Of a DNA stretch of 64,000 nucleotides, positions 1 through 64,000 are shown piece by piece (within the stretch, counting starts at the first letter, position 1; each line of letters opens with the position of its first letter). The position numbers and the translations under genes were made by a program. The notes beneath the pieces were generated by a model. It made no database searches and was not told where the DNA came from. It saw nothing but the letters and a program-made list of their open reading frames with translations. The stretch comes from Bacteroidales bacterium. GTDB lineage: Bacteria > Bacteroidota > Bacteroidia > Bacteroidales > UBA932. The stretch spans positions 18,950 to 82,949 of the forward strand of contig JAGBAO010000005.1 of NCBI GenBank assembly GCA_017938925.1, read 5' to 3'.

Positions 1-803
1 TAGAGAGTTCCGTTGCTGTAGAGTACGCCGCCCCATGTGTTGTGGTTTGCATTGATGGAGCCGCGGAGGGTGATGATCACCTTCTTTGCACGTGGGAACT
101 TTGCCATGAGCTGCTTGCATACGCTCTCGAACTCTGCAGCGTTCACCTCGCCCTGAGTTGCAGTCACATCGAAACCCTCAGGCTTGATTCCGAACACCTT
201 CTCCGCATCTTCCTCGTTTCCGAGAATCACATCGCAGCCGGCAACGAGCTCAGGCATCACTTCAGATGCTGTCTTGCCGTATTTCCAAAGGTTCTTTCTG
301 TAGTTAAGGTCGCATGAAACAGTGACTCCAAGCTTGTTTGCAGCCTTGATGGCCTCAAGACAAACGTCTGCAGCTCCCTGGCTGATTGCCGGAGTGATAC
401 CTGTCCAGTGGAACCAGTCGGCACCTTCGAACACCTTTTCCCAGTCGATCATTCCTTTCTCGATCTGAGCGATGGATGAATGTGCGCGGTCATACACGAC
501 CTTGCTCGGACGTGCCACTGCACCTGTCTCAAGGAAATATATTCCAAGACGGTCGCCTCCGTAGATGCAGTGCTTTGTGCCCACTCCGTAGCTGTGGAGG
601 TCCTTGATGCAGCTTTCTGCAATGTCGTTCTTTGGAAATCTTGTCACGAACTCAGCATCGAGACCGTAGTTCGCGAGTGAAACAGCAACATTGGCCTCTC
701 CGCCACCGAAAGTGACTTCGAACTGTTTTGCCTGTGAAAATCTGAGATATCCGGGTGTTGCAAGGCGGAGCATGATCTCGCCGAATGTAATTACTTTTGC
801 CAT
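1..803 (-). CDS. kdgK: PfkB-family sugar kinase, probably 2-dehydro-3-deoxygluconokinase (3' end outside window)
   Basis: The reading frame starts at the ATG whose complement is at 801-803 and runs open to the window edge, so about 267 N-terminal residues are visible and the C-terminus is missing. The N-terminus MAKVITFGEIMLRL and the glycine-rich FGGGEANVAVSLANYG segment are typical of the ribokinase/PfkB fold. The C-terminal anion-hole motif (GAGD) would lie off the window. It is the last visible gene of a leftward operon with kduI and kduD, whose product is 2-keto-3-deoxygluconate. Phosphorylation of that sugar acid to KDPG is therefore the most likely reaction. Family assignment is firm; substrate rests on the operon. 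Confidence 0.85.
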   Translation of the reverse strand, partial: MAKVITFGEIMLRLATPGYLRFSQAKQFEVTFGGGEANVAVSLANYGLDAEFVTRFPKNDIAESCIKDLHSYGVGTKHCIYGGDRLGIYFLETGAVARPSKVVYDRAHSSIAQIEKGMIDWEKVFEGADWFHWTGITPAISQGAADVCLEAIKAANKLGVTVSCDLNYRKNLWKYGKTASEVMPELVAGCDVILGNEEDAEKVFGIKPEGFDVTATQGEVNAAEFESVCKQLMAKFPRAKKVIITLRGSINANHNTWGGVLYSNGTL

Positions 804-823
804 AATGATTTATTTAGATCCCT

Positions 824-888
824 GGTCAAGCCGGGGATGACTTGTGTCTTGTACTTTTCCGGTCAAGCCGGGGATGACTTGTATCTTG
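824..888. repeat. Tandem 28-bp direct repeat between kduI and the kinase
   Basis: Two copies of a unit beginning GGTCAAGCCGGGGATGACTT (824-851 and 861-888) differ by one base and are spaced 37 bp start to start. They fill most of the 87-bp gap between the kinase start and the kduI stop. The unit resembles short dispersed intergenic elements found in many bacterial genomes. No protein or terminator is evident here. Confidence 0.7.
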
Positions 889-890
889 AA

Positions 891-1832
891 TTATCTCATT
901 TCAGTGTAAGGAATCTCATCCTTGTCACCATAGTTAAGGTTCTCGCCGCCCATTCCCCAGATGAACATATAGTTGCTGGTTCCTGCTGCTGCGTGGATAG
1001 ACCACTCAGGTGAGGTGATTGCCTGCTCGTTCTGCATCCATACGAGTCTCTGCTGCTTAGGCTCTCCCATCAGATGGCAGATCGCGTTGCCTGGCTTTAC
1101 GTTGAAATAGAAGTATGCCTCCATGCGGCGTGTGTGAGTGTGAGCCGGCATTGTGTTCCATACTGAACCTGGGAGAAGCTCTGTGAGACCCATCTGAAGC
1201 TGGTTCGTGCCTCCGTTCTTTACCTTGCCGAGCACTGAACTGACGATGAGCTGGTTCACGATGCGGTCGTTGCTGTCCTCCATCTTTCCGTAGTGTTCAG
1301 ACTTTGCTATGGCATATTTCTTAGGATCTGCGTTCTTGTCAGTAGTGATAAGCTGAGTCACATACTCCTTGTATGCAGGAGTCGAGTTGATGTAGAACTT
1401 CGCAGGATTTGCAGGGTCAACGCTCCTGAAGGTCACTTCCTTCTTTCCGCATCCCACATAGAGTCCTTCCTTGAATGTCATTGGATATTCCTTGCCGTCA
1501 ACGGTGACAATTCCGTCGCCTCCTACATTGATCACTCCAAGCTCGCGTCTGTCGAGGAAATGCTCTGCCTTCAGCTCGTCGAATGTCTCGAGGACGAGGG
1601 TCTTGTTCACAGGCATGACTCCTCCGTAGATGAGACGGTCGTAGAGAGTGTAGGTGAGGTTGATCTCATCAGGAGACATCACCTTCTCCATAAGGAATGA
1701 CCCACGGAGACGCTCTGTGTCATAATGCTTCACATCATCTGGATGGCAAGCAGTCTGGATTGTGTAGTTAAGCTGCGCATTTGCTGCAAACGAGAAGAGG
1801 CAGGTCGCTGCCAGAATAAAAATCTTCTTCAT
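891..1832 (-). CDS. kduI: 5-dehydro-4-deoxy-D-glucuronate isomerase with an N-terminal signal peptide
   Basis: This enzyme converts 5-keto-4-deoxyuronate, released by unsaturated uronyl hydrolases or pectate lyases, to 3-deoxy-D-glycero-2,5-hexodiulosonate, the substrate of KduD. The metal ligands of the cupin fold are visible: H231 and H233 in [11 protein letters not shown]238, and H280 in WSIHAAAG. The protein has 313 residues against 278 for E. coli KduI. About 22 extra residues are at the N-terminus and form a signal peptide ([19 protein letters not shown], likely cut before Q20); the rest are an internal insertion before the active site. A periplasmic location is therefore predicted, which is unusual because the pathway is normally cytoplasmic. 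The gene lies 12 bp after the permease gene in the same operon. Confidence 0.93.
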
Positions 1833-1844
1833 GGTCTGTATGGT

Positions 1845-3254
1845 TTATTTGTTTTCTTCTGTTGTCTGTTTTGAGTTCTTCTGATACTTGATGATGGCAC
1901 GACGGTTCAGGAATATCAGGAACATGGTTATGAGCACGAGAACTGTCACACCGATCCACTTGAGTGAATATGAAAGGTGGAAGATCACCCATGCAAGCGG
2001 GCTCGAAGCGAAGTCGAGAGAGCCGCCTTCGAAGCCCGCTGGAATAGCTACTGCCGCATCTCCGGTTGCCGCATATACGTCATGGGCAGCAAGAGTGAAG
2101 TATGGTGCGAGGTCAGTCACGAAATAAAGACCGATCAGCATCACCACGAGTCCGATGATGAATGTCTTGGGAACATTGCCCTTGGTGATAGGAAGGATCA
2201 TCGGGAACACATAGAACATTCCGGCAAGTGAAGCCAGCGGAAGGAATTCGTTGCCGGGCAGAACCACAGCCAGAACGAGTGTTACAGGAATAAGGAGAAG
2301 TGAAACGACCAGTGTCGTAGGGTGGCCGATCACAAGAGCCGGGCTCATTCCGATGTTGAGACCCTTGGCTCCCTTGAACTTCCTGTTGATGAGCTCACGT
2401 GTTGCGTCAGAGATAGGCTTGAGGCCTTCGATAAAGAGGGAAGTGATGCGCGGGATGAGTTCCATCACGGCTCCCATCTTGATTCCGAGTCCGAGGATAT
2501 AAGGAATCTTCTCCACGATCTCCTTCCAGCTTTCGCATGAGAGGGCTCCGATGATGATTCCGACAAGGATACCGAGGAAGAGAGGCTCTCCGAGAAGGCC
2601 GAATTTCTTCTTCATGCCCTCAGCATCGATGTCGAGCTTGTTCATGCCGGGAATCTTGTCCAGTCCTGCGTTGATCGCCTCTGCGAAAGGCACGAAACCC
2701 TGAACAAAAGGCTGAGGAATCGAGATTCCCTCCATCTTGTCGTAGAATCCCTGGAAACGGTCGGCAGTGTAGTCTGCGAGGATGAGGGTGATGATGTAGC
2801 AGATGATTGCCGCGAAGAATCCCCACCAGATGTTGCCGGAAGCGAAATATACGATTGCTCCGATGAAGGCGAAATGCCAGTAGTTCCAGAGGTCGATATT
2901 CACTGTGCGTGTGGTCTTGGTGATGAGCATCAGGATGTTTACTCCAAGGCATACAGGAATGATGAATGCTCCCACTGATGTGTTATATGCCACAGAAGCT
3001 GCTGCAGGCCAGCCCATGTCGAAAACCTTGAGCTGAAGACCGTAGATCTCTACGACGCGGCTCAGTGCCGGTCCGAGTGTGCTGGTCAGCAGGGAAGTGA
3101 TCACCGAGAGTCCGACGAATCCGACTCCCACAAGAAGACCGCTCTTGAGGGCCTTGCTGAACTTGATGCCTATGCAGACACCGAGGATGGTGAAGATGAT
3201 AGGCATCATCACCGCGGCACCAAGGCCGATGATATAACTGAATACTTGTTCCAT
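1845..3254 (-). CDS. GatC-type (galactitol family) PTS IIC permease, orphan
   Basis: A polytopic membrane protein of 469 residues with about ten hydrophobic segments. It aligns by eye along its length with the EIIC-GAT family (galactitol GatC/SgcC): the start MEQVFSYIIGLGAAVMMPI, the WNYWH segment near residue 124, the conserved KFGLLGEP near 219 and the IGHPT segment near 310. No phosphorylatable IIA or IIB domain is fused, and none is encoded in the visible part of the operon. Bacteroidales usually lack a sugar PTS. It sits between the DUF4861 lipoprotein gene (17 bp upstream) and kduI (12 bp downstream). A role as a PTS-independent transporter for an unsaturated-uronate derivative is inferred. 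IIA/IIB genes beyond the window edge cannot be excluded. Confidence 0.85.
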   Translation of the reverse strand: MEQVFSYIIGLGAAVMMPIIFTILGVCIGIKFSKALKSGLLVGVGFVGLSVITSLLTSTLGPALSRVVEIYGLQLKVFDMGWPAAASVAYNTSVGAFIIPVCLGVNILMLITKTTRTVNIDLWNYWHFAFIGAIVYFASGNIWWGFFAAIICYIITLILADYTADRFQGFYDKMEGISIPQPFVQGFVPFAEAINAGLDKIPGMNKLDIDAEGMKKKFGLLGEPLFLGILVGIIIGALSCESWKEIVEKIPYILGLGIKMGAVMELIPRITSLFIEGLKPISDATRELINRKFKGAKGLNIGMSPALVIGHPTTLVVSLLLIPVTLVLAVVLPGNEFLPLASLAGMFYVFPMILPITKGNVPKTFIIGLVVMLIGLYFVTDLAPYFTLAAHDVYAATGDAAVAIPAGFEGGSLDFASSPLAWVIFHLSYSLKWIGVTVLVLITMFLIFLNRRAIIKYQKNSKQTTEENK

Positions 3255-3271
3255 ATTGGTTGTTTAGTTGT

Positions 3272-4522
3272 CTATTTTACAGTAATTATAAGTGGTTCCT
3301 TGATCTGAGCGGCGAACTTTTCCAGATATCCTGTCCACTGCCCATATGTCTTCATATCTGAGTGGTCCCAGCCGAAGCCCCAGTAATAGGTGAATTCCTC
3401 GCCCGGTTCATAGTCTGTGCAGGCCAGCACATGGCCCGGAGCTCCACCCCTTTCTTCTTTCATCTCCTTTTCGGAGTGGAAGACAGTCTTCATCTGCTTC
3501 ATTGCTTCCGGATACACATGGCCGACGAAATGGGTTCCGTTGTCAATATCCGGGTTACGCTTGTCGAAATTGATGGAAGGAGCAGGATAGGCTATATATC
3601 CTTTCTGAATGTCTGTTATTTCCTTCCCGTCTTTGTCTCTCAGCACGATTCCGGCTACAAGTTCCCTTGTCTGGCTCAGATTCTCATATACGACGGTAGT
3701 GCGGTTAAGGTAAGAACCCGCATCGAGCGTGATGAGCCTTGTCTCGACGACTTCCGCATCCCGACCGATGGTGACAGGAGCGAATGTAAGCCTGAATGAC
3801 ATTCTGAGAGGGCCGTTATCGAGGATCTCATACTCTTTATAGCACCATGGGTATATGATCTCTTCATCCACCAGTGCTGTCACGCCTGCTCCCAGATTCG
3901 GACCCACTGCGTAGGCGTCCATGCCATATCCATGGTCAACATGGAAGCTCATGGAGTCTATCAGATAGTCTTCTGCTGCTTGTGGGTCACTCTGTTTCAG
4001 CTCGTTATATATGCTTCGGTTTCTTTCTCCCGTATTAAGCTCATAGAACTTTCCTATCACCGGCAGATCTGTTCCTCTCTTGGCAAAAAGGTCATATCCG
4101 AATCCTCTTTCTCCCTTAGCCTGAAGTGCAGGACCATAGGCCCTGAATCCTACGAGGTCATTTTCCCATGCGAAGTCATCAAGTCTTTCAGGGTAATGTC
4201 TTCCGCATGCGTAGGTCTGGTATTCAGAAGGCTGCCCTTTAGTTATCTTGTATGTACCGTTTTCTCCCGCCTTCATTTCCACCTGGAAGATCACCTTTGC
4301 ATCGCTGGTGATCTGGTATGGCTGCTCCTCTCCGGCCTCGTTTCTGATGATGAAGCTTTCACCGTCCTTAAGGTCCAGTGCCCCGGATATCTGTTCGGAG
4401 CACAGTTCCACCATTTCCGGGAGCCTGTCCGAGTCCGTTCCGTTAGTCACAGTGACAGTGACCGCAGGACAGCAGGAGGCGAGAATCAATACAGGCAGAA
4501 TCAGTAGTGCAATTTTTTTCAT
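3272..4522 (-). CDS. DUF4861 family lipoprotein
   Basis: A 416-residue protein when started at the ATG complementary to 4520-4522, which gives a clean lipoprotein signal MKKIALLILPVLILASC with the lipidated cysteine at residue 17. A start 12 codons earlier would put charged residues before the signal and is less likely. The body (for example YACGRHYPERLDDFAWENDLVGFR, given here only as its first residues YACGRHYPERLDDFAW) is typical of DUF4861, a family found in polysaccharide lyase and uronate gene clusters of Bacteroidota, with no enzyme activity that I can name. Its position between kduD and the permease suggests a periplasmic role in uronic-acid processing or binding. Confidence 0.8.
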   Translation of the reverse strand: MKKIALLILPVLILASCCPAVTVTVTNGTDSDRLPEMVELCSEQISGALDLKDGESFIIRNEAGEEQPYQITSDAKVIFQVEMKAGENGTYKITKGQPSEYQTYACGRHYPERLDDFAWENDLVGFRAYGPALQAKGERGFGYDLFAKRGTDLPVIGKFYELNTGERNRSIYNELKQSDPQAAEDYLIDSMSFHVDHGYGMDAYAVGPNLGAGVTALVDEEIIYPWCYKEYEILDNGPLRMSFRLTFAPVTIGRDAEVVETRLITLDAGSYLNRTTVVYENLSQTRELVAGIVLRDKDGKEITDIQKGYIAYPAPSINFDKRNPDIDNGTHFVGHVYPEAMKQMKTVFHSEKEMKEERGGAPGHVLACTDYEPGEEFTYYWGFGWDHSDMKTYGQWTGYLEKFAAQIKEPLIITVK

Positions 4523-4541
4523 TTTTTTTGCCTTTACATAA

Positions 4542-4576
4542 ATTGAAGATAGAGTCACCTTGACCCTATCTTCAAT
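4542..4576. promoter_or_regulatory. 35-nt near-perfect palindrome between kduD and the DUF4861 gene
   Basis: ATTGAAGATAG (4542-4552) and CTATCTTCAAT (4566-4576) pair perfectly. After one A/C mismatch, GTCA and TGAC continue the stem around a 3-nt centre. It lies in the 63-bp gap inside the operon. There is no U-run on the leftward transcript, so it is not a classic terminator. It may be an mRNA processing or stabilising hairpin, or an operator for an internal promoter. Confidence 0.55.
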
Positions 4577-4585
4577 ATTATAAAA

Positions 4586-5380
4586 TTACTTAGGCTGCTT
4601 GCCGATGTATGCGAGGATACCTCCGTCCACATAAAGCACGTGTCCGTTCACAAAATCCGAAGCATTTGAAGCGAGGAACACGACAGGTCCCATAAGGTCC
4701 TCAGGAGTGCCCCAACGCTCTGCAGGAGTCTTTGCAACGATGAATGAATCGAACGGATGGCGGCTGCCGTCTGCCTGACGCTCACGAAGAGGAGCTGTCT
4801 GTGGAGTCGCGATATATCCCGGTCCTATGCCGTTGCACTGGATGTTGTACTGGCCATACTCAGAAGCGATGTTTCTGGTGAGCATCTTCAGACCGCCCTT
4901 GGCAGCAGCGTACGCAGACACGGTCTCACGTCCGAGTTCAGACATCATCGAGCAGATGTTGATGATCTTTCCTGCCTTCTTCTCCATCATTCCAGGGAGG
5001 ACTGCCTTCGCGCAGATGTAAGGAGCAACGAGGTCGATGTCAACCACCTGGCGGAACTCCTCGGCAGCCATTTCGTGCATCGGGATACGCTTGATGATAC
5101 CAGCATTGTTAACGAGTATATCAACCGGACCGAGAGTTGCGGCGATATCAGCAACCATTGCCTTCACACCTTCTTCATCAGTAGCGTCGCAGATGTATCC
5201 TTTTGCATCTATACCGAGCTTGGCGTACTCCTCGAGAGCCTTGTCCATATTTGCCTGTGTGCGACAGTTGAAAGCGATCTTTGCACCAGCCTCAGCGAGA
5301 GCCTGTGCCATTGCGAATCCGATTCCGTAAGCGGCGCCCGTAACGAGAGCGACCTTGCCTTCAAGAGAAAAATTTACCAT
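4586..5380 (-). CDS. kduD: 2-dehydro-3-deoxy-D-gluconate 5-dehydrogenase (short-chain dehydrogenase)
   Basis: KduD reduces 3-deoxy-D-glycero-2,5-hexodiulosonate to 2-keto-3-deoxygluconate in the cytoplasm. The Rossmann motif TGAAYGIGFAMA is near residues 14-25, the NNAG motif is at about residue 90, and the catalytic Ser-Tyr-x3-Lys appears as SAYAAAKGG. The chosen start (complement of 5378-5380) gives MVNFSLEGKVALVTG and 264 residues, as usual for SDRs. An upstream in-frame ATG at 5431 falls inside the promoter -7 box and is rejected. It is the first gene of the leftward uronate operon. Confidence 0.92.
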   Translation of the reverse strand: MVNFSLEGKVALVTGAAYGIGFAMAQALAEAGAKIAFNCRTQANMDKALEEYAKLGIDAKGYICDATDEEGVKAMVADIAATLGPVDILVNNAGIIKRIPMHEMAAEEFRQVVDIDLVAPYICAKAVLPGMMEKKAGKIINICSMMSELGRETVSAYAAAKGGLKMLTRNIASEYGQYNIQCNGIGPGYIATPQTAPLRERQADGSRHPFDSFIVAKTPAERWGTPEDLMGPVVFLASNASDFVNGHVLYVDGGILAYIGKQPK

Positions 5381-5428
5381 AATCTTTATGTTCTTAAATT
5401 TTGTTTTTGGGGGTCGTTTTGAATCAAA

Positions 5429-5460
5429 CAAATTTATGAATTTATAATCGAAAAATCAAA
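5429..5460 (-). promoter_or_regulatory. Bacteroidota-type promoter for the kduD operon
   Basis: On the minus strand TTTG (5457-5460) is followed after exactly 20 bp by TAAATTTG (5429-5436). This matches the Bacteroides primary sigma-factor consensus TTTG-N19-21-TAnnTTTG. The spacing to the kduD ATG is about 48 bp. Confidence 0.75.
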
Positions 5461-5518
5461 TACGTGGATCGGGTGAGCGATTGTTCAATATTTCCATCCT
5501 TTTGTCGCAATTATTATA

Positions 5519-5526
5519 TATATTTG
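5519..5526 (+). promoter_or_regulatory. Probable -7 element upstream of the NagB/PIG-L gene
   Basis: TATATTTG matches TAnnTTTG 25 bp before the ATG at 5551. A TTTG at 5501-5504 is only 14 bp upstream, shorter than the usual spacer, so the -33 element is uncertain. Confidence 0.45.
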
Positions 5527-5550
5527 TACGATTCAAACTGAAACCACAAT

Positions 5551-7467
5551 ATGAAGAAGTTTACATTACCAAAGGATGGAGGCTTGATTGAGGAGGGACT
5601 TCCGCTCGGAATCAAGCACACTTATGAAAGAATCCCAGTCCATATCTATGAGGATGAGGAACAGGCAAGTGAAAGACTTGCTGAAAAGATAGCTGCTTCA
5701 ATCAATGCGGCGGAAGGTGTGTTCCGTCTGGGACTTACCACCGGTTCATCTCCGGTAGCTCTGTACAGAAGTCTTGTTCGTCGTCATGAAGCTGGTGAGA
5801 TATCTTTCAGAAATGTGGAGATCTTCAGTATAGATGAATATTATCCTGCACCGGAGGATTCCCGCAGCCGTAATAGAAGACTTTATGAGGAACTTGTGTC
5901 TAAAGTGGACATCAAGCCGGAAAATGTACACGTTCCGAAGCTTACCAGGACCTTGGATGGAATGGAAGTTTCGGAATTTTGTCGTAAATACGACCAGATG
6001 GCCCGCGGTCTGGACCTTCTCATCATGGGTATGGGAGAAAAGGGACAGGTCGGCTTCAATGAGGCCGGTGCATCCGAGCTTAGCCGCACCAGAACAGTTC
6101 TTCTTCCTTATGGCTCAAGAAAGCGTCAGTCCAGAAACTTCTCAGGTAATGTTGAGGCGACACCGCACACAGCAATTGCGATGGGTATCTCTACAATGAT
6201 GAGTGCCAAGAAGATACATCTTATCGCATGGGGTGAGGACAAGGCCGAGGCGGTCAAGAGAGTCTCCGAGGACAAGGCGGATCCGTCATGGGCTGCATCT
6301 CTTCTTCAGTCACATGACAACATCTCGATGTATGTGGATGAGAACTCAGCTTCTCTTTTGACCAGAAACGTTGCTCCATGGCTTGTCGGCCCGTGCGAGT
6401 GGACTCCGAAGTTCATCCGTAAGGCTGTAGTCTGGCTTTGCGAGCAGGTGCATAAGCCTATTCTCAAACTTACTCAGGGCGATTATCTCTCGAACGGTCT
6501 TGGAGAACTTCTTGAACTTCACGGTCCGTATGACCAGATCAATATCAATGTGTTCAACGACTTTCAGCATACCATTTCCGGATGGCCTGGTGGAAAGCCT
6601 AACGCTGACGACAGCACGAGGCCGGTTCCTTCTTCACCGTTCCCTAAGAGGGTGGTGATCTTCTCGCCTCATCCGGATGACGATGTGATTTCGATGGGAG
6701 GAACCTTCATCCGTCTTGCAGAGCAGGGACACGATGTTCATGTGGCATATGAGACTTCAGGTAATGTGGCCGTCCACGATGATGTTGTGCTCCAGCATAT
6801 GGATGCTGCCCGTGAACTCGGTTTCGGTGACAGATTCGAGGAGGTGCGCCAGATCATAGCATCAAAGAAGCCGGGTGAGCCTGAGCCGCGTGCTCTTCTC
6901 AATCTCAAGGGAGCGATCAGACGTGCCGAGGCAAAGAGTGCGGTACGTTCGTTCGGACTCAACGACCAGACCAACACGCACTTCCTCAATCTTCCTTTCT
7001 ATGAGACAGGAGGAATCAAGAAAGGGGAGAGGTCTCAGGCTGATATCGACATAATCAAGGATCTTCTTCAGAAGGTTCAGCCGCATCAGATCTACCTTGC
7101 CGGCGACCTCGCTGACCCTCATGGAACCCACAGGGTATGTACTGAGGCTGTCCTTGAGGCTTTGAACCAGCTTGAAGGTGAGGCATGGCTCAAGGAATGT
7201 CATGTATGGCTTTATCGCGGTGCATGGATGGAGTGGGAACTCGGAAAGGTGGATATGGCGGTTCCGCTCAGCCCGGATGAGGTGATCAAGAAGCGTCACG
7301 CCATCTATCGTCACCTTTCTCAGAAGGACATCGTGCCGTTCCCTGGAGAGGACCCACGCGAGTTCTGGCAGAGGGCGGAGGAGAGGACTCAGAACACTGC
7401 CCGTCTCTACAATGAACTCGGAATGGCTGAGTATCAGGCTATCGAGGTCTTCGTGAGACTCTTTTAG
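5551..7467 (+). CDS. NagB-like domain fused to a PIG-L/LmbE deacetylase domain
   Basis: A 638-residue two-domain protein. Residues about 30-290 are a glucosamine-6-phosphate deaminase/isomerase fold (LGLTTGSSP phosphate loop, FSIDEYYP). Residues about 365-600 are a PIG-L type metal-dependent N-deacetylase, with the zinc motif PHPDDD (H374, D376, D377) and a distal DPHGTHR histidine. Annotation pipelines call such Bacteroidales proteins glucosamine-6-phosphate deaminase. In the NagB half, however, the canonical catalytic segment GxGxDGHxxFNEP reads GMGEKGQVGFNEAG (162-173), so the usual aspartate and histidine are K164 and Q166. The deaminase half may be altered or regulatory. The domain pair suggests amino-sugar deacetylation coupled to deamination. 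It is followed 27 bp later by a phosphohexomutase gene. Confidence 0.85.
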   Translation: MKKFTLPKDGGLIEEGLPLGIKHTYERIPVHIYEDEEQASERLAEKIAASINAAEGVFRLGLTTGSSPVALYRSLVRRHEAGEISFRNVEIFSIDEYYPAPEDSRSRNRRLYEELVSKVDIKPENVHVPKLTRTLDGMEVSEFCRKYDQMARGLDLLIMGMGEKGQVGFNEAGASELSRTRTVLLPYGSRKRQSRNFSGNVEATPHTAIAMGISTMMSAKKIHLIAWGEDKAEAVKRVSEDKADPSWAASLLQSHDNISMYVDENSASLLTRNVAPWLVGPCEWTPKFIRKAVVWLCEQVHKPILKLTQGDYLSNGLGELLELHGPYDQININVFNDFQHTISGWPGGKPNADDSTRPVPSSPFPKRVVIFSPHPDDDVISMGGTFIRLAEQGHDVHVAYETSGNVAVHDDVVLQHMDAARELGFGDRFEEVRQIIASKKPGEPEPRALLNLKGAIRRAEAKSAVRSFGLNDQTNTHFLNLPFYETGGIKKGERSQADIDIIKDLLQKVQPHQIYLAGDLADPHGTHRVCTEAVLEALNQLEGEAWLKECHVWLYRGAWMEWELGKVDMAVPLSPDEVIKKRHAIYRHLSQKDIVPFPGEDPREFWQRAEERTQNTARLYNELGMAEYQAIEVFVRLF

Positions 7468-7494
7468 AATAATTAATTTAAACCCAAAATACCA

Positions 7495-9156
7495 ATGGAA
7501 ACAGATTTCAGAAAAGTGGTCCAGAGCTGGCTGGACGGAAATTTCGACGAGGCTACAAAGGCTCAGATCGTTGCTCTGCAGGAGAACGATCCAGTGGCTC
7601 TTGAGGACGCATTCTATCGTAATCTTGAGTTCGGTACAGGCGGTCTTCGTGGCATAATGGGCGTGGGAACCAACCGTATGAACAAATATACTGTCGGAAT
7701 GGCGACCCAGGGACTTGCAAACTACATGAAGGCAAACTGCGAGGGCCCTCTCAGCGTATGCATCTCTTTCGACAGCCGTAACAACAGCCCTGAGTTCGCT
7801 CAGATCGCAGCAAACGTTCTCTCAGCAAATGGAATTCATGTCTATATCTTTGACAAGCTTCATCCGATCGCTTTGATGAGCTATTCCGTGAGACTGAAGA
7901 AGGCCACTGCAGGAATCATGATCACTGCATCGCACAATCCTAAGGAGTACAACGGCTACAAGGTGTTCTGGTCAGACGGAGCACAGGTGACCTCACCGGT
8001 GGACAAGGATATCGTGGCAGAGGTTGCCAAGATCACTGACCCGTCTATGGTCAGGTTCGAGCCTGGTGAAGGTGCTGCTCCTATCGAGGTCATGGGCCAC
8101 GAGATGGATGAGGCATATCTTGATTCAGTGATGACTCTCATGCTCTCTCCAGAGGCATGTGCGGCTCACAAGGATCTCAAGATCGTCTATACTCCTATCC
8201 ATGGATCGGGTGTCGAGATCGTTCCGGAGTTCCTTGCAAAGCTCGGTTTCGAGAACGTATATCATGTTCCTGAGCAGGATGTAGTGGACGGAAACTTCCC
8301 GACAGTCATGTCTCCTAACCCTGAGGAACCTTCTGCGCTTGCAATGGCGGTAGCTGTTGCAGACAAGGAGGGTGCAGACCTTGTGATGGCCACTGACCCG
8401 GATGCAGACCGCATCGGAATCGCAGTTCGTGACAACGAAGGCAAGATGGTTCTTCTGAACGGAAACCAGACAGGATCCATCCTTACATATTATATCCTCC
8501 GTCGCTGGTCCGAGCTTGGAAAGCTTGATGGCAATCAGTATATCGTGAAGACCATCGTGACGACAGAGCTCATGAGAGCAATCGCTGAGAAGTATGGTGT
8601 GAAGGTATATAACGTCCTCACAGGCTTCAAGTGGATTGCCGACATCATCAAGAAGAACGAGGGCAAGACCACATTCGTATGCGGTGGTGAGGAAAGCTAC
8701 GGCTTCAATGTCGGTGAGTTCGTGCGTGACAAGGATGCTCCTATCACTTGCGCGATGGTTGCAGAATGTGCAGCCTGGGCTGCAGAGCAGGGCAAGACCC
8801 TCTATCAGCTCCTTCAGGACATCTATGCAGAGTTCGGATACTATAAGGAGTCTCTCATCTCTCTTACCAAGAAGGGTAAGGCAGGACTTGAGGAGATCGC
8901 TGCAATGATGGTTGAGTACCGCAACAATCCTCCTAAGGAGATGGCAGGTTCGCCAGTCATCAAGGTCATCGATTATAACAAACCTGAGGAAACCGGACTT
9001 CCAGCTTCCAACGTGCTCCAGTTCTACAATGAGGCAGGCGATGTCGTAACTGTACGTCCTTCCGGAACTGAGCCTAAGATCAAGTTCTACTTCGGAATCA
9101 AGGGCGCTGATGCAGATGCCAAGAACGAGGTTCTCCGTGCACAGTTCAGCAGATAA
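7495..9156 (+). CDS. Phosphoglucomutase/phosphomannomutase family protein
   Basis: A 553-residue alpha-D-phosphohexomutase that interconverts hexose 1- and 6-phosphates. The phosphoserine loop TASHNP is at 144-149 with S146 as the phosphorylated residue. The metal-binding DPDADR is at 301-306, the sugar-specificity GGEES at 397-401, and the phosphate-binding RPSGTEPK is near the C-terminus. Length and motifs match the large PgcA-type phosphoglucomutases rather than the 450-residue GlmM/ManB forms. It lies 27 bp after the amino-sugar gene and is followed by a strong hairpin terminator, so the two probably form an operon. The exact sugar cannot be decided from sequence. Confidence 0.92.
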   Translation: METDFRKVVQSWLDGNFDEATKAQIVALQENDPVALEDAFYRNLEFGTGGLRGIMGVGTNRMNKYTVGMATQGLANYMKANCEGPLSVCISFDSRNNSPEFAQIAANVLSANGIHVYIFDKLHPIALMSYSVRLKKATAGIMITASHNPKEYNGYKVFWSDGAQVTSPVDKDIVAEVAKITDPSMVRFEPGEGAAPIEVMGHEMDEAYLDSVMTLMLSPEACAAHKDLKIVYTPIHGSGVEIVPEFLAKLGFENVYHVPEQDVVDGNFPTVMSPNPEEPSALAMAVAVADKEGADLVMATDPDADRIGIAVRDNEGKMVLLNGNQTGSILTYYILRRWSELGKLDGNQYIVKTIVTTELMRAIAEKYGVKVYNVLTGFKWIADIIKKNEGKTTFVCGGEESYGFNVGEFVRDKDAPITCAMVAECAAWAAEQGKTLYQLLQDIYAEFGYYKESLISLTKKGKAGLEEIAAMMVEYRNNPPKEMAGSPVIKVIDYNKPEETGLPASNVLQFYNEAGDVVTVRPSGTEPKIKFYFGIKGADADAKNEVLRAQFSR

Positions 9157-9173
9157 GTCTGATACATTCCAAC

Positions 9174-9211
9174 AAAAACGGCTCGATTCATTCTGAAATC
9201 GAGCCGTTTTT
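9174..9211. terminator. Bidirectional rho-independent terminator
   Basis: A perfect 15-bp stem, AAAAACGGCTCGATT (9174-9188) and AATCGAGCCGTTTTT (9197-9211), with an 8-nt loop. A-run and T-run flanks let it serve both converging genes (the mutase and the DsbD-like gene). Confidence 0.9.
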
Positions 9212-9229
9212 GATTATGCTGATGTCTTG

Positions 9230-11203
9230 TTACTGAGCTTTGTTGGCGTCCAGACCGCTCTGGAGGAAGTCAACGAAGCCGTCGATAGAAAGGTCATATC
9301 CGCGTACCGGAACAAGAAGCTCGCCGGCAGGTGAGAGGAGCACGTAGTTAGGCTGTGCGTTTACGTTCCACTTTGTGCGCGCTGTGTAGGAATTCGCCCG
9401 TCCGAGGTCCTTGTATACCTTTCCTGTCTCAGCGTCTGTCACATAGTCTTCCTTGTCAAGCTTCTGCTTGTCGTCAGTGTAGAGGGCTACAATGACGAAA
9501 TCGTTCTTGAGCATGCTCAGAACCTTAGGGTCGCTCCATACTCTTGACTCCATCTCACGACAGTTTACGCAGCCGTGGCCTGTTACGTCCACGAATACCG
9601 GTTTCCCTGCCTTTTGAGCAGCTGCAAGTCCCTCTTCAAGGGTGAAGTACCCGTTCAGACCGAGTGGGAGGTGGAGACCGTATTTAGACTCCGCAACAGG
9701 TGCGAACTCCTCGCATACGGCGCATTCTGCCTGTGATGTTGATGCTCCCTGTCCAATTACGAAGTCCTGTGTCGTGATAGGAGGCATATAGCCGGAAAGG
9801 GCCTTGAGAGGTGCTCCCCACATTCCAGGGATGAGATATACCACGAATGAGAACACTCCGATTGCAAGGGCGAGTCTCGGCACTGAAAGGTGCTCGACAG
9901 GCTCATCGTGAGCAAAGCGGATCTTTCCGAGAAGATAGAGTCCGAGGAGGGTGAAGACTACGATCCAGATTGCAAGATATACCTCTCTGTCGAGGATACC
10001 CCAGTGGTATGTCTGGTCTGCCACGCTGAGGAACTTGAGTCCGAGTGCGAGTTCCACGAATCCGAGCACGACCTTTACGGAGTTAAGCCAGCCACCGCCG
10101 CTCTGCTTGAATTTCTTGAGCAGCGAAGGTGAGAAGGCGAGCACTGTGAACGGAAGGGCGAACGCAACTGAGAACGCCAGCATGGTCACCATCGGCTCCC
10201 AGAACTCTCCCTGGGTTGACTTGATGAGGACTGATCCCACGATCGGACCTGTGCATGAGAATGACACGAGCACGAGGGTAAGGGCCATGAAGAACACGCC
10301 GGCAAGTCCCTTCTTGTCCGCTCCCTTGTCGCTCTTGTTCACTAGAGACTGAGGAAGTGTGATCTCGAATGCTCCGAAGAATGAAGCTGCGAAGATCATG
10401 AAGACGATGAAGAAGATGATGTTAGGAAGCCAGTGTGTTGAAAGCCAGTTGAAGATGTCGGCTGTCACGGCATCTCCTCCGATGATCTTTGTAAGCATGA
10501 TTATCACGGAGATAGGCACTGTGTACAGGAGGATGATGAACAGTCCGTACATTGCTGCCTTGAAACGTCCCTGTGCCACATTCTCGGATCCCTTCATGAA
10601 GAAGGATACGGTCATCGGCACCATAGGGAACACGCATGGAGTCAGGAGCATTGCAAATCCCCAGAGGATAGCTTCAAGTATAAGACCCCAGATGCTGCCC
10701 TTTGATTTGTCTTCCGGCTCTTGTGACGCTGTCACCTCAGCAGACTCTGATGCTGCAGCTACCGCAGTGCTCTCGCTTACAGTGACGTTGAAATCGTAGT
10801 ATTCGGCCTTGCATGCACCGCCTGTGCATGAGTTCGTGAAGATTGTTCCAGCATACTGTGCCTGCGCGTCAGTGAGTCTGACATCCTGTCCAAGGATGAT
10901 CTCATCGTAGTAATGCAGAGCCTTGTCACCGAACTCGTCCACCTCTTCCTTTGGTGTGCTGATCTCGTATGGCTGTCCGACCAGTTCGCCGCCAGTGATG
11001 GCAGCGTCCATGATTTCAGTAGCCGAAAATTCGTCTGTGAGCGTATAGGTGTGGTATCCTGCGGCAATCTTACCTGTGAAAACCACCTTGTAGATGTCGC
11101 CGTCAGCCTTCTCTACATGTGATGACCATGTGATAAGCTGACTCTGGGCAAAAGCTGCCGCACCAATGATGAGTGCGGCAAGCATTGTCATGATTCTTTT
11201 CAT
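9230..11203 (-). CDS. dsbD: DsbD-like thiol:disulfide interchange protein
   Basis: A 657-residue membrane protein that would carry reducing power from cytoplasmic thioredoxin across the inner membrane. The order is a signal peptide (MKRIMTMLAALIIGAAAFAQ), a periplasmic DsbD-N domain (about 21-150), and an eight-helix transmembrane core containing TPCVFPMVP and FSCTGPIVG, whose cysteines are the expected membrane redox pair. A C-terminal thioredoxin-like domain follows, with the CVNC pair at C545/C548. Length fits the family. It starts 12 bp after rny and is probably co-transcribed with it. Confidence 0.92.
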   Translation of the reverse strand: MKRIMTMLAALIIGAAAFAQSQLITWSSHVEKADGDIYKVVFTGKIAAGYHTYTLTDEFSATEIMDAAITGGELVGQPYEISTPKEEVDEFGDKALHYYDEIILGQDVRLTDAQAQYAGTIFTNSCTGGACKAEYYDFNVTVSESTAVAAASESAEVTASQEPEDKSKGSIWGLILEAILWGFAMLLTPCVFPMVPMTVSFFMKGSENVAQGRFKAAMYGLFIILLYTVPISVIIMLTKIIGGDAVTADIFNWLSTHWLPNIIFFIVFMIFAASFFGAFEITLPQSLVNKSDKGADKKGLAGVFFMALTLVLVSFSCTGPIVGSVLIKSTQGEFWEPMVTMLAFSVAFALPFTVLAFSPSLLKKFKQSGGGWLNSVKVVLGFVELALGLKFLSVADQTYHWGILDREVYLAIWIVVFTLLGLYLLGKIRFAHDEPVEHLSVPRLALAIGVFSFVVYLIPGMWGAPLKALSGYMPPITTQDFVIGQGASTSQAECAVCEEFAPVAESKYGLHLPLGLNGYFTLEEGLAAAQKAGKPVFVDVTGHGCVNCREMESRVWSDPKVLSMLKNDFVIVALYTDDKQKLDKEDYVTDAETGKVYKDLGRANSYTARTKWNVNAQPNYVLLSPAGELLVPVRGYDLSIDGFVDFLQSGLDANKAQ

Positions 11204-11215
11204 TATTTATTGATG

Positions 11216-12757
11216 TTATTTTGCAAATGCTACGGATCTGGTCTCGCGGATCACAGTGATCTTCACCTGGCCCGGATATACCATCTCTTCCTGGATCTTC
11301 TTTGCGATTTCAGTTGACAGTGTCTCTGCATCCTGATCGCTCACCTGGTCTGCACCCACGATGACGCGGAGTTCGCGTCCGGCCTGGATCGCGTAGGTCT
11401 TGGTTACGCCGTTGTACGACTGGGCGATGTTCTCCATGTCCTTGAGTCTCTTGATGTATGACTCGATAACCTCGCGACGCGCACCCGGTCTTGCGCCTGA
11501 AATAGCGTCACCCACAAGCACGAGAGGGGAGATGATTGATGTCATCTCGACTTCCTCATGGTGAGCACCGATGGCGTTGCATACCTCCGGTTTCTCCTTG
11601 TACTTCTCTGCGAGCTTCATACCGAGAATTGCATGTGGAAGTTCCGGATCCTCGTCAGAAACCTTTCCGATATCGTGGAGAAGTCCGGCGCGCTTTGCAA
11701 TCTTAGGATTGAGTCCGAGCTCGGATGCCATTGTAGCACAGATGTTTGCAACCTCACGTGCATGCTGGAGAAGGTTCTGTCCGTATGAAGAACGGTATTT
11801 CATTCGTCCGATGAGCTTCACAAGCTCGATATGCATTCCATGGATTCCCAGGTCGATACATGTCCTCTTACCAGTCTCCATGATCTCGTCTTCAAGCTGC
11901 TTCTGCACCTTTGCAACCACTTCCTCGATACGTGCAGGGTGGATTCTTCCGTCGATGACCAGCTGATGAAGTGCAAGTCGGGCAACCTCTCTTCTGACAG
12001 GGTCGAATGCTGAAAGAAGGATGGCCTCGGGAGTGTCATCAACCACGATCTCCACGCCTGTAGCTGCCTCCAGGGCACGGATGTTTCGGCCCTCCCGTCC
12101 GATGATACGTCCCTTGATCTCGTCGCTTTCGATGTGGAATACGGTAACTGCATTTTCAATCGCAGTTTCGGATGCAGTACGCTGTATTGTGTTGATTACA
12201 ATTCTCTTAGCCTCTTTAGTCGCAGTCAGGCGAGCCTCGTCCATCATGTCGTTGATATACGACTGAGCCTGGGTCTTTGCCTCCTCCTTCATGCTCTCGA
12301 CTAGCTGGTTCTTCGCCTCTGCAGCTGTCATTCCGGCTATGTTCTCGATCTGCCTGATTGCCTCCTGGCGAAGCTTCTCATACTCCTCTGTCTTCTTGGT
12401 AGCGATCTCCACCTGCACCTTCAGGTTCTCCCTGATGGCGTCAGCCTCCTTGTTCTTGCGTCCAAGCTCAGAGTTCTGCTGGTTAAGGCTGTTCTCCTTC
12501 TGCTTCAGTCTGTTCTCGATGTCGCTGATCTGCTTGTTCTTTTCGTTGATCATCTGCTCGTGCTCGCTCTTGAGCTGAAGGAACTTCTCCTTTGCCTGGA
12601 AGATCTTGTCATTCTTGATCTTTTCCGCCTCTATCTCGGCCTTCTTGATGATCTCCTCCTTCTGACCCTTCAGTAGTATCCTGCGGATCAATATGTAGGT
12701 CACGACTGCGGCAACTGCACCGCACGCTGCGCATAAAACATTGATGATGATGTTCAT
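11216..12757 (-). CDS. rny: Ribonuclease Y
   Basis: Membrane-anchored endoribonuclease that initiates mRNA decay. The start at the complement of 12755-12757 ([19 protein letters not shown]) places the single transmembrane helix at the very N-terminus and gives 513 residues, typical for RNase Y. A start 20 codons upstream gives an atypical charged extension. A long coiled coil (about 30-180) is followed by a KH RNA-binding domain ([19 protein letters not shown]) and an HD phosphohydrolase domain with LLHDIGKV. It lies downstream of zapA and the structured intergenic region. Confidence 0.95.
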
Positions 12758-12796
12758 AGTGTTTAAGTATATATAGTTAATGTTTCTTCTTTTACA

Positions 12797-12833
12797 ATAA
12801 AAATGACCGGCCAGCATTTGAGCAGACCGGTCA
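12797..12833 (-). terminator. Rho-independent terminator upstream of rny
   Basis: On the minus strand TGACCGG and CCGGTCA (plus-strand 12827-12833 and 12804-12810) pair around a 16-nt loop and are followed by UUUUUAUU. It would end transcripts from the zapA/structured-RNA side before rny. Confidence 0.75.
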
Positions 12834-12990
12834 GGTTATTCAATAAAAAGCCGTTAGTAAGTTTGTCAGAAAATCTTAAAAAATAAGATTTAGGCTCCGG
12901 ATAATCGGTTCTGAAATCCTCCGTCCCGCAAAGCGGAATCCCCATAAGGGTCACCTAGGTCCGTCATCCCCATCCGAGTACGCCCGGTTA
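12797..12990 (-). ncRNA. Candidate structured small RNA between zapA and rny (possibly 6S-like)
   Basis: The 266-bp gap contains no gene but is rich in self-complementarity on the minus strand. CUCGGAU (complement of 12972-12978) can pair with AUCCGGAG (complement of 12895-12902) with one bulged G, closing a domain of about 80 nt. Inside are a CCGC-UUU-GCGG hairpin and a CCC/GGGG stem. The domain is followed by an 8-bp AAATCTTA/TAAGATTT hairpin and then the terminator. A long closing stem with an open interior next to zapA recalls 6S RNA, which adjoins zapA in many bacteria. I cannot align it to a 6S consensus by eye and see no clear promoter, so the identity is tentative. Confidence 0.4.
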
Positions 12991-13023
12991 CATTATTAGT
13001 GTTGATTTCAGCAAAAAATGTAA

Positions 13024-13320
13024 CTAACGGCTGTTTTTATCAATGTTGTCAAGATAATTCTCAAGTTCTTTAGCAAGCTTCTCGTCATTCTGCACGTATT
13101 CCTGCAGACGTTTGCTGAAGGTTACGTTCTCGACTGCCATGTTCAGGGCAACCATAGACAAAACTTTGACAAGCGGAGTCTCAGGATATTTCTCCTGATA
13201 TTTCGTGATCTGCTTGTCTGTGTGCTCTGCTGCCTTTCTGATGATCTCCTCCTGCTCAGGTGACTTGGCCACAAGGGAGAATCTGCAATCAGCGATCTTT
13301 ACAGTTATCTTCTGATCCAT
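13024..13320 (-). CDS. zapA: Cell division protein ZapA
   Basis: A 98-residue protein with the ZapA pattern: a short beta start (MDQKITVKIADCRFSL), then AAEHTDKQITKYQEKYP and a C-terminal coiled coil rich in charged residues. ZapA binds FtsZ and cross-links protofilaments at mid-cell. It starts 1 bp after the preceding small coiled-coil gene, so the two are translationally coupled. Confidence 0.9.
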   Translation of the reverse strand: MDQKITVKIADCRFSLVAKSPEQEEIIRKAAEHTDKQITKYQEKYPETPLVKVLSMVALNMAVENVTFSKRLQEYVQNDEKLAKELENYLDNIDKNSR

Positions 13321-13321
13321 A

Positions 13322-13594
13322 TTATCCCTCCATCAATGAGATGCATCTGTCGATTTCCTTTATCAGTTTATCAATCTTCTTCCTGGCCTGGGTGTTGTCT
13401 GCACTGTCAGCCATGAATGCCTGCTTCAACTTAAGGTTATCAATCTCTTTCTTTAACTCTGTTATCTGCTCTTTGCAGGTCTCGTTCTGCATTTGTGCCT
13501 TCTCCAGCTCGGACTCCAGCCTTGCACGCTCAGACTTTTCAGTCTCGTAAAGCGAGATCAATCTTCTGATGCTTTGTCTAAGTGTTTCCGACAT
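13322..13594 (-). CDS. Small coiled-coil protein, ZapB-like
   Basis: A 90-residue, highly charged protein predicted to be almost entirely coiled coil (residues about 15-75, heptad-rich with many K and E), without signal or membrane segments. Its place directly before zapA is conserved in Bacteroidota, and its size matches ZapB, a Z-ring organiser. The functional link to cell division is inferred from context. Confidence 0.7.
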   Translation of the reverse strand: MSETLRQSIRRLISLYETEKSERARLESELEKAQMQNETCKEQITELKKEIDNLKLKQAFMADSADNTQARKKIDKLIKEIDRCISLMEG

Positions 13595-13632
13595 TATACA
13601 ATACGTTTAAACCTACCGCACAAAAATAACAA

Positions 13633-13676
13633 ACTGCTTTGATTTCTCAAAATTTTAATGAGAAAATCAAAGCAGT
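13633..13676 (-). terminator. Terminator of the 2-oxoacid oxidoreductase operon
   Basis: ACTGCTTTGATTT (13633-13645) and AAATCAAAGCAGT (13664-13676) form a 13-bp perfect stem that can extend inward. On the minus strand it is followed by TTTGTTATTTTTG. It lies 20 bp after the gamma-subunit stop. Confidence 0.85.
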
Positions 13677-13696
13677 CTGAAGTATTTGTTCAGGTT

Positions 13697-14239
13697 TTAG
13701 AGCTCTTCCACAGCCTTCATGCCTTCCTCGATAGCTTTCTTGTTGAGAGCGATGAGGTCAGCGTAGCGCGCAGGAATGCACTTTGCCAGTCCCTTGTCTA
13801 TGTTGTCGAATGACACGATAGGCTTGATCTTGAGGAATGCTCCCATGACAGCCATGTTGTACACCTTCGCATTGCCCACCTGTGCAGCCACGTTGATCGC
13901 GTCGATCCTGCAGACCTTGATGTCAGTCCTTGTAGGAGGGTTGATGATTCCGTTCGGATCGTAAATGAGAAGTCCGCCCGGCTTCACCGTGCTCTCGAAC
14001 TTGTCAAGCGACTGCTGGTTGAGCACGATCGCAGTGTCATATCTGGTCACGATCGGGGAACTGATCTTCTTGTCGCTTACGATCACGCATACGTTGGCTG
14101 TACCTCCACGCATCTCAGGGCCGTATGAAGGCATCCATGTCACCTCCATGTCCTGCATGATGGCGCAGTATGCAAGGATCTTACCCATCGAGAGGACTCC
14201 CTGTCCTCCGAAACCTGCTATAATGATTTCCTCTTTCAT
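13697..14239 (-). CDS. 2-oxoacid:ferredoxin oxidoreductase, gamma subunit
   Basis: A 180-residue protein of the POR/KOR gamma family, recognised by IAGFGGQGVLSMGKILA at the N-terminus and MPSYGPEMRGGTANV. It completes the heterotetramer that oxidatively decarboxylates a 2-oxoacid to its acyl-CoA while reducing ferredoxin. It is the last gene of the operon, 2 bp after the beta subunit. Confidence 0.92.
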   Translation of the reverse strand: MKEEIIIAGFGGQGVLSMGKILAYCAIMQDMEVTWMPSYGPEMRGGTANVCVIVSDKKISSPIVTRYDTAIVLNQQSLDKFESTVKPGGLLIYDPNGIINPPTRTDIKVCRIDAINVAAQVGNAKVYNMAVMGAFLKIKPIVSFDNIDKGLAKCIPARYADLIALNKKAIEEGMKAVEEL

Positions 14240-14241
14240 GA

Positions 14242-15015
14242 TTATTCCTGTTTTAAAACGTCCTTGATGTCACCGAGCGGATACTTAGGGAACATGTTCT
14301 CCACCATCCACTTGTTGGCTGCCGTAGGGCTCATCTTCCATCCTGAGTTGCAGGTTGCCACAATTTCCACGAATGAAAGACCGATTCCCTTCTGGCTGTA
14401 CTCGAATGCCTTGCGTATGGCAGCCTTTGCCTTGCGTGCAGCGACTGCTGTATGAACTGACTGTCTTGTGATATAGGCTGTGCCGTCGAGCTGTGCGATC
14501 ATAGGGGCAAGCACGAGAGGGAAGCCGTTGAGCTTGGCGTCACGTCCGTATGGCGTTGTCGCCGTCTTCATTCCGAGGAGTGTTGTAGGAGCCATCTGAC
14601 CTCCGGTCATACCATAGATACCGTTGTTGATGAAGATCACGACTATGTTCTCTCCGCGGCTGCATGCATGGATGATCTCGGCAGTACCGATTGACGCAAG
14701 GTCGCCGTCACCCTGGTATGTGAACACATATTTCTCAGGATTGAGACGCTTTGTCGCGGTTGCAAGGGCAGGAGCACGTCCGTGAGCTGCCTGCTGCCAG
14801 TCTACGTTCAGATAGTTATATGCGAATACCGAGCAGCCTACAGGGCTGATTCCGATGGTCTCCTCCTGGATGCCCATCTCCTCGATGACTTCTGCTACGA
14901 GCTTGTGCACTGTGCCATGTGAACATCCCGGGCAGTAGTGCATTACATTGTCAGTAAGAATAGGTGTCTTCTTGTAGACGATGTTCTCGGGTTTCTTGAT
15001 ATCTTCTATATTCAT
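14242..15015 (-). CDS. 2-oxoacid:ferredoxin oxidoreductase, beta (TPP-binding) subunit
   Basis: A 257-residue thiamine-pyrophosphate domain. It has the family start HYCPGCSHGTVHKL, a GDGDLASIG segment typical of the TPP-Mg motif, and NNGIYGMTGGQMAPTT. It pairs with the alpha subunit 8 bp upstream. Substrate could be 2-oxoglutarate or branched-chain 2-oxoacids; sequence reading does not separate these. Confidence 0.93.
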   Translation of the reverse strand: MNIEDIKKPENIVYKKTPILTDNVMHYCPGCSHGTVHKLVAEVIEEMGIQEETIGISPVGCSVFAYNYLNVDWQQAAHGRAPALATATKRLNPEKYVFTYQGDGDLASIGTAEIIHACSRGENIVVIFINNGIYGMTGGQMAPTTLLGMKTATTPYGRDAKLNGFPLVLAPMIAQLDGTAYITRQSVHTAVAARKAKAAIRKAFEYSQKGIGLSFVEIVATCNSGWKMSPTAANKWMVENMFPKYPLGDIKDVLKQE

Positions 15016-15023
15016 GTCTTTGC

Positions 15024-16106
15024 TTATTTCAGATTGTTGAACTTCTTGAACTCATCCACGATTTCGTCCGGAGTGAAGATGTTTCCTCCCTGTCTTCCGT
15101 AGAATCCCACAGGGCATGCTCCGTTGACAGCAAGTCTCACGTCGTCCACCATCTGGCCGAGGTTCAGCTCGATGGTCATCATGCTCTTCACCTGGCTGGA
15201 AAGTTCCTGGAGTCTCTTTGTCGGGAACGGGAAGAGGGTCACCGGTCTGAGAAGACCTGCCTTGACGCCCTGTTCGCGGAGCTGGTCAACCACCGCTTCA
15301 CAGATACGGGACGAGCATCCGAATGCAACGAAAAGATATTCTGCGTCCTCAGTCATATATTCCTCATATTTCACCTCATTCTCGCGTATCACCTCATACT
15401 TCGCTGCAAGCTTCTGGTTGAACTTCTCCTGCACGTCTGACTCGAGGGCGAGGGAAGTGATGACGTTATAAGGCCTGTCCGCAGTCTTGCCAGTAGTAGC
15501 CCATGGAGCGACTTTCAGAAGTTCCTCCTTAGTCATGCGAGGCTTCTCAGGGCGAAGTTCTACCTTCTCCATCATCTGACCAACTATACCGTCGGCAAGG
15601 ATGATGACAGGAGTGCGGTACTTGAACGCGAGGTCGAATCCCCAGTCCACGAAGTCATACATGTCCTGTGCAGAAGCCGGTGCAAGCACGATGGCATTGT
15701 AGTCTCCGTGTCCGCCGCCCTTCACGCACTGGTTGTAGTCGCTCTGGCTCGGCTGGATGGTTCCAAGTCCTGGACCGCCGCGCTGGCAGTTCACGACAAC
15801 GCATGGAAGCTCAGCTCCGGCAAGGTAGCTGAGTCCTTCGCACATGAGGCTGATTCCCGGTGAGCTTGAAGAGGTCATGACCTTCTTTCCGCAGCATGCA
15901 CCGCCATATACCATGTTGATGGATGAGGTTTCACTCTCTGCCTGGAGGACGACCATACCTGTAGTGAGCCATGGTCTTTCCTTCATGAGTGTCTCCATCA
16001 CTTCAGACTGCGGAGTGATCGGATAACCGAAATATCCGTCCGCACCGTTGCGAATTGCCGATATGGCAATCGCTTCGTTTCCTTTCATCAAAATCTTTTC
16101 TGCCAT
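15024..16106 (-). CDS. vorB: 2-oxoacid:ferredoxin oxidoreductase, alpha subunit (VorB type)
   Basis: A 360-residue alpha subunit with the pyrimidine-binding and core domains. Visible signatures are GNEAIAISAIRNGADGYFGYPITPQSE (first part GNEAIAISAIRNGADG), TSSSSPGISLMCEGLSYLAG and QRGGPGLGTIQPSQSDY. Bacteroidales homologues are generally called 3-methyl-2-oxobutanoate dehydrogenase VorB. Gene order ferredoxin-alpha-beta-gamma matches KOR/VOR operons that feed succinyl-CoA or branched acyl-CoA synthesis in anaerobes. Confidence 0.92.
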   Translation of the reverse strand: MAEKILMKGNEAIAISAIRNGADGYFGYPITPQSEVMETLMKERPWLTTGMVVLQAESETSSINMVYGGACCGKKVMTSSSSPGISLMCEGLSYLAGAELPCVVVNCQRGGPGLGTIQPSQSDYNQCVKGGGHGDYNAIVLAPASAQDMYDFVDWGFDLAFKYRTPVIILADGIVGQMMEKVELRPEKPRMTKEELLKVAPWATTGKTADRPYNVITSLALESDVQEKFNQKLAAKYEVIRENEVKYEEYMTEDAEYLFVAFGCSSRICEAVVDQLREQGVKAGLLRPVTLFPFPTKRLQELSSQVKSMMTIELNLGQMVDDVRLAVNGACPVGFYGRQGGNIFTPDEIVDEFKKFNNLK

Positions 16107-16110
16107 ATCC

Positions 16111-16329
16111 TTAGATTTTAACTCTGTAAACAGTAATCACCGAATCAGGACATACGACCGCACAGTTTGAACAACCAATGCAGGCTTCGCCCACCATTTC
16201 GGCATAATGATAACCCTTGTTGTTGACCAGCTTCGAGAGTTCGATGCTCTTGGTCGGACAGTTTTCAACGCAGACACCGCAGCCTTTGCATTTCTGCGTA
16301 TCTACCTCGATTGCTCCTTTGAATGCCAT
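16111..16329 (-). CDS. 4Fe-4S ferredoxin-like delta subunit of the oxidoreductase
   Basis: A 72-residue protein with two CxxCxxCxxxC clusters: CKGCGVCVENC and CIGCSNCAVVC. It is the electron-accepting delta subunit and the first gene of the four-gene operon, 4 bp before the alpha subunit. Confidence 0.93.
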   Translation of the reverse strand: MAFKGAIEVDTQKCKGCGVCVENCPTKSIELSKLVNNKGYHYAEMVGEACIGCSNCAVVCPDSVITVYRVKI

Positions 16330-16379
16330 TATATTATAAGTTTAAAGTGTTATATTCGGTTTGACTTACAAAAACCAAG

Positions 16380-16411
16380 TAAATATAAGGCATATTATTT
16401 GAATCATCAAA
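16380..16411 (-). promoter_or_regulatory. Promoter of the 2-oxoacid oxidoreductase operon
   Basis: On the minus strand TTTG (16408-16411) and TATATTTA (16380-16387) are separated by 20 bp. One base departs from TAnnTTTG. Confidence 0.6.
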
Positions 16412-16456
16412 TATTTTTAAAATTTACTTCATACATGCTCCATGTGCCGCAGGTCT

Positions 16457-16489
16457 ATTGGTAGTTTTAAAAGAAATTTCTTAACTTTG
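16457..16489 (+). promoter_or_regulatory. Promoter of the deaminase-phosphorylase operon
   Basis: ATTG (16457-16460) is followed after 21 bp by TAACTTTG (16482-16489), 20 bp before the ATG at 16510. Confidence 0.6.
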
Positions 16490-16509
16490 GAAACTTTAAA
16501 CTAACGTTT

Positions 16510-17775
16510 ATGGCTGGAATTCTGCTTAAAAATATAGAGTTGAACGGTTCGCAGTCTGATATCCTCATTGAGGGTAACAGTATATCTGATGTGGCTCCTG
16601 CGGGAAAAATCACCGTGAAGGATGCTGATGTTGAGACTGTCGACTGCACCGGAAAGGCTGCCGTGCCCGGTTTTGTGAACATGCACACCCATGCCGGCAT
16701 GTCGATGATGAGGGGAGTCGGCGAGGATATAGCCTTCCATGAGTGGCTTGACAGGATATGGAAGGTCGAGGAGAAACTTGATGAGGACCTTGTCTATCAG
16801 TCCACGCGGCTTGCATGTCTGGAGATGATAAAGACCGGAACCACTACGTTCAATGACCATTACTGGTATATGCCGATGGCCTACAAGGCAGCGACCGAGA
16901 TGGGACTTCGTTCTGTGCTCGCTTATGTGATATGTGACAGAAACGACCCGGAAGAGTCTGAACGTCAGAAGATACAGTGTCAGCAGATGTATGAGGTTTC
17001 CAGGGCATGGGGAGATACTGCGACTTTCTGTATAGCCATACATGCGATATATTCCGTGCGTGAGGAGATGATGGTCTGGGCGACCAGGTTTGCCCGTGAA
17101 AGGGGACTGAAGATTCATATTCATGTGTCTGAGACGAGAAAGGAGATTGAAGACTGCAAGGCTCAGCACGGGGGGATGTCCCCTGTGGAATACCTGGATT
17201 CTCTCGGAATCCTCGGTCCGGATGTGGTTGCCGCCCACACTCTCTGGCTTTCAGAGAAGGATGTGGAGATACTGGGAAAGAGGGGAGTCAACTGTGTTCA
17301 TAATGTGAATTCAAATCTCAAGCTTGCGTCCGGCTACAGATTCCTTTATAATGAACTGCGTGACGCCGGAGCAAATATCTGTCTTGGCACGGACGGATGT
17401 GCCTCTTCGAACAATCTGGATATGCTAGAGACCATGAAGACTTCAGCTATGATTCAGAAGGCATGGAGGGATGATCCGACAGCCATGCCTCTGCCGGAAA
17501 TCATGTCCATGGCTACGGCAAATGCAGGAAAGGCTCTGGGCCTGAATATAGGACGTATAGAGAAAGGTGCTCTTGCAGACATTCTGATTGTCGATACTGA
17601 GAACTACAGCTTCCTTTCACCGGCTTCATTCGAGGCCAATCTGATTTATTCTGCTCATTCTGACAGTATCGATTCGGTGATCTGCAACGGCCGTTTCGTC
17701 ATGAGAGGAAGAGTTGTCCCAGGCGAGCAGCAGATCCTTGCAGACGCCCGTAAGGCTTTGGTTAAATTGTTATAG
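16510..17775 (+). CDS. mtaD: Amidohydrolase, 5'-methylthioadenosine/S-adenosylhomocysteine deaminase family
   Basis: A 421-residue TIM-barrel amidohydrolase of the MtaD/SsnA branch. Metal and substrate residues are visible: HTH at 59-61 (H59, H61), HIHVSE at 203-208 with H205, H243 in AAHTLW, and D295 in LGTDGCAS. It would deaminate MTA, SAH or adenosine to the matching inosine derivative. The next gene, 11 bp downstream, is a purine nucleoside phosphorylase that could cleave that product, which supports a purine-salvage role. Guanine or other aminohydrolase specificity is possible but less likely. Confidence 0.88.
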
Positions 17776-17786
17776 AACAAGATATT

Positions 17787-18614
17787 ATGGATCCAAGAGT
17801 AGAAAGAATAATGACTGCCGCTGATTATGTGGCTTCAAGGTTGGACGGTCACAAGCCGATGGTGGGCATAGTGCTCGGAAGCGGGCTTGGCAAACTTGCT
17901 GAAAAGATAGAGGACAAGATAGTGATTCCTTACAAGGAAATACCTGGGTTCCCGGTGTCGACTGCAATCGGACACAAGGGAAATTTCATCGCAGGATATC
18001 TCGGTGGAAAGCCTGTGATCGCAATGCAGGGACGTTTCCATTATTATGAGGGCTACACCATGGAACTCGTAACGCTCCCGATCCGTGTGATGAAGGTGCT
18101 CGGAATACAGTACCTTTTCGTGTCCAATGCGGCAGGAGGAGTCAATTTTGACTTCAAGGTGGGAGACCTCATGGTCATCACCGATCACATAAGTCATCTG
18201 CCTAATCCTCTGATTGGTCCTAATATGCCAGAGTTCGGTCCTCGTTTCCCTGACATGACTCGCCCATATGACCTGGATCTGAGGAAGAAGGCCTTTGAGA
18301 TTGCTGCAGATCTGGGAATCACCCTCAAGCAGGGAGTGTATTTCGCTGGAACAGGTCCTTCTTACGAGACGCCTGCAGAGTATAAATATTTCCGTCTGAT
18401 CGGAGGAGATGCTGTGGGTATGTCCACTATCCCGGAGGTCATCGTGGCCCGTCATTCGGATATTCCGGTCTTCGGAATGTCAGTCATCACGAATGAGGCT
18501 CACGACGATTATGCAGAGGACTATGTGAATGACGGAGACGATGTTGTCGTGGCTGCTGATGCTGCTGCGGACAGGATGACCACGCTGTTTACGGAACTGA
18601 TTGCATCACTCTGA
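17787..18614 (+). CDS. Purine nucleoside phosphorylase, trimeric class
   Basis: A 275-residue member of the trimeric 6-oxopurine PNP/MTAP family. It shows [14 protein letters not shown] (phosphate loop), [36 protein letters not shown] with the base-binding Glu, and the SVITNEA segment with the Asn that selects 6-oxopurines. It splits inosine/guanosine, and perhaps methylthioinosine, into base and ribose 1-phosphate. It is in an operon with the upstream deaminase and is closed by a hairpin at 18637-18693. Confidence 0.92.
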
Positions 18615-18636
18615 TATCAGTCTTAAAGATCAAAAC

Positions 18637-18693
18637 TGGCCGTTTTTGTGTTTTATATCCCGAATTTCCAGGGTAGAAACGCAAAAACGGCCA
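18637..18693. terminator. Bidirectional hairpin between convergent genes
   Basis: TGGCCGTTTTTG (18637-18648) and CAAAAACGGCCA (18682-18693) form a 12-bp perfect stem with a 33-nt loop, between the PNP and nadE stops. Confidence 0.75.
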
Positions 18694-18711
18694 TATTTGA
18701 GTTTTTGAATC

Positions 18712-20613
18712 TTAGAGTTCAGCAAGATAGTCCGTACTCCATGCATCAGAAGGCATCATCCAGCCTCCGCGTGGAGAGAGACTCACTGAGCAGACCTGAG
18801 GGCCGTCCGGCATGCACGAGCGTTTGAACTGCTGGCTGAAGAATCGTCTTATGAAGGTCTTCAGCCATTTGAGTATGACAGCGTCTTCATATTCGCCGGC
18901 AAATGCCTTCCTGGCAAGGAAATATATCTTTTCAGGAGCAAATCCCATCTTTACCATATTATATAGGAAGAAGTCATGCAGTTCGTATGGTCCGACAAGG
19001 TCTTCTGTGACCTGGGCTATGGTTCCGTCTGCAGCGGCCGGAAGGAGTTCCGGGCTGATAGGGGTGCCGAGGATGTCTTCGAGGATATCCCTGACTGTGC
19101 GGCCGTCTGCTGATTCATTCCCGAATCGGTTTGCTGCCGCCCATGCCACAATGCTTCTGACCATTGTCTTAGGCACGCCGGCGTTCACTCCGTACATGGA
19201 CATGTGGTCTCCGTTGTAGGTGGCCCAGCCGAGAGCGAGTTCCGACATGTCTCCTGTTCCTATCACGATGCCGCCTTCCTTGTTGGCCAGGTCCATCAGG
19301 ATCTGGGTCCTCTCACGTGCCTGGGAGTTCTCGTATGTGGCATCGTGTACGGAAGGATCGTGGTCTATGTCCTTGAAATGCTGTTCGACAGCGGGGCCGA
19401 TAGGAATCTCCAAGCCAGTCACCCCGAGTGCATTCATAAGGTCCCATGCATTATTCTTGGTGCGGGAGGTCGTGCCGAATCCAGGCATTGTCACGCCGAT
19501 GATTTCCTTGCGTGAACGTCCTGTACTGTCAAATGCGAGAGCGGCAACAAGCAGGGCCAGTGTGCTGTCCAGACCTCCCGATATGCCCATGATTACTGTC
19601 TTGCAGTTGATGTGGGATATTCTTTTGGCGAGAGCTGAGACCTGTATTGCCAGTGCGTCACGACATCCGGCCTCCATATCTGCTTTCGGGAGGAATGGAG
19701 ACGGTTCCACATATCTGTGGAATTCCTTTTCGAAATCGGTCTCTGCCGTGAATCCGAGGTCTAGGCAGCAAGCCGGAACCTGGCCGAGTGAGGCTGAGGT
19801 GAGACGCCTGTTCTCTATTCCCTCCAGATCGACATCAGCGAATGTAATCGAGGACTTGAGGAATCTTTCGTTTTCCGACAGCAGGTTTCCGCTCTCCCAG
19901 ATCGAGGCATAGCCTGCATATACGTTATCCTGAGTTGATTCTCCCGTGCCGGCTGAGGCATGGATATATGCCGTGGAAGTCATTCTGCTCAGATGTGCCA
20001 GACTCTCCCGGACTGTCTTGTGACTGTCAAGTGTCTCGATGTCTGCGCTGAGATGAAGAACCATGTGTGCGCTGGAGCAGATGCTCATGAAAGCTTCAGG
20101 AACGGTCACGTCTTCTCCCACTTGAATCGCAAATACTCCCTTTCCTACCTTGAAATGCAGGTCCGGAGATATCTCGCATTCCTGTCCTGCATATGTGATG
20201 ACGTCATAGTCGGTGAGGTCCGCGCCAGAAGCAAACCAGCGTCTGTTTTCTGCAGAGATACATTTCTTTGGAACAATGCCGGCCACCTTGCCGTCCTTTA
20301 TGACGACAGCGCAGCTGTACAGATTGCCGCAGACAGGGACCGGTGCCCCCACCACAACTGCCAGGTCCTTTCCTGATGTGAATCCGGCAATTCCGGCAAT
20401 CCCGTCTTCCGCTGACTTGGTGAGTTGGCGGTTGAAGAAAAGGTCTGCGCATGTTGCGCCTGTAACGGATAATTCCGGAAATACTACAATTGCAGCCTCT
20501 TTGCCGGCTGCTTCTTCGATAAGTCTGCATATATCGGCGACATTATGTCCGACAGAAGCCACTCTGACTTCCGGAACAGCTGCCGCTACTCTGATAAATC
20601 CGTAATCTTTCAT
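18712..20613 (-). CDS. nadE: NAD(+) synthetase with nitrilase-like N-terminal domain lacking the catalytic Cys
   Basis: A 633-residue NadE of the two-domain type that makes NAD from nicotinic acid adenine dinucleotide. The N-terminal CN-hydrolase domain (about 1-290) normally frees ammonia from glutamine. The C-terminal synthetase shows the PP-loop GISGGLDSTLALL. In the glutaminase triad, Glu (FPELSVTG) and Lys (IVPKKCIS) are present, but the nucleophile position in the usual ICED motif reads VGED with Gly166. Glutamine-dependent activity is therefore doubtful, and the enzyme may use free ammonia. No frameshift is seen and the domain is otherwise intact. Confidence 0.92.
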   Translation of the reverse strand: MKDYGFIRVAAAVPEVRVASVGHNVADICRLIEEAAGKEAAIVVFPELSVTGATCADLFFNRQLTKSAEDGIAGIAGFTSGKDLAVVVGAPVPVCGNLYSCAVVIKDGKVAGIVPKKCISAENRRWFASGADLTDYDVITYAGQECEISPDLHFKVGKGVFAIQVGEDVTVPEAFMSICSSAHMVLHLSADIETLDSHKTVRESLAHLSRMTSTAYIHASAGTGESTQDNVYAGYASIWESGNLLSENERFLKSSITFADVDLEGIENRRLTSASLGQVPACCLDLGFTAETDFEKEFHRYVEPSPFLPKADMEAGCRDALAIQVSALAKRISHINCKTVIMGISGGLDSTLALLVAALAFDSTGRSRKEIIGVTMPGFGTTSRTKNNAWDLMNALGVTGLEIPIGPAVEQHFKDIDHDPSVHDATYENSQARERTQILMDLANKEGGIVIGTGDMSELALGWATYNGDHMSMYGVNAGVPKTMVRSIVAWAAANRFGNESADGRTVRDILEDILGTPISPELLPAAADGTIAQVTEDLVGPYELHDFFLYNMVKMGFAPEKIYFLARKAFAGEYEDAVILKWLKTFIRRFFSQQFKRSCMPDGPQVCSVSLSPRGGWMMPSDAWSTDYLAEL

Positions 20614-20686
20614 CTTTCTGTGTTTATGTCTGTGGCGTTGTTTCTGGGACGGTTTCGCCGTAAAACTGTGACCGTTGTAAAATAAA

Positions 20687-20706
20687 AGGACAGCCGAAGC
20701 TGTCCT
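20687..20706 (-). terminator. Terminator of the PUR-alpha-like gene
   Basis: An 8-bp stem AGGACAGC/GCTGTCCT with a UUCG tetraloop on the minus strand, followed by TTTTATTTT, 11 bp after the stop. Confidence 0.88.
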
Positions 20707-20717
20707 CTTACCATATA

Positions 20718-21050
20718 CTAAAGTTCTTCAAAGTTCACATCAGAATATTTAGCTTCGGCTCCACCGTCTTTCAGGCAGTTTGTCCTGATGTACTGAATGA
20801 CTTCTTCCAGTCCTTCCGCAAATTTCTCAAAATCCTCCTTGTACAGGAAAATCTTGTGTTTGTCATAAGCGAAATGTCCGTTTGCATCCACCCTGCGCTT
20901 GCTTTCAGTGATCGTCAGGTAATAATCGTTGCCTTTGGTGGCCTTGACGTCAAAGAAATATGTACGCTTTCCAGCTCTTACAGGTTTTGAATATACATCC
21001 TCACCTGTGCGGTCCTGAGCATTTGCTCCATCGTAATCCTCACTATACAT
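20718..21050 (-). CDS. DUF3276 (PUR-alpha-like) nucleic-acid-binding protein
   Basis: A 110-residue Bacteroidota protein of the DUF3276/PUR family. The core RTYFFDVKATKGNDYYLTI plus FAYDKHKIFLYKEDFEKF matches the beta-beta-beta-alpha PUR repeat, which binds single-stranded DNA or RNA. Its role in bacteria is not settled. It has its own -7 box (minus strand TAACTTTG, 21078-21085) and its own terminator, so it is probably a single-gene transcript divergent from nusB. Confidence 0.85.
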   Translation of the reverse strand: MYSEDYDGANAQDRTGEDVYSKPVRAGKRTYFFDVKATKGNDYYLTITESKRRVDANGHFAYDKHKIFLYKEDFEKFAEGLEEVIQYIRTNCLKDGGAEAKYSDVNFEEL

Positions 21051-21108
21051 ATCTTGTCTTTTTTTAGTAAATCTTTACAAAGTTAGAGATTTTTCTGAAA
21101 AATGAATG

Positions 21109-21116
21109 TATCTTTG
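21109..21116 (+). promoter_or_regulatory. -7 element of the nusB operon
   Basis: TATCTTTG matches TAnnTTTG. It overlaps a GTG at 21116 that would otherwise start a longer nusB frame, so translation more likely starts at the ATG at 21137. Confidence 0.65.
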
Positions 21117-21136
21117 TGGAAATTTTACGGAAAAAT

Positions 21137-22096
21137 ATGCTTAATAGAAGAATTCTCAGAATCAAGGCCTTTAAAACCCTCTACGGCAGCGTTTTGTCAG
21201 GCAATATGTCATTGGCTCAGGCAGAATCCCAGCTGGAGGTTTCATGCGAGGCGACAAGAGACCTTTATATCTATATGCTTGGAATCGTTTCCCCTTTGAC
21301 TGCCATTGCCCGTGACAGGATCGAGGCGGCAAAGGCTAAGTTCAATCCGACAGAGGAGGAGAGGAATCCGAACATGAAGTTCGTGGAGAACTCCCTGGCG
21401 ACACTTCTGGATGAGGATGTAGATTTCAAGAAGGTCTTCACGAAGAAGAAGTTCGGTTGGCAGCAGTATGACCTTTTCCTTAAGAAGGTCATGTCTTCGG
21501 TTGTGACAAAGGATTATTATGCTGAATATATGGCTTCTGACGAAAGGTCATTGGAGCAGGACTGCAAGCTTTTCACCAGAATTTTCGAGGAGGAATTCGT
21601 TGACAGCGACGAACTTGAGGCTATTCTCGAAGAAAAGTCCCTGTATTGGTATGAGGATCTTCCGTATGCCCTTACATGGTGCTGCAAGACGTTCAAGTCA
21701 CTTGCAAAGGGAGAGGGATTCAGCATGCCGCCGCTTTATCAGAGTGAACTCCTTACCGGTGAAGGCGTCGAAAGTGACAAATATTTTGTCAGGAAACTTC
21801 TTCAGTCTTCATATGCAGGTTATGAGAAGTATTCGGCATTGGTGGCGGATTCGGTGACCGGCTGGGAAAAGGACAGGCTCTTTTCGACTGATGTCGTTCT
21901 CATCGTGATGGGACTTGCCGAGGCTGCCAATTTCCCGACTATCCCAGTCAAGGTGACCATCAACGAGTATGTGGAGATTGCAAAGCATTTCGGAACTCCG
22001 AAGAGCCGTTCGTTTGTGAACGGACTTCTTGATAAACTGGTTCAGTCTTTGACAGAAGACGGGCAGATCGTGAAGGAAGGCAAAGGCCTTCTCTAA
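21137..22096 (+). CDS. nusB: Transcription antitermination factor NusB (long Bacteroidota form)
   Basis: A 319-residue protein starting MLNRRILRIKAFKTLYG. NusB binds boxA RNA with NusE to support rRNA transcription. The Bacteroidota form carries an extra N-terminal domain before the NusB helical bundle, seen here at about 190-310 (AKGEGFSMPP ... DKYFVRKLLQ). The ATG at 21137 is preferred because the alternative GTG lies in the -7 promoter box. It heads the nusB-yajC-ybbR-coaE cluster conserved in the phylum. Confidence 0.9.
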   Translation: MLNRRILRIKAFKTLYGSVLSGNMSLAQAESQLEVSCEATRDLYIYMLGIVSPLTAIARDRIEAAKAKFNPTEEERNPNMKFVENSLATLLDEDVDFKKVFTKKKFGWQQYDLFLKKVMSSVVTKDYYAEYMASDERSLEQDCKLFTRIFEEEFVDSDELEAILEEKSLYWYEDLPYALTWCCKTFKSLAKGEGFSMPPLYQSELLTGEGVESDKYFVRKLLQSSYAGYEKYSALVADSVTGWEKDRLFSTDVVLIVMGLAEAANFPTIPVKVTINEYVEIAKHFGTPKSRSFVNGLLDKLVQSLTEDGQIVKEGKGLL

Positions 22097-22126
22097 CAGG
22101 TATAAACAATTAAAAATCAAATAGGA

Positions 22127-22444
22127 ATGAATTTATTTGCACTTTTACAGGCTGCTCCGGCAGCTCAGCCTCAGGGAGGCGGTTGGTCTATGTGGATCAT
22201 GCTTGCTCTCATTTTTGTGGTAATGTGGTTCTTCATGATCCGTCCGCAGAGAAAGCAGCAGAAGGAGCTTCAGAATTTCCGTGACTCTCTCAAGAAGGGT
22301 GACAAGGTGGTTACTATCGGAGGAATTTACGGAACAGTTTGCGAGATCAAGGAAAACAACGTTCTCATCGAGGTTGACAACAACGTGAAGATCCGTGTGA
22401 GCAAGAATGCTCTCGTAAAGGATTTCACTGAGACCGTACAGTAG
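22127..22444 (+). CDS. yajC: Preprotein translocase subunit YajC
   Basis: A 105-residue protein with one transmembrane helix (MWIMLALIFVVMWFFMI) directly followed by RPQRKQQKEL, then a small soluble domain (GDKVVTIGGIYGTV). YajC associates with SecDF at the inner membrane. It lies 30 bp after nusB. Confidence 0.95.
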   Translation: MNLFALLQAAPAAQPQGGGWSMWIMLALIFVVMWFFMIRPQRKQQKELQNFRDSLKKGDKVVTIGGIYGTVCEIKENNVLIEVDNNVKIRVSKNALVKDFTETVQ

Positions 22445-22453
22445 CAGCGCTTA

Positions 22454-23428
22454 ATGAGAGACACTCGTCATAAGCTGCTTAAAGCATTGAATTTCAATAG
22501 GAGAGACTGGGTGGTACTTCTGCTGGCTCTCCTGTTGGCGTTTAGTATATGGCTTATACATAATCTGTCTCTCAGATATAATGACTATCTCAATGCCTCC
22601 GTCATTGCGGTATGCAACATCGACGGACATTCGGAGACTTCCGCCAACAGGTGCGAGGTCATGGCAAGATGCAGGACTACAGGATATAATGTCCTGAAAT
22701 ACAACAGAAAGGCAAAGCACGGCTCTAAGAAGGTAGCATTCAGCCCTGCAGTTATGAAGCATGACAGGGATGATATCTATTATGTGACTTCCGCTGATCT
22801 TCAGGAATATGCTCACTTGATTTATGGAGACAATGTGACAGTGGAGTACTTTGTTTCGGATACTCTTTTCTTCCGGTTCCCTTATCAGGACAGCAAGAAA
22901 GTGCCCGTGAGCATTGTGTCCTCCCTGTCGTTCAGACCGCAGTATATGAGCTATGGCGAACTGACCTGCGTGCCTGACAGCGTGGTGATATATGGTGAAA
23001 GGAAAAAACTGGAATCTGTCTCCCGAGTATATACCGCCCCGGTGAAGCACTCTGATCTGAATGAGGATGTACGGGGACTTGTGGACCTTGAAAAGATAAG
23101 GGGAGTGAGGATGTCGGTTTCTGAAGTGCATTATTCTCTGGATGTAACTCGTTTTGTTGCGTTAAGCGGCCGTAAGCGCGTGATTCCAGTCAACGTTCCG
23201 GCAGGGAAGGATATGATTGTCTTTCCATCGTATGTGGATGTGACATGGAACTGTGTTTTTCCTATGAATGAGGACAAGACTTCCGACATGGAAATTGTGG
23301 CCGATTATAATGATTTCGTCAGATCTCTCAGCGGAAAATGTGTCGTGAAACCGTCCGCCCTTCCTGCCGGAGTCATTTCATGCCAAGTCAGTCCGGAAGT
23401 CGTTGACTGTGTCCTGGAGGAACTGTGA
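22454..23428 (+). CDS. YbbR-like domain protein
   Basis: A 324-residue protein with an N-terminal membrane anchor (WVVLLLALLLAFSIWLIH) and extracytoplasmic YbbR-type repeats (for example VPVSIVSSLSFRPQY). In Firmicutes YbbR/CdaR regulates diadenylate cyclase; here no cdaA is nearby, so the role is unknown. It starts 9 bp after yajC and overlaps coaE by 4 bp. Confidence 0.8.
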   Translation: MRDTRHKLLKALNFNRRDWVVLLLALLLAFSIWLIHNLSLRYNDYLNASVIAVCNIDGHSETSANRCEVMARCRTTGYNVLKYNRKAKHGSKKVAFSPAVMKHDRDDIYYVTSADLQEYAHLIYGDNVTVEYFVSDTLFFRFPYQDSKKVPVSIVSSLSFRPQYMSYGELTCVPDSVVIYGERKKLESVSRVYTAPVKHSDLNEDVRGLVDLEKIRGVRMSVSEVHYSLDVTRFVALSGRKRVIPVNVPAGKDMIVFPSYVDVTWNCVFPMNEDKTSDMEIVADYNDFVRSLSGKCVVKPSALPAGVISCQVSPEVVDCVLEEL

Positions 23429-24045
23429 TGACTGTATGCGTGGTGACAGGGGGGATCGGCAGCGGGAAGTCGACTGTCTGCTCCATGATGAACAGACTGT
23501 ACGGATGTCCCGTGTATGTCGCTGACGACAGGGCCAAGGAACTCTATCTGTCTCATCCTTCTCTTCTGGAGGAAATAGAGAAGAGGCTTGTGATGAATCT
23601 TCGGGATAGTGAAGGCGGGTTCTTGCCCTCACTGCTGGCGCAGAGGATATTTGCGGAGCCCGAGGCTTTGAATATAGTTGAAAGTCTGCTGTTCCCGGTG
23701 CTTATGGAGGATTTCAATTCGTGGAAGTCCGGATTCCGTGATAAGGACTTTGTCGTTTTTGAGTCTGCAACAGTTCTGGAAAAGGACTTTTTTGATGGAT
23801 TCGGTGATTGTGTCCTTCTTGTAGATGCGCCACGTAATGTCAGGACGGAGAGGACAGCCATGAGGGACAGGGTGTCGGTTGATGCAGTTGACTCCCGCAT
23901 GAAGAACCAGTCTTTGATGAACAGGCTTTCAGATGGAGAGACAGATGATCGTATAGATCATGTCTTGGTCAATGATTCGTCATTGCCTGCACTTGAACTT
24001 AAGGTTCGTGAGTTTGTAGAGAAATTTTTACTAAAGAATAATTGA
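23425..24045 (+). CDS. coaE: Dephospho-CoA kinase
   Basis: A 206-residue P-loop kinase catalysing the last step of coenzyme A synthesis. The Walker A motif GGIGSGKSTVC is near residues 9-19, and the substrate lid contains ADDRAKELY. It overlaps the ybbR-like gene by ATGA, indicating translational coupling. Confidence 0.93.
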   Translation: MMTVCVVTGGIGSGKSTVCSMMNRLYGCPVYVADDRAKELYLSHPSLLEEIEKRLVMNLRDSEGGFLPSLLAQRIFAEPEALNIVESLLFPVLMEDFNSWKSGFRDKDFVVFESATVLEKDFFDGFGDCVLLVDAPRNVRTERTAMRDRVSVDAVDSRMKNQSLMNRLSDGETDDRIDHVLVNDSSLPALELKVREFVEKFLLKNN

Positions 24046-24046
24046 T

Positions 24047-24466
24047 ATGAAAACAGATCTGAGCAAGGTTCTGGCGATTTCCGGCCAGAGCGGATTGTAT
24101 AACTATGTTTCACACTCCAGGACAGGAGTGATCGTGGAGGCTCTTGCTGACAAGAAGAGAAGCAATGTGAGCGCTTCAGGCAAGGTGACTTCTCTTGCGG
24201 ATATCTCCATCTACACTGATGATGAGGAGGTAAAGCTCCAGCAGGTGTTCCTGAATATGAAGGAGGTTCTCGGTGACGCTGATGCTCCTACATCGAAGGC
24301 AAAGCCTGAGGAACTCAAGGCTCTCTTCGAGAAGGCTCTTCCGACATATGACCGCGACCGTTTCTATGTTTCGCACATGAAGAAGGTGGTTGACTGGTAT
24401 AACGCACTCAAGAACCACGCTTCACTTGATTTCGTAGAGCCTGAGTCTGAAGATGCAGAGGCTTAG
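24047..24466 (+). CDS. DUF5606 family protein
   Basis: A 139-residue soluble protein (MKTDLSKVLAISGQSGLYN ...) that I recognise as the Bacteroidota DUF5606 family. No catalytic motif is visible. It starts 1 bp after coaE and overlaps rimO by 14 bp. The function is unknown; the gene neighbourhood is conserved in the phylum. Confidence 0.78.
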   Translation: MKTDLSKVLAISGQSGLYNYVSHSRTGVIVEALADKKRSNVSASGKVTSLADISIYTDDEEVKLQQVFLNMKEVLGDADAPTSKAKPEELKALFEKALPTYDRDRFYVSHMKKVVDWYNALKNHASLDFVEPESEDAEA

Positions 24467-25763
24467 TACAATAACCTTGGGCTGTTCCAAGAACAAGGTT
24501 GACACAGAACATATCCTTTCCCAGGTGGAGGATCTTTATGAGATCGTTCCTGAGGGGGAGGATATTCCCGTTGATGTACTCCTGCTCAACACATGCGGAT
24601 TTATAGGAGATGCCAAGGAAGAGTCTGTACAGGCTGTTCTCGAGGCAGTGGAGAGAAAGAAGGCCGGGGAAGTCGGAAAGGTCATCGTCTTCGGCTGCCT
24701 TTCACAGCGCTATATGAATGAGCTTCCTGATCTGATTCCCGAGGTGGATGCCTGGTTCGGAGCACGTGAGTTCGATCCTGTCATCAAAGCGCTGGGAGGA
24801 GTCCCTTCCGAGGCTAAAAGGGTCGAGCGTTATCTGACCACTCCGTCACATTATGCCTATCTGAAGATATCGGAAGGCTGTGACCGCAGATGCTCGTACT
24901 GTGCCATACCATTCATCAGAGGTGCACATAAGTCTGTGCCTATGGAGGATCTGGTAGCGGAAGCCCGGAGACTGGCCGACAAGGGAGTCAAGGAACTTAT
25001 CATCATAGCTCAGGACACGACATATTATGGCATGGATCTTTACCGTCGCCGTGCACTTGCGGAGCTGTTGCAGAAACTGTCCGAGGTTGACGGAATCGAA
25101 TGGATAAGGATTCATTATTCATATCCTGCCGCATTCCCTGATGATGTCCTCGACCAGATGGCTGAGAATCCGAAGGTATGCCGGTATATGGATATCCCTC
25201 TCCAGCATATCTCAGATAAGGTTCTGGACAACATGCACAGGAATGTGACGGGACAGTGGACCCGGGAGCTGATCAGCAGGATGCGTGAAAGGGTTCCGGG
25301 CGTCGTTCTGCGTACGACCATGATAGTCGGACATCCGGGAGAAGGAAAGAAGGATTTTGAGGAACTCCTTCAATTTGCATCAGATGCCCGATTCGAGCGT
25401 CTGGGTGCATTCAAGTATTCAGAAGAGGAAGGCACTTATGGTGCAGAGAATTTCAAGGACAGCATATCTGCGAAGACAAAGCAGGTCCGTCTTGATCAGC
25501 TGATGACCCTTCAGAGCGAGATATCTCTGGCCTTCAACCAGTCACGCGTCGGTTCGGAAATCAAGGTGATCGTTGATGATTTCAATGACGGAGTATTCGT
25601 GTGCCGCAGTGAATTCGAGAGCCCCGAGGTCGATGGCGAGATTCTTGTGAAATACGATTCTTCGGTTGAAGTCGATCCGTATTCGCTGATAGGTGAGTTC
25701 ATTACCGTCAGGGTAACAGGAGCCGACGAATATGACCTTATTGCAGAAATAGTAGAAATCTGA
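24453..25763 (+). CDS. rimO: Ribosomal protein S12 methylthiotransferase RimO
   Basis: A 436-residue radical-SAM methylthiotransferase that modifies the conserved Asp of ribosomal protein S12. The UPF0004 domain starts TITLGCSKNKVDTEHI and also shows NTCGFI and GCLSQRY (cluster cysteines). The radical SAM motif is CDRRCSYCAIP, and a C-terminal TRAM domain follows. The motif SKNKVDTE favours RimO over MiaB. Translation begins within the end of the DUF5606 gene. Confidence 0.95.
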   Translation: MQRLSTITLGCSKNKVDTEHILSQVEDLYEIVPEGEDIPVDVLLLNTCGFIGDAKEESVQAVLEAVERKKAGEVGKVIVFGCLSQRYMNELPDLIPEVDAWFGAREFDPVIKALGGVPSEAKRVERYLTTPSHYAYLKISEGCDRRCSYCAIPFIRGAHKSVPMEDLVAEARRLADKGVKELIIIAQDTTYYGMDLYRRRALAELLQKLSEVDGIEWIRIHYSYPAAFPDDVLDQMAENPKVCRYMDIPLQHISDKVLDNMHRNVTGQWTRELISRMRERVPGVVLRTTMIVGHPGEGKKDFEELLQFASDARFERLGAFKYSEEEGTYGAENFKDSISAKTKQVRLDQLMTLQSEISLAFNQSRVGSEIKVIVDDFNDGVFVCRSEFESPEVDGEILVKYDSSVEVDPYSLIGEFITVRVTGADEYDLIAEIVEI

Positions 25764-25768
25764 TCAAC

Positions 25769-26602
25769 ATGAAGCGTATATTCCCTTTCATCCTGTCTCT
25801 TTCACTCCTGCTTGCCTCCTGCGGTCCGAGCAGATATGCTGTCCAGGTGGAGATGAGACATCCTTCCAAGTCAGGTCTGGAACTCACCGGCAAGAATCTG
25901 TCGGTGGTGTATCTCACTGACGGTGACTCGATTGCAGATAAATTTGACGCATCAATGGCAGACGGCTTTGCCTATGCCCTGGAAAAGGATTATGGAACCG
26001 GTGATGGCAGTATAGGAATATATAGTCTTGAAGATAAAGGTGGAAAGTATTCAGACAAGGATACTCTTGTGAATCTCTTGATAGATACTGGGGCAGATGT
26101 GGTGTTTCTCTTTGGCAAGACAGACCTTTCAAAGGTCAATGACCAGATGACAAAATACACCCTTCGCCTTTATTGCTTTGATGCGATGAACAAGGATGAG
26201 AATGTATATACGTTTGCCGGCAGTTCAATAGCAGAGGGGACGGAGGATAAGATTGCAGAATCAGCCTGGGAGGTAGGAAACACGGTTGCCGGATCATTCA
26301 AGTCACAGTGGAAGCATGAGCAGTACTCGATCATCTATTATGACAGTCAGAAATGGTACGATGCACTCGATAAGGCCGAAGCTTATGAATGGAAGGCTGC
26401 CATGGATATATGGATCGGGCTGCTCGATACTCCTAATATCCTGAAACGCTCATGTGCAGAATACAATATAGCTGTCGCATGCTATATGCTCGGAGACTAT
26501 GCACTGGCGGAGGAATGGCTTGACCGGTCCGAACAGGATAACGAACTTCCAGTTACAGATGCTCTCCGCAAAAGGATAATGACAAGAAAATCCGCTCATT
26601 GA
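25769..26602 (+). CDS. Lipoprotein, DUF6340-like
   Basis: A 277-residue predicted lipoprotein (MKRIFPFILSLSLLLASC, Cys18). The C-terminal third (about 190-270) looks like tetratricopeptide-type helices (ALDKAEAYEWKAAMDIWIGL, YNIAVACYMLGDYALAEEWL). It resembles the Bacteroidota DUF6340 family. The function is unknown; it closes the rightward operon, 5 bp after rimO. Confidence 0.7.
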   Translation: MKRIFPFILSLSLLLASCGPSRYAVQVEMRHPSKSGLELTGKNLSVVYLTDGDSIADKFDASMADGFAYALEKDYGTGDGSIGIYSLEDKGGKYSDKDTLVNLLIDTGADVVFLFGKTDLSKVNDQMTKYTLRLYCFDAMNKDENVYTFAGSSIAEGTEDKIAESAWEVGNTVAGSFKSQWKHEQYSIIYYDSQKWYDALDKAEAYEWKAAMDIWIGLLDTPNILKRSCAEYNIAVACYMLGDYALAEEWLDRSEQDNELPVTDALRKRIMTRKSAH

Positions 26603-26610
26603 GCGGATTT
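26588..26610 (+). terminator. Terminator overlapping the end of the lipoprotein gene
   Basis: AATCCGCTC and GAGCGGATT form a 9-bp stem with a 3-nt loop, then TTTTCT. The stem contains the stop region of the upstream gene. Confidence 0.85.
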
Positions 26611-26612
26611 TT

Positions 26613-27695
26613 CTATTTATTCCGTGCCTGTTTTCTGGCTTCGCGGCGTTTCTGCTTTTCAGCAAGCTTGAACTGGATGCGGGCGCGTTTTCTGGCGATC
26701 ATGTCCGTGAGTTCCTCTCCCATATTTTCAACGAACAGAGGGAATCTCTGACCGATTCTGCGCACCTTCTCGGCTATGAAAGAGTCGATGTGGCGTGCCT
26801 TCTTGGCTTCGTATATCTCATCGAATGCGATGAGGATGCAGGTCTCTTCCGCTTCGCTGAATTCGTGGTTGATTCCTCCACCGAACGTCTTCATGGTAGG
26901 GGAGAGGCTCATGTATGAGTTCACAAGCGGCGGAATGTTGACTCCGAGTCTTCTGACTTCCGCATTGAGAAGCTTGTAGTCGTCCTTGAATTCCTTTTCT
27001 GTGAGGATGGCATCCATCTTCTCTGCCGGGGTCTCGATCACGAGCGGATCCATCGGAGTGACCAGTTTCTCCTTGTCCTCGAAATGCTTGAACAGGAAGT
27101 GCTGGATCAGGTCGCGGGCCTCACGGTTGTATTCCGGATACATGGTCATCTTTCCGAAGAAGTATTTCATTGTCGGATTAGTGATTCCGAGTGCTCCGAG
27201 TCCGTCCCAGAGGTTGTCCAGTGCGAAGAGAGCCTTGGTGCCGGCCTTGCTGCTCTGGTATTCCGGAGCAACGAAGCTTCTTCCGAGCTCGATCGTAAAC
27301 GGAAGGTATTCCTTGATGAATTTCTCTGAGAAATGGAACATGTGCGAAGTCGCAAGAAGCGGCTGTCCGTTCTCGTCCAGCTTGATGTCAGGTCCGAGGA
27401 TATATCTGTATCCTCCGAGGATCTTTTCAGAATCCGGATCCCAGACGATGAGCTGCTTGTATGGGTTTTCCATTGTGTCGAACTCGTCGATATCCATCGA
27501 GAGTCCGCTTCCACCACCAGAATCACGGAATGCCTCCTCGCGGAGACGTCCGATCTCCTTCATGACGTTAGGAGAGTCGTGATGAGTGATCACATAGATC
27601 TCGTTGTGGCTTTTGTTGGTGTCTCTCAGCTTCTTACCAGGTGTCAGTTCTGCCTTGAGTACATCTACACTGATTGGAGCAATTATAGGTTCCAT
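26613..27695 (-). CDS. glsB: GNAT-type N-acyltransferase, likely glycine-lipid synthase subunit
   Basis: A 360-residue acyltransferase of the hemolysin/OlsB-like GNAT family. It shows LGGYRYILGP, FTIELGRSFVAPEYQ and the alpha/beta fold typical of enzymes that N-acylate an amino acid with 3-hydroxy fatty acid. In Bacteroides thetaiotaomicron the adjacent glsB and glsA genes make N-acyl- and then N,O-diacyl-glycine lipids. Here a PlsC-type acyltransferase lies 10 bp upstream in the same direction, the same pairing. The C-terminus is very basic (KQKRREARKQARNK). Confidence 0.75.
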   Translation of the reverse strand: MEPIIAPISVDVLKAELTPGKKLRDTNKSHNEIYVITHHDSPNVMKEIGRLREEAFRDSGGGSGLSMDIDEFDTMENPYKQLIVWDPDSEKILGGYRYILGPDIKLDENGQPLLATSHMFHFSEKFIKEYLPFTIELGRSFVAPEYQSSKAGTKALFALDNLWDGLGALGITNPTMKYFFGKMTMYPEYNREARDLIQHFLFKHFEDKEKLVTPMDPLVIETPAEKMDAILTEKEFKDDYKLLNAEVRRLGVNIPPLVNSYMSLSPTMKTFGGGINHEFSEAEETCILIAFDEIYEAKKARHIDSFIAEKVRRIGQRFPLFVENMGEELTDMIARKRARIQFKLAEKQKRREARKQARNK

Positions 27696-27705
27696 AGGTC
27701 TTAGG

Positions 27706-28521
27706 TTATAGTTCGTACACTTTCTTCCTTATCTCCTGTGCCCATTCATGGTCTGACCTGCTTCTGTCCAGATCTGCTACAGGGATAGGTTTGCCGAATG
27801 TAATCGTATATTTTCTTCCGACGCTGTTACACATTTCGGAAGGAAGGGTCATCATTGCAAAATTGAATTTGAGGCCCAGCCTTTTCTGCCACGAAGCTAT
27901 GCGGTAGAAACGCTTCGAGTTCTCTCCGTCAAAATGAATCGGAACGATGTCGCGGCCGGTCTCCCTGCTCTTCTTGACGAATGATTTTCCCCATTCGAGG
28001 TCCTGGATCTTTCCGTCGATCTTTCTTGAACAGAGACCTGCAGGGAATATGAGCATCTGGTTGTCAGATTCATATACCTCGTTTATGAGCCTTGGAAGAT
28101 TCCTCGCCTGACCGCCGAGTTTGTTGATAGGAATGCCCAGAGGTGCCATGCCCTTGAGGTTCATCAGAAGGTCATTCATCAGATACTTGACCTTTCCGTC
28201 ATATTGTCTTCCGATGATGGCACCAAGTGTTACGCCATCAATGGCTCCAAGAGGATGATTAGATACGAATGTGTATGTGCGCCCATCTTTCGGGAGGTTC
28301 TCCAGTCCCTTCACTTCAATCTCCACACCGAGATATTTGAGGCAGTTCTCGCAGAACTCCACTCCGACATATCCTTCCTTAAGGTAGCCGTTGATGAATT
28401 CCAGATGCATGAACTTCTCGAACCAGCGGATCAGGAACTTAGGAATATATTTAGCCTTCTTTCCTGCTCGTGAGACTATAACTTTCTCAATATCAAGAAT
28501 TTGAGGATCTCTTTCTGTCAT
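27706..28521 (-). CDS. glsA: PlsC-family O-acyltransferase, likely second glycine-lipid acyltransferase
   Basis: A 271-residue lysophospholipid-acyltransferase-like enzyme. The active-site block reads SNHPLGAIDG (His-x5-Asp, as in the hemolysin-type branch), followed by FPAGLCSRK, the equivalent of the FPEGTRS block. With the downstream GNAT gene it matches the GlsA/GlsB pair for acylated glycine lipids in the membrane. A -7 box TATATTTG lies on the minus strand at 28543-28550, 22 bp before the start. Confidence 0.75.
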   Translation of the reverse strand: MTERDPQILDIEKVIVSRAGKKAKYIPKFLIRWFEKFMHLEFINGYLKEGYVGVEFCENCLKYLGVEIEVKGLENLPKDGRTYTFVSNHPLGAIDGVTLGAIIGRQYDGKVKYLMNDLLMNLKGMAPLGIPINKLGGQARNLPRLINEVYESDNQMLIFPAGLCSRKIDGKIQDLEWGKSFVKKSRETGRDIVPIHFDGENSKRFYRIASWQKRLGLKFNFAMMTLPSEMCNSVGRKYTITFGKPIPVADLDRSRSDHEWAQEIRKKVYEL

Positions 28522-28585
28522 ATTAGGTTTGGTTTAGTCCACAAATATAGCAAATTGGGCAAATAATTCTTCAATTTGTCTTCTG

Positions 28586-30052
28586 TTATTCCACCTTCTT
28601 GACAGGGTCGCAAGTCAGTCCGACTCCGAGCTTCTTGAATATCTTCCTGTCCACTTCACTTAGCATTACTGTCGAATGCACCTGACATCCGTTCAGTTTC
28701 GGAAGCTGGTCGAGGGCCTTGCGGCAGTTCTCGTCGGTGTTGCTCAGAAGGGAAATAGCCACAAGCACTTCGTCAGTGTGCAGACGTGGATTATGTCCGT
28801 GGAGATATTCTACCTTAGTCTTCTGAATAGGTGCGATCATTTCCTCAGGAATAAGCTTCACGCTGTGAGGGATGCCGGCAAGGTGCTTGGTCGCATTGAC
28901 AATAAGGGCGGCACTTGGACCGAGAAGCGAGCTTGTCCGGGAAGTTATGATGGTACCGTCCTGAAGCTCGATGGCTGCTGTCGCCACTCCTGAAAGTTCC
29001 TTGCGTTCGTGAGCAGCCACTGTCGTGCGACGATATTCCGTGGTGAGCTTGGCCTGCTTGAGGATCAAGGCTATCTTGTTCACCTCGTTCTCATTGTCTC
29101 CCTTTTCAGCCAGGTTGCACAGGGCGTAATAGTATCTGCGGATGATCTCTTCTCTGGCAGCATTGCAGCATACGTCCTCATCGCTCATGCAGAAGCCTAT
29201 CATGTTGACTCCCATATCGGTAGGGGACTTGTACGGACTTTCTCCGTATATTCCTTCGAAGAGGGCGTTGAGCACGGGGAATATCTCAATGTCGCGATTG
29301 TAGCTGGCAGCAATCTCACCGTATGCTTCGAAGTGGAACGGGTCGATCATATTGACGTCATTGAGGTCAGCCGTCGCTGCTTCGTATGCAATGTTCACAG
29401 GGTGCTTGAGAGGGAGATTCCACACAGGGAAGGTCTCGAACTTGGCATAACCGGCCTTGGTGCCTCGCTTGTTCTCGTGGTAGAGCTGGCTCAGGCAGAC
29501 TGCCATCTTTCCGCTTCCGGGGCCCGGTGCCGTGACTACCACCAGAGGTTTTGTGGTCTCCACATAGTCGTTCTTTCCGAATCCCTCGTCAGAGTCGATA
29601 AGGGCCACGTTGTTCGGATAGCCTTCAATGGTATAATGGTAGTAGACCTGGATTCCCAGGCGTTCCAGTCTTTTCCTATATGCATCTGCACTTGCCTGGC
29701 CGTTATAGTGAGTGATGACAACGCTGCTGACCATGAGTCCGACTTTTTCGAACTCGTCTCGCAGTCTGAGCACATCCTCGTCGTATGTGATTCCAAGGTC
29801 GCCCCTTACTTTGTTCTTTTCGATGTCCAATGCGCTGATGACGATCAGAATTTCAGCCTCATCCTTCAGCTGCATGAGCATCTGAAGCTTACTGTCGGGC
29901 AGGAAACCCGGCAGCACTCGGCTGGCATGATTGTCATCGAATAACTTACCTCCGAACTCGAGGTAAAGCTTGTCTCCGAACTGCGCAATGCGCTTTTTGA
30001 TCTGTTCGGACTGTATCTGAAGATACTTGTTATTATCAAATCCCGTTTTCAT
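28586..30052 (-). CDS. DUF1846 (UPF0371) family protein
   Basis: A 488-residue cytoplasmic protein when started at the complement of 30050-30052 (MKTGFDNNKYLQIQSEQI). Thirteen extra residues from an upstream start look unrelated to the family. It has the UPF0371 signature FGGKLFDDNHASRVLPGF, a GPGSGKMAVCLSQLYH phosphate-loop-like segment and GVNMIGF. The biochemical function is not established. It seems to be transcribed alone. Confidence 0.85.
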   Translation of the reverse strand: MKTGFDNNKYLQIQSEQIKKRIAQFGDKLYLEFGGKLFDDNHASRVLPGFLPDSKLQMLMQLKDEAEILIVISALDIEKNKVRGDLGITYDEDVLRLRDEFEKVGLMVSSVVITHYNGQASADAYRKRLERLGIQVYYHYTIEGYPNNVALIDSDEGFGKNDYVETTKPLVVVTAPGPGSGKMAVCLSQLYHENKRGTKAGYAKFETFPVWNLPLKHPVNIAYEAATADLNDVNMIDPFHFEAYGEIAASYNRDIEIFPVLNALFEGIYGESPYKSPTDMGVNMIGFCMSDEDVCCNAAREEIIRRYYYALCNLAEKGDNENEVNKIALILKQAKLTTEYRRTTVAAHERKELSGVATAAIELQDGTIITSRTSSLLGPSAALIVNATKHLAGIPHSVKLIPEEMIAPIQKTKVEYLHGHNPRLHTDEVLVAISLLSNTDENCRKALDQLPKLNGCQVHSTVMLSEVDRKIFKKLGVGLTCDPVKKVE

Positions 30053-30154
30053 ACGGAATGCAAAGATAACCATTCTCCCTCGTCCCTGCAACCCTTTTTG
30101 TCCACTTTTTTATCAACAAAATGCGGTGGTGTGTAACTCCTTGGTTCATAGTCT

Positions 30155-30202
30155 TTTACGCATATTGCGTGCCGCCAAAGGGGAGCACGCAATGTGCGTA
30201 AA
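30155..30202. repeat. Unassigned 18-bp inverted repeat
   Basis: TTTACGCATATTGCGTGC (30155-30172) and GCACGCAATGTGCGTAAA (30185-30202) pair completely with one G-U, around a 12-nt loop. It sits in the roughly 190-bp gap between the DUF1846 start and the RNase P terminator. Neither side has a U-run. Confidence 0.6.
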
Positions 30203-30242
30203 GGGTTGAATGTCAGGCATATGCGTTCCACCGGGTTTTCGT

Positions 30243-30273
30243 AAAAAAAGGGTTGGCGAAACGCCAACCCTTT
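30243..30273 (-). terminator. Terminator of the RNase P RNA gene
   Basis: AAAGGGTTGGCG and CGCCAACCCTTT pair with a short loop and are followed on the minus strand by TTTTTTTAC. Confidence 0.9.
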
Positions 30274-30604
30274 CAGTGTCAGGTGAGACCGTAAGCCGGT
30301 TTCTGTTTTATCCCGTCATTTATCTTCGCAACCTACCCCCCGGAAAGAGCGAGCAGCCCTTTTGTCCTTGCGGACTCTCCGGTATACATGGTCTTGCAGG
30401 ACTCGGTGCCGTCACCGCCATATGTCGCCATACGGCGTCGTGAGCTCTTGCCTCGCGGTTTCACCCTTACCCCTTGCAGGGCGGTCTGTTTTCTGTTACG
30501 GCATCCATAAGATTACTCCCATCTGTGCTTTCCACAGCGAGTCGCTCTATCCTGTCCGGACTTTCCTCAGCCGCAATGCGGCCGCGACAGGTCATCCCAC
30601 CTGA
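30272..30604 (-). ncRNA. rnpB: RNase P RNA (bacterial type A)
   Basis: The RNA component of RNase P, which matures tRNA 5' ends. On the minus strand the universally conserved GAGGAAAGTCCGGAC near the 5' end and the 3' ACAGAAACCGGCTTAC segment are both present. A P1 helix forms between CAGGTGGGA at the 5' end and TCTCACCTG at the 3' end. Length is about 333 nt. The 5' end abuts the stop codon of the upstream reductase gene, so its promoter must lie inside that gene or the two are co-transcribed. Confidence 0.95.
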
Positions 30605-31861
30605 TTATTTATATCCGAGCTTGCGCTCGATCTTGTCATTCTGTCTGTTAATCTTCTCCACTGCCTTCACGAGTCCAGGAGTTATGTCCTCGCAGTGCTT
30701 GTGGCATTGCATCGAGCGCGAATACATGCGTCCGATGCAGAAATTGCTGTGCTCACAGCCGCTGCAGTGCTTCTCATCAGCCTTCATCTTGTTGACGAAG
30801 TCCGTATCCTCAAGTACGGCACGGCCCATCTGAAGCATAGGGAATCCGTTTTCCATCACCTGGTCGGCTGTCTCACGCGAAATCACGCCGCCGACATAAG
30901 TGAAAGGATATTCCGGCATTGCAGCCTGAAACTTCAAGGCATCTTCCATGAAGAACAGCGGCTTGAAAGGAACTGTCGGTGCAACGATTTTTCCTGCAAG
31001 CCCTACACCTGCTTTCAGCCACCATTTGCTCCATGGAAAATAGTGGACTATCGGCCTTACAGGGAACTGTCCTCTCATCACGTACTGAGGGTGACGGCTC
31101 ACGAAACCTCCCGAGAGCACAATGGATTCGATACCCATATCGCGAAGCACCTTTGCCACCTCAATCAGTTCGTCGGTCTCCTGACCGCCCTTGAATCCGT
31201 CTCTGGTGTTGAGCTTTGCAAAGAGCGCCACCTTGCCTTTTCCCGCAGCCACAGCCTTCTCCACGCACATCTTCATGAATCTCATGCGGTTCTCGAGGCT
31301 TCCTCCGAATTCGTCTCGGCGGTGATTCGTGTATGGTGAAAGGAACTGGGATATCAGGTATCCGTGTCCGGCGTGGATCTCGATGGCGTCAAAGCCTGCC
31401 TCGATAGCCAGTTCCACAGCCTTGCCATATGCGTCAGCTACCTCATGGATCTGCTTCAGGTTCATCTTCTGGACGAAGGTCGGGGAGTACAGATTGAATC
31501 CGCGGCTGGCACCGTATGGCATGCATCCGCAGATGCTTCTGTGGGACATGTTTCCGCAGTGTCCGAGCTGGATGGAGGCCTTGGCTCCTTCCGCATGGAT
31601 GGCATCTGTCAGCTTCTTGAGCTCGGGAACGATCTCCTCCCGCATCCAGAGCTGGTTCTCGAAGGAGAGTCCACTCCTGCAGACAGCTGCGTAGGCGACC
31701 GTAGTCATGCCGATTCCTCCTCGTGCCACCGAAACGTGATAGTCGAAGAGTTCCTTGGACGGCCTCTGTCCGGGACACATGGCCTCGAATGCAGCCGACC
31801 TTATGGTCCTGTTCCTCAGCTCTATGGGGCCGATCTTATATGGAGTAAACAATTTGCTCAT
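30605..31861 (-). CDS. Old Yellow Enzyme-family NADH:flavin oxidoreductase, possible steroid/bile-acid 5-beta-reductase
   Basis: A 418-residue FMN TIM-barrel enzyme. Signature residues include SIQLGHCGNMSH (about 96-107), the H163-x2-H166-x-Y168 active-site block EIHAGHGYLI, and QFLSPYTNHRRDEFGG. The C-terminal region has C366, C369, C375, C386 and C390, like the iron-sulfur ligands of the dienoyl-CoA reductase/BaiCD branch. The C-terminal FAD/NAD domain of that branch is missing. It is followed 6 bp upstream by a steroid-5-alpha-reductase homologue. Gut Bacteroidota are known to carry paired 5-beta- and 5-alpha-reductases acting on 3-oxo-delta4 bile acids, so a 5-beta-reductase role is plausible. 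Other ene-reductions remain possible. Confidence 0.75.
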   Translation of the reverse strand: MSKLFTPYKIGPIELRNRTIRSAAFEAMCPGQRPSKELFDYHVSVARGGIGMTTVAYAAVCRSGLSFENQLWMREEIVPELKKLTDAIHAEGAKASIQLGHCGNMSHRSICGCMPYGASRGFNLYSPTFVQKMNLKQIHEVADAYGKAVELAIEAGFDAIEIHAGHGYLISQFLSPYTNHRRDEFGGSLENRMRFMKMCVEKAVAAGKGKVALFAKLNTRDGFKGGQETDELIEVAKVLRDMGIESIVLSGGFVSRHPQYVMRGQFPVRPIVHYFPWSKWWLKAGVGLAGKIVAPTVPFKPLFFMEDALKFQAAMPEYPFTYVGGVISRETADQVMENGFPMLQMGRAVLEDTDFVNKMKADEKHCSGCEHSNFCIGRMYSRSMQCHKHCEDITPGLVKAVEKINRQNDKIERKLGYK

Positions 31862-31867
31862 ATTATA

Positions 31868-32647
31868 TTACCATATAAAAGGTATGATATGCTTCTTGTT
31901 AAGTTTCTTATATTCATCTCCGAACTCCTGCTCGTACTTCTCGGTAAGCGACCTGGCACGAGGACCGAGGTTGGCGAATGTCCAGACAGCGAAAAGCACT
32001 CCGGCAGGGGACCAGGTGAGGATCGCATAGCCTATCCATTCGGTGAGTTCTCCGAAATAGTTGGCAGATGTCACATATTTATACAGTCCCTTGCGTGGAA
32101 TATAATGCTTCGTGTCGCCCGGCTTGCGCAGGTTGCGGATCACATGGTCGGAATGCATGTTTATGCCCATTCCGGTGAAGAACACGATGATTCCTATGAT
32201 GAATTGTGGACTCCACAGCCATTCTGTCGTATACATCCCGGCGGGAGCCTGCCCATAAAGCCATCCTCCGATCATGTAGGCATTCAAGGTGTTGAATGTC
32301 AGTCCCATTAGCATCACGGCAACAGGCATCTTGCTCTTTCCCCTCATCAGGAAAGGAAAGATGAATGACCTCTGGAAATAGTGCAGCAGGAAGAGTCCGG
32401 CCATTATGTACAGCACGAGCTTGCTGTTTCCTGTGTCAGCTCCGGAAAGGGCAAAACGGACCGTGTAATACAGCAGGAAGAGGAAGGCGGGAGCCTCCAT
32501 CAGCACCCACGCCGTCTTGTTGCTGATCACCGGACCCCATTTCGAGTTCGAAAGGTAGCCGTATCCGGCCTTGAAGAAGAACAATGCGATGAAGACCACA
32601 ACCGCCATCACCGCCATGCATGTCATTACTATGTAATATGTGTTCAT
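31868..32647 (-). CDS. Steroid 5-alpha-reductase family membrane protein
   Basis: A 259-residue polytopic membrane protein, the same size as the human SRD5A enzymes. Started at the complement of 32645-32647 (MNTYYIVMTCMAVMAV). Conserved catalytic-type residues are visible: E51 in MEAPAF, Y90 in HYFQRSFIFP, and the C-terminal NADPH/substrate block YIPRKGLYKYVTSANYFGE with N196, then TEWIGYAI and IIPF near the end. These enzymes reduce the delta4 double bond of 3-oxo steroids. It is the first gene of a two-gene operon with the OYE-type reductase. A minus-strand -7 box TAACTTTG lies at 32669-32676. The substrate (bile acid, hormone or other) is inferred, not shown. Confidence 0.85.
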   Translation of the reverse strand: MNTYYIVMTCMAVMAVVVFIALFFFKAGYGYLSNSKWGPVISNKTAWVLMEAPAFLFLLYYTVRFALSGADTGNSKLVLYIMAGLFLLHYFQRSFIFPFLMRGKSKMPVAVMLMGLTFNTLNAYMIGGWLYGQAPAGMYTTEWLWSPQFIIGIIVFFTGMGINMHSDHVIRNLRKPGDTKHYIPRKGLYKYVTSANYFGELTEWIGYAILTWSPAGVLFAVWTFANLGPRARSLTEKYEQEFGDEYKKLNKKHIIPFIW

Positions 32648-32685
32648 TTCGCAGTCAATAAAACCGCGCAAAGTTAGTGAATATT

Positions 32686-32715
32686 TTTGCAAATTGTATT
32701 TTTTACTTACTTTTG
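32686..32715 (+). promoter_or_regulatory. Promoter of the glutaminyl cyclotransferase gene
   Basis: TTTG (32686-32689), 18-bp spacer, TACTTTTG (32708-32715), 26 bp before the ATG at 32742. Confidence 0.7.
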
Positions 32716-32741
32716 TCGTCCCGATACAAACTTGCACCTGA

Positions 32742-33497
32742 ATGAGGAATATTCTGACCATACTTCTTGCATCTTTCATGTTTCTTTCCTGCGGCGAAAA
32801 GGCGGTGAAGGAATATGGAATCGAAGTCGTAGCAAAGTATCCGCACGATACTGAATCCTACACTCAGGGACTCTTCTTTCATGACGGGCAGATGTATGAA
32901 AGCACTGGAGTGAAGGGAAAGTCGACGTTCAGGAAGGTGGATATCCTCACCGGCAAGGCTCAGAGGAAGCTTGACTTCAACAGGAAGTATTTCGTGGAGG
33001 GCTCGACCATATTCAAGGACAACCTCTACATCCTGACCTGGGAGTCCAAGACCGCATTCGTATATGATGCCGCGACTCTTGAGTATAAGTCCACATGGAA
33101 ATATCCACGCGAGGGATGGGGACTTACAACTGACGGAAAGCAGCTTATTGCTTCCGACGGCTCGGCGACGCTGTTCTTCATGGATGAGAATTTCGCGCTG
33201 CAGCGCAGGCTGATAGTCAAATACGAAGACCGTCCGGTGCGCTGGCTGAACGAACTTGAATACATTGACGGAAAGATCTGGGCTAATGTCTATACTACTG
33301 ACGAGATCGTGATCATCAATCCCAAGGACGGAAGGGTCGAAGGCGTGATAGACTGCCGTGGCCTGCTTCCAAGGCATCTGAGAACTCCTCAGACCGATGT
33401 GCTGAACGGCATTGCCTATAATCCTGAGGATGGAAAGATATACCTTACCGGCAAGAACTGGCCGGAGCTTTATGAGATAAGGCTTATTGAAAAATAA
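32742..33497 (+). CDS. Glutaminyl-peptide cyclotransferase, lipoprotein
   Basis: A 251-residue plant/bacterial-type glutamine cyclotransferase (five-bladed beta-propeller). It converts N-terminal glutamine of exported proteins to pyroglutamate. The lipoprotein signal ends MFLSC (Cys17). Signatures are YTQGLFFHDGQMYESTG, EGWGLTTDGKQLIASDG, LNELEYIDGKIWANVY and LNGIAYNP. Many Bacteroidota proteins have Gln right after signal cleavage, so a periplasmic maturation role fits. The TPP riboswitch of the next gene starts just after the stop codon. Confidence 0.92.
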   Translation: MRNILTILLASFMFLSCGEKAVKEYGIEVVAKYPHDTESYTQGLFFHDGQMYESTGVKGKSTFRKVDILTGKAQRKLDFNRKYFVEGSTIFKDNLYILTWESKTAFVYDAATLEYKSTWKYPREGWGLTTDGKQLIASDGSATLFFMDENFALQRRLIVKYEDRPVRWLNELEYIDGKIWANVYTTDEIVIINPKDGRVEGVIDCRGLLPRHLRTPQTDVLNGIAYNPEDGKIYLTGKNWPELYEIRLIEK

Positions 33498-33499
33498 CA

Positions 33500-33577
33500 A
33501 CAGCAGGGGTGCCCGCAAGGGCTGAGATCATACCCGATGAACCTGATCCGGATAATGCCGGCGTAGGGACGCATAAT
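33500..33577 (+). ncRNA. TPP (thiamine pyrophosphate) riboswitch
   Basis: The THI-element core is present in order: GGGGTGCCC, GGGCTGAGATCATACCC, GAACCTGATCCGGATAATGCCGGCGTAGGGA (its first part GAACCTGATCCGGATAATG). It senses thiamine pyrophosphate. Its 3' edge, CGCATAAT (33570-33577), is complementary to ATTATGCG (33622-33629), which contains the start codon of the receptor gene. Confidence 0.95.
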
Positions 33578-33582
33578 CTCAA

Positions 33583-33640
33583 GTGTACTCGCGTACACGC
33601 CCCTTGCATTAATGTGTATGCATTATGCGAGGTTTTTTAT
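33583..33640 (+). promoter_or_regulatory. Riboswitch expression platform
   Basis: A small hairpin GTGTAC-TCGC-GTACAC (33583-33598) is followed by the start-codon-containing ATTATGCG, which can pair with the riboswitch 3' edge, and then GAGGTTTTTTATTG. The region can act as a start-codon sequestering stem or as an intrinsic terminator with its U-run at 33633-33638. Confidence 0.6.
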
Positions 33641-35868
33641 TGTCAGCAGCGCTCTATGCGCTCGTTCCGGGCATCGTACCAGGTACGGAGCCCGAAGGCA
33701 CGGTCGAGAAGCTCGACAGTGCGGTCGTTTCGACCTCCCGTGCAGGAGAAACCACACCTGTGACCTACACGATGGTCTCAAAGGAGGAACTCCGCAGGAC
33801 CAATCCTCTCAATTCGCTTCCTATGACCCTGGCCATGCAGCCTTCTGTCGTCTCCGTCAACGAGGGTGGTACCGGTCTGGGATACTCCAAGATGACGGTC
33901 AGAGGAATCAAGGGGTCTCAGATCAATGTGACTCTCAACGGAATAACGCTTAATGATGCTGAGTCACAGGAGGTGTTCTGGGTGAATATTCCTGCACTTT
34001 CGGGAATCCTTTCCAGCGTCCAGCTTCAGCGCGGACTGGGCACGTCGGCAAATGGTCCTGGAGCCTTCGGAGCCAGCATAAACATGAGCACGTCTTCTGT
34101 AGGGTCAAACCCTTACGGAAGGGTGGACCTGGGCTATGGCTCGTTCAATACATTCACTGCGACGGCAGCCGCAGGAACGGGACTGATGAAATCCGGATTG
34201 TATTTTGACATGGCCTATTCCCGCGGAATGACAGACGGTTATATCAGGAATGCCTATGCTGATGTGGAGTCGGCCTTCGCTGTCCTGGGATGGATGAACC
34301 AGAAGAATTCCCTGCGTCTTACCTGGCTCTACGGAGACCAGCACACAGGCATAACCTGGAACGGAATCGATCTGGACCAGTATGCAGCGGACAGAAGGTA
34401 CAATCCGGCAGGAGAATACTATGATCAGTATGGCAACGTGCATTACTACGACAATGAGACAGACAACTACACCCAGCATCATCTTCAGCTGAACTATACG
34501 CGTCAGTTCACGGAGAGCCTGTTGTGGAGCACGACCTTCAACTGGACGAAGGGAGACGGGTATTATGAGAACTATAAGGCAGGGGGAGATTCCGGAGACT
34601 CGATTGTCCGTGAGGCGATGGACAACCATTATTTCGTGCTGAACTCAGACCTTCGCTACAGGGCTGATAACCTGAATATCACTGCCGGGGTCAATCTTTC
34701 CCGTTATGACGGAGACCATATCGGCAAGCTCCTGTGGAACAATCTCCTGGGTGACTCATACGACTATGCCTCCCATCATTGGTATTTCAACAACGGACTC
34801 AAGCAGGAAGCAAATACCTTCGTGCGTGCCGAATACTCACCGCTGGACTGGCTCACCGCTTATGGTGACATTCAATATCGAGGTATATGGCTGGATATGA
34901 CAGGTCCGGAGGACGATCAGATTCCTCTTGATCATTCTACACAGTGGCAGTTCGTGAACCCTCGTGCCGGAGTGTCCTTCCACTGGAATCCGCGCCATAA
35001 GGCATATGTTTCCGCCGCCCTCGGACATCGCGAACCGGGAAGAAGCGACATAAAGGAGAATATCAAGAATGCGTATGTTGCGGCACAAGCCGGGATCACC
35101 GGAGAGGGAGTTTCGCTCCGACCGGAAAAGATGCTTGACATGGAGCTCGGTTACTCCTATATGACCGAAGACCTGTCATTGTCAGCGACCTTATACATGA
35201 TGGAGTACTGGGATATGCTTCTCGAAACCGGAAGACTGACCAATGTGGGATATGCCATCAAGGAGAATGTGGACAGGAGCTGGCGAAGGGGAGTGGAGCT
35301 TGCTGCCGGATGGCAGGCCCTTGACTGGCTTCGTGCAGATGCCAACCTGAGTCTGAGCATGAATCAGATAAAGGATTATGTGGAATATGTGCAGAATGTG
35401 GATGACGACTGGAACATGACAGGACGGACGACCGAAATGAAATATGGCCGCACCACCATGCTCATGTCACCGTCACTGACCGGAATGGCACGCCTTGCAT
35501 TCAGCCCATGGCGCGGAATAGCATCCAATTCCTTGAGGACCACGACGTTGGCAATAGACGGAAAGTATGTCGGAAAGCAGTATCTGGACAACACCATGAC
35601 AGACTCGCGCTCAGTCCCGACCTATTTTGTGTCCAATCTTTCTCTGTCCCATGATTTCAGATTATCGGGTAGGTCTGAGCATGCAGATGAGAGAGATTCG
35701 CATCTGAGCCTGTCCCTTCACGTGTCTAACCTGTTCAACAACATGTACTATGCGGACGGATGGTGCTGGAAGAATGTAATGGAATCTGACGGGACGGTCG
35801 TGGATGGTATAGGCATATATCCCCAGGCACCTGTGAACTTCATGTTCAAGGTGGGATATTCGTTCTGA
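33625..35868 (+). CDS. TonB-dependent outer-membrane receptor, probably for thiamine
   Basis: A 747-residue TonB-dependent receptor with a short signal peptide (MRGFLLSAALYALVPG). The plug domain (about 28-145) shows DSAVVSTSRAG, SKMTVRGIKGSQINVTLNGI and ESQEVFWVNIPALSG. A 22-strand barrel ends in the aromatic C-terminus NFMFKVGYSF. It lacks the SusC-type carboxypeptidase-like N-terminal domain. The TPP riboswitch directly upstream points to thiamine or a thiamine precursor as the substrate, as for the riboswitch-controlled thiamine receptor of Bacteroides. Stop follows at 35868 with no further thiamine gene. Confidence 0.93.
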   Translation: MRGFLLSAALYALVPGIVPGTEPEGTVEKLDSAVVSTSRAGETTPVTYTMVSKEELRRTNPLNSLPMTLAMQPSVVSVNEGGTGLGYSKMTVRGIKGSQINVTLNGITLNDAESQEVFWVNIPALSGILSSVQLQRGLGTSANGPGAFGASINMSTSSVGSNPYGRVDLGYGSFNTFTATAAAGTGLMKSGLYFDMAYSRGMTDGYIRNAYADVESAFAVLGWMNQKNSLRLTWLYGDQHTGITWNGIDLDQYAADRRYNPAGEYYDQYGNVHYYDNETDNYTQHHLQLNYTRQFTESLLWSTTFNWTKGDGYYENYKAGGDSGDSIVREAMDNHYFVLNSDLRYRADNLNITAGVNLSRYDGDHIGKLLWNNLLGDSYDYASHHWYFNNGLKQEANTFVRAEYSPLDWLTAYGDIQYRGIWLDMTGPEDDQIPLDHSTQWQFVNPRAGVSFHWNPRHKAYVSAALGHREPGRSDIKENIKNAYVAAQAGITGEGVSLRPEKMLDMELGYSYMTEDLSLSATLYMMEYWDMLLETGRLTNVGYAIKENVDRSWRRGVELAAGWQALDWLRADANLSLSMNQIKDYVEYVQNVDDDWNMTGRTTEMKYGRTTMLMSPSLTGMARLAFSPWRGIASNSLRTTTLAIDGKYVGKQYLDNTMTDSRSVPTYFVSNLSLSHDFRLSGRSEHADERDSHLSLSLHVSNLFNNMYYADGWCWKNVMESDGTVVDGIGIYPQAPVNFMFKVGYSF

Positions 35869-35890
35869 TATGCTTCGTGAGTGTCCGGCC

Positions 35891-36484
35891 TTATGACAGA
35901 GGCTTTCTGCTGAGGCTGTTCAGATCCACCTTGTGGAACTTGTATCCGAGTCGGCGCAGCTGTATGGCGGCGCCGATTCTGTACATGACCTTCACTGTCC
36001 TTGCAAAGATGTGGAATGCCTTGATTGTCTGGTGCTCGATCTGCTCGTGCCTGATGAAGTCGATGGCCTTCTGAGCACAGCAGAGCATGATGTTCATTAT
36101 CTGCTTAGCCTCGACCGAATCCAGCGCAAGACCAAGGATGTTCTGGACAATGAACTCGTCCATGTCATCAAATCCCCTCGGGCCATGGAGACTTTCGTAT
36201 TTCGCGCTGTGGTGACGGCCCCAGTCGGAGTCCCACCACTGGGCGACAGCCATTCCGGCATATCCGGCACATGCAGTGGCGAATTCAGGATAACTGTTCA
36301 CTTCCGGCAGAGCTTCTGCAATATACTCAGGAGCCCATTCCTTCCATTTCTGGTCGATGTCTTCCGAACTGAGAAGCTCCTTGTCAAGCATTCCGAGGCT
36401 TGTGCATGTCCTGAGAAGCTCCTGAAGGAGGTTTGATTCGTATGTGTCGTAGTACTGTGTGTTCTCTTCCATGGTCATAATCAA
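35891..36484 (-). CDS. Conserved hypothetical protein
   Basis: A 197-residue soluble, mostly helical protein (MEENTQYYDTYESNLLQ start region; ATGs at 36484, 36478 and 36472 are all possible). No known motif is recognised. There are two tryptophan-rich segments (QKWKEWAPEYI, AQWWDSDWG). The gene lies alone between the receptor and trmD. A strong promoter and then a strong terminator both lie upstream of it, so its expression may depend on readthrough or on a separate weak promoter. Confidence 0.75.
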   Translation of the reverse strand: MIMTMEENTQYYDTYESNLLQELLRTCTSLGMLDKELLSSEDIDQKWKEWAPEYIAEALPEVNSYPEFATACAGYAGMAVAQWWDSDWGRHHSAKYESLHGPRGFDDMDEFIVQNILGLALDSVEAKQIMNIMLCCAQKAIDFIRHEQIEHQTIKAFHIFARTVKVMYRIGAAIQLRRLGYKFHKVDLNSLSRKPLS

Positions 36485-36516
36485 ATCAAAATCAAGTTTC
36501 TGTGAAAATAGCCTTT

Positions 36517-36545
36517 AAAAAAGCTCGCATCACTGCGAGCTTTTT
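36517..36545 (-). terminator. Intrinsic terminator inside the leader of the hypothetical gene
   Basis: A 12-bp stem AAAAAGCTCGCA/TGCGAGCTTTTT with a 4-nt loop; on the minus strand it is followed by a further T-run. It lies 33 bp before the start codon of the downstream gene and about 95 bp after a consensus promoter. Confidence 0.88.
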
Positions 36546-36632
36546 CGGTTAGTTAGTAGTGTAGTGTATTCCCTAATGGGATGATTAATTATTAGTGGTT
36601 AGAAACGTCTGATTGACATAAAATCGTTATGT
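36517..36632 (-). ncRNA. Predicted about 115-nt leader or small RNA
   Basis: It is bounded by a consensus promoter (36639-36669) and the intrinsic terminator at 36517-36545, with no reading frame of note. It would be either a free-standing small RNA or an attenuator leader for the gene starting at 36484. The 5' end is estimated from the promoter. Confidence 0.5.
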
Positions 36633-36638
36633 CGAATG

Positions 36639-36669
36639 CAAATTTATGTAAAAATATGTTAGTTCCAAA
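36639..36669 (-). promoter_or_regulatory. Consensus promoter of the leader/small RNA
   Basis: On the minus strand TTTG (36666-36669), exactly 19 bp, TAAATTTG (36639-36646). This is among the best matches to the Bacteroidota consensus in the window. Confidence 0.8.
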
Positions 36670-36689
36670 TAAATTGGAATTAAAATTTC

Positions 36690-37373
36690 TTATTTTTCTT
36701 CATCGAGCAGGTGTGGCCTGAGGATTCGCGTCCTTTCGATGGCCTGTTCGTCCTGCCATTCCCTGATCAGTTTAGGATTCCCGCTGAGCAGGACATCCGG
36801 AACTCTCCATCCGTTGAATTCAGCCGGTCTTGTATAAACCGGAGGTGAAACCAGTCCGTCCTGGAAACTGTCACTGAGGGCGGATGTCTCATCGCTGATG
36901 GCACCCGGAATCAGCCTGATTATCGAGTCCGCAAGAATGGCTGCCGGGAGTTCTCCGCCGCTGAGGACATAGTCTCCACAGGAAATCTCGCGGGTAATCA
37001 GATGCTCCCTGATTCTGTGGTCGATTCCCTTGTAATGGCCGCAGAGGATGATGATGTTCTCCTTCAGGGAGAGCTCATTGGAGATGTTCTGATTCAGAAT
37101 CTCTCCATCTGGGGACATATATATGACCTCGTCGTAATCCCTTTCCGCCTTCAGCTCCTGAATCATGTTGTAGACCGGCTCCAGCATCAGCACCATGCCT
37201 GCATCGCCGCCATAACTGTAGTCATCGACCTGCTGTCTCGGGCCTTTGCCGTATTTGCGGAGGTTGTGGACGTGGATCTCCACCAGCCCCTTGCTGATTG
37301 CGCGACCCACGATAGAGTGGCTGAGCGGGCTCTCCAGAAGTTCAGGAACAACTGTCAGAATGTCTATTCTCAT
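36690..37373 (-). CDS. trmD: tRNA (guanine-37-N1)-methyltransferase
   Basis: A 227-residue SPOUT methyltransferase that makes m1G37 in tRNAs. Started at the complement of 37371-37373 ([16 protein letters not shown]), the usual TrmD N-terminus. The knot region shows [29 protein letters not shown] and the C-terminal [14 protein letters not shown] -7-like TATTTTTG is at 37406-37413 on the minus strand. Confidence 0.95.
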
Positions 37374-37446
37374 ACTTAAATTCTTCAAATGGTTGTATCT
37401 GGCTGCAAAAATAGCATTTTGATGTGAGTTTTACTAAAATAAATGG

Positions 37447-37454
37447 TATATTTG
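37447..37454 (+). promoter_or_regulatory. -7 element upstream of the DUF349 gene
   Basis: TATATTTG, 36 bp before the ATG at 37491. A TTTG at 37428-37431 is closer than usual (15 bp). Confidence 0.5.
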
Positions 37455-37490
37455 CGAGTTGTATTTTTATAAACCAATAACTACGTTATT

Positions 37491-39284
37491 ATGACTGAAC
37501 AGATTATCCCTGATGTGGAACTTGCATCAGATGTAGCAGTGGCTGAGACTGTTGAAATGACAGAACCGGCAGTAAATTATTCAGAAAAGACTCTTGCGGA
37601 ACTTATCAGGCTGTTTGAAGAGCTTGCCGGCAATGAGGAGAGGATGAAGATGTCCAAGGATGCGGAGGCCATCAAGTCTGCATTCTACAAGAGACTCCAG
37701 AGGGAGAAGGCAGAGGCTGGTATTGTAGTCGAGCAGGTTGCGGCACTTGAGAACGAAGAGTCTGAGGTGGAGGACAAGGAGGAAGACACAGTGAGCGAGA
37801 ATCCGTTTGCAGAAATTGAAAGAGGATTCAAGGAACTGTACAATGCATATAAGAAGGAGCGCGCCGAGTACAACAGGCAGCTCGAAAAGGAACGTGAGCA
37901 GAATCTTGCCATGAAGGAGGCGATCATAGCCGACCTGAAGGCTCTTCTTGAGAAGCAGGAGGATGTGAATGCTACTTTCCCTGAGTTCCGTGAGATCCAG
38001 AACCGCTGGAGGGCTGTCGGTCCTGTTCCGGCTCAGAATTACAGGAATCTGAATGAAACATATCAGCTCTACGTCGAGCAGTTCTACGATATGGTCAAGA
38101 TCAACCGCGAGCTTCGTGACCTTGATTTCAAGAAGAATCTTGAGGCAAAGGAGGAGTTCTGTGCTCTTGCCGAGAAACTTGCCGAGGATGAGAATGTGAT
38201 TGAGGCATTCCGCGAACTTCAGAAGCTTCACGAGCAGTGGAAGGAGTACGGACCAGTGGCAAAGGAGTTCAGAGAGCAGATTTGGGAGCGCTTCAAGGCT
38301 GCGACTGCAGTTGTAAACAAGAGATACCAGGCACATTTCGAGGGCCTCAAGGAGCAGCATGCCGAGAATCTTGCCAGGAAGACCGCTCTTTGCGAGAAGG
38401 TGGAGGAGATTGCCGAGAGGGAAGTGACTGACTCAAATCAGTGGAATGCATTCTCCAAGGAGATCGAGGATATTCAGAAGGAGTGGAGGACGATAGGTTT
38501 CGCTTCAAAGAAGGAAAACCAGAAGGTCTATGACCGTTTCCGTGCAGCATGCGACAGGTTCTTCGGACGCAAGCGCGAGTTCTACACTGAATATAAGGAC
38601 AGCATCAACGCAAACCTTGAGAAGAAGATCGCAATCTGCGAGCAGGCCGAGGCGTTGAAGACAAGTACTGACTGGAAGAAGACCACTGAGCAGCTTATCG
38701 ATCTCCAGAAGCAGTGGAAGGAAATCGGAACAGTGCCACGCAAGAAGTCCGAGCAGCTCTGGAAGCGTTTCCGTGCAGCATGTGATGAGTTCTTTGCAGA
38801 GAGAGACAAGAACGCGAAGCCGGAGAATGATTTCTATGGTAACCTCAAGGCGAAGCAGCGTCTGATCGAGGAGATCAAGGAATATGAACTCAAGAATGAC
38901 TCTTCTGATGCGGAAGCATTGAAGGCGTTCCAGGCAAGATGGAATGAGATAGGATTTGTACCGTTCAAGGAGAAGGACAATGTCGCTCAGGCATATAAGT
39001 CAGCCTTGGCGGAGAAGTTCCCGCATCAGGGACGTCCGGGTCAGCGTCGTGGAAATTCACGTCCGGCAAGACCGCAGCTCTCTGAAAAGGAGCGTCTGAT
39101 CCAGAAATATCATGCACTGGAGCAGGATATCGTGACATATGAGAACAATATCGGTTTCTTCGCAATGTCAAAGAATGCAGAACCTCTCATCAGGCAGATG
39201 CAGGAGAGAATCGATGCGGCCAAGGCTGAACTCAAGGCTCTTGCCGAGCAGGTAAAGGCACTTAACGAAACAGAAAACAACTAA
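37491..39284 (+). CDS. DUF349 repeat protein
   Basis: A 597-residue, highly charged, helical protein with about five DUF349 repeats recognised by the recurring pattern W-(K/R)-x-(I/V/Y)-G-(x)-V/F (for example NRWRAVGPVPAQNY, EQWKEYGPVAKEF, KEWRTIGFASKKEN, KQWKEIGTVPRKKS, ARWNEIGFVPFKEK). Coiled coils flank the repeats. The function is unknown. In Bacteroidota it is often next to yidC, which follows here after 5 bp. Confidence 0.88.
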   Translation: MTEQIIPDVELASDVAVAETVEMTEPAVNYSEKTLAELIRLFEELAGNEERMKMSKDAEAIKSAFYKRLQREKAEAGIVVEQVAALENEESEVEDKEEDTVSENPFAEIERGFKELYNAYKKERAEYNRQLEKEREQNLAMKEAIIADLKALLEKQEDVNATFPEFREIQNRWRAVGPVPAQNYRNLNETYQLYVEQFYDMVKINRELRDLDFKKNLEAKEEFCALAEKLAEDENVIEAFRELQKLHEQWKEYGPVAKEFREQIWERFKAATAVVNKRYQAHFEGLKEQHAENLARKTALCEKVEEIAEREVTDSNQWNAFSKEIEDIQKEWRTIGFASKKENQKVYDRFRAACDRFFGRKREFYTEYKDSINANLEKKIAICEQAEALKTSTDWKKTTEQLIDLQKQWKEIGTVPRKKSEQLWKRFRAACDEFFAERDKNAKPENDFYGNLKAKQRLIEEIKEYELKNDSSDAEALKAFQARWNEIGFVPFKEKDNVAQAYKSALAEKFPHQGRPGQRRGNSRPARPQLSEKERLIQKYHALEQDIVTYENNIGFFAMSKNAEPLIRQMQERIDAAKAELKALAEQVKALNETENN

Positions 39285-39289
39285 TCATA

Positions 39290-41140
39290 ATGAATAAAAA
39301 CAATATCATTGGTTTTGTGCTGATAGGCGTGATCATGTTCGGATTCACGTGGTATCAGTCAAAGCAGTACGAAAAGCAGGCGGAGGCACAGGCACAGCTC
39401 GACTCCATTGCGTTTGTAGAGCAGATGGCCGCGATGGCCATGGACTCCGTCAAGAGAGCTGAAGGTGTAGCGGAAAATGCTTCTGCGGTCCAGGTCAAGA
39501 CGCTTCCTATGTATAAGGACAGCATGCTGACTGAGGCAAGACTGGCTGAGGCGCAGATATATAAGCTGTCCAACGACAAGGTGGAGATCGAGTTCACCAC
39601 CCGTGGTGCACAGCCGCACTCGGTGAAGATCAAGGACTACATGACTTATGACAGCACCGATCTGTATCTGATCAAGCCGGAGCAGAGCCAGTATGGCATA
39701 AGCATTTATGCCGGCGAAAACATCAACACCAAGGATTTTGTGTTCCAGGTGGCTGAGCACAACGACAGTCTTCTTGTCATGCGGCTTCCATTTGCCCAGG
39801 GCGGGTATATCCAGCAGGTATATGCCCTTTCTGAAGGCAGCTATATGATGCAGAATGAGCTCTCGTTTGTGGGAATGGGTGATCTTATCCCTCGTAATGT
39901 GTCCATGCTGGATATCGACTGGAATGTCGTGATCCCGCGTCTTGAGAAGGGATACAAGAACGAGAAGCAGTATTCCAAGCTTGACTACTATTTTACTGGC
40001 GACAAGAAATGTGAGGAGATCGGAAGAGGAAAGGACGACAGCGAGCGCATCAGCTCCAAGATGAAGTGGTTCGCTTTCCAGCAGCAGTTCTTCTCAGCAA
40101 TCATGACAGCAGGTGAGGAGTTCGCTTCAGCAGACCTTTCTGTGAAGTATTTTGCCGAGGATGATCCGTCCCGCAACCTTATGGCCTGCTCAGCAAGGCT
40201 CCGTTCTGACTTCCAGGGAGGCTCGGATTCAATATCCATCCCTTATGAGTTCTGTTTTGGTCCGAATGATTACAGGACCCTTAAAAGTTATGACCTCAAA
40301 TACCAGACTATAGTACCTCTCGGAGGCTGGATGGTGGCATGGTTCAGCCGTCTGGTTATCATTCCATGCTTCGACCTCCTCGGCAAGTTCATCAGCAACT
40401 ACGGTATAGTCATCCTTCTGATGACCCTCCTGATCAAACTTCTGATCTCGCCTCTGACCATCAAGTCATACAAGTCTTCTGCAAGAATGCAGGTTCTCAA
40501 GCCTGAGATCGACAAGCTGAATGCGAAGTATCCGAATGAGAAGGATGCCATGAAGAAGCAGCAGGCGATGATGGATCTTTATCAGAAGGCAGGAATCAGC
40601 CCGATGGGTGGCTGTCTGCCTATGTTGCTCCAGATGCCTATCCTTTTTGCTATGTTCCGTTTCTTCCCGGCTTCCATCGAACTTCGTCAGCAGAAGTTCC
40701 TGTGGGCTGATGACCTCAGCGCATACGATTCCATTTGGGATTTCGGTGTGAACATTCCGCTTCTCGGAGACCATCTCTCGCTCTTCGCCCTTCTGATGGC
40801 GGCTTCGATGTTCATCTATTCAAAGATGACTTCAAGCCAGATGTCGGACGATCCTAACATGGCTGGAATGAAGTTCATGAGCGTCTGGCTCATGCCTATC
40901 ATGATGTTCTTCATCTGTAACAACCTTTCCAGCGGTCTGAGCTACTACTATCTCCTTTCAAACATCATCACAATGGGTATGACCTGGTACATCCGCAAGT
41001 TCGTCGTGACTGAGGACAAGGTGCGTGCAGAGATGATGCTTCGTGCCAAGCAGCCTAAGAAGAAGTCAAAGTGGCAGCAGAGGCTGGAGGAGGCTCAGAG
41101 AATGCAGGAGCAGATGCAGAAACAGCAGGGAAGACGATAG
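39290..41140 (+). CDS. yidC: Membrane protein insertase YidC
   Basis: A 616-residue YidC/Oxa1 insertase. There is an N-terminal membrane helix (IIGFVLIGVIMFGFTWY), a large periplasmic beta-domain (about 70-330), and then the conserved core of five helices with LLMTLLIKLLISPLT, KYPNEKDAMKKQQAMMDLYQ and GCLPMLLQMPILFAMF. The basic C-terminal tail (QPKKKSKWQQRLEEAQRMQE) is typical. It places proteins in the inner membrane with or without SecYEG. It lies 5 bp after the DUF349 gene. Confidence 0.96.
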   Translation: MNKNNIIGFVLIGVIMFGFTWYQSKQYEKQAEAQAQLDSIAFVEQMAAMAMDSVKRAEGVAENASAVQVKTLPMYKDSMLTEARLAEAQIYKLSNDKVEIEFTTRGAQPHSVKIKDYMTYDSTDLYLIKPEQSQYGISIYAGENINTKDFVFQVAEHNDSLLVMRLPFAQGGYIQQVYALSEGSYMMQNELSFVGMGDLIPRNVSMLDIDWNVVIPRLEKGYKNEKQYSKLDYYFTGDKKCEEIGRGKDDSERISSKMKWFAFQQQFFSAIMTAGEEFASADLSVKYFAEDDPSRNLMACSARLRSDFQGGSDSISIPYEFCFGPNDYRTLKSYDLKYQTIVPLGGWMVAWFSRLVIIPCFDLLGKFISNYGIVILLMTLLIKLLISPLTIKSYKSSARMQVLKPEIDKLNAKYPNEKDAMKKQQAMMDLYQKAGISPMGGCLPMLLQMPILFAMFRFFPASIELRQQKFLWADDLSAYDSIWDFGVNIPLLGDHLSLFALLMAASMFIYSKMTSSQMSDDPNMAGMKFMSVWLMPIMMFFICNNLSSGLSYYYLLSNIITMGMTWYIRKFVVTEDKVRAEMMLRAKQPKKKSKWQQRLEEAQRMQEQMQKQQGRR

Positions 41141-41147
41141 CTCTTTT

Positions 41148-41181
41148 GTCATTTCGAGCGACTTAAGGAGTCGAGAAATCT
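41148..41181. repeat. Dispersed GTCAT(T/G)TCGAGCG intergenic repeat, copy 1
   Basis: GTCATTTCGAGCGACTTAAGGAGTCGAGAAATCT reads as an imperfect palindrome (TTTCGAGCGACT / AGTCGAGAAA). Related copies occur at 61481-61554. Similar elements are common between genes in Bacteroidota. Confidence 0.65.
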
Positions 41182-41190
41182 ATATGACAG

Positions 41191-41883
41191 ATGATTTCAG
41201 ATAAAATAAACAGATTATATTCGGAACTGCCGGCGACCGTGAGGTTGGTGGCAGTTTCTAAGTTTCACCCGTTTGAGGCGATTGAGGAGGCTTATCATGC
41301 AGGGCAGAGGATCTTTGCCGAGAGCCGTCCGCAGGAACTTCTCGCCAAGGTACGACGTCTTGAGGAGATCCGTGCAGAGAGGGGAGACTCAGGCTATATG
41401 GCTGATATCGAGTGGCATTTCATCGGACATCTGCAGACCAATAAGCTTAAGATGGTTTTGCCGTATGTGTCATTGGTGCAGTCGGTGGATTCTCTCAGGC
41501 TTCTGGAGGCCATCAACTCCTGGGGTGCGGCGAACGGCAAGGTGATTCCTGTTCTCCTTGAACCGCATGTGGCAGCGGAAGAGACCAAGCAGGGATTCTC
41601 GCCCGAGGAGATTGCTTCGGTTCTGAGTTCTGCATCAGAATATCAGAACATTCTCTTTAAAGGCATAATGGGTATGGCGACCTTCACTGACGATGAGTCG
41701 GTGATCCGTTCCGATTTCGCATCACTTCGTGCAATCTTCGATTCAGCACGATCGAATCATCCGGCTCTGGCACAGGATTTCACAGAACTTTCGATCGGCA
41801 TGTCGGACGACTATCCTCTTGCCATCGAATACGGCTCCACAATGGTCCGCATCGGCTCCATGATCTTCGGTCAGAGGGGCTGA
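41191..41883 (+). CDS. YggS/PLPBP family pyridoxal-phosphate homeostasis protein
   Basis: A 230-residue single-domain, alanine-racemase-like TIM barrel that binds PLP and balances cellular vitamin B6 and amino acids. The PLP lysine is in LVAVSKFHPFEAI, followed by FAESRPQEL, WHFIGHLQTNK (the family hallmark) and LSIGMSDDYPLAIEYGSTMVRIGS near the C-terminus. A transcription terminator follows at 41904-41933. Confidence 0.95.
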   Translation: MISDKINRLYSELPATVRLVAVSKFHPFEAIEEAYHAGQRIFAESRPQELLAKVRRLEEIRAERGDSGYMADIEWHFIGHLQTNKLKMVLPYVSLVQSVDSLRLLEAINSWGAANGKVIPVLLEPHVAAEETKQGFSPEEIASVLSSASEYQNILFKGIMGMATFTDDESVIRSDFASLRAIFDSARSNHPALAQDFTELSIGMSDDYPLAIEYGSTMVRIGSMIFGQRG

Positions 41884-41903
41884 TGATTCTTTTTTCTTGC
41901 GAT

Positions 41904-41938
41904 AATCCTGGTATTTAGCAAAATATCAGGATTTTTAT
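41904..41938 (+). terminator. Terminator after the YggS gene
   Basis: AATCCTGGTATTT and AAATATCAGGATT form a 13-bp stem with one G-U and a 4-nt loop, followed by TTTTATTT. Confidence 0.85.
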
Positions 41939-41969
41939 TTGTATATATAGTAAATCTCATATAACTTTG
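41938..41969 (+). promoter_or_regulatory. Promoter of the small-peptide/lipoprotein unit
   Basis: TTTG (41938-41941), 20-bp spacer, TAACTTTG (41962-41969). Its -33 element overlaps the T-run of the preceding terminator. The -7 box covers an in-frame ATG, so translation must start further down, at 42050. Confidence 0.75.
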
Positions 41970-42049
41970 TGGCTTTGTGGTTCCTTGTGAAAGGTGCCCG
42001 CAATTCTTCTGAAATTCAAATAAATAACAATCTTAAATATCAATCAGTT

Positions 42050-42217
42050 ATGACCCTTGACAAGAAAATTTCTTGGGGGGGGGAATCATATTATGAGTCT
42101 CCTCTCGTAAATTCGCTCGAAATGTCGAACGAAGGAGTGCTGTGTGCCAGTTTTGGCGGTGCCAATCAGGCTGGTAAGGCACTATCTGAAGATGTAAATT
42201 CTACTTGGAACTTCTAA
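42050..42217 (+). CDS. Small conserved peptide with a poly-G tract
   Basis: A 55-residue frame from the ATG at 42050 (MTLDKKISWGGESYYESPLV ...). The segment YYESPLVNSLEMSNEGVLCASF matches a recurrent type of short Bacteroidales peptide (ESPxV...EGVLCAS) often found before genes for surface lipoproteins. A run of nine G at 42075-42083 lies in the coding region, and the frame is currently open. The function is unknown. It precedes the large lipoprotein gene by 12 bp and probably shares its transcript. Confidence 0.65.
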   Translation: MTLDKKISWGGESYYESPLVNSLEMSNEGVLCASFGGANQAGKALSEDVNSTWNF

Positions 42218-42229
42218 CTCTGCAACGTA

Positions 42230-44779
42230 ATGAAAACATTTACGAAATTTTTCGTGCTCGTTGCAGCAGCTGCAATGGCACTCGCTTCTTGCCAGAAGAA
42301 TGAAATCCCTGCTCCTGAAAAACGGGAAGTACACTTCACAATCAATGCTGGAATACCTCAGACCAAAACTACCATTACTGATAATGGCAAAGGTACTTAT
42401 ACTCCTTCATGGAATAAAGGAGATGAGATTGGAATCTTCTTTACCGAACCTAAAGAAAAAGTAGAAAAAGTTGACGCAACTTTTGCAAATACAAATGAAG
42501 ATGGTGAAATTGCTTCTTTTGAAGGCACTGCGAGTGTTGAAGGCGAAGGAACTTTCTATGCATTTTATCCTAAATCTTCTTTTAACCAGCACTATGGTGA
42601 TGGTACAGTTAGACTTGATCTTCCTGCAGCACAGAAGCCTACATCTACATCGTTCGATCCAAGATGTGATATCTTAGTCGCTCAGCCATGTGACTATCTT
42701 GCAGATGGAGAAACTGTCGTTATCAAAGATCTCTTTTTTGCAAGACTTATGTCTGTTCTGAAGATTAATCTTTTAGGTGAGTTTGCAAAAGATGAGGTAG
42801 TCGAGTCTATTAGTTTTACTGTTGGTGGAGATAATCCTGTCGACATTACTGGTAATGCCAAGATTGATTATAAAACAGCAACTATTAAAGCTTGGAATAA
42901 TGGTAGCGTAAAGAGGAATGTTGTAACAGCTACATATTTATCTGATAATTATATTACGATAGCAGGAACAAATAATGCAGCATATTTTGTTGTAGCCCCT
43001 GTAACTATTCCAGCTGGTGCTGAACTTGCCTTCACTATTAAGACTGAGAACTATAACATTTCTAAGACTGTTACAGCTCCGAGTGACATGTCTTTCTTTG
43101 CTGGAAATGTTGCAGTAATCAACCTTACAATCGAAGAGGAAAACTGCACTGCTAAGGTGGAAGATACTTCGGATTATTCAGGTGAATGGCTGATCGTTAA
43201 TTCGGATTTAACAAGAGCTGCTAATGCGTGGGCCAATGGTAACAACCTTCCTGAGTTTGAACTCACAACTAACGAAGGTGTTGTCCTTGAGTCTGATGGC
43301 ATTGCAAACTGTAAGATGATAATAACAAAGGAGGCAGATGGTTATACAATTCAGGATGCTTCTGGTATGTATTTATACGCAGCGGGAGCTTCTGACAAGA
43401 ATCATCTTTACGGTCAGGAAACTAAATCTTACTGGACGATTGAGAAAAATGAGACTAATTATGTTATAACGTCATTAGCAAAGGATGAACGAAATATCCT
43501 CCGCTATAATAGTTCAAGTAAGATATTCTCTTGCTATTCTTCAGGTCAGGCTGATGTGACTCTTTATCGATATTCTGAAATTAAGCCTGATACAAATCCA
43601 AGCATAAGTGTCGCAGAGACTACAAATCCGTCTATTGGGGCAGAAGGTGGAGATCTTACATTTACTTGTACAACTAAGAATCTCGAAGGAGAGACTTTGG
43701 AAGTTGTAGAAGAGTCGGAATATCTAACATGTTCAGTTGCAGAAAACGTGGTAACAATAACCGTAGCTGCAAATGAAGCTGAAGAATCAAGAACCTTAAA
43801 TGCTACCATTAAGTGTGGTTCGGTTGAAGTTCCAGTTACTATTAATCAGTCTGGAAAACCTGCTGAAGGAGGAACGGCAGAACCTGTTGAAGCAACTATT
43901 TCTTTTGAATCCGCAAACCATAGAGTCTCTCAGGATGGAAACTCTCAGGTTTGGGCAAATGGTGGTGTAACATTCACGAATAATAAGTCTGCATCTGCCA
44001 ATGCTGTTGTCGGCAATACTAATCCTGTCAGACTTTATGCAAACTCGGAACTTGTAATCAAAGCAGATGGTAATATAACTGCGATCTCTTTTGACTGTAA
44101 TTCTACAAGTTATGCCACTGCTCTTAAAAATTCTATAGGAGACCTTGCTAAAGCAAACTCAGATAAAGTCACTGTGTCATTAGATGGCAGTTCAAATACA
44201 TTTACTGTCGCAAAATTGACTGCGCAAGTGAGGATGGATGCTATGACAGTTACCTATTTGACTAGTGGTTCAGGTAGTGGTGGTACTACAGACCCTGAAA
44301 CTCCAGGTGAAGGTGGTGAGACTCCAGATCCTGACCCAGATCCTGACCCAGATCAGCCGGGTGAAGCTGGTACTTCAACAATATCAGTTACCTTCGCAGA
44401 TTATACTGCTGGAACTCAGTATGCTACTAATGAGGAGCATAAAATCAATAATGTTTTAACATTGTATACCACTCAATGTCACTTTACATCAGAGTTGAGA
44501 ATTTATTCAAGTTCGACTCATAATGGATATGTGATTTCTAATAAACTTCCAGGTGCCATAACTAATTTAAGTTTTAATGCTGGCAACAATACAGATACTC
44601 TTAATGTATACGGAAGTACTGATGGAATTACATGGACACTTGTCAACGGTGTTAATATTACTTCTTCTTATAAAGATTATTCAGTTGATTTTACAGGTTC
44701 ATATACATATTTTAAAATGGATGTTGCAGGAACTAATCAGCTGCGTTTAAAGTCGTTTAGTGTTACTTATAAGAACTAA
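42230..44779 (+). CDS. Large surface lipoprotein with fimbrillin-like and BACON-like domains
   Basis: An 849-residue predicted lipoprotein (MKTFTKFFVLVAAAAMALASC, Cys21). The N-terminal part (about 25-300) resembles Bacteroidales fimbrillin-like/Mfa-type adhesin domains (KTTITDNGKGTYTPSWNKGD). Residues about 460-550 look like a BACON domain (TLNATIKCGSVEVPVTINQS). Two similar beta-rich domains follow, separated by a Pro/Asp linker (PDPDPDPDPDQPGE). It is visibly more AT-rich than the flanking genes, with codons unlike the neighbouring housekeeping genes, suggesting acquisition by transfer. A role in adhesion or glycan contact is inferred. It ends before a terminator-like hairpin at 44836-44870. 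Confidence 0.75.
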   Translation: MKTFTKFFVLVAAAAMALASCQKNEIPAPEKREVHFTINAGIPQTKTTITDNGKGTYTPSWNKGDEIGIFFTEPKEKVEKVDATFANTNEDGEIASFEGTASVEGEGTFYAFYPKSSFNQHYGDGTVRLDLPAAQKPTSTSFDPRCDILVAQPCDYLADGETVVIKDLFFARLMSVLKINLLGEFAKDEVVESISFTVGGDNPVDITGNAKIDYKTATIKAWNNGSVKRNVVTATYLSDNYITIAGTNNAAYFVVAPVTIPAGAELAFTIKTENYNISKTVTAPSDMSFFAGNVAVINLTIEEENCTAKVEDTSDYSGEWLIVNSDLTRAANAWANGNNLPEFELTTNEGVVLESDGIANCKMIITKEADGYTIQDASGMYLYAAGASDKNHLYGQETKSYWTIEKNETNYVITSLAKDERNILRYNSSSKIFSCYSSGQADVTLYRYSEIKPDTNPSISVAETTNPSIGAEGGDLTFTCTTKNLEGETLEVVEESEYLTCSVAENVVTITVAANEAEESRTLNATIKCGSVEVPVTINQSGKPAEGGTAEPVEATISFESANHRVSQDGNSQVWANGGVTFTNNKSASANAVVGNTNPVRLYANSELVIKADGNITAISFDCNSTSYATALKNSIGDLAKANSDKVTVSLDGSSNTFTVAKLTAQVRMDAMTVTYLTSGSGSGGTTDPETPGEGGETPDPDPDPDPDQPGEAGTSTISVTFADYTAGTQYATNEEHKINNVLTLYTTQCHFTSELRIYSSSTHNGYVISNKLPGAITNLSFNAGNNTDTLNVYGSTDGITWTLVNGVNITSSYKDYSVDFTGSYTYFKMDVAGTNQLRLKSFSVTYKN

Positions 44780-44835
44780 CCCAGAGCTTTCTGCAAGTAG
44801 CCTAACTTGGCTGATTTGAAAGCAGGTATTAATAA

Positions 44836-44870
44836 AGAGTTCGACAGAGGTTACTCTGTCGGGCTCTTTT
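44836..44870 (+). terminator. Terminator after the surface lipoprotein gene
   Basis: GAG-TT-CGACAGAG and CTCTGTCG-GG-CTC form an 11-bp stem with a symmetric internal loop and a 4-nt apical loop, followed by TTTT. Confidence 0.75.
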
Positions 44871-44892
44871 GCCAACCTGATATGCCGGCTTT

Positions 44893-45062
44893 AAATGCCA
44901 GTTTGTGTAATTCAGTTTGCTGAGGTATGCGGGATGCCTGTAGTATGGAAGAGGCATCGCACCCCCGCGTAGGGGGAGGGGCACACGAAGTGGGAGGGGG
45001 CCTCTGGAATACTGCAGGCACCCCGCTGACCCCTCAAATCAGGTAATCTGGCAAACTGCATA
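44893..45062. repeat. About 170-bp imperfect palindromic element
   Basis: Outer arms ATGCCAGTTTG... (from 44893) and ...CAAACTGCAT (to 45062) pair loosely. The inner arms GCGGGATGCCTGTAGTAT and ATACTGCAGGCACCCCGC pair over 18 bp with G-U pairs, then continue with GAGGC/GCCTC. The centre holds CCCCCGCGTAGGGGGAGGGG and GTGGGAGGGGG. It has no reading frame and could be a REP/MITE-like element. It fills the roughly 300-bp gap between the lipoprotein and the HTH gene. Confidence 0.6.
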
Positions 45063-45085
45063 GAGTAGTCTATTAAGATAAATCA

Positions 45086-45553
45086 ATGGAAAAACAAGAT
45101 ATGAATAAGGCAAGGAACCTGAGGTTTCTTGTGGACTTCATGAAGGCTGCCGGTGTGAGCACTAATCAGGTGGCCCAGCTGATGGGGGTGTCCCGTCAGG
45201 CTGTGCATCATTGGTTCGTGAAGGATGACATGAAGGTGTCGCAGATCCAGCGCCTGTTCGAGCTCTGCGGCTACAAGATAGTCTTTGCTCTGGAGAAGGA
45301 GGAGGCCAGGAACAACCTGCCTGTGCGGGTGACCATGTCTGTGGTCAATCCGTCAGGACCTCAGAGGCTGGCCTTCCTCAAGAATGCACTCGACCGTTAC
45401 GATGTGTCGAGGGAGAGCCTTGCCGCCAGACTGAATGTCGGCAAGACCACCCTATACAACTGGTTCAAGTCGGACGACTGCTTCCTGTCCTATGTCTATG
45501 CAATAGCTATGGCAGAGGATATGAAACTTGACATCCGTATAGCCCCTTTGTAA
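45086..45553 (+). CDS. Protein with two helix-turn-helix domains
   Basis: A 155-residue putative DNA-binding protein with two related HTH units: VSTNQVAQLMGVSRQAVHHW (about 25-44) and VSRESLAARLNVGKTTLYNW (about 108-127). No effector or membrane part is seen. The 3' end of this gene is repeated, about 80 per cent alike by eye, at 46771-46914, on the other side of the Rpn gene. The regulatory target is unknown; an operator in the palindromes next door is possible. Confidence 0.75.
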   Translation: MEKQDMNKARNLRFLVDFMKAAGVSTNQVAQLMGVSRQAVHHWFVKDDMKVSQIQRLFELCGYKIVFALEKEEARNNLPVRVTMSVVNPSGPQRLAFLKNALDRYDVSRESLAARLNVGKTTLYNWFKSDDCFLSYVYAIAMAEDMKLDIRIAPL

Positions 45554-45640
45554 CAGACCGATTCTGGAGGCGGATTCTGTCATATTAGAGACTCTACCTC
45601 CGATGATGTGGAGATAGTCATGATCAGAAATGACTCAGAA

Positions 45641-45690
45641 GATTAAATGAAGCAGGATGCACCGACCAGTGCATCCTGCTTCATTTAATC
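45641..45690. repeat. Perfect 22-bp inverted repeat downstream of the Rpn gene
   Basis: GATTAAATGAAGCAGGATGCAC (45641-45662) and its exact complement GTGCATCCTGCTTCATTTAATC (45669-45690) surround a 6-nt loop. It lies 25 bp after the Rpn stop codon. It can act as a terminator stem, but lacks a clear U-run. Confidence 0.75.
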
Positions 45691-45714
45691 ACTTTGCCGA
45701 CGCTCCAAGCAGTG

Positions 45715-46617
45715 TTACTCCTCGGCGTCGAGTTCTGCCTCGGTCAGTCCGACAAATTCAGCAGCTTCTGCTTTTGTCATGCCCTTTGCCATCAGATTGG
45801 CTGCAATCTTACGTGCCCTGATCCTCTCTCCTTTGTCAATTCCTTCAGCCATCCCTTCCTCTCGTCCAATCATCTTAGCCGTTTCGATTTCATCGTAATG
45901 TCTTCTTTCGTCGTACATATCCTTTTCGTATTGAATTCGTTTCTTCTTGCTGAATCTGGGTATGTCGCAAGCCTTGAACAGTCGTGTGAAGATCTCATCC
46001 TGGAGTTCCTTGGGCTGATTCTTCAAGCGCCAGCCGTTCTTGATAACATAAAGCATCTTCTCCAGATCGTTCCTGCACTCCTCCAGTGTCCTGTCAAATC
46101 TTGCCAACTCCGCGAAGATAATGAAAATCGTATCGTCCTGCAACTCATGAGTCCGTTTTTCCATGAAAGTGTATTCCGAGACATATTGTCCTGTCCACGC
46201 TTCCGGATCATGATGTCGGATATGCGTACCCATAAGCCCTATCAGATATACGGGAGCGACATTGTATCCCTTACCTTTTTCATTCTGTCTGTCATACATC
46301 CTGCTGGCATAGCTGACGCATCTCTTGAACCAATATGCCTCCGGAGAACATTGTACCTCCACGATAAACACGGAATTATCCCTGTCCCTGCACATGAAGT
46401 CGTATCGGAACTCCTTGTTCTCATCCAACTGTCCCTGGTGCTCTGTAGGGCCGTACTCAATATCCTCAACCATCTTTCCTTCGGGAAGCAACATGTTGAT
46501 CACAGACATGACCACATCCTTGTTCCTCCTGTCGCCGAAAACAGCCTTGAAACCCCCGTTAGTCAGCAGGCTCACATACTTTTGAACCACCTCTGTCCTT
46601 TCCACATTCTCTCTCAT
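45715..46617 (-). CDS. Rpn family recombination-promoting nuclease/putative transposase
   Basis: A 300-residue PD-(D/E)XK nuclease of the Rpn (PDDEXK_2) family. The catalytic core reads RYDFMCRD ... VFIVEVQCSPEAYW (Asp then Glu-x-Gln). The family opens with NGGFKAVFGDRRNKDVVMSVINMLL. The C-terminus has the usual charged helical region and GMTKAEAAEFVGLTEAEL. The start at the complement of 46615-46617 is preferred over a GTG at 46641. These proteins nick DNA, promote recombination and are often found in variable loci; they are not classic IS transposases. No terminal repeats of an IS are proven. Confidence 0.88.
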   Translation of the reverse strand: MRENVERTEVVQKYVSLLTNGGFKAVFGDRRNKDVVMSVINMLLPEGKMVEDIEYGPTEHQGQLDENKEFRYDFMCRDRDNSVFIVEVQCSPEAYWFKRCVSYASRMYDRQNEKGKGYNVAPVYLIGLMGTHIRHHDPEAWTGQYVSEYTFMEKRTHELQDDTIFIIFAELARFDRTLEECRNDLEKMLYVIKNGWRLKNQPKELQDEIFTRLFKACDIPRFSKKKRIQYEKDMYDERRHYDEIETAKMIGREEGMAEGIDKGERIRARKIAANLMAKGMTKAEAAEFVGLTEAELDAEE

Positions 46618-46645
46618 GACTTTTTTGCTGCAAAGTTCCACAGAC

Positions 46646-46676
46646 TTATCCGTATACCGAAAAAGTATACGGATAA
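46646..46676. repeat. Perfect 12-bp inverted repeat upstream of the Rpn gene
   Basis: TTATCCGTATAC (46646-46657) and GTATACGGATAA (46665-46676) with a 7-nt spacer, about 30 bp before the Rpn start. A possible operator or element end. Confidence 0.65.
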
Positions 46677-46770
46677 TTTTAAAAATCGTGGTTTTAGCCA
46701 GCTCAGACAGTGTTTTGGCGTCAGAAATTTAGCAAAAAACCTTAGGTTTTATGTTAAATATCATGTTGTC

Positions 46771-46914
46771 ATGGATGACCTTGCTGCCAGACCTGGCGTA
46801 GGCAAGGCCACCCTATATAACTGGTTCAAGTCGGATGACTGTTTCCTGTCCTACGTTTATGCTATCGCCCTGGCCGAAGACATGAAACTGGACATAAGCA
46901 TTTCGCCGTTATAG
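46771..46914 (+). pseudogene. Truncated copy of the double-HTH gene
   Basis: The 47-codon stretch (MDDLAARPGVGKATLYNWFK ...) matches the last 46 or so residues of the HTH protein at 45086-45553, including the second HTH and YVYAIALAEDMKLDISISPL. The N-terminal two thirds are absent. It lies on the far side of the Rpn gene, consistent with a partial duplication around that gene. The roughly 350-bp gap 46618-46965 holds this remnant and the 12-bp inverted repeat; nothing else is seen. Confidence 0.7.
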
Positions 46915-46965
46915 TGTCAGAATTACAATCAAATCCTCAGAATCCTCGTGATTCGAGGGTTTGAA

Positions 46966-48150
46966 TTACATGTAGCCTTTCAGTTCGCTGATCATGGCAT
47001 GCGCTACTGCGCGGGAGGCACCGGATCCTCCGAGGAGAGAGCGTATCTCGGCATATTCTCCCAGCATCTTCTCACGGCGCACAGGGTTTTCGATCAGGTC
47101 GCGTATCTCTGTCACGAGGGCATCTGCATTGCAGTCGTCCTGGATGAACTCCTTGAACGCAAGACGGTCCACTATCAGGTTTCCCAGACTTATGTACTTG
47201 ACCTTGATAATCTTCTTGGCGACCCGGTAGGTGAGGGGATTGGTTATGTATCCTACTACCTGCGGGGTGTTGAACAGGGCGGTTTCTAGGGAAGCGGTTC
47301 CGGAATTTATCACTCCTGCTTCAGCATGACGGATTATGGACTGGGTCTCGCCGAACAGGATCCTGACATATTCCTTGTTCTCATCGTTCAGCCATGCTGA
47401 GTAGTCTTCCATGCTTCTGGCCGGGGCTCCTGCTATGATAAACTGATAGCCGGAGTACTCCGGCAGTGCGTGCATCTTTGCTGCGAATTCTGTCAGTACC
47501 GGCATCATAGTGCTGATCTCCGGCTTTCTGGAACCTGCCAGCATCGCTATTATCGGCTTGTCTTCCAGTGAGTTGCGCTTGAGGAATTCCTCTCGTGTCT
47601 CAAGCATGGCCCTTGATCCGTCAACAGCATCCACGAGGGGATTGCCTTTATAGACATACTTCACTCCCTTGGCGTCAAAGTACGGCTTTTCAAACGGGAA
47701 CACGATAAAGAGCCTGTCAACATATTTCTTGAGTTTGCGGATACGCCCCTCTCTTGACGCCCAGACCTTCGGCGCTATGTAGTAGAAGACCTTGTAGCCT
47801 GCCTTGTGGGCAAATTCAGCAATCTTGAAGTTGAATCCCGGATAGTCTATCAAGATCACCACATCGGGATTCCATGCGAGGATGTCCTTCCTGCAGAAAT
47901 CCACATTCCTTAGCAGCCTGCCAGCCTTGGCCAGCACCTCCACGAATCCCATTACCGCCCCTTCCTTATAATGGCGTACCAGTCCGGAGGAAACTGCACC
48001 TCCGGACTGATAGGACGACCAGGCATCTGACATAAGGTCTCCGCCCCAGAAACGGATATCCGCCTGTGGGTCTTCTGCATATATGCCTTTCATCAGGTTC
48101 GAGCCGTGAAGGTCGCCTGAGGCTTCTCCTGCTATGATGTAGTACTTCAT
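46966..48150 (-). CDS. lpxB: Lipid-A-disaccharide synthase
   Basis: A 394-residue GT19 glycosyltransferase that joins UDP-diacylglucosamine and lipid X in lipid A synthesis. It begins MKYYIIAGEASGDLHGSNLM, and shows DYPGFNFKIAEFAHK, YYIAPKVWASREGRI, FPFEKPYF, LAGSRKPEIS and NSGTASLETAL. It lies 1 bp after surE, a common arrangement in this phylum. Confidence 0.96.
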   Translation of the reverse strand: MKYYIIAGEASGDLHGSNLMKGIYAEDPQADIRFWGGDLMSDAWSSYQSGGAVSSGLVRHYKEGAVMGFVEVLAKAGRLLRNVDFCRKDILAWNPDVVILIDYPGFNFKIAEFAHKAGYKVFYYIAPKVWASREGRIRKLKKYVDRLFIVFPFEKPYFDAKGVKYVYKGNPLVDAVDGSRAMLETREEFLKRNSLEDKPIIAMLAGSRKPEISTMMPVLTEFAAKMHALPEYSGYQFIIAGAPARSMEDYSAWLNDENKEYVRILFGETQSIIRHAEAGVINSGTASLETALFNTPQVVGYITNPLTYRVAKKIIKVKYISLGNLIVDRLAFKEFIQDDCNADALVTEIRDLIENPVRREKMLGEYAEIRSLLGGSGASRAVAHAMISELKGYM

Positions 48151-48151
48151 C

Positions 48152-48967
48152 TTAAAACATTTGTCTGAGCCTTTCTGTCTGCTCGTAGTCCGTGCAGTCG
48201 AGATTGTGTGCGACGATGCTTATATAACCGTCAGCGACGAGCCTGTGGTCAGCATTGTCCGGATTGCGAGGGTCGTCCGTGAAGTCGCCTACCATCATAT
48301 AGAGGTCTTCACCTTCTTCAAGAACCGGGTTTGAGCTCTGGCCGAGCATTTCCGGAGTAATTCCGTATTTCGCATAGTGCTGAAGGTCCCATTCCTTGAA
48401 TTCACGCACCCAGCGTCCCATGCCCTGGACTCCGACCCGTACTCCTTTGATGTCTTCTGCGGGGATGTTCGGGAAGTTCACGTTATAGTACACTCCGTGC
48501 TTTTCAGGCCAGTCCTTCATCAGCTTGCTGAATATCTCTCCAAAGTATTTTGTAACACCGCTGAAATCAGCGTCCGGGTGCAGTGTGTCCAGAGATACTC
48601 CAATCGCCGGAATCCCGTTCAGAGCACCTTCCATCGCCGCTCCGAGGGTTCCTGAGTAGCATGAGGCTGTCGCTGCATTTGATCCGTGGTTGATTCCCGA
48701 AACGACTACATCAGGAAAATTGTCCAGGAACATCGTGTTGAGTCCGAACTTCACGCAGCTTGCAGGGGTGGCATCCACATAGTGCCAGCCATCCCCAAGA
48801 TCCTTGTGCGCTATCTGCTTGAACCCCAGAGAAACTGCCATGGACATGCCTGACTGGTGGTGTTTCGGTGCGATCACTGTTACGTCTCCGAACTGTTTCA
48901 TTATTTCTGCCAGGACCTTGATTCCCTTGGCCTGGTATCCGTCGTCATTGGTTATGAGTATACGCAT
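48152..48967 (-). CDS. surE: 5'/3'-nucleotidase SurE
   Basis: A 271-residue SurE phosphatase. The N-terminal metal site ILITNDDGYQAKGI is clear, with VVSGINHGSNAATASCYSGTLGAAMEG and GYISIVAHNLDCT. It dephosphorylates nucleoside monophosphates and short polyphosphates. It is followed by lpxB 1 bp away. A minus-strand -7 box TACCTTTG lies about 25 bp upstream. Confidence 0.95.
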   Translation of the reverse strand: MRILITNDDGYQAKGIKVLAEIMKQFGDVTVIAPKHHQSGMSMAVSLGFKQIAHKDLGDGWHYVDATPASCVKFGLNTMFLDNFPDVVVSGINHGSNAATASCYSGTLGAAMEGALNGIPAIGVSLDTLHPDADFSGVTKYFGEIFSKLMKDWPEKHGVYYNVNFPNIPAEDIKGVRVGVQGMGRWVREFKEWDLQHYAKYGITPEMLGQSSNPVLEEGEDLYMMVGDFTDDPRNPDNADHRLVADGYISIVAHNLDCTDYEQTERLRQMF

Positions 48968-49055
48968 TTTCTCATTATTTACAAACTGCGCAAAGGTAAC
49001 AAATATTTAATGGATATTTTCATGGTCAAAGATATTCACATTTGAATATTTTTTC

Positions 49056-49063
49056 TAAATTTG
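49056..49063 (+). promoter_or_regulatory. -7 element of gapA
   Basis: TAAATTTG, 77 bp before the ATG at 49140. No good TTTG lies at the usual distance. Confidence 0.55.
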
Positions 49064-49097
49064 CAGCGATTTTGTGAAAGAGGGTTTTCGCAAATGA

Positions 49098-50138
<1,041 letters not shown>

Positions 50139-50164
50139 TCTGAACCAGATCAATACTTTATATG

Positions 50165-50195
50165 GTCGCTTTCCGAAAGGGAAGCGACTTTTTTA
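50165..50195 (+). terminator. Terminator of gapA
   Basis: GTCGCTTTCC and GGGAAGCGAC pair around GAAA, then TTTTTTATT. Confidence 0.9.
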
Positions 50196-50196
50196 T

Positions 50197-50204
50197 TATC
50201 TTTG
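50197..50204 (+). promoter_or_regulatory. -7 element of the NhaC-like gene
   Basis: TATCTTTG directly after the gapA terminator and 27 bp before the ATG at 50232. Confidence 0.55.
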
Positions 50205-50231
50205 CGCCCGGTTATTAGAAGTTAGTGTAAA

Positions 50232-51680
50232 ATGAAGATTTTCAGCAGGAACGAACGGCCTTCATGGGCTGTTTCATTGATTCCTTTTGTGGTTCTGGTG
50301 ATTCTCCTTGCGATAGTGATCAAGGTGTTCGGGACCGGAGCTCTGGACGGAGGCAGCCAGGTGGCCCTTATGTTTGCAGCAGGAGTCACGGTTGCCATTT
50401 CAATGATATTCTACAGGATCCCGTGGAAGGATCTGGAGGATTCCATAGTCGACAACATCCACTCAGTCGGAACATCAATAGTCATTCTTCTTCTTATCGG
50501 AGCCGTCTCCGGTTCCTGGATGCTCAGCGGTGTGGTCCCGACCCTCATATATTATGGTATGAAGGTCATCACACCTTCTATATTCCTGTTCGCATCATGT
50601 GCAATCTCTGCCTTGATCTCAGTCATGACGGGCAGTTCATGGACTACAATCGCCACAATAGGAGTCGCTCTTGTCGGAATTGGTACAGCCCAGGGCTATG
50701 AACCGGGATGGATTGCCGGAGCTATAATTTCCGGTGCATATTTCGGTGACAAGGTCTCTCCGCTGTCGGATACGACTGTGCTCGCATCTTCATCTGCCGG
50801 AACACCACTGTTCACGCATATCCGCTTCATGATGGTCACGACGATTCCTTCATTTGTAATATCCCTTGTTGTCTTTCTGATTGTAAGCCTCCTGCATGAG
50901 ACGCCAGATGCCAGCCAGACAGCAGGATTTACTGATGACCTCGTGCATTCTTTCAACATATCCCCATGGCTGCTGCTGGTTCCTGTCCTGACTGGGTTTC
51001 TGATTGCCCGTAAAGTTCCTGCCATAATCACCTTGTTTTCCGCTTCTGTTATTGCAGGAATCTTTGCTCTGATATTCCAGCCTCATATTCTTGCTGAAGT
51101 GGCAGGTGGATCAGACTCACTCAGTTTCGTCGAAGGATTCAAGGGACTTTTCAAGACATATTACGGACCGACAGCCATAGATACAGGCAACACCGAACTT
51201 AATTCTCTTGTCTCTACCCGTGGTATGACAGGTATGCTCAACACCGTATTTCTTATAATTGCAGCCAGCACATTCGGAGGAGTCCTGGTCGGCAGCGGTA
51301 TGCTTCAGAGCCTTACAGACGCCCTTGTAAGTTTTGTGAGAAGAAGGGTGACCATGGTGACGGCAACTGTCGGTACCGGAATCTTCGCCAATATGATCAC
51401 AGGAGACCAGTATCTCTCAATCCTTCTTACGAGCAGTCTTTATAAGAAGCTCTATCAGGAAAGAGGTTACGACAGCAAGCTGCTCAGCCGTTCGGTGGAA
51501 GATTCTGCTACAGTCGTGTCTGTTCTTATCCCTTGGAATTCCTGTGGTATGACACAGGCGACAGTCCTGAAAGTAAGTACAATGACCTACCTTCCATATT
51601 GTCTGTTCAATCTTATTTCCCCGTTCATGTCGATATTCATTGCTGCGATTGGATATAAGATTGTTCGTAAATCCAAATAA
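50232..51680 (+). CDS. NhaC-family Na+/H+ antiporter
   Basis: A 482-residue membrane protein with about eleven hydrophobic segments. The family signature includes FGTGALDGGSQVAL, GAIISGAYFGDKVSPLSDTT and NMITGDQYLSILLTSSLY. It exchanges protons for sodium or, in related members, for amino-acid-derived substrates such as malate/lactate. It is transcribed alone, from its own promoter, between gapA and rubrerythrin. Confidence 0.88.
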   Translation: MKIFSRNERPSWAVSLIPFVVLVILLAIVIKVFGTGALDGGSQVALMFAAGVTVAISMIFYRIPWKDLEDSIVDNIHSVGTSIVILLLIGAVSGSWMLSGVVPTLIYYGMKVITPSIFLFASCAISALISVMTGSSWTTIATIGVALVGIGTAQGYEPGWIAGAIISGAYFGDKVSPLSDTTVLASSSAGTPLFTHIRFMMVTTIPSFVISLVVFLIVSLLHETPDASQTAGFTDDLVHSFNISPWLLLVPVLTGFLIARKVPAIITLFSASVIAGIFALIFQPHILAEVAGGSDSLSFVEGFKGLFKTYYGPTAIDTGNTELNSLVSTRGMTGMLNTVFLIIAASTFGGVLVGSGMLQSLTDALVSFVRRRVTMVTATVGTGIFANMITGDQYLSILLTSSLYKKLYQERGYDSKLLSRSVEDSATVVSVLIPWNSCGMTQATVLKVSTMTYLPYCLFNLISPFMSIFIAAIGYKIVRKSK

Positions 51681-51755
51681 TTTTTTATCTTTGTGAGGTT
51701 TTGGCAAAGAATGTTGCCATAAAGACGATCACAACAATATTTAATATCACAAATT

Positions 51756-52298
51756 ATGAAAGAGTTGAAAGGAACAAGGACTGAAGCCAATCTTCAGACA
51801 GCGTTTGCAGGTGAGTCACAGGCTCGCAACAAGTACACTTATTATGCTTCAAAGGCAAAGAAGGATGGTTATGTCCAGATAGGGAAGCTTTTCGAGGAGA
51901 CAGCCAACAACGAGAAGGAGCATGCCAAGATCTGGTTCAAGCTTCTTCACGGCGGAATCATTCCGGACACTCCGGAGAACCTTCTTGATGCAGCCGAGGG
52001 CGAGAACTATGAGTGGACTGACATGTATGCAGGCTTTGCTGTCGTTGCCCGCGAGGAAGGATTTGACGAAATCGCCGATCTCTTTGAGAAGGTTGCAGCA
52101 ATCGAGAAGATGCACGAGGAGCGCTATCGCAAGCTTCTGGCTAATGTGGAAGGTGGACTCGTGTTCTCACGCGACGAAGATATGATGTGGGAGTGCTCGA
52201 ACTGCGGTCACATCGTAATCGGCAAGAAGGCTCCTGAGGTTTGCCCTGTCTGCAAGCACGCCAAGAGCTACTTCATGATCCACCCGACAAACTACTAA
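51756..52298 (+). CDS. Rubrerythrin
   Basis: A 180-residue peroxide-scavenging protein of anaerobes. The N-terminal four-helix ferritin-like domain carries the diiron ligands ([44 protein letters not shown]). The C-terminal rubredoxin-like domain has CSNCG and CPVCK. It has a -7 box TATCTTTG at 51686-51693. A terminator follows at 52315-52357. Confidence 0.96.
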
Positions 52299-52314
52299 AA
52301 TATAATAATTAAAG

Positions 52315-52357
52315 AAGCGACGTGCTTTCCTGAATGTCAAGGAGGCACGTCGCTTTT
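52315..52357. terminator. Terminator between rubrerythrin and pssA
   Basis: AAGCGACGTGC and GCACGTCGCTT form an 11-bp stem, extended inside by CTTTCC/GGAGG, followed by TTGCTTTTCTT. It can serve both converging genes. Confidence 0.85.
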
Positions 52358-52376
52358 GCTTTTCTTAATCTCAGAT

Positions 52377-53105
52377 TCAATCCTTCTTTACGGAAATTCT
52401 GATTGAAATCATTCCCACAAGGCAGTTCCATAATATATATGCCGTCATAGAGAGCAGCACGACTGCTGACCAGTTTATCTTGAAGATCAAGGCTATGATG
52501 GCAATGACAGCGATGAATGCGATGAAACCGATTCTGACTTTATTGGTCTTCGATCCTTTCTTGAACTTCATCGAGAACATCGGGATCTCGCTGACCAGCA
52601 GGAGTGAAAGGATGACTGATACGACAGGAAGGAACCATTCGTTCTGAACGGGCGAGAGGGAAGTGACCTGTCCGAAGCTGTAGAAATATACAGCAGATCC
52701 ACACCACATCGCACAGGCAGGAGTCGCCAGTCCGAGGAAGTTCTCGCTCTGTCTGTCATCTACATTGAACTTTGCAAGACGAAGTGCAGAAAATATGCAG
52801 ATCAGCAGAGGAATATAAGCAGCGATGCCGGTGTGTCCTGTCACGATCATGTATCTGTGCACCATCAGGGACGGGAGAAGGCCGAAACTGACCATGTCTG
52901 CCAGTGAATCAAGCTCCTTGCCGATATCTGAATATGCCTTCAGCAGCCTGGCTGCAAAACCATCAAGGAAATCGCATACGGCAGCTCCCAGCATGAGGAT
53001 GAATCCAAGGTCAAACCTGGCCTGGAAAGTGAATATCACTCCCAGAGCCCCGCAAAGGAGGTTCATGGAAGTGATTGTATTGGGAATATGTTTTACGATA
53101 TTCAT
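52377..53105 (-). CDS. pssA: CDP-diacylglycerol-serine O-phosphatidyltransferase
   Basis: A 242-residue CDP-alcohol phosphatidyltransferase making phosphatidylserine, the precursor of phosphatidylethanolamine. It has about seven membrane segments. The family motif D-G-x2-A-R-x8-G-x3-D-x3-D appears as CDFLDGFAARLLKAYSDIGKELDSLAD (metal-binding core DFLDGFAARLL ... DSLAD). It lies 9 bp after the C1 peptidase gene, possibly co-transcribed. Confidence 0.93.
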   Translation of the reverse strand: MNIVKHIPNTITSMNLLCGALGVIFTFQARFDLGFILMLGAAVCDFLDGFAARLLKAYSDIGKELDSLADMVSFGLLPSLMVHRYMIVTGHTGIAAYIPLLICIFSALRLAKFNVDDRQSENFLGLATPACAMWCGSAVYFYSFGQVTSLSPVQNEWFLPVVSVILSLLLVSEIPMFSMKFKKGSKTNKVRIGFIAFIAVIAIIALIFKINWSAVVLLSMTAYILWNCLVGMISIRISVKKD

Positions 53106-53114
53106 CGATCTGGC

Positions 53115-54296
53115 TTATTTGATGCCGAGTTTCTTAGCAATGTGCTTAGGAAGAGCATCTTTATGAACCACGATGTTCATGGTCTTGTAGCGTACGAACG
53201 CGTCGGATGCGTACCAGATACCCTTGTACTTTCCGGTCTCGCCCCAAGAGTTCTTCACCATGAAGTACTTTGTGCCGTTCTGATCCTGAGCCAGACCATA
53301 GATGTGCATTCCGTGATCGTCTGTGGTGGTCTTGCGGTCATAGCCTTCCTGACGCATCTCCTGGGTGATCTCCATCTCCTTAGGAAGTTCCGTCTTCACT
53401 TCTTCCTTAGGCTCGTCCTTGGCCTTGCCGACCCATCTTTCCTGATCAGAGCCTGCTGCTGCCTTCTTCTTCTCGACAGGCATAACTGCAAGTCCGTCAC
53501 GGGTGAAGCCCTTCTCACTTACGTCAGACCCCCATGCGATGGTGTATCCTTTGTCGATAGCGTTATACATCACCTCCATCATTTCATCCATCGGAAGGTT
53601 GTAGGCAGTGTCCCATCTCCAGTTGTCGCAGACCTCGATGATGAACGGCTCATAGAAAGGATGATGTGTGAATGAAGTGATGTTCACGTAGTCGTCATAG
53701 TTGAAGCCGATGTGGTCTCTGTATGATTCAGGGGTGTATTCTACTCCGTTTACTGTGAATGTCTCAGGATATTCGCCGAAATATGCCTCGATGATTCCGT
53801 CAAAGCCTCTGAGCCATGCTGTGGAGAGCTTTCTGTTAGGGTTGCTCTTGATAGCGTCCACATATCCCTTGAGGGCTGCGTCAAGTTCGGAGTGCTCAGG
53901 CTTGTCTGTGCCGTAGTTGAATCCTGGCATTGCCTCCTGCGGAACGATACCGTAGTCGTTTATCACGTGGAGCACATCGCCGAATGAGCTTCCTGCTGCA
54001 AAGTTAAGGTGACCGTCAAGACGGACATACTTGACTGCTCTGTCGCGGTAGGACTTGCCCACAACGAACATTTCTGAAAGATCGAGACTGTCTCCTTTCA
54101 TTCTGAGGACCTCTGACTCCACGAAAGAGAGGGCAGAGAAGCACCAGCATGTTCCGGAACGGTATTGATTTTTGATTGAAGTTACAGGGTTCTCCTTGAT
54201 GGTCGTGAACTCGTACTCTGGAGCCTTTGGCTTTTCCTGAGCTGACAGGGTCACGGCTGCAAGCAGTGCTAATGAAATCAATTTTACTTTTTCCAT
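53115..54296 (-). CDS. Secreted C1 (papain/aminopeptidase C-like) cysteine peptidase
   Basis: A 393-residue peptidase when started at the complement of 54294-54296 (MEKVKLISLALLAAVTLSAQ), which gives a clean signal peptide. A start three codons earlier (54305) is possible, but leaves almost no leader behind the -7 box TAAATTTG at 54314-54321 (minus strand). The C1 catalytic Cys is in YRSGTCWCFS, the His in DDHGMHIYGLA and the Asn in FMVKNSWGETG. It resembles the bleomycin hydrolase/PepC group, but the signal sends it to the periplasm or beyond. It is divergent from a lipoprotein/outer-membrane pair. Confidence 0.88.
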   Translation of the reverse strand: MEKVKLISLALLAAVTLSAQEKPKAPEYEFTTIKENPVTSIKNQYRSGTCWCFSALSFVESEVLRMKGDSLDLSEMFVVGKSYRDRAVKYVRLDGHLNFAAGSSFGDVLHVINDYGIVPQEAMPGFNYGTDKPEHSELDAALKGYVDAIKSNPNRKLSTAWLRGFDGIIEAYFGEYPETFTVNGVEYTPESYRDHIGFNYDDYVNITSFTHHPFYEPFIIEVCDNWRWDTAYNLPMDEMMEVMYNAIDKGYTIAWGSDVSEKGFTRDGLAVMPVEKKKAAAGSDQERWVGKAKDEPKEEVKTELPKEMEITQEMRQEGYDRKTTTDDHGMHIYGLAQDQNGTKYFMVKNSWGETGKYKGIWYASDAFVRYKTMNIVVHKDALPKHIAKKLGIK

Positions 54297-54444
54297 AATC
54301 TTCATATTTGTAGCAAATTTATTGTCGTTAGTACAATTTTTAACGTTTAAACATGCAAATTTATGTTTTTTTTCGCTCTTTTTCAAGAATAAATCCTATA
54401 TTCGCGATAGTTAACATGTAATAACCAACTAAACATCCAATCTC

Positions 54445-55584
54445 ATGAAAACAATTTTTAAAGCTGCGATGCTTCTTGCATCAGCTCTTGTAGTGTTCTC
54501 TTCATGTTTGAAGGAACAGACTTCTCTTGATATAGAGAAGATTCCTGGAACAGCTAAAGTGACAGGAACTCTCGTTATCTGGGAAGGAACCGATTTCGTT
54601 GATGGAAAGTTTGTCTCACTCAAGAAACCATCAGCAAACACCGAAGTAACTGTAAGAGTTCATAATAATTCCTTTACTACAGGTGGTGCAAAGGGTATGA
54701 CAGATTATACTGCAGTTACAAATGAGGAAGGTAAGTTTGAATGTGTGATTCCTGCTGTTGATGCAGGTGTGACTTTCTCTATCTCAGCTCCTTCATTTGT
54801 TGCAGATTTCAAGAAGGTAAAGGGCGTGAAGGACGGTGCACCTGAAATCGAGAATCTCGCGGGCGTATATTCAGTTGACAAGTCCACGACATACAAAGTA
54901 ACTCCAGGTGATATCAAGGACGTCTATGTTGAGTATACTCACAGTGAGTCGACGAAAGCATGGTTCTTCGAGACAACTGTTCCTTTCCATGTGTATGTGG
55001 GCAAGGCATATGCTGCTCCGACTTCTGTGAAGAAGGCTGATATCATTGACGGTCGTGAAACATACAAGTACAATGGTGAAGTGCTTCCAGCTGATAAGGT
55101 TGCTGTTGAACTCACAGTTACATATAACAGCCTTAACCATACAGAAAAACTCGTAGGTTTCTCTGATTCCAAGGGATTCATCAAGTTCGATATTCCTGCC
55201 AAGTCCGTAGAAGATATGGGTTCTGGTGCAGTAAGTCTGTCACTTAATGCAGTAGAGCACCTTGGAGAAGATGACTACACATATTATACCTGGGTGACCA
55301 ATAGCAATGACAACTCGAAGAGCAAGGAGGGATCATGCGACCTTCTCGCAGGCACTTATACATTCGCTCACTCGGCGACAGATTGCCAGAGCACTTATGA
55401 TTTCCGTTTCTTTACTCCTGAAGTAAAGGTTATCATGACCGTTGCCCAGGTCAATGAGGATGAGGGTATCCTTAATTTGATTGATGAGAACAACGACAAT
55501 GATGATAACTACAGAAAGTACTACAGGAACCTCAAATCATATTATGCTGAGTTCTGGGGTTTAAGTAAATTTGAAATAGAGTAG
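54445..55584 (+). CDS. Lipoprotein of unknown function
   Basis: A 379-residue predicted lipoprotein (MKTIFKAAMLLASALVVFSSC, Cys21). It has beta-rich Ig-like or carboxypeptidase-regulatory-like segments: residues about 38-125 (GTAKVTGTLVIWEG ... NEEGKFECVIP) and 200-270. The acidic C-terminal region includes NDNDDNYRKYY. No family is recognised with confidence. It is followed 4 bp later by an outer-membrane protein gene and probably forms a surface or periplasmic partner of it. Confidence 0.75.
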   Translation: MKTIFKAAMLLASALVVFSSCLKEQTSLDIEKIPGTAKVTGTLVIWEGTDFVDGKFVSLKKPSANTEVTVRVHNNSFTTGGAKGMTDYTAVTNEEGKFECVIPAVDAGVTFSISAPSFVADFKKVKGVKDGAPEIENLAGVYSVDKSTTYKVTPGDIKDVYVEYTHSESTKAWFFETTVPFHVYVGKAYAAPTSVKKADIIDGRETYKYNGEVLPADKVAVELTVTYNSLNHTEKLVGFSDSKGFIKFDIPAKSVEDMGSGAVSLSLNAVEHLGEDDYTYYTWVTNSNDNSKSKEGSCDLLAGTYTFAHSATDCQSTYDFRFFTPEVKVIMTVAQVNEDEGILNLIDENNDNDDNYRKYYRNLKSYYAEFWGLSKFEIE

Positions 55585-55588
55585 TGGT

Positions 55589-56515
55589 ATGAAAAGAATA
55601 TTCTCAGTATTTTTGGTTGCCTGTGTTGCGCTTGTCAGTGCATCAGCGCAGGAAACTGAAAAGAAACAGTATCTGCCGGAGGCAGGTGACTGGTCTATTG
55701 GAGTGGATGTAAAGCCGATCTTCAAATATGTGAGTGGTCTTTTCAATAATTATGGCAAGCAGTCGAATCTTGATTTCGGTGGAGGTCAGCCTAGTATCTT
55801 CAGACCAGATACAAGCATGGTTACCTTGACAGATACCACTGCTTACTCGGATTACCTTCAGTATTATCCTACTGTGTCTATCATGGGAAAGTATATGATC
55901 ACAGATCAGCTTGCTGTCAAGGTTAATCTCGGACTTCTTTACAATACTTCAAAGAAAGGAACATATTCAGATGATCAGCTTGCTGCAATTCTGGATCCGT
56001 TCTCTCAGTCAAAGGTCGCAAATGTGACTGCAACAAGACAGCTCGGTCTCAGCCTTCAGGCTGGTGCAGAGTACAGGATAGGAAAGAAGAGAATCCAGGG
56101 AGTGTTCGGTGGCGGACTTATGTTTGGTATCTCCAACGATAAGACCACTTATTCTTACGGTAATGAGATGACTATCATCAACCAGTGGCCTTTAGGTTCC
56201 GCGCAGTCTAAAGATAAGCCTAAGGAAGGATATCGCCCTCTGAAGCAGTTCACAAAGACTCCGACGATCTATGCTGGTCTTTATGGTTCTGCAGGTGTCG
56301 AGGTTTTTGTAGCGCCTAAGATTTCTCTTGGAGCAGAGGTCAGCCTTTGCGCAGGCTATCTGATCAAGCCGCAGAAGTTTCAAATTTCTGAGGGATATAA
56401 TCCGGATATGGGAATCATAGAAAAGCATACAGAACTTATTGAGCCATTGACTGCTTCATTCCAGCTTTCTACAAGAAATCTCGGAGGAAGTCTCTATATG
56501 GCATTCTATTTCTAA
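55589..56515 (+). CDS. Outer-membrane beta-barrel protein
   Basis: A 308-residue protein with a signal peptide (MKRIFSVFLVACVALVSASAQ). Alternating hydrophobic strands and an aromatic C-terminal end (LGGSLYMAFYF) are typical of OmpW/PorT-like eight- to ten-stranded barrels. The turn between strands contains DPFSQSKVANV. No substrate can be assigned. It is co-transcribed with the preceding lipoprotein gene and closed by a strong terminator. Confidence 0.8.
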   Translation: MKRIFSVFLVACVALVSASAQETEKKQYLPEAGDWSIGVDVKPIFKYVSGLFNNYGKQSNLDFGGGQPSIFRPDTSMVTLTDTTAYSDYLQYYPTVSIMGKYMITDQLAVKVNLGLLYNTSKKGTYSDDQLAAILDPFSQSKVANVTATRQLGLSLQAGAEYRIGKKRIQGVFGGGLMFGISNDKTTYSYGNEMTIINQWPLGSAQSKDKPKEGYRPLKQFTKTPTIYAGLYGSAGVEVFVAPKISLGAEVSLCAGYLIKPQKFQISEGYNPDMGIIEKHTELIEPLTASFQLSTRNLGGSLYMAFYF

Positions 56516-56534
56516 GATCTGAAGATAAATCGTT

Positions 56535-56569
56535 ATCGGGAAGGGAGTCACCTCTCTTCCCGATTTTTT
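56535..56569 (+). terminator. Terminator after the outer-membrane protein gene
   Basis: ATCGGGAAGGGAG and CTCTCTTCCCGAT form a 13-bp stem (one G-U), then TTTTTTG. Confidence 0.9.
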
Positions 56570-56570
56570 G

Positions 56571-56578
56571 TACCTTTG
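56571..56578 (+). promoter_or_regulatory. -7 element right before the hydrolase gene
   Basis: TACCTTTG ends 5 bp before the ATG at 56584. Transcription would start at or almost at the start codon, giving a leaderless or near-leaderless mRNA. Confidence 0.55.
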
Positions 56579-56583
56579 CGCTC

Positions 56584-57255
56584 ATGAACAGGAGGCATAC
56601 CATATTATATATACATGGAATGGGAGGCGGGGGAGACTCGCGGATTCCATCTATTCTTCGTGAGTATTTCTCCTGTCATTCTCTACACGGCGAAATGGGA
56701 CAAGAATCTGATGTGGAAATCATATGCAGGACATATGACTTCGATCCGGAGGTTGCTCAGGTTCAGATAAGAGCATGGGTAGATGAATTGCACCCGGAGT
56801 TGATAATAGGTGAATCCCTCGGTGCCCTTCATGCCATGAGGATCAAGGGTGTATCTCATCTCTTTGTTTCGCCTGCGCTCAATGCACCCGTATTTTTTTG
56901 TATCCTCTCATGGCTGTCTCTCCTTCCTGGTGTGACATGGTACTTTGACCGGAAATATAGGCCTAAGGATGGCGACAGACAGCCTCTGCATTTCTGTCGG
57001 AGGATACTTCGGAAATATAAGGCTCATCGTGCCGCTGCATTTGCAGCTGCCAAGGATCGCAGACCGGATGAGATGTTTCATGCATTTTTCGGTACCCATG
57101 ACCACTATCGAAGAAGCGGGATCGTCAGTGTCGAATTATGGGAAAAGCACTTTGGGAAGTCTTACACGATGTATGATGGCACTCATTTTATGGAAGATGA
57201 GTTTATTTCCTCTCTTCTTGTTCCGGCTGTTATCAATCTTCTGAATAACAAATAA
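56584..57255 (+). CDS. Alpha/beta-hydrolase, YqiA/esterase-like
   Basis: A 223-residue hydrolase. It starts ILYIHGMGGGGDSR (oxyanion loop), has the nucleophile elbow GESLGALHA (Ser in GxSxG) and a late GTHDHYRRSG and DGTHFMED (Asp and His of the triad). It resembles YqiA-type esterases, with unknown substrate. There is no signal peptide. It is apparently a single-gene transcript, closed by a 17-bp hairpin. Confidence 0.75.
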   Translation: MNRRHTILYIHGMGGGGDSRIPSILREYFSCHSLHGEMGQESDVEIICRTYDFDPEVAQVQIRAWVDELHPELIIGESLGALHAMRIKGVSHLFVSPALNAPVFFCILSWLSLLPGVTWYFDRKYRPKDGDRQPLHFCRRILRKYKAHRAAAFAAAKDRRPDEMFHAFFGTHDHYRRSGIVSVELWEKHFGKSYTMYDGTHFMEDEFISSLLVPAVINLLNNK

Positions 57256-57296
57256 GGAAACATAAATGTTCAAGAAAATAACATTTATGTTTCCTT
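57254..57296. terminator. Terminator-like hairpin between convergent genes
   Basis: AAGGAAACATAAATGTT (57254-57270) and AACATTTATGTTTCCTT (57280-57296) form a perfect 17-bp stem with a 9-nt loop. Confidence 0.8.
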
Positions 57297-57327
57297 GTGT
57301 TGTATGCCTAAAAATGAAGGTTTCCGG

Positions 57328-58530
57328 TTAGATTGTCCTTCCCGGATAAGCCTTGAGGCCTTCTTCAAGAATCTTCAGTGCCTTCTTCATTTCATCGATC
57401 TCAAGTACATATGCGATTCGGGCGTGATTCTTTCCCTTGCCTGGAGTCTTATAGAATGAAGCTGCCGGTGTAACCATTGTGGTTTCGTTGTTCAGACGGA
57501 AACTTTCGAGCATCCACCTGGCGAATGACTCAGTGTCGTCGACAGGCAGCTCTGCAATGGTATAGAATGCTCCCATTGGGACCGGTGTGAAGACTCCTTC
57601 TATCCTGTTGAGCCCCTCGATCATGAAGTCCCTTCTCTTGATGTATTCTTCCTTGACAGCATCAAAATATTCATCAGGAGTGTCGAGAGCACCGATTGCT
57701 GCAATCTGGCCTATTACAGGCGGGCAGAGACGTGCCTGCGCATATTTCATCGCAGCAGTCATGACTTCCTTGTTGTGCGAGACGATGCAGCCGATTCGCG
57801 CTCCGCAAAGGTTATATCTCTTGGATACGGAGTCAATGAGGATGACATTCTGCTCAAGTCCAGGTATGTTCATGGCTGAGAAATGAGGCTCGTCAGTGTA
57901 GCAGAATTCCCTGTACACCTCGTCAGAGAGGATGAACAGGTCGTGCTTCCTTGCGATTTCTCCGATTGCCAGCATGCTTTCCTTGCTGTAGAGTGTTCCG
58001 GTTGGGTTTCCGGGGTTGCAGAGAAGGATAGCTTTGGTCTTTTCGGTGATGGCTTTCTCGAATTCCTCGACTGGAGGAACCTGGAAACCCTTCTTCATGT
58101 CTGTTGGAATCGCCTTCAGGGTGATTCCGTTCATGAAGGCAAAGGTGTTGTAGTTTGTGTAGAACGGCTCAAGTACGATCACCTCATCTCCTTCATCACA
58201 GGTGATTGCGAGTGCGAGATTGACACTCTCGCTGCCTGCTACAGTGACGATCAGCTCGGGTACTTCTATATCGATGCCGATTTTCTTGTAGTATTTGTTG
58301 ACAAGGCCCTCACGCAGCTCCATGAGTCCGGCAGAGTGGGAGTATGAGATGTGATCGGCAGCAAGGTTGTGGATGGCCTCAAGAGCACATTCAGGTGATT
58401 TTATATCAGGCTGTCCGAGATTTAGATGATATACTTTCACGCCCTGCTTTTTTGCAGCATCTGCGTATGGAACCAGCTTTCTTATTGCCGAAGCCGGCAT
58501 TGCCTGAGCTGTCTTGGAGATGTTTGCCAT
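57328..58530 (-). CDS. Aspartate aminotransferase-like class I/II aminotransferase
   Basis: A 400-residue PLP-dependent aminotransferase of fold type I. It shows GQPDIKSPECALEAIH, ISYSHSAGLMELREGL, NPGNPTGTLYSKE, DEVYREFCY, and the Schiff-base lysine in SVSKRYNLCGARIG. It likely transfers the amino group from glutamate or aspartate; exact substrate is not determinable here. The -7 box TATCTTTG is at 58586-58593 (minus strand), divergent from glnN. Confidence 0.9.
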   Translation of the reverse strand: MANISKTAQAMPASAIRKLVPYADAAKKQGVKVYHLNLGQPDIKSPECALEAIHNLAADHISYSHSAGLMELREGLVNKYYKKIGIDIEVPELIVTVAGSESVNLALAITCDEGDEVIVLEPFYTNYNTFAFMNGITLKAIPTDMKKGFQVPPVEEFEKAITEKTKAILLCNPGNPTGTLYSKESMLAIGEIARKHDLFILSDEVYREFCYTDEPHFSAMNIPGLEQNVILIDSVSKRYNLCGARIGCIVSHNKEVMTAAMKYAQARLCPPVIGQIAAIGALDTPDEYFDAVKEEYIKRRDFMIEGLNRIEGVFTPVPMGAFYTIAELPVDDTESFARWMLESFRLNNETTMVTPAASFYKTPGKGKNHARIAYVLEIDEMKKALKILEEGLKAYPGRTI

Positions 58531-58627
58531 TTTCCTTTTAGATGAATTTCAATGATAAAACTTCGTACACTACTGTTTCGGGGCGCAAAGATAACGATAT
58601 TTTTAAGAAACTCTCCCTTGAATTTAT

Positions 58628-58635
58628 TATCTTTG
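58628..58635 (+). promoter_or_regulatory. -7 element of glnN
   Basis: TATCTTTG, 28 bp before the ATG at 58664, back-to-back with that of the aminotransferase. Confidence 0.55.
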
Positions 58636-58663
58636 CGGCTTATTTGACAAAATTCATCTGTTT

Positions 58664-60838
58664 ATGGCGACTTTCAGACACCGTGCCTTGAACGAGGCGG
58701 CTTCACACCAGACCTCACGTTATTTCGAAGAGGCCGGCCCCGTGTCCGGATATTTCGGACGTAATGTGCTTGATCTTGGAAAGATGAAGGCTTATATGTC
58801 TCCCAAGGCATATGAGGCAGTTCTTGCGTCAGTACGCTATGGGGCGAAGCTGGACAGAAGTGTTGCAGATGAGATCGCTGAAGGAATGAAGAAGTGGGCC
58901 ATGGAAATGGGTGCGACTCATTATACCCATCTCTTTCAGCCACTTACCGATTCAACTGCAGAAAAGCATGAAGCCTTTGTCTCTTTCAAGGAAGGAGTCG
59001 CTTTTGAAAAATTCAAGGGTGACGCGCTTGTGCAGCAGGAACCGGATGCGTCCAGTTTTCCTAACGGAGGACTCAGAAACACTTTCGAGGCCAGAGGATA
59101 TTCGGCATGGGACCCATCGTCTCCTGTGTTTCTGATGGATGGCACATTGTGTATCCCTTCTGTCTTCGTTTCTTATACAGGTGAGGCCCTTGACACCAAG
59201 GCTCCCAATCTGAAGTCCCTGCATGCCCTGAGTGAGGCTGCGACAGCAGTAGCCAACCTTTTTGACAAAGGTGTCAACGCCGTGAAGGTCAACCTCGGTA
59301 TCGAGCAGGAGTATTTTCTTGTGGATGAATCGCTATATAATGCCCGTCCGGACCTTATGCTGTGCGGAAGGACTGTCATCGGGCATACATCAGCAAAGGA
59401 CCAGCAGCTTGAAGACCATTATTTCGGTGCTATTCCTTCGCGTGTGAGCTCTTTCATGAAGGACTTTGAGACAGAGGCATACAAGCTTGGAATCCAGCTC
59501 CAGACAAGGCATAACGAGGTGGCTCCCAATCAGTTCGAGTGTGCTCCAGTATATAGTGAGGCCACCACGGCTGTGGATCAGAACATGATGCTGATGATCG
59601 TGATGCAGAAGGTGGCTGAGAAGCATCATCTCAAGGTGATCTTCCATGAGAAGCCTTTTGACGGGGTGAACGGATCGGGAAAGCACTGCAACTGGTCGAT
59701 AACGACAGATACCGGAGTAAACCTCCTTTCGCCAGGAAAGACCCCGACAAAGAATCTGCAGTCCCTGTCCTTTTATGCGTCAGTGCTGAGGGGAGTGTAT
59801 AAGCATCATTTCCTTCTGATGACATCTGTGGCAACACTGAGCAACTCATATCGTCTTGGTGGAAATGAGGCTCCGCCTGCCATAATGTCTGTCTTTTCCG
59901 GTTCCACTCTCTATCGTGTGTTCCAGGAAATAATGGGACTGACGGAGGCTCAGGTGGCTTCCGGAAAGCAGGAAAGCATAAGAATCGTGAATTCCATTCC
60001 TGAGATATTCCCGGACAATACTGACCGTAACAGGACCTCTCCATTTGCCTTTACAGGAAACAGATTCGAGTTCAGAGCTGTCGGCTCATCTCAGAATGTG
60101 GCGTCGGCTGTGTATGTTCTCAATTCGGTCGTAGCCGAGAGCCTTCGGGAGTTCAAGGCTGAGGTGGATGCTCTTGAGGCTTCGGGTGAAGACAGGTCAT
60201 CTGCTGTCATGACCGTTGTCCGCAGATTCATCACTGAGGCGAAGGACATAATGTTCGAAGGAAACGGATATAGCAGGGAATGGGAGGAAGAGGCGCAGAA
60301 TCGTGGGCTGAAGGCTGTCAGAAATGTTCCGGAGGCTTATGAGATATATCACGATCCGGATGTCATAGAACTGTTTGATTCTGTGGGTGTTCTCGCACCT
60401 AATGAAGTCGAGGCTCGTTTCGAGATTCTCAATGAGACATATGTGAAGAAGTTGCAGATTGAAGCGCGTGTATTGGGGGATATGTGCCTGAATCATGTGA
60501 TTCCGGCGGCGGTAAAATACCAGAATGTCCTGATTGAGAACGTGAGGGGAATGAAGGAAGTCTTTGGTGAGGAGTTCATGAATTTCTGCTCGGCTGAAGT
60601 CGGCACTTTGAAACAGATATCCCAGTATATCAATAATATATCTCTGGATGTGGAGACCCTGGTGGAGGCTCGTAAGAAGGCCAACAGAATTGAAGACATA
60701 GCTCTCAGGGCCAAGGTGTATTCACATGAGGTCAAGGATATGATGGATAAGATCAGAGACAGTGCAGACAGGCTTGAAATGCTCATTGATGATGAATTGT
60801 GGCCGATTCCGAAATATAGGGAACTGCTGTTCTTTTAG
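58664..60838 (+). CDS. glnN: Glutamine synthetase type III
   Basis: A 724-residue GSIII, the large form common in Bacteroidota. The catalytic core includes GIEQEYFLVDE, TRHNEVAPNQFECAP, VNGSGKHCNWSI and NRTSPFAFTGNRFEFRAVGSS. The N-terminal GSIII-specific block reads YFGRNVLDLGKMKAYM. It assimilates ammonia into glutamine. It is divergent from an aminotransferase and is followed by an exonuclease gene 13 bp later. Confidence 0.96.
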   Translation: MATFRHRALNEAASHQTSRYFEEAGPVSGYFGRNVLDLGKMKAYMSPKAYEAVLASVRYGAKLDRSVADEIAEGMKKWAMEMGATHYTHLFQPLTDSTAEKHEAFVSFKEGVAFEKFKGDALVQQEPDASSFPNGGLRNTFEARGYSAWDPSSPVFLMDGTLCIPSVFVSYTGEALDTKAPNLKSLHALSEAATAVANLFDKGVNAVKVNLGIEQEYFLVDESLYNARPDLMLCGRTVIGHTSAKDQQLEDHYFGAIPSRVSSFMKDFETEAYKLGIQLQTRHNEVAPNQFECAPVYSEATTAVDQNMMLMIVMQKVAEKHHLKVIFHEKPFDGVNGSGKHCNWSITTDTGVNLLSPGKTPTKNLQSLSFYASVLRGVYKHHFLLMTSVATLSNSYRLGGNEAPPAIMSVFSGSTLYRVFQEIMGLTEAQVASGKQESIRIVNSIPEIFPDNTDRNRTSPFAFTGNRFEFRAVGSSQNVASAVYVLNSVVAESLREFKAEVDALEASGEDRSSAVMTVVRRFITEAKDIMFEGNGYSREWEEEAQNRGLKAVRNVPEAYEIYHDPDVIELFDSVGVLAPNEVEARFEILNETYVKKLQIEARVLGDMCLNHVIPAAVKYQNVLIENVRGMKEVFGEEFMNFCSAEVGTLKQISQYINNISLDVETLVEARKKANRIEDIALRAKVYSHEVKDMMDKIRDSADRLEMLIDDELWPIPKYRELLFF

Positions 60839-60851
60839 AGCTTGAAGATGT

Positions 60852-61472
60852 ATGTTTAAGGAATGTGTAACACCTCAGGAAATCGAGAAGCTGGAATATG
60901 CTTCCTTTCCGGGAAAAATATATGTGATTGACTCTGTAGGAGCTGAATTCAACAGGGCCATCGCTTATCTGCGTTCTCAGAAGATCATTGGCTTTGACAC
61001 TGAGACACGGCCGACTTTCACCCCGTCGCAGCCTCGTTACGGAGTGGCTCTTCTGCAGCTTTCCGGTCCGGACAAGGCTTTCCTGTTCAGAGTTAATAAA
61101 ATAGGAATGCACAGGCGTCTGTGTAACCTTCTTTCATCCTCTAAAATACTTAAGGTGGGAGCGGCTATTCACGACGATATCAGAGGATTGCAGCGGTTGC
61201 GTGATTTTCAACCGGATGGCTTTACGGATCTTCAGAAGATCGTCTGTGAATGGGGAATCAGAGACAAGAGCGTCAAGAAGATGGCTGCCATCATCCTCGG
61301 AATCAGGATATCCAAGACCCAGCAGCTTTCAAACTGGGAGGCTGAGAAACTCAGTGATTCGCAGTGCATGTATGCGGCAACAGATGCATGGGTCTGCCGG
61401 GAGATGTACCTCAAGCTGATGAGATCGGAGAGGAACCCGCTGCCGCCGGCTGAACCGGCTGTTACGAAATAG
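60852..61472 (+). CDS. 3'-5' exonuclease, RNase D-like
   Basis: A 206-residue DEDD-family exonuclease domain. Motif I is IIGFDTETRPTF, motif II is HDDIRGL, and motif III has YAATDAWVCREMY (Tyr-x3-Asp). No HRDC or other domain is attached. It could act in tRNA or small RNA trimming. It lies 13 bp after glnN. Confidence 0.9.
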   Translation: MFKECVTPQEIEKLEYASFPGKIYVIDSVGAEFNRAIAYLRSQKIIGFDTETRPTFTPSQPRYGVALLQLSGPDKAFLFRVNKIGMHRRLCNLLSSSKILKVGAAIHDDIRGLQRLRDFQPDGFTDLQKIVCEWGIRDKSVKKMAAIILGIRISKTQQLSNWEAEKLSDSQCMYAATDAWVCREMYLKLMRSERNPLPPAEPAVTK

Positions 61473-61480
61473 TACTTCTT

Positions 61481-61554
61481 GTCATGTCGAGCGAGATTTC
61501 ACTCCTGTCTGGCGAAGTTTTCCCCTTGTCATGTCGAGCGAAGTCGAGACATCT
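61481..61554. repeat. Dispersed GTCATGTCGAGCG intergenic repeat, copies 2 and 3
   Basis: A partial copy GTCATGTCGAGCGAGATTTC (61481-61500) and a complete copy GTCATGTCGAGCGAAGTCGAGACATCT (61528-61554) lie between the exonuclease and methyltransferase genes. The complete unit is a near-palindrome (ATGTCGAGCGAAGTCGAGACAT). They are related to 41148-41181. Confidence 0.7.
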
Positions 61555-61579
61555 GTAAATTTGATAACATTTAAGAAAA

Positions 61580-62773
61580 ATGATAAAGATAATACTGAAA
61601 AGAGGCAGGGAAGAGTCCCTGATGCGTTTCCACCCATGGGTCTTCTCTGGAGCTATTGCTGATGTCCAGGGAAATCCGTCGGAAGGTGATCTGGTGGCGG
61701 TACATGCTGCAGACGGCGGTCTGCTGGCATACGGACATTATCAGATCGGCTCGATTGCAGTGCGTGTGCTCAGTTTCGACGACAGCGCACTCCGCCCTGA
61801 TTTCTGGGAGGTAATGCTGTCCCGCGCGCTTCAGGTGCGTATAGACTGCGGTCTTCATGGAAGTGCAATGACAAACTGCTATCGTCTGGTCCACGGCGAG
61901 GGAGACAACCTGCCGGGACTGATCATCGATTACTACGATGGCGTGTGCGTCATGCAGGCTCACTCAGTGGGAATGTTCAGAGCAAAGAAACAGATTTCGG
62001 ATGCGCTTCAGAAAGTATATGGAGAATCGTTGAAGGCCGTTTATGACAAGAGTTCGGGTACTGCACCGTACAAGGCTGGGCTCGAACTGATTGACGGTTA
62101 TATGTATCGCCATCCCGAGTTCAGGGATGACGAACAGGTTGTCGTGGAGAACGGGCAGAAGTTCCTTGTGAACTGGACAGAGGGACAGAAGACCGGATTC
62201 TTCCTGGACCAGCGTGACAACAGGGCTTTGGTCGGAAGTCTTTCTCGTGGCCGTAATGTCCTGAATCTCTTCTGCTACACAGGTGGATTCTCAATCTATG
62301 CTTTAGCAAACGGAGCCCTTCATGTGGATTCTGTTGACAGTTCCAGGAAGGCCATGATGATGGTAGACAGGAACGTGGAGCTGAACGGATTCGATCCGTC
62401 ATTGCACACCAGTCTCTGCTGCGATGCAATCGACTATCTTCGTGATGTTCCGGAAGGAAAATATGACCTGATGATAGTGGATCCGCCAGCATTTGCAAAG
62501 CATAGGGGAGCCCTGAAGAATGCCCTTCGTGCCTATCAGCGTCTGAACGCCGCTGCAATTTCAAAGGTTGCTCCGGGAGGATTCGTTTTCACATACAGCT
62601 GCTCGCAGGTGGTGGACAAGGAAGCATTCGCATTGGCAGTCTTTTCGGCAGCTGCCCAGTGCGGACGCAGCGTGAGGATCCTGGACCGTCTGAACCAGCC
62701 GTGCGACCACTCCGTGAACATCTATCATCCGGAAGGGGAGTACCTCAAGGGACTTTTGCTCTATGTGGAATAG
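61580..62773 (+). CDS. Class I SAM-dependent rRNA methyltransferase (RlmI-like)
   Basis: A 397-residue methyltransferase of the RlmI/RlmK family that methylates a cytosine (m5C) in 23S rRNA. An N-terminal PUA-type domain (ESLMRFHPWVFSGAIADVQG) is followed by the Rossmann domain with KTGFFLDQRDNR, VLNLFCYTGGFSIYA and the catalytic-type MIVDPPAFAKHRG. The C-terminus ends GEYLKGLLLYVE. The length is standard for the family. An inverted repeat follows at 62816-62847. Confidence 0.92.
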   Translation: MIKIILKRGREESLMRFHPWVFSGAIADVQGNPSEGDLVAVHAADGGLLAYGHYQIGSIAVRVLSFDDSALRPDFWEVMLSRALQVRIDCGLHGSAMTNCYRLVHGEGDNLPGLIIDYYDGVCVMQAHSVGMFRAKKQISDALQKVYGESLKAVYDKSSGTAPYKAGLELIDGYMYRHPEFRDDEQVVVENGQKFLVNWTEGQKTGFFLDQRDNRALVGSLSRGRNVLNLFCYTGGFSIYALANGALHVDSVDSSRKAMMMVDRNVELNGFDPSLHTSLCCDAIDYLRDVPEGKYDLMIVDPPAFAKHRGALKNALRAYQRLNAAAISKVAPGGFVFTYSCSQVVDKEAFALAVFSAAAQCGRSVRILDRLNQPCDHSVNIYHPEGEYLKGLLLYVE

Positions 62774-62815
62774 TGCTCCTATTCCCTAATTCCCTGGAAT
62801 CCAATACATTGCCCA

Positions 62816-62847
62816 ATTGTCCTGCCTTCCTCGCCATGCAGGACAAT
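62816..62847. repeat. Inverted repeat downstream of the methyltransferase
   Basis: ATTGTCCTGC and GCAGGACAAT (10 bp perfect, 12-nt loop), without a U-run. It may be a weak terminator. Confidence 0.5.
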
Positions 62848-62905
62848 CGCTTAATCCCCTGAATGATAGAAAGATACGTGATTTGAGTGAAATTCTGAAA
62901 TAAAT

Positions 62906-62936
62906 TTTGTAATTCAGATAAAAGTCCGTATATTTG
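62906..62936 (+). promoter_or_regulatory. Consensus promoter of the tRNA-Cys gene
   Basis: TTTG (62906-62909), exactly 19 bp, TATATTTG (62929-62936), 19 bp before the tRNA. Confidence 0.8.
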
Positions 62937-62954
62937 CAATCCCAAAACGGAAAT

Positions 62955-63025
62955 GGTGCTTTGGCCGAGCGGTTAGGCACAGGTCTGCAAAACCTGCTAC
63001 AGCGGTTCGATTCCGCTAGGCACCT
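62955..63025 (+). tRNA. tRNA-Cys (anticodon GCA)
   Basis: A cloverleaf folds. Acceptor GGTGCTT/AGGCACC, D arm around GCCGAGCGGTTAGGC, anticodon stem CAGGT/ACCTG with loop CTGCAAA (anticodon GCA), T arm GCGG-TTCGATT-CCGC. CCA is not encoded. A 13-bp hairpin (63031-63060) follows as a terminator. Confidence 0.95.
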
Positions 63026-63030
63026 CTAAA

Positions 63031-63060
63031 AAGTGGCTCTCACACACGTGAGAGCCACTT
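63031..63060 (+). terminator. Hairpin after tRNA-Cys
   Basis: AAGTGGCTCTCAC and GTGAGAGCCACTT form a 13-bp perfect stem with a 4-nt loop. Confidence 0.8.
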
Positions 63061-63105
63061 CGCGTATAAAAACCTTGCTACTTTCTTGCTACCTTTTAAA
63101 AGAAT

Positions 63106-63132
63106 GCCCAGACACGTGTTCTGTGCCTGGGC
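63106..63132. terminator. Hairpin between tRNA-Cys and the phage-like gene
   Basis: GCCCAG-A-CAC and GTG-C-CTGGGC form a 9-bp stem with a one-pair mismatch and an 8-nt loop. It lies at 63106-63132, convergent to the leftward gene ending at 63241. No clear U-run is present. Confidence 0.5.
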
Positions 63133-63240
63133 GGTTGCGATTAAAATATAGTTGCCTTGTGTGGCTTACTATGCTGCGAAGATACAAAGAATTATTTAAT
63201 CTTCACTGTTCTTTGTTTATAAGATTCACAGGAGAAAGGA

Positions 63241-63948
63241 TTACTCGCCCTCTACTGGTGCATCCTCGTCAAGTCTGACCAGGGTGAGCATTTCGCCGGA
63301 TTTTTCGCCGGTTTTGGTGTTCACGAAGAAGTACTTCATGAAGACTTTTGGGGCGGCGGCGTTAGGGGCGCCGTGCTTGTTGTCGAAGTCTTCTTTGATG
63401 TCGTACTCTTCGCAGACTGCTTCGAGAGGCTGGGCGATCTGGACTGCCTTGCCGTAGGCACGGGTGACACCGTTGGACTGTGGAGCGGATGCCATTATGA
63501 TGAGCTTGAGGTCAGCTGCGTTGTCCGGTTCTCCTTCGAGTTCGAATGTGAACTTCGTTGGAGTGAGGGTTACGACGGCTTCGGTCGGGGCTTCAACGCC
63601 CTGGAGTGCCGGAGGGTTGGAGAGGACTTCGCCACCGCAGAATACGATCCAGTAGTTCAGACGTGAATAGAGGTTGGCTCCGGAGATCTTTGCTGAGGTA
63701 CCGAGAACGGATTTTCCAGCCTGGGTCTGAGCCAAGGCATTCCACGCGAGGATCTGGGCGTTGGTTAGGTTCTTCCAGCTCTGCGAGAGCTGCTTGAATA
63801 TTGACTTGACAGCTGCCTGTGCAGATGTTCTGACACCGCCACCGTAGCCACGGTTACGGATGTACTTGCGACCGCGGACCTTGGCTGCGGTCACTCCTTT
63901 TGCGGAGCCTGACATCTCCTCAAAGGCGATAGAAGGAATGTACTTCAT
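63241..63948 (-). CDS. Hypothetical, phage-structural-like protein
   Basis: A 235-residue protein without a signal peptide. The segment LSQSWKNLTNAQILAWNALA and the basic glycine-rich N-terminus (RGRKYIRNRGYGGG) recall small structural proteins of Bacteroidota phages and integrated elements. The acidic C-terminus ends DEDAPVEGE. The family is not identified. It is transcribed toward the tRNA-Cys gene about 215 bp away, as expected for cargo of an element integrated at that tRNA. The remaining bases to the window end (63949-64000) show no gene. Confidence 0.6.
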   Translation of the reverse strand: MKYIPSIAFEEMSGSAKGVTAAKVRGRKYIRNRGYGGGVRTSAQAAVKSIFKQLSQSWKNLTNAQILAWNALAQTQAGKSVLGTSAKISGANLYSRLNYWIVFCGGEVLSNPPALQGVEAPTEAVVTLTPTKFTFELEGEPDNAADLKLIIMASAPQSNGVTRAYGKAVQIAQPLEAVCEEYDIKEDFDNKHGAPNAAAPKVFMKYFFVNTKTGEKSGEMLTLVRLDEDAPVEGE

Positions 63949-64000
63949 AGTTTGTTGGGTTTAAGTTAATGATATTGTGTTTTACGCGCGTTTTCGTAGG

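What the first reader, a model, noticed from the sequence alone, without database searches (positions are those of the whole stretch)
1..5380. Possible new import route for unsaturated uronates
Taken together (kduD, DUF4861 lipoprotein, GatC-like permease, secreted KduI, PfkB kinase), the operon would isomerise the lyase product in the periplasm, carry it in by a PTS-like permease, reduce it to KDG and phosphorylate it. I know of no described system with this division of steps.
Basis: inference. Interest (0 to 1): 0.8.

Follow-up and report, generated by a model that had tools for sequence, protein, structure and literature searches.

The report
Periplasmic isomerase paired with repurposed sugar permease
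Many gut Bacteroidales appear to carry out one step of pectin-sugar breakdown outside the inner membrane and then bring the product in through a permease that has lost its usual partner proteins, which would fill a missing uptake step.

Summary
The operon is real and larger than reported: kduD, a DUF4861 lipoprotein, a GatC-type permease, KduI with a signal peptide, a PfkB kinase and, just outside the window, a KDPG aldolase. In 393 Bacteroidales genomes, KduI genes beside this permease encode an export signal (first rule 9 of 9, strict rule 8 of 9), KduI genes elsewhere do not (1 of 95 and 0 of 95). KduD, kinase and aldolase show almost none. In 8 of 10 genomes with the permease the exported KduI is the only KduI, so something must carry its product inward. 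The permease is not a working PTS: no EIIA, EIIB or HPr was found in 16 genomes that carry it. Its clade includes a Lactobacillus plasmid copy set among kduD, kinase and aldolase, without PTS parts. In 20 of 80 loci it lies back to back with a GH105-type hydrolase, in B. xylanisolvens beside genes matching a pectin-induced PUL. No paper that I saw describes this arrangement. Not shown: transport itself, its energy source, and what DUF4861 does. An ExuT-like MFS carrier remains the main rival. New variant of a known pathway.

The parts
4586..5380 (-). kduD-like SDR reductase (264 aa), no export signal; would reduce 2,5-diketo-3-deoxygluconate (DKII) to KDG
   Evidence: PF13561/PF00106; NF005488 478.7 bits over cut-off 369, TIGR01832 kduD 226.8 under cut-off 338.85; most homologues start at or near MVNFSLEGK
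3272..4522 (-). DUF4861 / BT_3233-family lipoprotein (416 aa), exported; role unknown, perhaps an enzyme acting before KduI
   Evidence: PF16153 E 5.5e-82; NF058564 362 bits over 320; 17-member alignment with many invariant residues; by eye 34 of 37 relatives in loci without the permease also carry an export signal
1845..3254 (-). GatC-type (PTS EIIC-GAT) permease without EIIA/EIIB, proposed importer of the KduI product
   Evidence: PF03611 E 5e-78; matches the GatC structure 9u82 at E 1.1e-76; no EIIA, EIIB or HPr in 16 genomes; clade
891..1832 (-). [quoted passage not shown]
   Evidence: NF002091 367.7 bits over 250; PDB 9kd0 E 5.8e-137, whose match runs from query residue 20, just after the signal peptide, and chain residue 2; H231, H233, E238, H280 conserved in 58 of 58 permease-linked rows
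1..803 (-). kdgK-like PfkB kinase, 3' part outside the window (complete at L002:18712-19752, 346 aa)
   Evidence: PF00294 E 6.1e-24; KDG-kinase models match below their cut-offs; the aldolase gene follows 11 nt downstream, outside the window (L002:18035-18700)

Best explanation
The operon is a complete route for the unsaturated uronate released by lyases and GH105/GH88 hydrolases in the periplasm. The ring-opened product, 5-keto-4-deoxyuronate (DKI), is isomerised in the periplasm by exported KduI to 2,5-diketo-3-deoxygluconate (DKII). The GatC-type permease, independent of the PTS, carries DKII through the inner membrane as a secondary carrier or facilitator. Cytosolic KduD reduces it to KDG, the PfkB kinase makes KDPG, and KdgA splits it to pyruvate and glyceraldehyde 3-phosphate. 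Shown here by sequence: gene content, export signal on KduI, its near-absence on the later enzymes, tight linkage of exported KduI with the permease, absence of EIIA, EIIB and HPr. Inferred: enzyme activities, DKII as cargo, coupling ion. DUF4861 is exported and is guessed to act before KduI, for example in ring opening.
For: (1) Order sample: of 104 KduI genes examined, 9 of 9 beside GatC have a signal peptide by the first rule and 1 of 95 others does, through a far-upstream start in L188 that I take for spurious; strict rule 8 of 9 (L226 missed, clear by eye) against 0 of 95; Fisher p 4e-13 if rows were independent, which they are not. (2) Of 80 permease loci, 66 have KduI adjacent, 8 in the same operon, 6 none, 4 of these 6 near a contig end; strict signal rule 65 of 74, the 9 misses clear by eye. 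(3) KduD 2 of 36, KdgK 0 of 28, KdgA 0 of 23 by the same rule. (4) The exported KduI is the only KduI found in 8 of 10 order-sample genomes (86-99% complete) and 6 of 13 named genomes with the permease; the other 7 named ones add a separate signal-less KduI beside KduD and DUF4861. (5) EIIB, EIIA, HPr: 0 of 16 genomes each, while 6, 7 and 7 of 14 control genomes rang. (6) A 55%-identical permease on a Lactobacillus intestinalis plasmid lies among kduD, kinase and aldolase, with no PTS part annotated in the stretch; reductase and kinase there are only 40% and 21% identical to the window's; the permease joins the Bacteroidales clade (100/99) and shares all 9 residues that separate 37 Bacteroidales rows from 7 PTS-linked GatCs. 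(7) A GH105-type gene is divergently adjacent in 20 of 80 loci. In B. xylanisolvens XB1A (L053) it is followed by a CE8 and a two-domain esterase, the set that PMC4769552 gives for PUL 49, which is induced by pectin (abstract and passages).
Against: No transport or enzyme assay. The association has few independent origins: on the KduI tree the label changes 3 times, and only 2 independent pairs can be drawn on supported branches (3 on all), too few for significance. Strong ExuT-like MFS genes exist in 8 of 10 permease genomes, the window's included, and a relative of the B. faecis MFS lies in 31 of 80 permease loci, so MFS uptake is possible. KdgT-family matches: 7 of 16 genomes, all weak, 1 over cut-off, own genome 0. 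L045 and L069 have the permease with about 10 kb of room downstream and no KduI there (in the L045 genome an exported KduI lies elsewhere, L262). Signal peptides were judged by rule and eye, not by a trained predictor. PTS enzyme I was not searched.
Confidence: 0.72

Rival explanations
1. KduI works in the periplasm, but its product (or DKI) enters by the ExuT-like MFS carrier; the GatC-type permease carries something else from the same polymer.
For: A relative of the B. faecis MFS lies in 31 of 80 permease loci, downstream of KduI in B. faecis; a strong ExuT-like match exists in 8 of 10 permease genomes including the window's, though there on another contig, C5.
Against: No such MFS in the window operon, none in G475 and only 33 bits in G230, which both have the permease and exported KduI. 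The L. intestinalis cluster has the permease with kduD, kinase and aldolase and no MFS annotated in the stretch.
Confidence: 0.15
2. Exported KduI acts on saturated uronates (galacturonate to tagaturonate), and the permease imports the keto-uronate.
For: A side activity of E. coli KduI on galacturonate and glucuronate (recalled, not from a call).
Against: The operon carries reductase, kinase and aldolase for the DKII-KDG-KDPG line and no uxaB/uxaC/uxuA-like gene; KduI matches the equivalog model well above cut-off.
Confidence: 0.06
3. The permease is a true PTS component whose EIIA, EIIB and HPr lie elsewhere, so the sugar enters phosphorylated.
For: Strong EIIC-GAT match.
Against: EIIB, EIIA and HPr found in 0 of 16 genomes; TIGR00827 score 385.4 under its cut-off 542.2; a sugar kinase in the operon would be superfluous.
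Confidence: 0.02
4. The N-terminal extension is not a working signal, or KduI is carried on to the cell surface or vesicles, so the isomerisation is not periplasmic.
For: No localisation data were found in the papers seen.
Against: Typical n-, h- and c-regions in the permease-linked copies read; the solved KduI 9kd0, very like the Bacteroides copies (its organism is not shown by the call), starts after the signal. A signal-less copy in L017 nests among exported ones and heads a different operon, so the signal tracks the permease operon.
Confidence: 0.05

Closest known systems
KduI-KduD / KduI-DhuD pathway of pectin and glycosaminoglycan uronates (Dickeya; Bacteroidota type E cluster, PMC12838403)
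   Same: Same enzymes and intermediates: DKI, DKII, KDG, KDPG
   Different: There isomerase and reductase are treated as neighbouring steps after uptake; here KduI is exported and the membrane is crossed between the two. Seven of 13 named genomes read here carry such a KduI-KduD pair plus a second, permease-linked KduI
PTS galactitol permease GatC (PTS-Gat; structure 9u82)
   Same: Same membrane protein family (PF03611; E 1.1e-76 to 9u82)
   Different: No EIIA, EIIB or HPr found; operon partners are uronate enzymes; Ser at window residue 342 where 6 of 7 PTS-linked rows have Asp, and 8 further separating residues
Heparan sulfate PUL with inner-membrane transporter BT4653 and kinase BT4654 (PMC9067506, passages)
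   Same: Periplasmic breakdown to monosaccharides, then inner-membrane import
   Different: BT4653 is called a putative hexose transporter for the desulfated monosaccharides; the passages read say nothing specific on the uronate product or on isomerisation before import
KdgT permease of Dickeya and E. coli (recalled as importing KDG and its diketo precursors)
   Same: Would import the same or similar compounds
   Different: Different protein family (PF03812); own genome has no match

Membership tests
[quoted passage not shown]
   NF002091 367.7 bits, cut-off 250
[quoted passage not shown]
   H231, H233, E238, H280 in 58 of 58 permease-linked rows
[quoted passage not shown]
   Signal peptide by rule and eye in the window copy and in permease-linked copies; no localisation experiment
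PTS galactitol system | EIIC-GAT domain | tested here: met
   PF03611 263.3 bits, cut-off 24.2
PTS galactitol system | NCBI galactitol IIC model over cut-off | tested here: not met
   TIGR00827 385.4 bits, cut-off 542.2
PTS galactitol system | Cognate EIIA and EIIB, and HPr | tested here: not met
   0 of 16 genomes for PF02302, PF00359 and PF00381
PTS galactitol system | Enzyme I | not tested
KduD (2-dehydro-3-deoxy-D-gluconate 5-dehydrogenase) | Equivalog model TIGR01832 over cut-off | tested here: not met
   226.8 bits, cut-off 338.85; NF005488 gluconate 5-dehydrogenase is met, 478.7 against 369
KDPG aldolase (KdgA/Eda) | Equivalog model over cut-off | tested here: met
   NF005499 378.5 bits, cut-off 275
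KDG kinase | Equivalog model over cut-off | tested here: not met
   NF041332 218.6 against 440, NF052444 44.7 against 400; PfkB family by Pfam
BT_3233 family (DUF4861) | NCBI equivalog model over cut-off | tested here: met
   NF058564 362 bits, cut-off 320; function unknown

The most novel reading that the evidence does not exclude
A clade of GatC permeases left the PTS and became DKII carriers, found in gut Bacteroidales and in Lactobacillus. In Bacteroidales KduI moved to the periplasm together with it, so that DKII rather than the aldehyde DKI is the transported form; the Lactobacillus copy, with no KduI on its 319-kb plasmid, would take up DKII released by neighbours. DUF4861 would be the periplasmic ring-opening enzyme, a stand-in for KdgF.
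Probability: 0.25. Interest if true: 0.78.

Novelty: new variant of a known kind. Interest (0 to 1): 0.62.

Why it matters
[quoted passage not shown] This gives a precise, deletable candidate in laboratory species (P. vulgatus, B. xylanisolvens, B. faecis), moves a step known from the cytosol to the periplasm, and offers a case of a PTS membrane subunit turned into a stand-alone carrier. It would also put the diketo sugar acid DKII outside the inner membrane, where other bacteria might take it.

Tried and rejected
PTS coupling was considered and rejected. KdgT as importer: own genome none; 7 of 16 genomes match, all weakly, 1 over cut-off. A loose signal-peptide rule was unspecific (KduD 23 of 36, KdgK 20 of 28), so I use only its adjacency counts and rely on the strict rule and the sequences themselves. 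The strict rule misses lipoproteins (DUF4861 8 of 18), so DUF4861 was judged by eye. Remote homology of DUF4861: apart from DUF4861 itself, two weak Pfam hits, each in 1 of 17 members, and only weak matches to designed proteins in the PDB. Locus tags that I recalled for B. thetaiotaomicron (BT4105-BT4107) gave 4 papers, 3 on chemical crystals and 1 on iron deficiency that I did not open. One clade for all permease-linked KduI is not rejected (p-AU 0.375); a second such test did not finish.

Rows dropped: of 114 rows (my count) I left out 5 with E under 1e-70, which I took for IolB, my own genome's copy (already read), the G526 fragment and the second piece of G425:C39; 106 stretches were fetched and 104 gave a KduI match, L159 and L230 did not. 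For the KduI tree 175 sequences were cut to 148 by removing near-copies over 95% identical. Of 452 plasmid records with a permease match, 10 and 40 rows were shown and I read the neighbourhood of eight.

Full report
What is there. The window is part of contig C33 of an unnamed 2.67-Mb Bacteroidales genome. On its minus strand, starting at 5380, lie kduD, DUF4861, a GatC-type permease, kduI and a PfkB kinase; the kinase is completed outside the window and is followed after 11 nt by a KDPG aldolase. Two nt later come an FAD/NAD-binding subunit and a glutamate-synthase-like subunit, possibly co-transcribed.

KduI carries an export signal. It reads [20 protein letters not shown] (cleavage site by eye) and the rest matches solved KduI structures; the closest, 9kd0, aligns from query residue 20 and chain residue 2, so that construct begins right after the signal. 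The four expected metal-ligand residues (roles recalled) are conserved.

The pair recurs. In 66 of 80 KduI is adjacent, in 8 it is in the same operon, in 6 it is absent; 4 of these 6 end within 1.7 kb of the permease. KduD at over 60% identity is within the fetched stretch, whose length varies, in 36 of 80, KdgK in 28, DUF4861 in 18. The family is not universal: 2 of 296 genomes across the phylum and 12 of 393 in the order match, 2 of the 12 only weakly.

The control. I took KduI genes from the same order sample whether or not the permease was present: 102 of 393 genomes have a KduI/IolB-family match. Of 104 KduI genes read, 9 lie beside the permease and 95 do not. The first rule gave export signals in 9 of 9 and 1 of 95, the one through a far-upstream start in L188; the strict rule gave 8 of 9 and 0 of 95. 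The usual state is a short signal-less KduI, in most loci followed directly by KduD and often by DUF4861. The two other genomes of the window's own genus in the sample (G303, G661) have that usual state, in L174 next to genes of the mannitol dehydrogenase, altronate dehydratase and GH28 families.

Where the membrane must be crossed. In 8 of 10 order-sample genomes with the permease, the exported KduI is the only KduI-family gene found. Among 13 named genomes, 6 have only an exported one and 7 have both an exported one with the permease and a signal-less KduI beside KduD and DUF4861; in P. faecium (L262) the exported KduI lies apart from the permease. Heminiphilus faecis and G320 have identical KduI and may be one species. 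By the strict rule KduD, KdgK and KdgA show signals in 2 of 36, 0 of 28 and 0 of 23; of the two KduD hits one is an ORF that begins with an upstream exported protein and the other is a false match by eye. So the product of KduI is what must enter.

Not a working PTS. EIIB, EIIA and HPr were found in 0 of 16 permease genomes while the same searches rang in 6, 7 and 7 of 14 control genomes. GatC relatives at 33-45% identity from six plasmid records have EIIA and EIIB neighbours, 6 of 6 (identity of the first). One 55%-identical relative, on a Lactobacillus intestinalis plasmid, has none annotated in the stretch; it lies in an IclR regulator, kduD, permease, kinase, aldolase cluster, and that plasmid has no KduI (the chromosome was not searched). 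Reductase and kinase there are only 40% and 21% identical to the window's, so the same company was probably not inherited as a block. The permease tree joins it to Bacteroidales (100/99), and it shares all nine residues that separate 37 Bacteroidales rows from 7 PTS-linked rows; the PTS rows have very long branches, so the branching order among them is unsure.

Source of the sugar. A GH105-type gene lies back to back with the permease in 20 of 80 loci, B. xylanisolvens XB1A included (the B. faecis copy is GH88-family by Pfam). In L053 it is followed by a CE8-like and a two-domain esterase gene. PMC4769552 (abstract and passages) gives that set, with two PL1 genes, for PUL 49 of this strain, which is induced by pectin and whose susC mutant grows poorly on citrus pectin; the permease and KduI are not mentioned in the passages seen ('isomerase', 'permease' and 'PTS' do not occur in its main text). 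The window's genome has 6 GH88/GH105-family places, 2 strong.

DUF4861 carries an export signal by eye in the 17 aligned members and in 34 of 37 relatives in loci without the permease, and has many invariant residues. An enzyme acting before KduI is my guess; no structure was obtained.

History. On the KduI tree, 56 permease-linked rows form one supported group that also holds one signal-less copy (L017, about 5 kb from its permease, in another operon: a likely reversal), while two rows from one family stand apart; a single origin is not rejected. Few independent changes mean that the strong correlation rests on two or three events.

Literature. Ten searches of an open-licence library showed, in listings and in passages of 11 papers, no description of an exported KduI or of this permease as a uronate carrier. 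PMC12838403 (abstract, passages, two sections) treats Bacteroidota kduI-dhuD clusters; its main text has 'periplasm' once, for Dickeya oligomer uptake, and 'signal peptide' not at all. The main pectin study of B. thetaiotaomicron (2018) and the fitness study of 2021 are not held, so prior description elsewhere cannot be excluded.

Noticed in passing
L002:15781-18032: A pair like NfnAB (FAD/NAD-binding subunit and glutamate-synthase-like subunit) starts 2 nt after kdgA and may be in the same transcript, perhaps linking the route to NAD(P)H supply.
   Followed up: partly
L017:14158-17124: A second KduI, 79% identical to the window's but without signal peptide, heads an operon with UxuA-like (by eye) and SDR genes: a likely return of KduI to the cytosol.
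   Followed up: partly
L242:5134-9016: A Lactobacillus intestinalis plasmid carries kduD, an orphan GatC-type permease, a kinase and a KDPG aldolase but no KduI; possible scavenger of the diketo acid.
   Followed up: partly
L036 and L082: Contigs titled Paenibacillus and Clostridiales carry permease and KduI genes that group with Muribaculaceae copies; the record names are probably wrong.
   Followed up: no
window 5551-7467: Divergent to the operon is a glucosamine-6-phosphate deaminase-like protein fused to a PIG-L type deacetylase domain (NF002557).
   Followed up: no
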